A stretch of DNA of 14,503 bases from Candidatus Aenigmatarchaeota archaeon (lineage in GTDB: Archaea > Aenigmatarchaeota > Aenigmatarchaeia > CG10238-14), in contig JANXDN010000003.1 in assembly GCA_025058005.1 (NCBI GenBank), positions 1-14,503 on the forward strand, written 5' to 3'. The notes under the pieces were generated by a model. That model worked only from the letters and a program-made list of their open reading frames with translations. It was not told the origin of the DNA and ran no database searches. How positions within the stretch are numbered: the first letter of the stretch is position 1; each line of letters starts with the position of its first letter. A program made the translations under genes and the position numbers. Below are positions 1 to 14,503 of the stretch, in pieces.

Positions 1-580
1 TAAACTTTAAGTAAACATTTTTTATGTTGTGCTTTCCCTTCGGCAGCTTGTGCACCAAATAATTAAGCAATGCTTCGATGTTTTCAGCTATATCTTCATC
101 CTTCATGTTCTCACTGCCAACTATTGTTTGGATTGCTGCCTGTTTTTTTATGCTAATTCTAACACTACCTTCTAAAGATTTGAGAAAATTGTTAACATCG
201 CCTATAATCGGTTTCGGCATCATGCCTCTTGGTGCGAGATACTTTCCTAAGGATTTGCCAACTAAAGGCATGAGTTTTGGTTCTGACACAAATATATCAG
301 TTTCTCCTATCAATTTTTTCAACTTTTTCTTATCCTTTTCCAAAGCTTCTATATCTGTTGGAGCCAAAACTTTATGATTTGTAGCTAACTTTTCAGAATG
401 GAATATTGTTATTCTAGTGGGTCTTCCAATACCTTTTGGTAATTGGAAAAACTCGTCAATCTTGTTTTCTGGTTTGTTGACATCAAACTCTTTAAACGTT
501 ATAATTATATCCACTTTTTGAGTAAATTTTCTCTTTTTTGACTTTTCCCTTAACTCTTTTATCTTTTCCTTAATATTCAC
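1..580 (-). CDS. rpl1: Ribosomal protein L1 (uL1), N-terminal 193 residues, runs off left edge
   Basis: Reading the minus strand from a GTG at 580 gives an open frame of 193 residues to the window edge. It matches archaeal L1: a basic N-terminus (NIKEKIKELREKSKKRKF), then the signature LAPRGMMPKP at about residues 115-124 and LPKGKHNIKNVY near 179-190. Archaeal L1 is usually about 210-220 residues, so roughly 20 are missing. The GTG start is chosen because a strong Shine-Dalgarno GGAGGG lies about 7 bases upstream (586-593 region) and homology begins there. L1 forms the L1 stalk on 23S rRNA at the E site and in many archaea represses its own mRNA. L11, often next to it, is absent on this side; the gene diverges from the L7Ae operon and probably shares its TATA region. 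Confidence 0.95.
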   Translation of the reverse strand, partial: MNIKEKIKELREKSKKRKFTQKVDIIITFKEFDVNKPENKIDEFFQLPKGIGRPTRITIFHSEKLATNHKVLAPTDIEALEKDKKKLKKLIGETDIFVSEPKLMPLVGKSLGKYLAPRGMMPKPIIGDVNNFLKSLEGSVRISIKKQAAIQTIVGSENMKDEDIAENIEALLNYLVHKLPKGKHNIKNVYLKF

Positions 581-585
581 TTGCT

Positions 586-605
586 ATCCCTCCTGCCTTA
601 AGCAG
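586..605 (-). promoter_or_regulatory. L1 ribosome binding site with adjacent small hairpin
   Basis: On the minus strand the L1 leader ends with GGAGGG upstream of the GTG start. Just before it, CTGC and GCAG (593-596 and 602-605) can form a four-base-pair hairpin around TTAAG. Its position beside the ribosome binding site would suit translational feedback by L1, but the sequence alone does not prove an L1 site. Confidence 0.4.
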
Positions 606-644
606 TGCCAACGGGTTAACAATTCTATGAATTTAATGCTTAAA

Positions 645-660
645 AAGATTTATAAATATT
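645..660. promoter_or_regulatory. TATA/BRE region between L1 and the L7Ae operon
   Basis: AAAAAG followed by TTTATAAATA (649-658) is a typical archaeal BRE plus TATA box. On the plus strand it predicts a transcript start near 680, giving L7Ae a leader of about 35 bases that carries a Shine-Dalgarno. The A/T core is nearly symmetric, so it could also serve L1 on the minus strand, with a leader of roughly 45 bases. Confidence 0.6.
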
Positions 661-699
661 AAAAAATTCTTAATTTGTTGTAATGAATGGATCCTTTAT

Positions 700-707
700 G
701 GAGGTGA
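700..707 (+). promoter_or_regulatory. Shine-Dalgarno site deciding the L7Ae TTG start
   Basis: GGAGGTGA matches the complement of the usual archaeal 16S rRNA 3' end without mismatch. Its 6-base spacing selects TTG at 714. The ATG at 709 lies only one base after the site and opens a different, very short frame. Confidence 0.85.
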
Positions 708-713
708 AATGAT

Positions 714-1058
714 TTGGCAATCAAAGATATTGTAAATAAAGTTTTGCAAGCGATAGAAATTGCTAGAAACACAGGTAAAATAAAAAAAGGCACAAATGAG
801 GTTACAAAGGCGGTAGAAAGGTCTCAAGCAAAGCTTGTTGTAATAGCAGAAGATGTAAATCCAAAAGAAATAGTCATGCATTTGCCGATACTTTGTAATG
901 AAAAGAAATGTCCGTATGTGTTTGTACCTTCAAAAGAAGAGTTAGGCAGATCGGCGGGAATAAATGTCCAAGCTGCTTCTGTCTGCATCATAGAACCTGG
1001 CGAAGCAAGAGATTTAGTGAACGAAATAATAAGTATGTTAAAGAGCGGTGGTAAGTAA
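714..1058 (+). CDS. rpl7ae: Ribosomal protein L7Ae (eL8), kink-turn binding protein
   Basis: 114 residues, the normal length for archaeal L7Ae. The RNA-binding fold is visible: [19 protein letters not shown] near residues 24-42, [17 protein letters not shown] at about 42-58, and the C-terminal half [18 protein letters not shown] at about 64-81. It binds kink-turns in 23S rRNA and is a core protein of C/D and H/ACA guide RNPs and of RNase P. The start is a TTG at 714. GGAGGTGA at 700-707 is 6 bases upstream, and the nearby ATG at 709 is in another frame and stops after eight codons. It leads an operon, and its stop overlaps the S28e start as TAATG. Confidence 0.97.
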
Positions 1059-1267
1059 TGGCTGAAGATGCTGTACCGGCAGAAGTTTTAGAATTGTTAG
1101 GTCGGACAGGTGTGAGAGGGGTTATGACAGTAAGATGCAGAGTCTTAGAGGGAAAGGATAAAGGAAAGATATTGACAAGAAATGTTTTTGGTCCCGTGAG
1201 AGTAAAGGATATATTGATGTTAAGAGAAACTGAGATGGAGTCAGCAGGTAAGCTAGAAGGTAGATAA
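1058..1267 (+). CDS. rps28e: Ribosomal protein S28e (eS28)
   Basis: 69 residues, matching archaeal S28e. It shows the OB-fold core [20 protein letters not shown] (residues 15-34) and the conserved C-terminal block [19 protein letters not shown]28e sits in the head of the 30S subunit near the mRNA exit channel. The ATG at 1058 overlaps the L7Ae TAA stop by one base, so the two are translationally coupled. L7Ae-S28e-L24e is the conserved archaeal order. The stop is TAA at 1265-1267. Confidence 0.97.
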
Positions 1268-1269
1268 AA

Positions 1270-1431
1270 GTGTCAAAATGTTCTTTTTGTGGAAAAAAAC
1301 TACCTCCTAATAAAGGAAAGATGTATGTGCTCAATTCTAATGTGATAAAATATTTTTGTAGCAGAAAATGCGAAAAGAGTTGGCATATGGGCAGAAATCC
1401 AAAAAAGCTCAAATGGGCTAGAAACAATTGA
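1270..1431 (+). CDS. rpl24e: Ribosomal protein L24e (eL24), zinc ribbon
   Basis: 53 residues from a GTG at 1270. The product begins MSKCSFCGKKLPPNKGKMYV and continues with FCSRKCEKSWHMGRNP and KKLKWARNN. The four cysteines (CxxC at 4 and 7, CxxxC at 30 and 34) form the treble-clef zinc site, and GRNPKKLKW is diagnostic of the family. It is the third gene of the L7Ae operon, starting 2 bases after the S28e stop, with only a weak AAGG ribosome site inside the S28e end. It ends in TGA at 1431, exactly abutting the convergent next gene. In many archaea nucleoside diphosphate kinase follows here; it does not in this window. Confidence 0.95.
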   Translation: MSKCSFCGKKLPPNKGKMYVLNSNVIKYFCSRKCEKSWHMGRNPKKLKWARNN

Positions 1432-1875
1432 TTAAATCTCTTCCCATACTTTTTCTTCGTCGTCGCTATCTTTTATAACATTTTCATCGTATTTTATCTT
1501 GCTCAAAGATTTTTCTATTATTTTTTCTCTTATATCAAACTTTGGTTTTTCTTTAACTTTCTCTACATTTTTTTCCTCTGTTTCAACACTTTTTTTCTCA
1601 GAAAAGGCGAAATTCATTTGAATGTTTTCAACCTTATCGATAAGCATCTCCAATTTTTTCTCTAGTTCTGCCATCTTTCTTTCCAACTTTATGAGCTTAT
1701 CCTCCTCATCCAAGGGTCTCAATATTCCCATTTCAAGAAAAATTCCCAAAACCCCTATGTTAGTTTTTTCACCTGTTTCTATATTTTCAGCTATATGTGT
1801 TTTTTTGTTGTTATCAAAGTATATTTTGAAATCTTCGGTGTTTAGCTTGTACTTCTGCACGATGTTCAAAGCCAT
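1432..1875 (-). CDS. Small charged protein with coiled coil, function unknown
   Basis: 147 residues; I do not recognise the family. The N-terminal half (1-57) looks folded, with NIVQKYKLNTEDFKIYFD and a hydrophobic helix GVLGIFLEMGILRPL at about 41-55. Residues 58-92 (DKLIKLERKMAELEKKLEML) form a predicted coiled coil. The rest is low-complexity and rich in Lys and Glu, suggesting a disordered tail. There are no cysteines, signal peptide or membrane segment, so it is probably cytosolic. The ATG at 1873-1875 has TTTAA-type A/T sequence about 26 bases upstream and no Shine-Dalgarno, suggesting a leaderless mRNA. Its TAA at 1432-1434 directly touches the L24e stop. Placement between L24e and RpoL hints at a role near translation or transcription, but that is only context. 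Confidence 0.75.
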   Translation of the reverse strand: MALNIVQKYKLNTEDFKIYFDNNKKTHIAENIETGEKTNIGVLGIFLEMGILRPLDEEDKLIKLERKMAELEKKLEMLIDKVENIQMNFAFSEKKSVETEEKNVEKVKEKPKFDIREKIIEKSLSKIKYDENVIKDSDDEEKVWEEI

Positions 1876-1918
1876 ATTATAGTATTATGTTAAAAGCTAA
1901 TTTAAGCATTCAACTAAA

Positions 1919-1927
1919 TTTATAAAT
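1919..1927 (+). promoter_or_regulatory. TATA box of rpoL
   Basis: TTTATAAAT lies about 41 bases before the rpoL ATG and predicts a start near 1948. That leaves a short leader containing GGTG at 1955-1958, a plausible weak Shine-Dalgarno. Confidence 0.6.
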
Positions 1928-1963
1928 CTTAGGTTAGAATATAATTGTTGTTTAGGTGTTAAT

Positions 1964-2242
1964 ATGGAAGTAAGGGTCATAAAACAAGAAAAAGATTCTC
2001 TTTTACTTGAAATTAAAGGCGATACCATAGGTTTTGCTAATCTAATAAGCGAGCAGCTATGGGAAAAGAAAGAGATAGAGGAAGCTGCAGCGATAAAAGA
2101 GCATCCGTACATGGCAGAGCCAAAGATATTTGTGAAAACAAAAGGAGTAAACCCGAAGAGTGTATTGCTCGATACGGCAAAATCGATAGAAAATCTTGTA
2201 AAGGAGTTAGAAAAGGAATTTTTGATGAATACCAAGAAATAA
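1964..2242 (+). CDS. rpoL: DNA-directed RNA polymerase subunit L (Rpo11)
   Basis: 92 residues, the usual size of archaeal RpoL. The pattern is typical: a beta strand with MEVRVIKQEKDSLLLEIKGD, then the conserved helix GFANLISEQLW, the strand EHPYMAEPKIFVKTKG, and a C-terminal helix SVLLDTAKSIENLVKELEKEF. RpoL pairs with RpoD to form the platform on which the two large polymerase subunits assemble, like bacterial alpha and eukaryotic Rpb3/Rpb11. The ATG is preceded by its own TATA box and a weak GGTG site. The coiled-coil gene follows 35 bases downstream and may be partly co-transcribed. The stop is TAA. Confidence 0.95.
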   Translation: MEVRVIKQEKDSLLLEIKGDTIGFANLISEQLWEKKEIEEAAAIKEHPYMAEPKIFVKTKGVNPKSVLLDTAKSIENLVKELEKEFLMNTKK

Positions 2243-2269
2243 TTATTTAGTATTAAATTTTCAAATAAA

Positions 2270-2289
2270 ATACATAGATGTCTATGTAT
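2270..2289. promoter_or_regulatory. Perfect 9-base-pair inverted repeat over the start codon region
   Basis: ATACATAGA (2270-2278) and TCTATGTAT (2281-2289) are perfect inverted arms around a TG centre. The dyad covers ATG 2278 and ATG 2284 and lies about 25 bases after TTAAATTTT (about 2253-2261), where transcription would start. It could be a repressor operator or an mRNA hairpin hiding the start codon. Confidence 0.55.
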
Positions 2290-2913
2290 GAGCCTTATGA
2301 AGATAAGAGGGGTTCTCCCATAAAGAGGTTTTTTGAAAAATTGAAGGATAAATGGGAAGCCTTTAAACAAGAGCTTCATTTTGACGAGAACTCGAAACAT
2401 AAATGGATACTTGTGTTTATTCCCTTGGTTTTGATTGCTCTCTTTGCTGTAAGTTATACAGGTTATGTTACCTATACAGGTAAAATAACTGAAGCTCAAT
2501 CAAGAGTCTTGGTTATGGAAAAACAAATGGCAACTTTGGAAACAGAGTTAGCAGGAACTAAAACAGAATTAGAAAAATGTTCTTCTGATTTGAGTAAAAC
2601 AAGATCAGATTTGGAGTCTTCAAGAAAGGAGATAGAAAGGTCGCAAAAAAATGTTGACACATGTGTTGTAGAAAAGCAAGAATTGAAAGAACAAATTAGG
2701 ATGTTGCAGGATAGCTATGACGAATTGAATAGAAAATTCGCTACCTTAGAGTCTAACTATAAATCATTAGAATGTAACTGGGCGCAAAGTAAAAACTGCA
2801 TTTATTATGTGATGAAAAACAACAACATTGAATGTGTAATAAAAATAGGTGAAAAGTATTATACAATTCCTGTGGGTCTGGAGGTTTCTGAAAAACAAGT
2901 CAAAACGTGTTAA
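2278..2913 (+). CDS. Membrane-anchored coiled-coil protein, function unknown
   Basis: 211 residues; I do not recognise the family. About 42 charged residues come first, then one hydrophobic segment (about 44-64, WILVFIPLVLIALFAVSYTG), then a long coiled coil at about 70-165 (EAQSRVLVMEKQMATLETEL, ELEKCSSDLSKTRSDLESSR). A small C-terminal domain (166-211) has strands such as IECVIKIGEKYYTIPVGLEV. Six cysteines (101, 129, 166, 174, 186, 211) all lie beyond the membrane segment, which would fit disulfide bonds outside the cell. The positive N-terminus suggests it stays inside, leaving the coiled coil outside. Start is ATG 2278 or ATG 2284; a TATA-like TTAAATTTT upstream suits a leaderless start. 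A perfect palindrome spans the start. Possible roles include envelope spacer or cell-surface contact, neither proven. Confidence 0.8.
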   Translation: MSMYEPYEDKRGSPIKRFFEKLKDKWEAFKQELHFDENSKHKWILVFIPLVLIALFAVSYTGYVTYTGKITEAQSRVLVMEKQMATLETELAGTKTELEKCSSDLSKTRSDLESSRKEIERSQKNVDTCVVEKQELKEQIRMLQDSYDELNRKFATLESNYKSLECNWAQSKNCIYYVMKNNNIECVIKIGEKYYTIPVGLEVSEKQVKTC

Positions 2914-2956
2914 TTATACATAATTTTTATCTCATTAAAAATTCGATAATAAAAAT

Positions 2957-4303
2957 TTATTTATAAAATCTCACTAAAGCATGAAAAGCTCTCACAGCTC
3001 TTTCTGGTGTAGGATAAACAGGTATGTTATTTGCCATTAACTTCTTATTTTGTCTTTCGGTAAAGTCACTTCCGACAGAACATACTATTATCGGCTTTCT
3101 AAATTTTTTGCATTCAATTATATAGTCCACAACTTTTTCTTCCACTGTCGGCACCTGAAATAAACAAATCACGATCGCACCATCGTATTCTTTGCTTGAC
3201 AAGCACTCTTTTAATGCTATTTTATATCTTTCAGCCGTTGCATCTCCTGTTAAATCTATTGGATTATGGAGACTTGCATAAGTTGGCATGGTTTTTGCTA
3301 AACTTCTTTTCAACTTTTCAGAAGGTTCTGGCAATAGTAAACCCAATCTTTCAGCTTCGTCAGTTGCTAAAATACCAAAACCGCCACCATCGGTTATTAT
3401 AACGATTCTATTGCCTCTTGGCACAGGTTGGGTTGAAAAGGCGATAGAATAATCTAACAACTCTTCCCACCTATTTGCTTCTATTATACCAAACTGTTTA
3501 AAGGCAGATGAGTATATTTTGCTCTCTCCAGCCAAAGAACCTGTGTGTGAAGAAACAGCCTTAGAGCCTTTGTCGCTTTTACCGCTTTTAAGCACTATTA
3601 TAGGTTTTTTGATTTTTTTTACCTTTTCCAAAAAAATTCTTCCATCTTTTTTTAATCCCTCCAAATAAGCAAGTATTACTTTGGTTGATTTGTCTTTTCC
3701 TAAAAACTCTAAGAGTTCTGTTTCAGTTATATCTATACCATTGCCATAAGATACGAACTTGCTTATACCGATATCCATATTATAAAACACGTCCAACACA
3801 GTTGAGCCTACAGCTCCTGATTGAGAAATAAATGAAATATTGCCTTTTTTTGGTCTCCCACATCTTTCTTTTGATAAAAACAAAGTGTCCACCTTTGAAT
3901 AAGCATCATATATCCCTATGCAATTTGGTCCTATAATTCTTGTTTTATTTTTAGAAATAATGCCTTTCAACTCTTCTTCCATTCTTTTACCCTCTTCTCC
4001 AATTTCAGAAAATCCAGAAGAAATTATTACAACCGAATTTACTTTCTTTTTAACACATTCTGTTAAAACTTGTGATACAATTTTTGCTGGAACTGCAATA
4101 ACAGCCAAATCTATGTTATCTTTCACTTCTAAAACCGATTTGTAACATTTTATTCCCAATATTTCGTCGGCATTAGGATTTATTGGATACAATCTTTTAA
4201 AACCATTTTCAAAAAAATTTTTAAAAATTATATGCCCCAGTTTGCCTTCGTCTCTTGAAGCTCCTATTACTGCAATAGACTTTGGATTAAAAAAGTGTTG
4301 CAT
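2957..4303 (-). CDS. acdA: Acetyl-CoA synthetase (ADP-forming), alpha subunit
   Basis: 448 residues, full length for the separate alpha subunit of archaeal ACD. The enzyme converts acyl-CoA, ADP and phosphate to acid, CoA and ATP, the energy-yielding last step of peptide or sugar fermentation. The CoA-binding Rossmann domain starts at once (KSIAVIGASRDEGKLGH, residues 8-24). The ligase subdomain carries GPNCIGI (125-131) and FISQSGAVGS (158-167). The phosphohistidine loop SSHTGSLAG puts the active His at 253. A third subdomain has NPIDLTGDA at 347-355. The ATP-grasp beta subunit is not fused and not in this window, so it must lie elsewhere. Upstream TTTTAATTTTTAT about 25-30 bases from ATG suggests a leaderless transcript. 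Substrate range (acetyl versus branched or aryl acids) cannot be read from the sequence. Confidence 0.92.
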   Translation of the reverse strand: MQHFFNPKSIAVIGASRDEGKLGHIIFKNFFENGFKRLYPINPNADEILGIKCYKSVLEVKDNIDLAVIAVPAKIVSQVLTECVKKKVNSVVIISSGFSEIGEEGKRMEEELKGIISKNKTRIIGPNCIGIYDAYSKVDTLFLSKERCGRPKKGNISFISQSGAVGSTVLDVFYNMDIGISKFVSYGNGIDITETELLEFLGKDKSTKVILAYLEGLKKDGRIFLEKVKKIKKPIIVLKSGKSDKGSKAVSSHTGSLAGESKIYSSAFKQFGIIEANRWEELLDYSIAFSTQPVPRGNRIVIITDGGGFGILATDEAERLGLLLPEPSEKLKRSLAKTMPTYASLHNPIDLTGDATAERYKIALKECLSSKEYDGAIVICLFQVPTVEEKVVDYIIECKKFRKPIIVCSVGSDFTERQNKKLMANNIPVYPTPERAVRAFHALVRFYK

Positions 4304-4408
4304 AATAATTATTTTGCTAGGCTAGTTTTAATTTTTATTGAAATAAAAAATAACATTTCATTAAAATTTGGCTCGTCGAAGATAAAAATAAAGTGTTTGA
4401 TTGCAAAC

Positions 4409-5137
4409 TCATATCAATTTCGCCAAAGACTTTATGTTTTTATTTGCAATATACTCATATATTTGCGTGCTTCTTATATCCTTGTGACCAAGCAAATACT
4501 TAACATATCTTATGTCTGCCCCATTTTCAAGCAAGTGAACTGCAAACGTATGCCTTAATGTATAAGGTGAAACGCGTTTATGCACTCTAGCTCTCCTCGC
4601 AGCTCTAGAAACTATTTGTTGTATAGTTCTTTCATCATATATTTTTCCCTCACAAGAAACAAAAACATAATTGCTAATTCTATTTAGTTTGCTCAACGCT
4701 TCTTTTAGTTTTGGGTGAAGAAACAAAACTCTTTGATTTCTACCGTTTATTGTTATTAAATCGTTTTCAAAATCTATCTCACTCCATTTTAAAAATCTCG
4801 CCTCTTGCAGTCTCAAACCAGCAAAATATAATGCACATAAAATAGCATAGTGTGTTTTGTTGTTTGTTAGATTTATCATTCTTTCAATTTCTGATTTTGA
4901 CAATATTACAGGTATTTTGTATTTTTCCTCAAAAACACTTATGTCTTCTGTCGGCATTTCTAAAATGTTTTCGGTAAAAAATTTTAGCACCAAATATGTC
5001 ACTTTTTTGTTCGATGCTTCAGAAATAAATTCTCTTATACTCTTGCCAGATTCTAAATATTTCTTTATTATTTCAATATATTTTTTGTATTTTTTTGATG
5101 CACCTCTCATTTTTATTTCATCAAAAAGTTTTTTCAT
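4409..5137 (-). CDS. xerA: XerA-like tyrosine recombinase
   Basis: 242 residues from ATG 5137; in-frame ATGs at 5167 and 5194 would add 10 or 19 residues. The start at 5137 fits because the N-terminal DNA-clamp domain (KKLFDEIKMRGASKKYKKYI) begins there. The catalytic domain shows box I Arg in YFAGLRLQEARFLKWSEID, box II TLRHTFAVHLLENGADIRYV, YLLGHKD with the second His, and the nucleophile Tyr in STQIYEYIA. XerA resolves chromosome dimers at dif in archaea. Two usual catalytic positions differ. The first His of HxxR is Tyr (PYTLRH), and the beta-hairpin Lys of GKGxKxR is not evident (NGRNQRVLFL). There is no integrase arm-binding domain and no phage context, so a housekeeping role is more likely than an integrase. 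The stop is TGA. Confidence 0.88.
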   Translation of the reverse strand: MKKLFDEIKMRGASKKYKKYIEIIKKYLESGKSIREFISEASNKKVTYLVLKFFTENILEMPTEDISVFEEKYKIPVILSKSEIERMINLTNNKTHYAILCALYFAGLRLQEARFLKWSEIDFENDLITINGRNQRVLFLHPKLKEALSKLNRISNYVFVSCEGKIYDERTIQQIVSRAARRARVHKRVSPYTLRHTFAVHLLENGADIRYVKYLLGHKDIRSTQIYEYIANKNIKSLAKLI

Positions 5138-5248
5138 TATAATATATTCCGACGTAAGGCCGGACATTAAAATATATTTTAGCAAAATTTTCATATATAA
5201 ACCAATATATACAAAATTGTGAATAATTGAATTTTTCGCGAATATCAT

Positions 5249-5454
5249 ATTTTTGATTTCCTAGGATTAACTTCAAAAACTGTATTATTTGATGTTTTCA
5301 AGACTATATTATGTTAGAGGAAAATTAATCCAACAAGACTTAGCCAAGTTATATCAATAAATTGGGATGTAATATTATTAAGCCTATAGAATTTTTTGTA
5401 ACAACACGAAGCTTAAAAAGTTAAATATTTATCAAAAAATGTTTTAATAATTTT
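5249..5454. other. Intergenic region between XerA and Trm112-like genes
   Basis: About 200 bases, A/T rich. It holds the Trm112 promoter at its right end. Between 5292 and 5420 two short plus-strand frames can be read end to end only with a frame change, the first giving MFSRLYYVRGKLIQQDLAKL and the second NKLGCNIIKPIEFFVTTRSL. This could be an eroded gene or chance. I see no RNA gene or strong repeat. Confidence 0.4.
5421..5431 (+). promoter_or_regulatory. TATA box of the Trm112-like gene
   Basis: TTAAATATTTA is preceded by GCTTAAAAAG, a block also seen in similar form before the L7Ae TATA (TGCTTAAAAAG). Its centre is about 29 bases before ATG 5455, with no Shine-Dalgarno, so the mRNA should be leaderless or nearly so. 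Confidence 0.6.
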
Positions 5455-5661
5455 ATGCCTGTAAAAAAAGAATTGTTAGAAATATTGGCTTGTCCTCTAT
5501 GCAAAGGGGATGTGAGCGAAAAAGGTATGTTTATTGTTTGTGAGAAATGCAAAAAAGCCTATCCAGTCTTAGACGACAAGATACCGGATATGCTAATAGA
5601 AGATGCATGGCCGTTAAAGAAAGCTGAAAGATCAGGTTTTAAACATAAAATAAAGTTTTAG
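5455..5661 (+). CDS. Trm112-like zinc protein (Trm112/YcaR family)
   Basis: 68 residues. The start MPVKKELLEILACPLCKGDV gives the first CxxC (13 and 16), CEKC (29-32) the second, and YPVLDDKIPDML (36-47) the typical family ending. In archaea and eukaryotes Trm112 is the obligate small partner that activates and solubilises several methyltransferases acting on tRNA, rRNA and release factor. The zinc site is complete. The C-terminal tail (EDAWPLKKAERSGFKHKIKF) is basic and longer than in the minimal bacterial YcaR form. It converges on TYW1 with a 4-base stop overlap (5658-5661); both neighbours concern tRNA or translation, although they are on opposite strands. The stop is TAG. Confidence 0.85.
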   Translation: MPVKKELLEILACPLCKGDVSEKGMFIVCEKCKKAYPVLDDKIPDMLIEDAWPLKKAERSGFKHKIKF

Positions 5662-6551
5662 TTAAACACCAGCACACCGTCTTCATCAAAATCTTTTCCA
5701 ATACTTTTTAAATTCTGTCGCCATACATCTTCATCTCTTACCATTATCACAACCCTGCTTACTAAATCCTTTGCTTTAATTATATAGCCCGTGAATTTTT
5801 GCAATTCCTTAGCAAAATTCTCCAGTTCTTCTAATGTCGGCATGTTCTCTCTTTTTAATCTAAGCTTAGATTCGCCTAAATGAGAATAACCTTTTAACTC
5901 GACAAATTGAGGTTGAGACATGTTTATCAATTTTGCAAAACCTTCAGGATCCTTCATGTTCAAATCCTTAACTAAAGTCATTCTAAAAACAGTTCTTGCC
6001 TCTTTAAATTCTTGCATTAGACTCAAACTTGTATTCACTCTTTCCCACTCATCGATTAAAGAAGAATTGGTCACCATTTTGTAATCGCTCTTATTAGTCG
6101 CATAAACGCTTATGTAAAGGTTTGTTGGTTCCGCCTTTTTTTCTATCATCTCATAAAGTTTATTTGGCATCGTTCCATTAGTTACTAGAAATGCTGTCAT
6201 ACCCCTCAATTTTATTTCTTTTATTAACTCCGCTATATAAGGATATAAAGTAGGCTCGCCATCCAAACTAATAGCTACGTGCATAGGTTTTTTAGCCTCC
6301 TCCCACAGATGTTTTGGTGTATATGGGCTACCCCCAAATCCAGATAGTAGTTTTATTTGAGCATCTATTATTTCTGGAATAATCTCTTGCGGCAAGTCCC
6401 ATTTATTTTGTGCTTTAAATCTGTCCGGACCAAATGTTCTCCAACAAAACTTACATGAGAATGGACAAAAGTCCAAAGTAGGGGTCATTTGAATGCATCT
6501 ATGCGATCTTATACCATACAATACCTTGTAACAATTTCTTCTATTTCTCAA
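5658..6551 (-). CDS. taw1: 4-demethylwyosine synthase TYW1/Taw1 (radical SAM), region after an in-frame TAG
   Basis: The open frame from TTG 6551 gives 297 residues. TYW1 condenses pyruvate with N1-methyl-G37 of tRNA-Phe to make the tricyclic wyosine base. The radical-SAM motif CxxxCxxC is at 29, 33, 36 (FCPFSCKFCWRTFGPDR), preceded by HRCIQMTPTLD. Further family blocks are PMHVAISLDGEPTLYPY, AFLVTNGTMP, PTNLYISVYA and FVELKGYSHLGESKLRLKRE. Archaeal TYW1 normally has about 40 more N-terminal residues holding the first cysteine of a second 4Fe-4S cluster. Those residues are encoded in the same frame at 6558-6662 but are cut off by TAG at 6555-6557. Cysteines 7 and 19 of this frame match the other two auxiliary-cluster ligands. 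The TTG has no good ribosome site. The TAA stop overlaps the Trm112 gene by 4 bases. Confidence 0.9.
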   Translation of the reverse strand: MRNRRNCYKVLYGIRSHRCIQMTPTLDFCPFSCKFCWRTFGPDRFKAQNKWDLPQEIIPEIIDAQIKLLSGFGGSPYTPKHLWEEAKKPMHVAISLDGEPTLYPYIAELIKEIKLRGMTAFLVTNGTMPNKLYEMIEKKAEPTNLYISVYATNKSDYKMVTNSSLIDEWERVNTSLSLMQEFKEARTVFRMTLVKDLNMKDPEGFAKLINMSQPQFVELKGYSHLGESKLRLKRENMPTLEELENFAKELQKFTGYIIKAKDLVSRVVIMVRDEDVWRQNLKSIGKDFDEDGVLVFN

Positions 6552-6554
6552 GAC

Positions 6555-6662
6555 CTATTTCGTCCATCTACAAATCTCGATAGCTGTATGCAAATTTTTC
6601 CCGACAATTCTATATCCAGCCTTTTTATATTTTTTTAGCCTTTCCTCCGTAAGTATAGCCAT
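6555..6662 (-). other. taw1: N-terminal segment of TYW1 ending in an in-frame TAG
   Basis: From ATG 6662 the frame reads MAILTEERLKKYKKAGYRIV then GKNLHTAIEICRWTK, then TAG, then VLRNRRNCYK without any shift. It lines up without gaps against the Methanocaldococcus TYW1 N-terminus as I remember it (HTAVKLCGWVRKKMLEDK then NCYK). The first cluster cysteine (31 here) is 13 residues before the next (44), the same spacing as Cys26 to Cys39 there. The TAG stands where that protein has a lysine. TTTAAATTT centred about 25 bases upstream places a leaderless start at this ATG. Read as one frame the protein would be about 334 residues, normal for the family. Confidence 0.75.
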
Positions 6663-6681
6663 GAATTTTAATTGAGAAAAC

Positions 6682-6690
6682 AAATTTAAA
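6682..6690. promoter_or_regulatory. Shared symmetric TATA element between TYW1 and tRNA-Ser
   Basis: AAATTTAAA is near-symmetric. It lies about 25 bases from ATG 6662 on the minus strand and about 33 bases from the tRNA-Ser first base on the plus strand, the expected distance for both. A second A/T stretch, TTATATTTTA at 6701-6710, is too close to the tRNA to be its TATA box. Confidence 0.45.
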
Positions 6691-6718
6691 GGGTTTTATT
6701 TTATATTTTAATAGTTGT

Positions 6719-6865
6719 GCCAAGGTGGCAGAACCAGGTAATGCACCGGACTTGAGTCGGTTCCGATGTGGAAGATGGCTTGACCATGATCTATGATTAA
6801 AAGGAGGTGAACCGAAGGACATCCGGCGGGCTATGCCCTTCAGGGTTCAAATCCCTGCCTTGGCG
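6719..6865 (+). tRNA. tRNA-Ser(UGA) with 64-base intron
   Basis: Acceptor GCCAAGG (6719-6725) pairs with CCTTGGC (6858-6864). The D arm is GCAG...TGC, and the anticodon stem CCGGA (6746-6750) pairs with TCCGG (6822-6826). The anticodon is TGA (6753-6755). The long variable arm GGGC-TAT-GCCC (6828-6838) makes it a type II tRNA. The T arm is CAGGG-TTCAAAT-CCCTG. The discriminator is G at 6865, as in archaeal serine tRNAs; leucine would have A. CCA is not encoded. The intron sits at the canonical 37/38 site; the mature tRNA is 83 bases before CCA. A T-run (CTTTTC) follows as a likely terminator. Confidence 0.93.
6757..6820 (+). other. Intron of tRNA-Ser(UGA)
   Basis: Between G37 (6756) and A38 (6821). 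Ends TCGGTTC (6757-6763) and GAACCGA (6809-6815) form a 7-base-pair helix. The three-base bulges AG-T and AC-A at the junctions, separated by a short central helix of CTTG against AAGG (imperfect, with a G-U and a G-A), give a relaxed bulge-helix-bulge for the splicing endonuclease. An inner hairpin ATGG-CTTGA-CCAT lies at 6775-6787. It also contains AAGGAGGTGA, a perfect Shine-Dalgarno core, at 6801-6810. I find no convincing C/D box pair. Confidence 0.85.
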
Positions 6866-6949
6866 CTTTTCAGATAAAAATACAAGTATTTTCAATTTTT
6901 GCACATTTTGGCAAATAATTTAGCAAAAAAATTTCGCAAGATTTTTCTT

Positions 6950-8260
6950 TTAAATACCTACTTCGCTTAACAATAGCAGTAGCAAAACAAACGGTAGAAT
7001 AAATCTTACAAGCAAGAGAAAAACATCTCTTTCCACAAATTTGTCCAATTTTTTGTTAACATTTTCAAGTTTTATGTCAACTTCTTCTATCAAACTCTTT
7101 GTGTTCCAATTCCATGAGAGAACAAGTGAGGTTAAAATAGATGATAGAATTAGCATCAGCCCACCAAAAATAAAGTCAAGCTTTTCTAGCAAGTTTATTT
7201 TTTCTAAAAAGAAACCACTATAATTTAAAGAAATTGATATACTCAAGATAAGCAGAGCAAAAAATAGAACCGTCAAAGATATTTTTCTCTCTAACTTTAA
7301 TTCATCAACTAAAAAAGCTACCAAAACCTCTTTCATCGATATAGCCGATGTTAATCCAGCTATGAAAGTTAATGAGAAAAACAAAACTTGCATAACATTA
7401 CCGAGACTTATTTCAGAAAATATCTTGGGCATAACTTCAAACGCAAGCTTCGAGCCTGATACAATCTCTTTACTTGAATGAATAAAACTAAAAATTATAA
7501 TACTGTTTAACAATGCTGTAAAAATAACTGATAATGCTATGATGAGAGAAGATACAGGTATGTTTTCTTTTCTACTTAAATAACTTCCATATGTAATCAT
7601 TATCCCGCTACCTAGGGATAAAGAAAACAAGGCTTGACTCACAGCAAACAACCAAACTTTACCATCTATCATATCCGAGAAATTTATTTTGAAATAGTCT
7701 CCCACACCCTTGTATGCATTAGGCAAAGTCAAAACAAAAACAAACATAATTAAAAGAATAACGAAAAACAAAGGCATGAATATTTTCGAAAATCTTTCAA
7801 TTCCTTTTTCTATACCAAAGTATACTATAGCAGAAGAGATAATCAAAGATAATAATGTAGAAATTGTTGGGAACATGGAGCTGCTATATTGGGCAAAATC
7901 TATTTCTATCATGAGAAACGAGTTAATGAAATATCCGAAAACCCATCCAACTATGACTATATAGTATGAGAGTATGAAGAAAACAACAATTATAGGCAAT
8001 AAAGAAAGCCATTTTAGCTTGCTGTTTAACTTTGCAAACACCGTTGTAACAGAGCCTTTAAACTTTCTCCCACTAGCAAACTCTAAAAACATTAAAGGCA
8101 GTCCAAAAAATATGACAGAAATTATGTAGGCAAATAAAAAATTTCCCTTACCGTAGTGACTAAAAATGTATGGGAATCTCCAAATGCTTCCCAACCCTAC
8201 GGCTGAACCTATGGATGCTAGTAAAAATCCAGCAGCAGATTTCCATTCTTCTCTTTTCAT
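6950..8260 (-). CDS. Neurotransmitter:sodium symporter (NSS/SNF) family transporter
   Basis: 436 residues, close to the 11-helix prokaryotic NSS form (LeuT has about 510, MhsT about 450). TM1 begins EEWKSAAGFLLASIGSAVGL and continues GSIWRFPYIF. TM6 carries SQALFSLSLGSGIMITYGSY, TM7 has ALLNSIIIF, and TM8 has FIAGLTSAISMKEVLVAFLV with DELKLERK after it. These are the substrate and sodium-site helices. The Na2-site residues of TM8 (AGLTSAI) are kept. The TM1 asparagine that helps bind Na1 in LeuT (Asn27 of GLGN) is Ser25 here, and the usual NGGGAF after TM1 is GKGNFLF. Such proteins import amino acids using the sodium gradient; substrate cannot be told. It diverges from the DsbA-like gene. No Shine-Dalgarno is seen. 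The stop is TAA. Confidence 0.92.
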   Translation of the reverse strand: MKREEWKSAAGFLLASIGSAVGLGSIWRFPYIFSHYGKGNFLFAYIISVIFFGLPLMFLEFASGRKFKGSVTTVFAKLNSKLKWLSLLPIIVVFFILSYYIVIVGWVFGYFINSFLMIEIDFAQYSSSMFPTISTLLSLIISSAIVYFGIEKGIERFSKIFMPLFFVILLIMFVFVLTLPNAYKGVGDYFKINFSDMIDGKVWLFAVSQALFSLSLGSGIMITYGSYLSRKENIPVSSLIIALSVIFTALLNSIIIFSFIHSSKEIVSGSKLAFEVMPKIFSEISLGNVMQVLFFSLTFIAGLTSAISMKEVLVAFLVDELKLERKISLTVLFFALLILSISISLNYSGFFLEKINLLEKLDFIFGGLMLILSSILTSLVLSWNWNTKSLIEEVDIKLENVNKKLDKFVERDVFLLLVRFILPFVLLLLLLSEVGI

Positions 8261-8322
8261 TAATTCTATTAACGAGTTTGAAAATTAAATTTTCCAATGC
8301 TTAGCCTTAAAGACAATAGATT

Positions 8323-8332
8323 TTTATATTTA
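8323..8332 (+). promoter_or_regulatory. TATA box of the DsbA-like gene cluster
   Basis: TTTATATTTA is centred about 26 bases before ATG 8354, so the mRNA should start at or next to that ATG (leaderless). This places the upstream in-frame ATG at 8297 outside the transcript and decides the start. Confidence 0.65.
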
Positions 8333-8353
8333 CTTTTACAACCTAATAGTTTA

Positions 8354-9310
8354 ATGGTTAAGAAAAAACATCCAGAAGAAAAGAGACATAAATTCAACTT
8401 TTGGATAATCGCGACAATTATTCTTTCAGTAACGGTTATAGTATTAGCTTATCTTTATTTTAATCCACAAAATGCTACAAGTGTTGGAGAAAAAACCGTT
8501 AATTTTATAAATGAAAATATTGTTCAAGGGCCGAATAAAGCATCCTTGGTATCAGTAGAAGAAGAGTCAGGCATGTTCAAAGTCACAACTTCCTATCAAG
8601 GTCAAAATATTCCGGTTTATGTTAGCAAAGACGGCAAGTATTTGTTTTTATCTCAACCAATAGATATGACAGTCTCTCTACCTAAGGAAGTCGAGGAAAC
8701 AAAATTTGACGCCCCTAATAGTGATAAACCGAAAGTTGATTTGTATGTGATGTCTTTTTGTCCGTTTGGAATACAAGCTGAAAATGCGATGAAACCTGTT
8801 TTCGATCTTTTAAAGAATAAAGCAGAATTCAACATACTATTTATAGCAAATGTGAACGGCGAGGATTACAAATCAGTCGACTCTTTACATGGTTTGAATG
8901 AAGCTTTAGAGAACTTGAGACAAATATGTGTAATGAAATATTATGATCAAACAACTTTTTGGAAATATTTAATGGAGATAAATGCAAATTGCTTCAGCGT
9001 ATACAGAGATGAGAAAGCTTTGGATGCATGTTGGAGAAGTGCAGCGAAAAAATTCAATATAGATGATAAAAAGATAGACGAATGTTCTAAAAGTAAGGAA
9101 GCATTAGAAATATTAAAGCAGCATGAGAATTTGGTAAAACAAAACAAAGTTAGAGGTTCCCCAACTCTGATAATAAATGGAAAAACTTATAATGGTCCAA
9201 GAACGCCAGAAGCCTTTAAAGAAGCTATTTGCACTGCTTTTAATAAGGTGCCAGCTGAATGCTCTACAAAGTTAGAAGGAAATTCAACTCAAGTAACAGG
9301 TTCTTGTTGA
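8354..9310 (+). CDS. Membrane-anchored DsbA/thioredoxin-like oxidoreductase with CPFG active site
   Basis: 318 residues from ATG 8354, chosen over ATG 8297 because of the TATA position and because MVKKKHPEEKRHK gives a normal cytosolic head. One membrane segment (about 14-36, FNFWIIATIILSVTVIVLAY) anchors it. A small beta domain follows (about 50-107, ASLVSVEEESGMFKVTTSYQ), then the thioredoxin fold from about 127: VDLYVMSFCPFGIQAE with the active Cys136 in CPFG, an inserted helical part with HG at 179-180, LENLRQICVMKYYD and INANC, and the cis-proline loop RGSPTLIING (268-276). Eight cysteines lie outside the membrane. The second active-site cysteine of CxxC is Gly139, so it resembles the GILT-like or single-cysteine relatives. 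Likely role: thiol handling outside the cell. It leads a cluster with DUF371 and PAP2. Confidence 0.88.
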   Translation: MVKKKHPEEKRHKFNFWIIATIILSVTVIVLAYLYFNPQNATSVGEKTVNFINENIVQGPNKASLVSVEEESGMFKVTTSYQGQNIPVYVSKDGKYLFLSQPIDMTVSLPKEVEETKFDAPNSDKPKVDLYVMSFCPFGIQAENAMKPVFDLLKNKAEFNILFIANVNGEDYKSVDSLHGLNEALENLRQICVMKYYDQTTFWKYLMEINANCFSVYRDEKALDACWRSAAKKFNIDDKKIDECSKSKEALEILKQHENLVKQNKVRGSPTLIINGKTYNGPRTPEAFKEAICTAFNKVPAECSTKLEGNSTQVTGSC

Positions 9311-9319
9311 GAAAAAGCT

Positions 9320-9733
9320 ATGATATTAGAGGAAATTGTTGCTTATGGTCACCCTCTTATTTCAGCTAAGCACAAGACTACTTTGGAAATTACGAAAGAA
9401 AATTTTTTAACTAAAAGGGGAGATTGTATAATAGCGGTAAACGCTGACAAGTCTTGTTTTGATTTAGCTAATACTACAAAAAAATTCCTCAAGCAAGGAA
9501 AAAAACTAAAGTTTGTTCTCATCGCTAACAATATTAAAGATGAAATAGTGGCTTTTGGACATGAAAAGCTCATTTTGAAAAATCCTACAAGCCTTGTGAT
9601 AAGAAAATCATCTTTTATAGATGACAGAACCATAGCTCTTAAAGCCGATAAAGCAGCTAACGACATAAAAAGGGAGCTAATAGAAGAGTTAAAAAATCCA
9701 AACACAAAATTAATAGTTAGATTGATAGTATGA
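9320..9733 (+). CDS. DUF371 family protein
   Basis: 137 residues, matching archaeal DUF371. Typical features are EEIVAYGHPLISAKHKTTLE, ITKENFLTKRGDCIIAVNAD, a second block EIVAFGHEKLILKNPTSLVI with RKSSF, and ALKADKAANDI. The function is unknown. The protein is an internal duplication: residues 5-50 and 75-116 share EIVA(Y/F)GH, TxLxIxKxxF, and ADKxxxD in the same order. No cysteine pair, signal peptide or membrane segment is present, so it should be cytosolic. It starts 9 bases after the DsbA-like stop with no strong ribosome site, and its TGA overlaps the PAP2 ATG as ATGA, so the three genes look like one operon. Confidence 0.88.
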   Translation: MILEEIVAYGHPLISAKHKTTLEITKENFLTKRGDCIIAVNADKSCFDLANTTKKFLKQGKKLKFVLIANNIKDEIVAFGHEKLILKNPTSLVIRKSSFIDDRTIALKADKAANDIKRELIEELKNPNTKLIVRLIV

Positions 9734-10125
9734 GTAGAAGGTGGAAAAGAAGATATTTGCAACTTTTCATAACCCTTCTTTTAACTTTTATTTTAAGCTA
9801 TTACTTGGCAGAATTGATAAAAAATATCGTAAAATCTCCTCGACCATGTGTAGGCTTAACCAACTGCCCGCAAGGTTACTCTTTTCCAAGCAGACATACA
9901 TTAATAGCTTTCGCATTAACCACAGCTTTTATGTTAGAGACCAAAAACAAAATTCTTTCTTCACTATTTGCTGTTACATCCATATTTATAGGTGCTTTAA
10001 GAGTTGTGACTCTTGCACATAGACCAGAAGATGTGATTGTTGGTGCAATCTTAGGAATTATAGTTGGATTTGTTGTGCAAAGATTTTATTTGTTTTTAAG
10101 ATTTTGGTATAGCGAGAGTAAATAG
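9730..10125 (+). CDS. PAP2 family membrane phosphatase
   Basis: 131 residues, short for the family. The three phosphatase motifs are complete: KNIVKSPRP (Lys31, Arg38, Pro39), FPSRHT with His56, and RVVTLAHRPED with Arg91, His97 and Asp101. Membrane helices fill about 10-30, 57-70, 76-96 and 102-123. The missing N-terminal helices suggest a minimal form, perhaps working as a dimer. PAP2 enzymes remove phosphate from lipid phosphates such as isoprenyl diphosphates; here a role in recycling polyprenyl phosphate for glycosylation is reasonable but inferred. The ATG overlaps the DUF371 TGA by 4 bases (ATGA). The TAG stop ends one base before a convergent small gene. Confidence 0.9.
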   Translation: MSRRWKRRYLQLFITLLLTFILSYYLAELIKNIVKSPRPCVGLTNCPQGYSFPSRHTLIAFALTTAFMLETKNKILSSLFAVTSIFIGALRVVTLAHRPEDVIVGAILGIIVGFVVQRFYLFLRFWYSESK

Positions 10126-10126
10126 T

Positions 10127-10252
10127 TTAAAATCCAAACAAAAAATTTAACAACTTGTTATGATGTCTTGTTTTTCCGCAAATTAAACAAATGTCCACCG
10201 CTTTAAAACCTTCATCAAACTTGTAATACAAATGTCCACCACATTCGCACAT
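10127..10252 (-). CDS. 41-residue zinc-ribbon microprotein
   Basis: The frame reads MCECGGHLYYKFDEGFKAVD then ICLICGKTRHHNKLLNFLFG then F. CxC at 2 and 4 and CxxC at 22 and 25 make a probable zinc site, with His8, His30 or His31 as other possible ligands. A strong ribosome site GGGGGTGA lies 5 bases before the ATG (10258-10265), which argues strongly that it is translated. Its TAA lies one base from the PAP2 stop, fitting the tight convergent packing of this genome. It is too short for routine gene finding. Function unknown: nucleic-acid or protein binding is possible. The C-terminal LLNFLFGF is hydrophobic. Confidence 0.75.
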   Translation of the reverse strand: MCECGGHLYYKFDEGFKAVDICLICGKTRHHNKLLNFLFGF

Positions 10253-10422
10253 ATCAGTCACCCCCTATTTTTAAAAAAACAAAATATTAATAAAATGATT
10301 TTCATAAAATCAAGTAATTTTTCCAAACATTATTTTTCCAATTATATTTAAATTTAAACAAAACTTGCACGCTAAACGAGTGACAAATTATTATTTAATC
10401 TTTGAAAGTGAAATTTGTTTCT
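10253..10422. promoter_or_regulatory. Intergenic region with Hel308 promoter elements and two direct repeats
   Basis: ATTTTTCCAA occurs at 10317-10326 and again at 10332-10341, 15 bases apart, just before the A/T-rich TTATATTTAAATTTAAA (10342-10358), a good TATA region. A second TATA-like TATTTAAT at 10392-10399 is about 27 bases before ATG 10423 and would give a leaderless Hel308 mRNA. The repeats could bind an activator or repressor. Confidence 0.45.
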
Positions 10423-12603
10423 ATGAAAATTAAAAAAGATATGGTGGACAAAACTCTTGAATTGTTTGGTTTCAAGTCTTTAAATCCAGTTCAATCTCTT
10501 GCTATTAAGAATGGATTAATTGATGGAGATAATTTAATAATCGTAGCTCCCACTGCTAGTGGTAAGACATTGTGTGCGTTTATCGCTGGTATAAATTGTT
10601 TTAATAAAAACATGAAAATGATTTATTTGTGTCCTCTTGTTGCTTTGGCGCAAGAACATTATGAAACTTTCAAGGATAAAGCAAGTAAACTGGGCATAAA
10701 AGTTGCTCTTAGCATAGGAGATTTGGATAGTAGTGATCCATGGTTAAGAGATTATGATTGGATTATATGCAGTAACGAAAAAGCTGATAGTTTGATAAGA
10801 CATGGAGCTGATTGGATAAAAGACATAGGCTTGATAGTTGTTGATGAAATTCACATGATAACAGATGTTTCAAGAGGACCAACGCTAGAAGTATTGCTTA
10901 CACGTCTTAGGCATATAGTTCCTCACGCTCAAATATTGGGGTTAAGCGCGACTGTTAGCAATGCAAATGAGCTTGCTAATTGGTTAGACACAAAAATTGT
11001 TGAAAGCGATTGGCGACCAGTAAAACTTTATGAAGGTGTTTGCTTCGGTTCTGTAATAGAATTTTATGGAAAGAAAAAATATTCATTGGACAGCCACCAA
11101 AGTCAAGAAGCAGCAATTTTACTTAATTCCTTGAAGATGAATAAGCAATTACTGTTTTTTGTTGCTTCTAGAAAAAATGCTGAATCTCTTGCAGAAAAAC
11201 TTTCTACTGTTGCTAAAAAATATTTTTCTTTTGAGGAAATCACAGAATTACAAAAACTATCAAACAGCCTGTTAAATGTTTTAGATGTGCCAACACAACA
11301 ATGTAAGAAGCTAGCAAGATGTATAGAAGGCGGTGTAGCCTTTCATCACGCAGGACTTTTGCCTAAGCAAAAAAAGCTGATAGAGGATAATTTTAGAAAA
11401 GGATTGATTAAAGCTATAGTTGCTACACCAACTCTTGCACAAGGTGTTAATTTACCAAGTCATAGAGTTGTCATAAGAGATGCTAAAAGATTTTATGAAG
11501 GTTTTGGTTCAAGATACATTCCGGTATTCGAATATAAACAAATGGCAGGAAGAGCGGGAAGACCAGATTTTAACGCAGAGGGTGAAGCAATTTTAATGGC
11601 AAAAACAGAAGAAGAAGCTTTTGAATTAGTAGAAAGATATATTAACGGTGAACCAGAAAGAATACAATCAAAACTAGCATTAGAACCGGTTTTAAGAATG
11701 CATGTTTTATCTCTAATCTCATCTGGTTTTACGAAAAGCATAAACGATATTTATAATTTTTTTAGAAAAACATTTTATGCATATCAATACGGTGATATTG
11801 CGGGTTTAGACATAAAAATAGAAATAGTATTGAAAAAATTGATAGAATTTGGTTTTGTTTTTCAAATCAACGACAAAATAAAAGCAACACCATTAGGGAA
11901 GAGAGTATCAGAACTTTACATCGACCCATTAACAGGGCATCTTTTTGTGGAAGGTCTAAAAAAATCGACTCATACAAAAGCTAATGATTTTAGTTATTTG
12001 CATTTGATATGTAGTTGTTTGGAGATGAAACCTCTTGTTAGTATAAGTGCAAGAGAAATTTCTGAGATAGAAGAAACACTTTTAAGAAATGAAGAAAATT
12101 TGCTAACAAAAATCCCAGAAGAATGGGATGAGGAATATGATGAATTCATGCAATCAATTAAAATGGCTTTGGTCATAAATGATTGGATAAACGAAAAAAC
12201 AGAAGATGAGATATTGGGAAAGAGAGGCATTACTCCAGGCGAACTAAGAGCTAGACTGCTTAATGTAGAATGGCTTTTATACTCTCTTAGCGAGTTAGCT
12301 TTGTTGCTGAATTATAAACACCTAATAAAAGATATAAGAAAGTTAAGGCTGAGAGTTGTTCATGGCGTTAAGGAAGAGCTTTTACCGCTTGCTAAACTAG
12401 AAGGTATAGGTAGGGTTAGAGCGAGGAAGCTTTTCAATTATGGAATAAAATCTATTAGCGATTTAAGGAAAGTTAACATATTAACCTTGTCAAAAATAAT
12501 CGGAAAATCTACAGCTATAAAAGTAAAAAAACAGTTAGGAGAAACAGAGGAGATAAATAATTTTAGCTTAAAAAATGAGTATTCACACGAGCATAAAATA
12601 TAA
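10423..12603 (+). CDS. hel308: Hel308 family superfamily 2 DNA helicase
   Basis: 726 residues from ATG 10423; a TTG at 10402 would add 7. Archaeal Hel308 is typically about 700-750. Motifs (numbered from TTG): Walker A APTASGKT 49-56, DEIH 148-151, SAT 182-184, FHHAGLLPKQ 314-323, ATPTLAQGVNLPSHRVVIRD 341-360, and QMAGRAGRP 380-388. A winged helix and ratchet domain follow. The C-terminus carries a helix-hairpin-helix (LEGIGRVRARKLFNYGIKSI and DLRKV, about 660-692), the Hel308 brake domain. It unwinds the lagging strand at stalled forks, 3' to 5', and works in repair. The final tail (about 715-733) is polar and lacks a clear PCNA box. It sits alone with its own promoter and converges on the BI-1 gene with a 17-base gap. 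Confidence 0.95.
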   Translation: MKIKKDMVDKTLELFGFKSLNPVQSLAIKNGLIDGDNLIIVAPTASGKTLCAFIAGINCFNKNMKMIYLCPLVALAQEHYETFKDKASKLGIKVALSIGDLDSSDPWLRDYDWIICSNEKADSLIRHGADWIKDIGLIVVDEIHMITDVSRGPTLEVLLTRLRHIVPHAQILGLSATVSNANELANWLDTKIVESDWRPVKLYEGVCFGSVIEFYGKKKYSLDSHQSQEAAILLNSLKMNKQLLFFVASRKNAESLAEKLSTVAKKYFSFEEITELQKLSNSLLNVLDVPTQQCKKLARCIEGGVAFHHAGLLPKQKKLIEDNFRKGLIKAIVATPTLAQGVNLPSHRVVIRDAKRFYEGFGSRYIPVFEYKQMAGRAGRPDFNAEGEAILMAKTEEEAFELVERYINGEPERIQSKLALEPVLRMHVLSLISSGFTKSINDIYNFFRKTFYAYQYGDIAGLDIKIEIVLKKLIEFGFVFQINDKIKATPLGKRVSELYIDPLTGHLFVEGLKKSTHTKANDFSYLHLICSCLEMKPLVSISAREISEIEETLLRNEENLLTKIPEEWDEEYDEFMQSIKMALVINDWINEKTEDEILGKRGITPGELRARLLNVEWLLYSLSELALLLNYKHLIKDIRKLRLRVVHGVKEELLPLAKLEGIGRVRARKLFNYGIKSISDLRKVNILTLSKIIGKSTAIKVKKQLGETEEINNFSLKNEYSHEHKI

Positions 12604-12620
12604 ATTGCAAAAATTAATTT

Positions 12621-13241
12621 TTACTCTCTTTTCCTACTTTCGACAAGAAGACTTAATATTCTTATGAAGATGTTCAAAAAGTCTAAATATAAAGCTAAAA
12701 CGGCATCAGTCACATATTTATCTGGATAATTTCTCAATATGTTTGACATGTCATATAAAACAAAACCCAAAAATACTATTAAAACACCAACATTAATTAC
12801 AAGTTGCAGTGTAGATTGTTTCAAGAAGATGTTTACTATAGAAGCTATTATAAACCCTATTAATGCAAACATTAAAAATGTTCCTATGGATCTAAAATCT
12901 TTATTAGTGAAATATACATAACCTGCTAATATAGCAAAAACAACTGTGGTTATTCCTAGAGCCTGAAAAACAATTATTATTCCGCCTTCCCATGCAGCCC
13001 AAGCAACTATGGGTGTTGTAGTGATTCCAGTCAAAAAAACAAACAAGAACAATAACCATGTTGGAAAACCTTCTTTTTTCTTTAAAATCATTGTAACGAT
13101 GAGTATTGCAACTTCAGCTATTAATATAGGAATATACAATATGGGTGGTATAAAAAATCCGACGCCAACACCAAGAGTTGCTATAAGCAAACTTAAAACA
13201 AACATTGGCAAAACTTTTTTATTGAATACTTCTTTTTTCAT
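12621..13241 (-). CDS. Bax inhibitor-1 (TMBIM/YetJ) family membrane protein
   Basis: 206 residues, with about seven membrane helices starting near 10-30. The family signature is in the last third: VLYDMSNILRNYPDKYVTDA (Asp164), then VLALYLDFLNIFIRILSLLV (Asp187). The two acidic residues match the Asp pair (171 and 195) that makes the pH-sensitive calcium leak in Bacillus YetJ. Likely role: a calcium or proton-coupled leak channel in the cell membrane. ATG 13241 is preferred; a TTG at 13244 is directly upstream. TATATTTAAA (13265-13274) is centred about 28 bases away on the minus strand, so the mRNA should be leaderless. It converges on Hel308. The C-terminus ESRKRE is charged. The stop is TAA. 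Confidence 0.92.
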   Translation of the reverse strand: MKKEVFNKKVLPMFVLSLLIATLGVGVGFFIPPILYIPILIAEVAILIVTMILKKKEGFPTWLLFLFVFLTGITTTPIVAWAAWEGGIIIVFQALGITTVVFAILAGYVYFTNKDFRSIGTFLMFALIGFIIASIVNIFLKQSTLQLVINVGVLIVFLGFVLYDMSNILRNYPDKYVTDAVLALYLDFLNIFIRILSLLVESRKRE

Positions 13242-13264
13242 CAAGCATTTATATTACAAAAAAA

Positions 13265-13274
13265 TATATTTAAA
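13265..13274 (-). promoter_or_regulatory. TATA box of the BI-1 family gene
   Basis: Reads TTTAAATATA on the minus strand. The predicted start is within a few bases of ATG 13241, giving a leaderless transcript. Confidence 0.55.
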
Positions 13275-13295
13275 ACTTATCCTCATTTTACAATC

Positions 13296-13321
13296 AATTG
13301 AGACCAATATAGGTTCCAATT
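13296..13321. repeat. Imperfect inverted repeat between the BI-1 and tRNA-Pro promoters
   Basis: AATTGAGACC (13296-13305) and GGTTCCAATT (13312-13321) are inverted arms matching at 8 of 10 positions around AATATA. It lies between two divergent promoters and could be a regulator site. The match is imperfect and the region A/T rich. Confidence 0.3.
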
Positions 13322-13329
13322 AACATTCA

Positions 13330-13338
13330 ATATTTATA
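13330..13338 (+). promoter_or_regulatory. TATA box of tRNA-Pro
   Basis: ATTTATACA is centred about 33 bases before the first tRNA base, the usual spacing for archaeal stable RNA genes. A palindrome TTAATATTAA follows at about 13353-13362, just before the tRNA. Confidence 0.5.
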
Positions 13339-13366
13339 CAAAGTCCAGAAGAATTAATATTAATAT

Positions 13367-13440
13367 GGGGTAGTAGTATAACTTGGCTAGTATTCCAGCT
13401 TCGGGAGCTGGCGATCTGGGTTCAAATCCCGGCTACCCCA
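13367..13440 (+). tRNA. tRNA-Pro(CGG)
   Basis: Acceptor GGGGTAG pairs with CTACCCC; the discriminator is A at 13440. Anticodon stem CCAGC (13395-13399) pairs with GCTGG. The loop TTCGGGA gives anticodon CGG (13402-13404). The T arm is CTGGG-TTCAAAT-CCCGG. The D stem is weak (GTAT against GTAT, with G-T and T-G pairs). There is no intron and no encoded CCA. The convergent zinc-ribbon gene ends 8 bases downstream. Confidence 0.95.
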
Positions 13441-13448
13441 AAAGATAG

Positions 13449-13940
13449 CTAAAAGTAGTTAAAATGAAGGATTAGCTCTTCGTCAGAAAGTCTCTTATTA
13501 ACTAAACTATACCTTGGTGGAATATTGATTATCTTAAAATATCCTTTATTACCAGCGACAGCCCTCACCTCTATAGAATTAGAAAATATTTGCAAATTAA
13601 CATCTTCTATTTTTTTCACCCCCGGCAATTTTATATAAAATATCAATTCGTTTGCCAACTTTTTCATACTCATTTCAGGTTCAATAACATCTTTTGGCAT
13701 TTTAATTGGTTTAGAATTTATTATTTTTGGTTTTTCTTGATTAATTCCCACTGGTGTTAAAGTTATTGTAATGTTTTTGGGGATTTCAAATTCCTCATCC
13801 ATTTCTTCAAATTTTTGCGCAATAAACTTTATCTGTCTGTTAAAAAATTCTACTAAATCTGAAGAACCTATCATTATACCACAATTTGGACAAAACCTCC
13901 ATTTTTTATTTAATTTTGTTTCGCATATTTCACATCTCAT
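13449..13940 (-). CDS. Zinc ribbon fused to alpha-crystallin (Hsp20-like) domain
   Basis: 163 residues. A zinc ribbon opens the protein: MRCEICETKLNKKWRFCPNC with Cys 3, 6, 17 and 20. An acidic helix and a linker rich in Lys, Pro and Ile follow (about 26-95). Residues about 98-160 resemble an Hsp20/alpha-crystallin domain: ELIFYIKLPGVKKIEDVNLQ, IFSNSIEVRAVAGNKGYFKI, INIPPRY, RLSDEELILHF. The usual GVL signature is replaced by EELILHF, and there is no C-terminal IxI tail, so large-oligomer assembly as in true small heat shock proteins is doubtful. A substrate-holding or adaptor role with the ribbon as a binding module is a guess. A/T-rich TTTAAATAAAT upstream (about 13972-13984) could be the promoter. 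The TAG stop lies 8 bases from tRNA-Pro. Confidence 0.75.
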   Translation of the reverse strand: MRCEICETKLNKKWRFCPNCGIMIGSSDLVEFFNRQIKFIAQKFEEMDEEFEIPKNITITLTPVGINQEKPKIINSKPIKMPKDVIEPEMSMKKLANELIFYIKLPGVKKIEDVNLQIFSNSIEVRAVAGNKGYFKIINIPPRYSLVNKRLSDEELILHFNYF

Positions 13941-14213
13941 AAATATGCACCAGACTCTTTTATTTCCACCTTTTATTTATTTAAAGTTTTTTTGTTTAAC
14001 TCTCATTCAATTTAACCCTATGGCTACAGGTGTTGTTCTAACTTGAATGAAATTAGTAATTTTGTATTTTTAAATTATCATGCTACCGGATGATTTAAAA
14101 TAAACATGCAAAATCCTGCTACCTTGTAGAGAATTGTATCTTATATCATTCTTCCAATGAAAATATCATTTAAAGAGTTAATATTATCGCTTACCAGGTT
14201 AATGACAAATAAA

Positions 14214-14224
14214 TTTATATATTT
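14214..14224 (+). promoter_or_regulatory. TATA box of superoxide dismutase
   Basis: TTTATATATTT predicts a transcript start near 14244, giving a leader of about 60 bases. That is longer than the apparently leaderless starts elsewhere in the window. Confidence 0.65.
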
Positions 14225-14235
14225 GAAAAATAAAC

Positions 14236-14254
14236 AATATAACAGTGTTATATT
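14236..14254. promoter_or_regulatory. 19-base perfect palindrome, likely operator of superoxide dismutase
   Basis: AATATAACA and TGTTATATT are perfect inverted 9-base arms around a central G (14245). The centre lies about 26 bases after the TATA centre, directly on the expected transcription start, where a bound dimeric repressor would block polymerase. Confidence 0.6.
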
Positions 14255-14270
14255 TCTCACACTTTCTCAC
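14253..14270 (+). repeat. Two TTTCTCAC direct repeats in the superoxide dismutase leader
   Basis: TTTCTCAC at 14253-14260 and 14263-14270 are spaced exactly 10 bases apart, about one helical turn. They could bind a regulator on DNA or simply be an unstructured pyrimidine-rich leader. Confidence 0.35.
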
Positions 14271-14292
14271 TACTCAAATTCCTTTAATCAAA

Positions 14293-14302
14293 AAGGAGGT
14301 GA
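14293..14302 (+). promoter_or_regulatory. Strong Shine-Dalgarno of superoxide dismutase
   Basis: AAGGAGGTGA is a perfect complement to the usual archaeal 16S 3' end, 5 bases before ATG 14308. It fixes the start and implies high expression. Confidence 0.85.
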
Positions 14303-14307
14303 ACAAG

Positions 14308-14503
14308 ATGAAATTCGAAAAAAAGGCACCAATAGATTTTTTATCCAAAAAACCTTCCCTGATTAAAATGGAGGGATTTTCAGAAAAATCTATAGTAGAG
14401 CATCTAAAACTTTACCAAGGATACGTCAACAAATATAATGAAATAATGGAAAAACTATTGGCTCTTAGTGAGGATGATTTAAAGAGCGGCAATGCAACAT
14501 TCT
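14308..14503 (+). CDS. sod: Fe/Mn superoxide dismutase, N-terminal 65 residues, runs off right edge
   Basis: 65 codons reach the window edge; a full enzyme is about 200 residues. The start MKFEKKAPIDFLSKKPSLIK is followed by MEGFSEKSIVEHLKLYQGYV and NKYNEIMEKLLALSEDD. The block GFSEKxxxxHxxLYQGYVNxxN is typical of the N-terminal hairpin of Fe/Mn superoxide dismutases, with His32 expected to be the first metal ligand. The remaining ligands (His, Asp, His) lie beyond the window, so metal choice and activity cannot be checked. It turns superoxide into oxygen and peroxide. It has its own promoter, a palindromic operator candidate and a strong ribosome site, which fits a stress-regulated gene. Confidence 0.8.
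   Translation, partial: MKFEKKAPIDFLSKKPSLIKMEGFSEKSIVEHLKLYQGYVNKYNEIMEKLLALSEDDLKSGNATF

Follow-up and report, generated by a model that had tools for sequence, protein, structure and literature searches.

Does an in-frame TAG near the start of an archaeal TYW1 gene indicate that the stop codon is read as an amino acid, that translation restarts behind it to give a shorter enzyme, or only that the gene, or its assembled sequence, carries a premature stop? The question is raised by a locus on the minus strand of the window (the whole stretch of 14,503 nucleotides analysed here), with the following features:

5658..6662, minus strand: reading frame of TYW1 (4-demethylwyosine synthase), with a single internal TAG, ending at TAA 5660-5658.
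6555..6557, minus strand: the TAG lying in frame, as codon 36 of TYW1.
6558..6662, minus strand: TYW1 codons 1-35, containing the auxiliary-cluster cysteine Cys31 (codon 6572-6570).
5658..6551, minus strand: ORF of 297 amino acids opening at TTG 6551, which a restart would be expected to yield; it has no Cys31.
6682..6690, minus strand: TATA-like TTTAAATTT (CTTTAAATTT), about 24 bases 5' of the ATG, present in all four congeneric loci, that of the window included.

The preliminary description had proposed that the TAG splits an otherwise intact TYW1 gene, and our results agree with it. On the minus strand the ATG occupies 6662-6660, the TAG 6557-6555 and the TTG 6551-6549, and the TAG is the only internal stop in the frame from 6662 to 5658. 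The read-through product (334 residues, with X at the TAG) contains the Radical_SAM and Wyosine_form domains and scores 356.1 bits against TIGR03972, over the curated cut-off of 317.95. Three solved TYW1 structures (PDB 2yx0, 2z2u and 6djt) match it over most of its length, and the frame and the homology run on across the TAG as described, with the match to 2yx0 covering residues 7-311 (5.5e-77) and the alignment with three congeners residues 1-321, without gap or shift. No other TYW1 match occurs in the window's assembly (G000), which has 511,437 bases in 119 contigs and is 74% complete. TYW1 is convergent with a Trm112-like gene and their stop codons overlap at window positions 5658-5661 (TAA at 5660-5658 on the minus strand, TAG at 5659-5661 on the plus strand). 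A tyrosine recombinase is encoded two genes from TYW1 (window 4409-5248, minus strand; Phage_integrase, 104.6 bits) and could, we assume, be a chromosomal Xer-type enzyme.

The part of the frame before the TAG belongs to the gene as well. A start at ATG 6662, also proposed earlier, is common to the three congeners (80, 76 and 76% identical), and the TATA-like element upstream is a putative promoter. Codons 1-35 encode the same residue as in congener G001 at 30 of 35 positions, with base differences of 4/2/18 at codon positions 1/2/3; since these are mostly at third positions, the homology before the TAG is not due to chance. The window gene resembles known TYW1/Taw1 proteins in its full-length homology, its Wyosine_form domain, its N-terminal auxiliary cysteines and its CX3CX2C radical-SAM motif (C66, C70 and C73, cysteine in 119/119 homologues among the matches listed), but differs from them by the TAG that separates the first auxiliary-cluster cysteine from the second. 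All three of these cysteines are in frame, C31 lying 5' of the TAG and C44 and C56 3' of it, so that they are not joined in one polypeptide. The first two are 13 positions apart, as had been claimed, and the second spacing is 11 residues in the window and its congeners versus 12 in the available part of a review (PMC5352715).

We then turn to the relatives. TYW1 was searched in 97 genomes, the window's own included, and 75 gave a match, some of the weakest of which probably represent radical-SAM proteins of other kinds. Codon 36 was inspected in 37 of these 75 genomes, 30 of them fetched as loci and 7 more because of reported stops, while two extra stretches came from genomes already included. 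Only the window has a stop at this codon; none was seen in the other 36 genomes read, out of 74 others with a match, so a stop kept at the same place, as in conserved programmed recoding, was not found among them. For 12 other genomes the search had returned TYW1 matches containing stops, and alignment placed none of these stops inside the gene (12/12), as ten have no stop and two (G083 and G047) have one at residue 311, which is the gene end. Two further stop-bearing matches, a fragment (G012:C24) and a 29%-identical match (G015:C57), stood outside this alignment check. In the three congeners codon 36 is TCT (Ser).

A broader set was formed by the 120 proteins listed out of 1,699 matches, minus the window's own; 118 of these 119 homologues cover codon 36, and being predicted proteins they are incapable of showing a stop. 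Among the covering homologues listed, the residue is Ser in 105, Glu in 5, Lys in 3, Thr in 2, Ala in 2 and Arg in 1, and Cys31 is present in 118/118. The TAG had been said to fall on a lysine position, which holds for Methanocaldococcus (MJ0257, 2z2u), but the near family has serine there. The window's own protein is the only one of the 120 listed with an identity above 80%, and the cluster of its 297-amino-acid protein has, as listed, 3 member sequences from 1 contig. No TYW1 match was obtained in 22/97 genomes of the class, or in 9/39 of those at least 90% complete, and this latter figure suggests that loss of TYW1 can be tolerated.

Whether a stop is recoded is decided by a survey of other genes, and in-frame stops were sought by comparing the ORFs of congener G001 (709,851 bases) with the window's genome, of which 61 contigs were used (298,184 of 511,437 bases, 58%). 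A first pass in one direction returned 83 stops (12 TAG, 40 TGA and 31 TAA) and was swamped by spurious antisense ORFs. The filtered survey, which keeps non-overlapping longest ORFs, at least 50% identity and stops at least 12 columns from the alignment end, left 207 matched ORFs, 53,273 aligned residues and six in-frame stops. Besides that of TYW1, these comprise one stop just ahead of where the gene for a protein beginning MKRRLDTNTIR is inferred to start, and four (in three ORFs) that fall on the antisense strand of a gene. Thus no second genuine in-frame stop, and no frameshift-like break, was found among the 207 ORFs in this 58% of the assembly. The reverse comparison (184 G000 ORFs against G001) gave a raw filtered count of 19 stops (11 TGA, 6 TAA and 2 TAG) and 2 frameshift-like breaks, and most of these stops look like antisense readings. 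The 147 genes with homology reaching their last six residues end in TAG in 24 cases, TAA in 76 and TGA in 47, and TAG also terminates the Trm112-like, PAP2 and zinc-ribbon genes of the window, as had been pointed out. A reassignment of TAG was therefore rejected, in line with the earlier view that the code has not been reassigned as a whole: TAG serves as an ordinary terminator in this genome and has no second genuine internal case among the 207 ORFs.

Among the alternatives to a simple premature stop, amber suppression or readthrough, in which a suppressor tRNA or inefficient termination fills the TAG and full-length TYW1 is made, fares best and is still unlikely. Functional readthrough would also be expected to keep the frame and all 61 conserved columns on both sides of the TAG, as is found here, and about a quarter of the genome is absent from the assembly, so a suppressor tRNA could be missing from it. 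Against this, the absence of a stop in the 36 other genomes read and of a second genuine case among the 207 ORFs is joined by a lack of the expected machinery. The PylS C-terminal model gave a best score of 18.6 bits in G000 versus a cut-off of 178 (in the controls it passed the cut-off in 1/14 genomes), and the N-terminal model, for which Methanosarcina acetivorans was the only positive control, had no match in G000-G003. No CUA anticodon was called among the 24 tRNA-family matches of the 74%-complete assembly, 23 of which were named by ARAGORN with introns allowed. The base after the TAG is G, and a G directly after TAG does not favour readthrough. Amber decoding as a special feature of this gene, one of the options first raised, is accordingly not borne out.

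Among the anticodons called in the sampled parts of G000 (15 calls) and G001 (41 calls), none would read a stop codon. Four of the tRNA genes depend on our own reading of the sequence: L043, SeC(UCA) according to ARAGORN, is read here as Arg(UCG); L049 and L052 are read as Leu(UAA) and Leu(CAA), differing from ARAGORN; and L054, which received no ARAGORN name, is read as Pro(UGG). L051 (G000:C63:3534-3637) is a tRNA gene, tentatively Phe(GAA) by ARAGORN, whose intron lies within the anticodon stem or close to it.

The likeness of this locus to archaea that recode TAG for pyrrolysine in the manner of Methanosarcina is limited to an in-frame TAG in a conserved archaeal gene; here, neither PylS nor a CUA tRNA was seen, TAG terminates widely, and the group of genes with internal TAG and the rare TAG terminator that would accompany pyrrolysine recoding were not found in the part surveyed. 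That the lineage nevertheless has an amber-suppressor tRNA, lost in the gaps of the assembly, which decodes the TYW1 TAG is highly improbable. If true, a DPANN archaeon would naturally suppress an amber codon, and would do so in the gene of an enzyme with its own role in tuning translation; the literature searched on DPANN with pyrrolysine or stop recoding yielded nothing on this case.

A restart is distinctly improbable. It would require termination at the TAG, reinitiation at TTG 6551 and a 297-residue enzyme that is active either in the absence of Cys31 or in combination with the 35-residue peptide carrying it. The TTG is the second codon after the TAG and in frame with it, and the ORF that it opens still has the radical-SAM motif as well as two of the auxiliary cysteines. 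However, the frames of the three congeners run uninterrupted from their ATG, and the refuting case named in the preliminary description, relatives whose TYW1 starts at the TTG, was not encountered among them. There is no ribosome-binding site at a useful distance from the TTG, the sole short match (AGGT) ending one base before it. Such a restart would cost the enzyme a cluster ligand, as had been recognized, since Cys31 lies upstream of the TAG. The auxiliary-cluster motif is given as CysX12CysX12Cys, with cysteines absolutely required for activity, in the available part of PMC5352715, and mutation of conserved cysteines abolishes the activity of yeast Tyw1 according to the part of PMC8153317 available. 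With Cys31 missing and the cluster cysteines required, the 297-residue product would be expected to be inactive. The TTG was likewise rejected as the true start of the gene, given the ATG start of the congeners and the conservation of Cys31 upstream of it in all covering homologues among the matches listed.

An ancient split, with the gene now decaying as a pseudogene, is scarcely credible: TYW1 is patchily absent in the class, but the frame has no frameshift or second stop, none of 61 conserved columns is changed, and differences from G001 after the TAG (50/26/119 at codon positions 1/2/3) are third-position heavy. No further disabling change of the sort expected in an established pseudogene was found in the gene. 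The 61 columns are those conserved in at least 97% of the listed homologues, 83/119 of which are likewise unchanged. With G022 as outgroup, unique amino-acid changes number 22 in G000 and 15 in G001, which is no clear acceleration. Higher ratios were obtained with G002 (44 versus 11) or G003 (46 versus 9) as third sequence; these counts were disregarded, as G000 appears to fall outside the branch formed by the other three, and the excess seems to reflect this position and not decay. Unchanged conserved columns and the lack of clear acceleration relative to G001 indicate that the stop is young or false, its recency being our inference.

Taken together, these results make it very probable that TYW1 is normal here apart from one premature stop, the TAG, without recoding, and that this stop is either a recent nonsense mutation, carried by the lineage or by the strain sampled, or a wrong consensus base. 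Both had been among the options first listed and they are the ones that remain; we consider them about equally likely. The TAG differs by two bases from the TCT of the congeners, so that one miscalled base would explain it only by way of an intermediate codon; TCG, which is one base from TAG, makes up 6.5% of serine codons. If the stop is real, ribosomes starting at ATG 6662 would make a 35-residue peptide, and a restart at TTG 6551 would at most add the 297-residue protein without Cys31, one of three ligands of the auxiliary [4Fe-4S] cluster. Without this ligand, 4-demethylwyosine would not be made.

Isolated nonsense alleles and base errors are a known kind of finding in metagenome-assembled genomes. 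The window fits them: its gene shows no decay beyond a single stop, which occurs on one contig and in none of the examined relatives, and no feature tested sets it apart from them. An isolated premature stop is an ordinary phenomenon, and as it stands this one matters little, being a lone stop in the assembly of one uncultured archaeon, in a gene that looks dispensable in its class (9/39 without a match). It does call for caution, as conserved residues and a frame that stays open before and after a stop do not alone indicate recoding.

The other parts of the wyosine pathway look ordinary. TYW1 is defined by its formation of imG-14 from m1G37 tRNA-Phe, and the window's genome has a tRNA-Phe with G37 (loop read by eye). 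PF02475 (Trm5) had no match in G000 and matched in each of 11 other genomes, and loss of Trm5 was considered as a sign of pathway loss. It was rejected, since contig C97 of G000 (L173, 9138-9279) ends inside a Trm5 gene with an intact start, and the family search missed the gene for this reason. A further neighbour of Trm5 had no match in G000, which is uninformative. TYW3 was found in none of the 12 genomes of the family (G000-G011), with Methanocaldococcus jannaschii and Sulfolobus acidocaldarius as positive controls.

The divergent neighbour of TYW1 was considered as an amber suppressor and rejected, as ARAGORN calls it tRNA-Ser(UGA) in G000-G003. It is of interest for its intron:

6719..6866, plus strand: tRNA-Ser(UGA), divergent neighbour of TYW1, with a 64-base intron at 6756-6819.

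The intron is nearly identical in the three congeners. A DNA match to the tRNA was found in 28/97 genomes, most matching its ends only; long matches spanning the intron occur in G005, G008 and G010, and in other families in G025, G012 and G013, so that conservation of the intron extends across genera. Nine genomes were aligned, the tenth, G025, being dropped since ARAGORN named its tRNA Thr. Both TGGCTTGAC and AAGGAGGTG are present in 9/9 aligned introns, TGATG in 8/9 (the exception is G000, with TGATTA) and CTGA in 7/9 (ATGA in G000 and CCGA in G012). The CTGA and TGATG motifs we take to be D'/C'-like boxes; Rfam gave only C/D-box matches at chance level on the intron (E 3.5 and 6.3). No case of a tRNA-intron guide RNA like this was found in the literature searched.

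Two stretches of the intron have complements in the 16S rRNA of congener G002, GATGGCTTGAC in GTCAAGCCATC and AAGGAGGTGA in the tail, TCACCTCCTT; the 16S of G000 itself was not found in its 74%-complete assembly. We take GTCAAGCCATC to be helix 44, at the decoding site, and TCACCTCCTT to be the anti-Shine-Dalgarno tail. The intron is thus a candidate, from its sequence, for a guide RNA that may be aimed at the 16S decoding site and the anti-Shine-Dalgarno tail. When the G002 intron was shuffled 2000 times with dinucleotides preserved, 7 shuffles gave two disjoint matches of at least 10, 121 gave one or more matches of 10, and 28 gave a match of at least 11.
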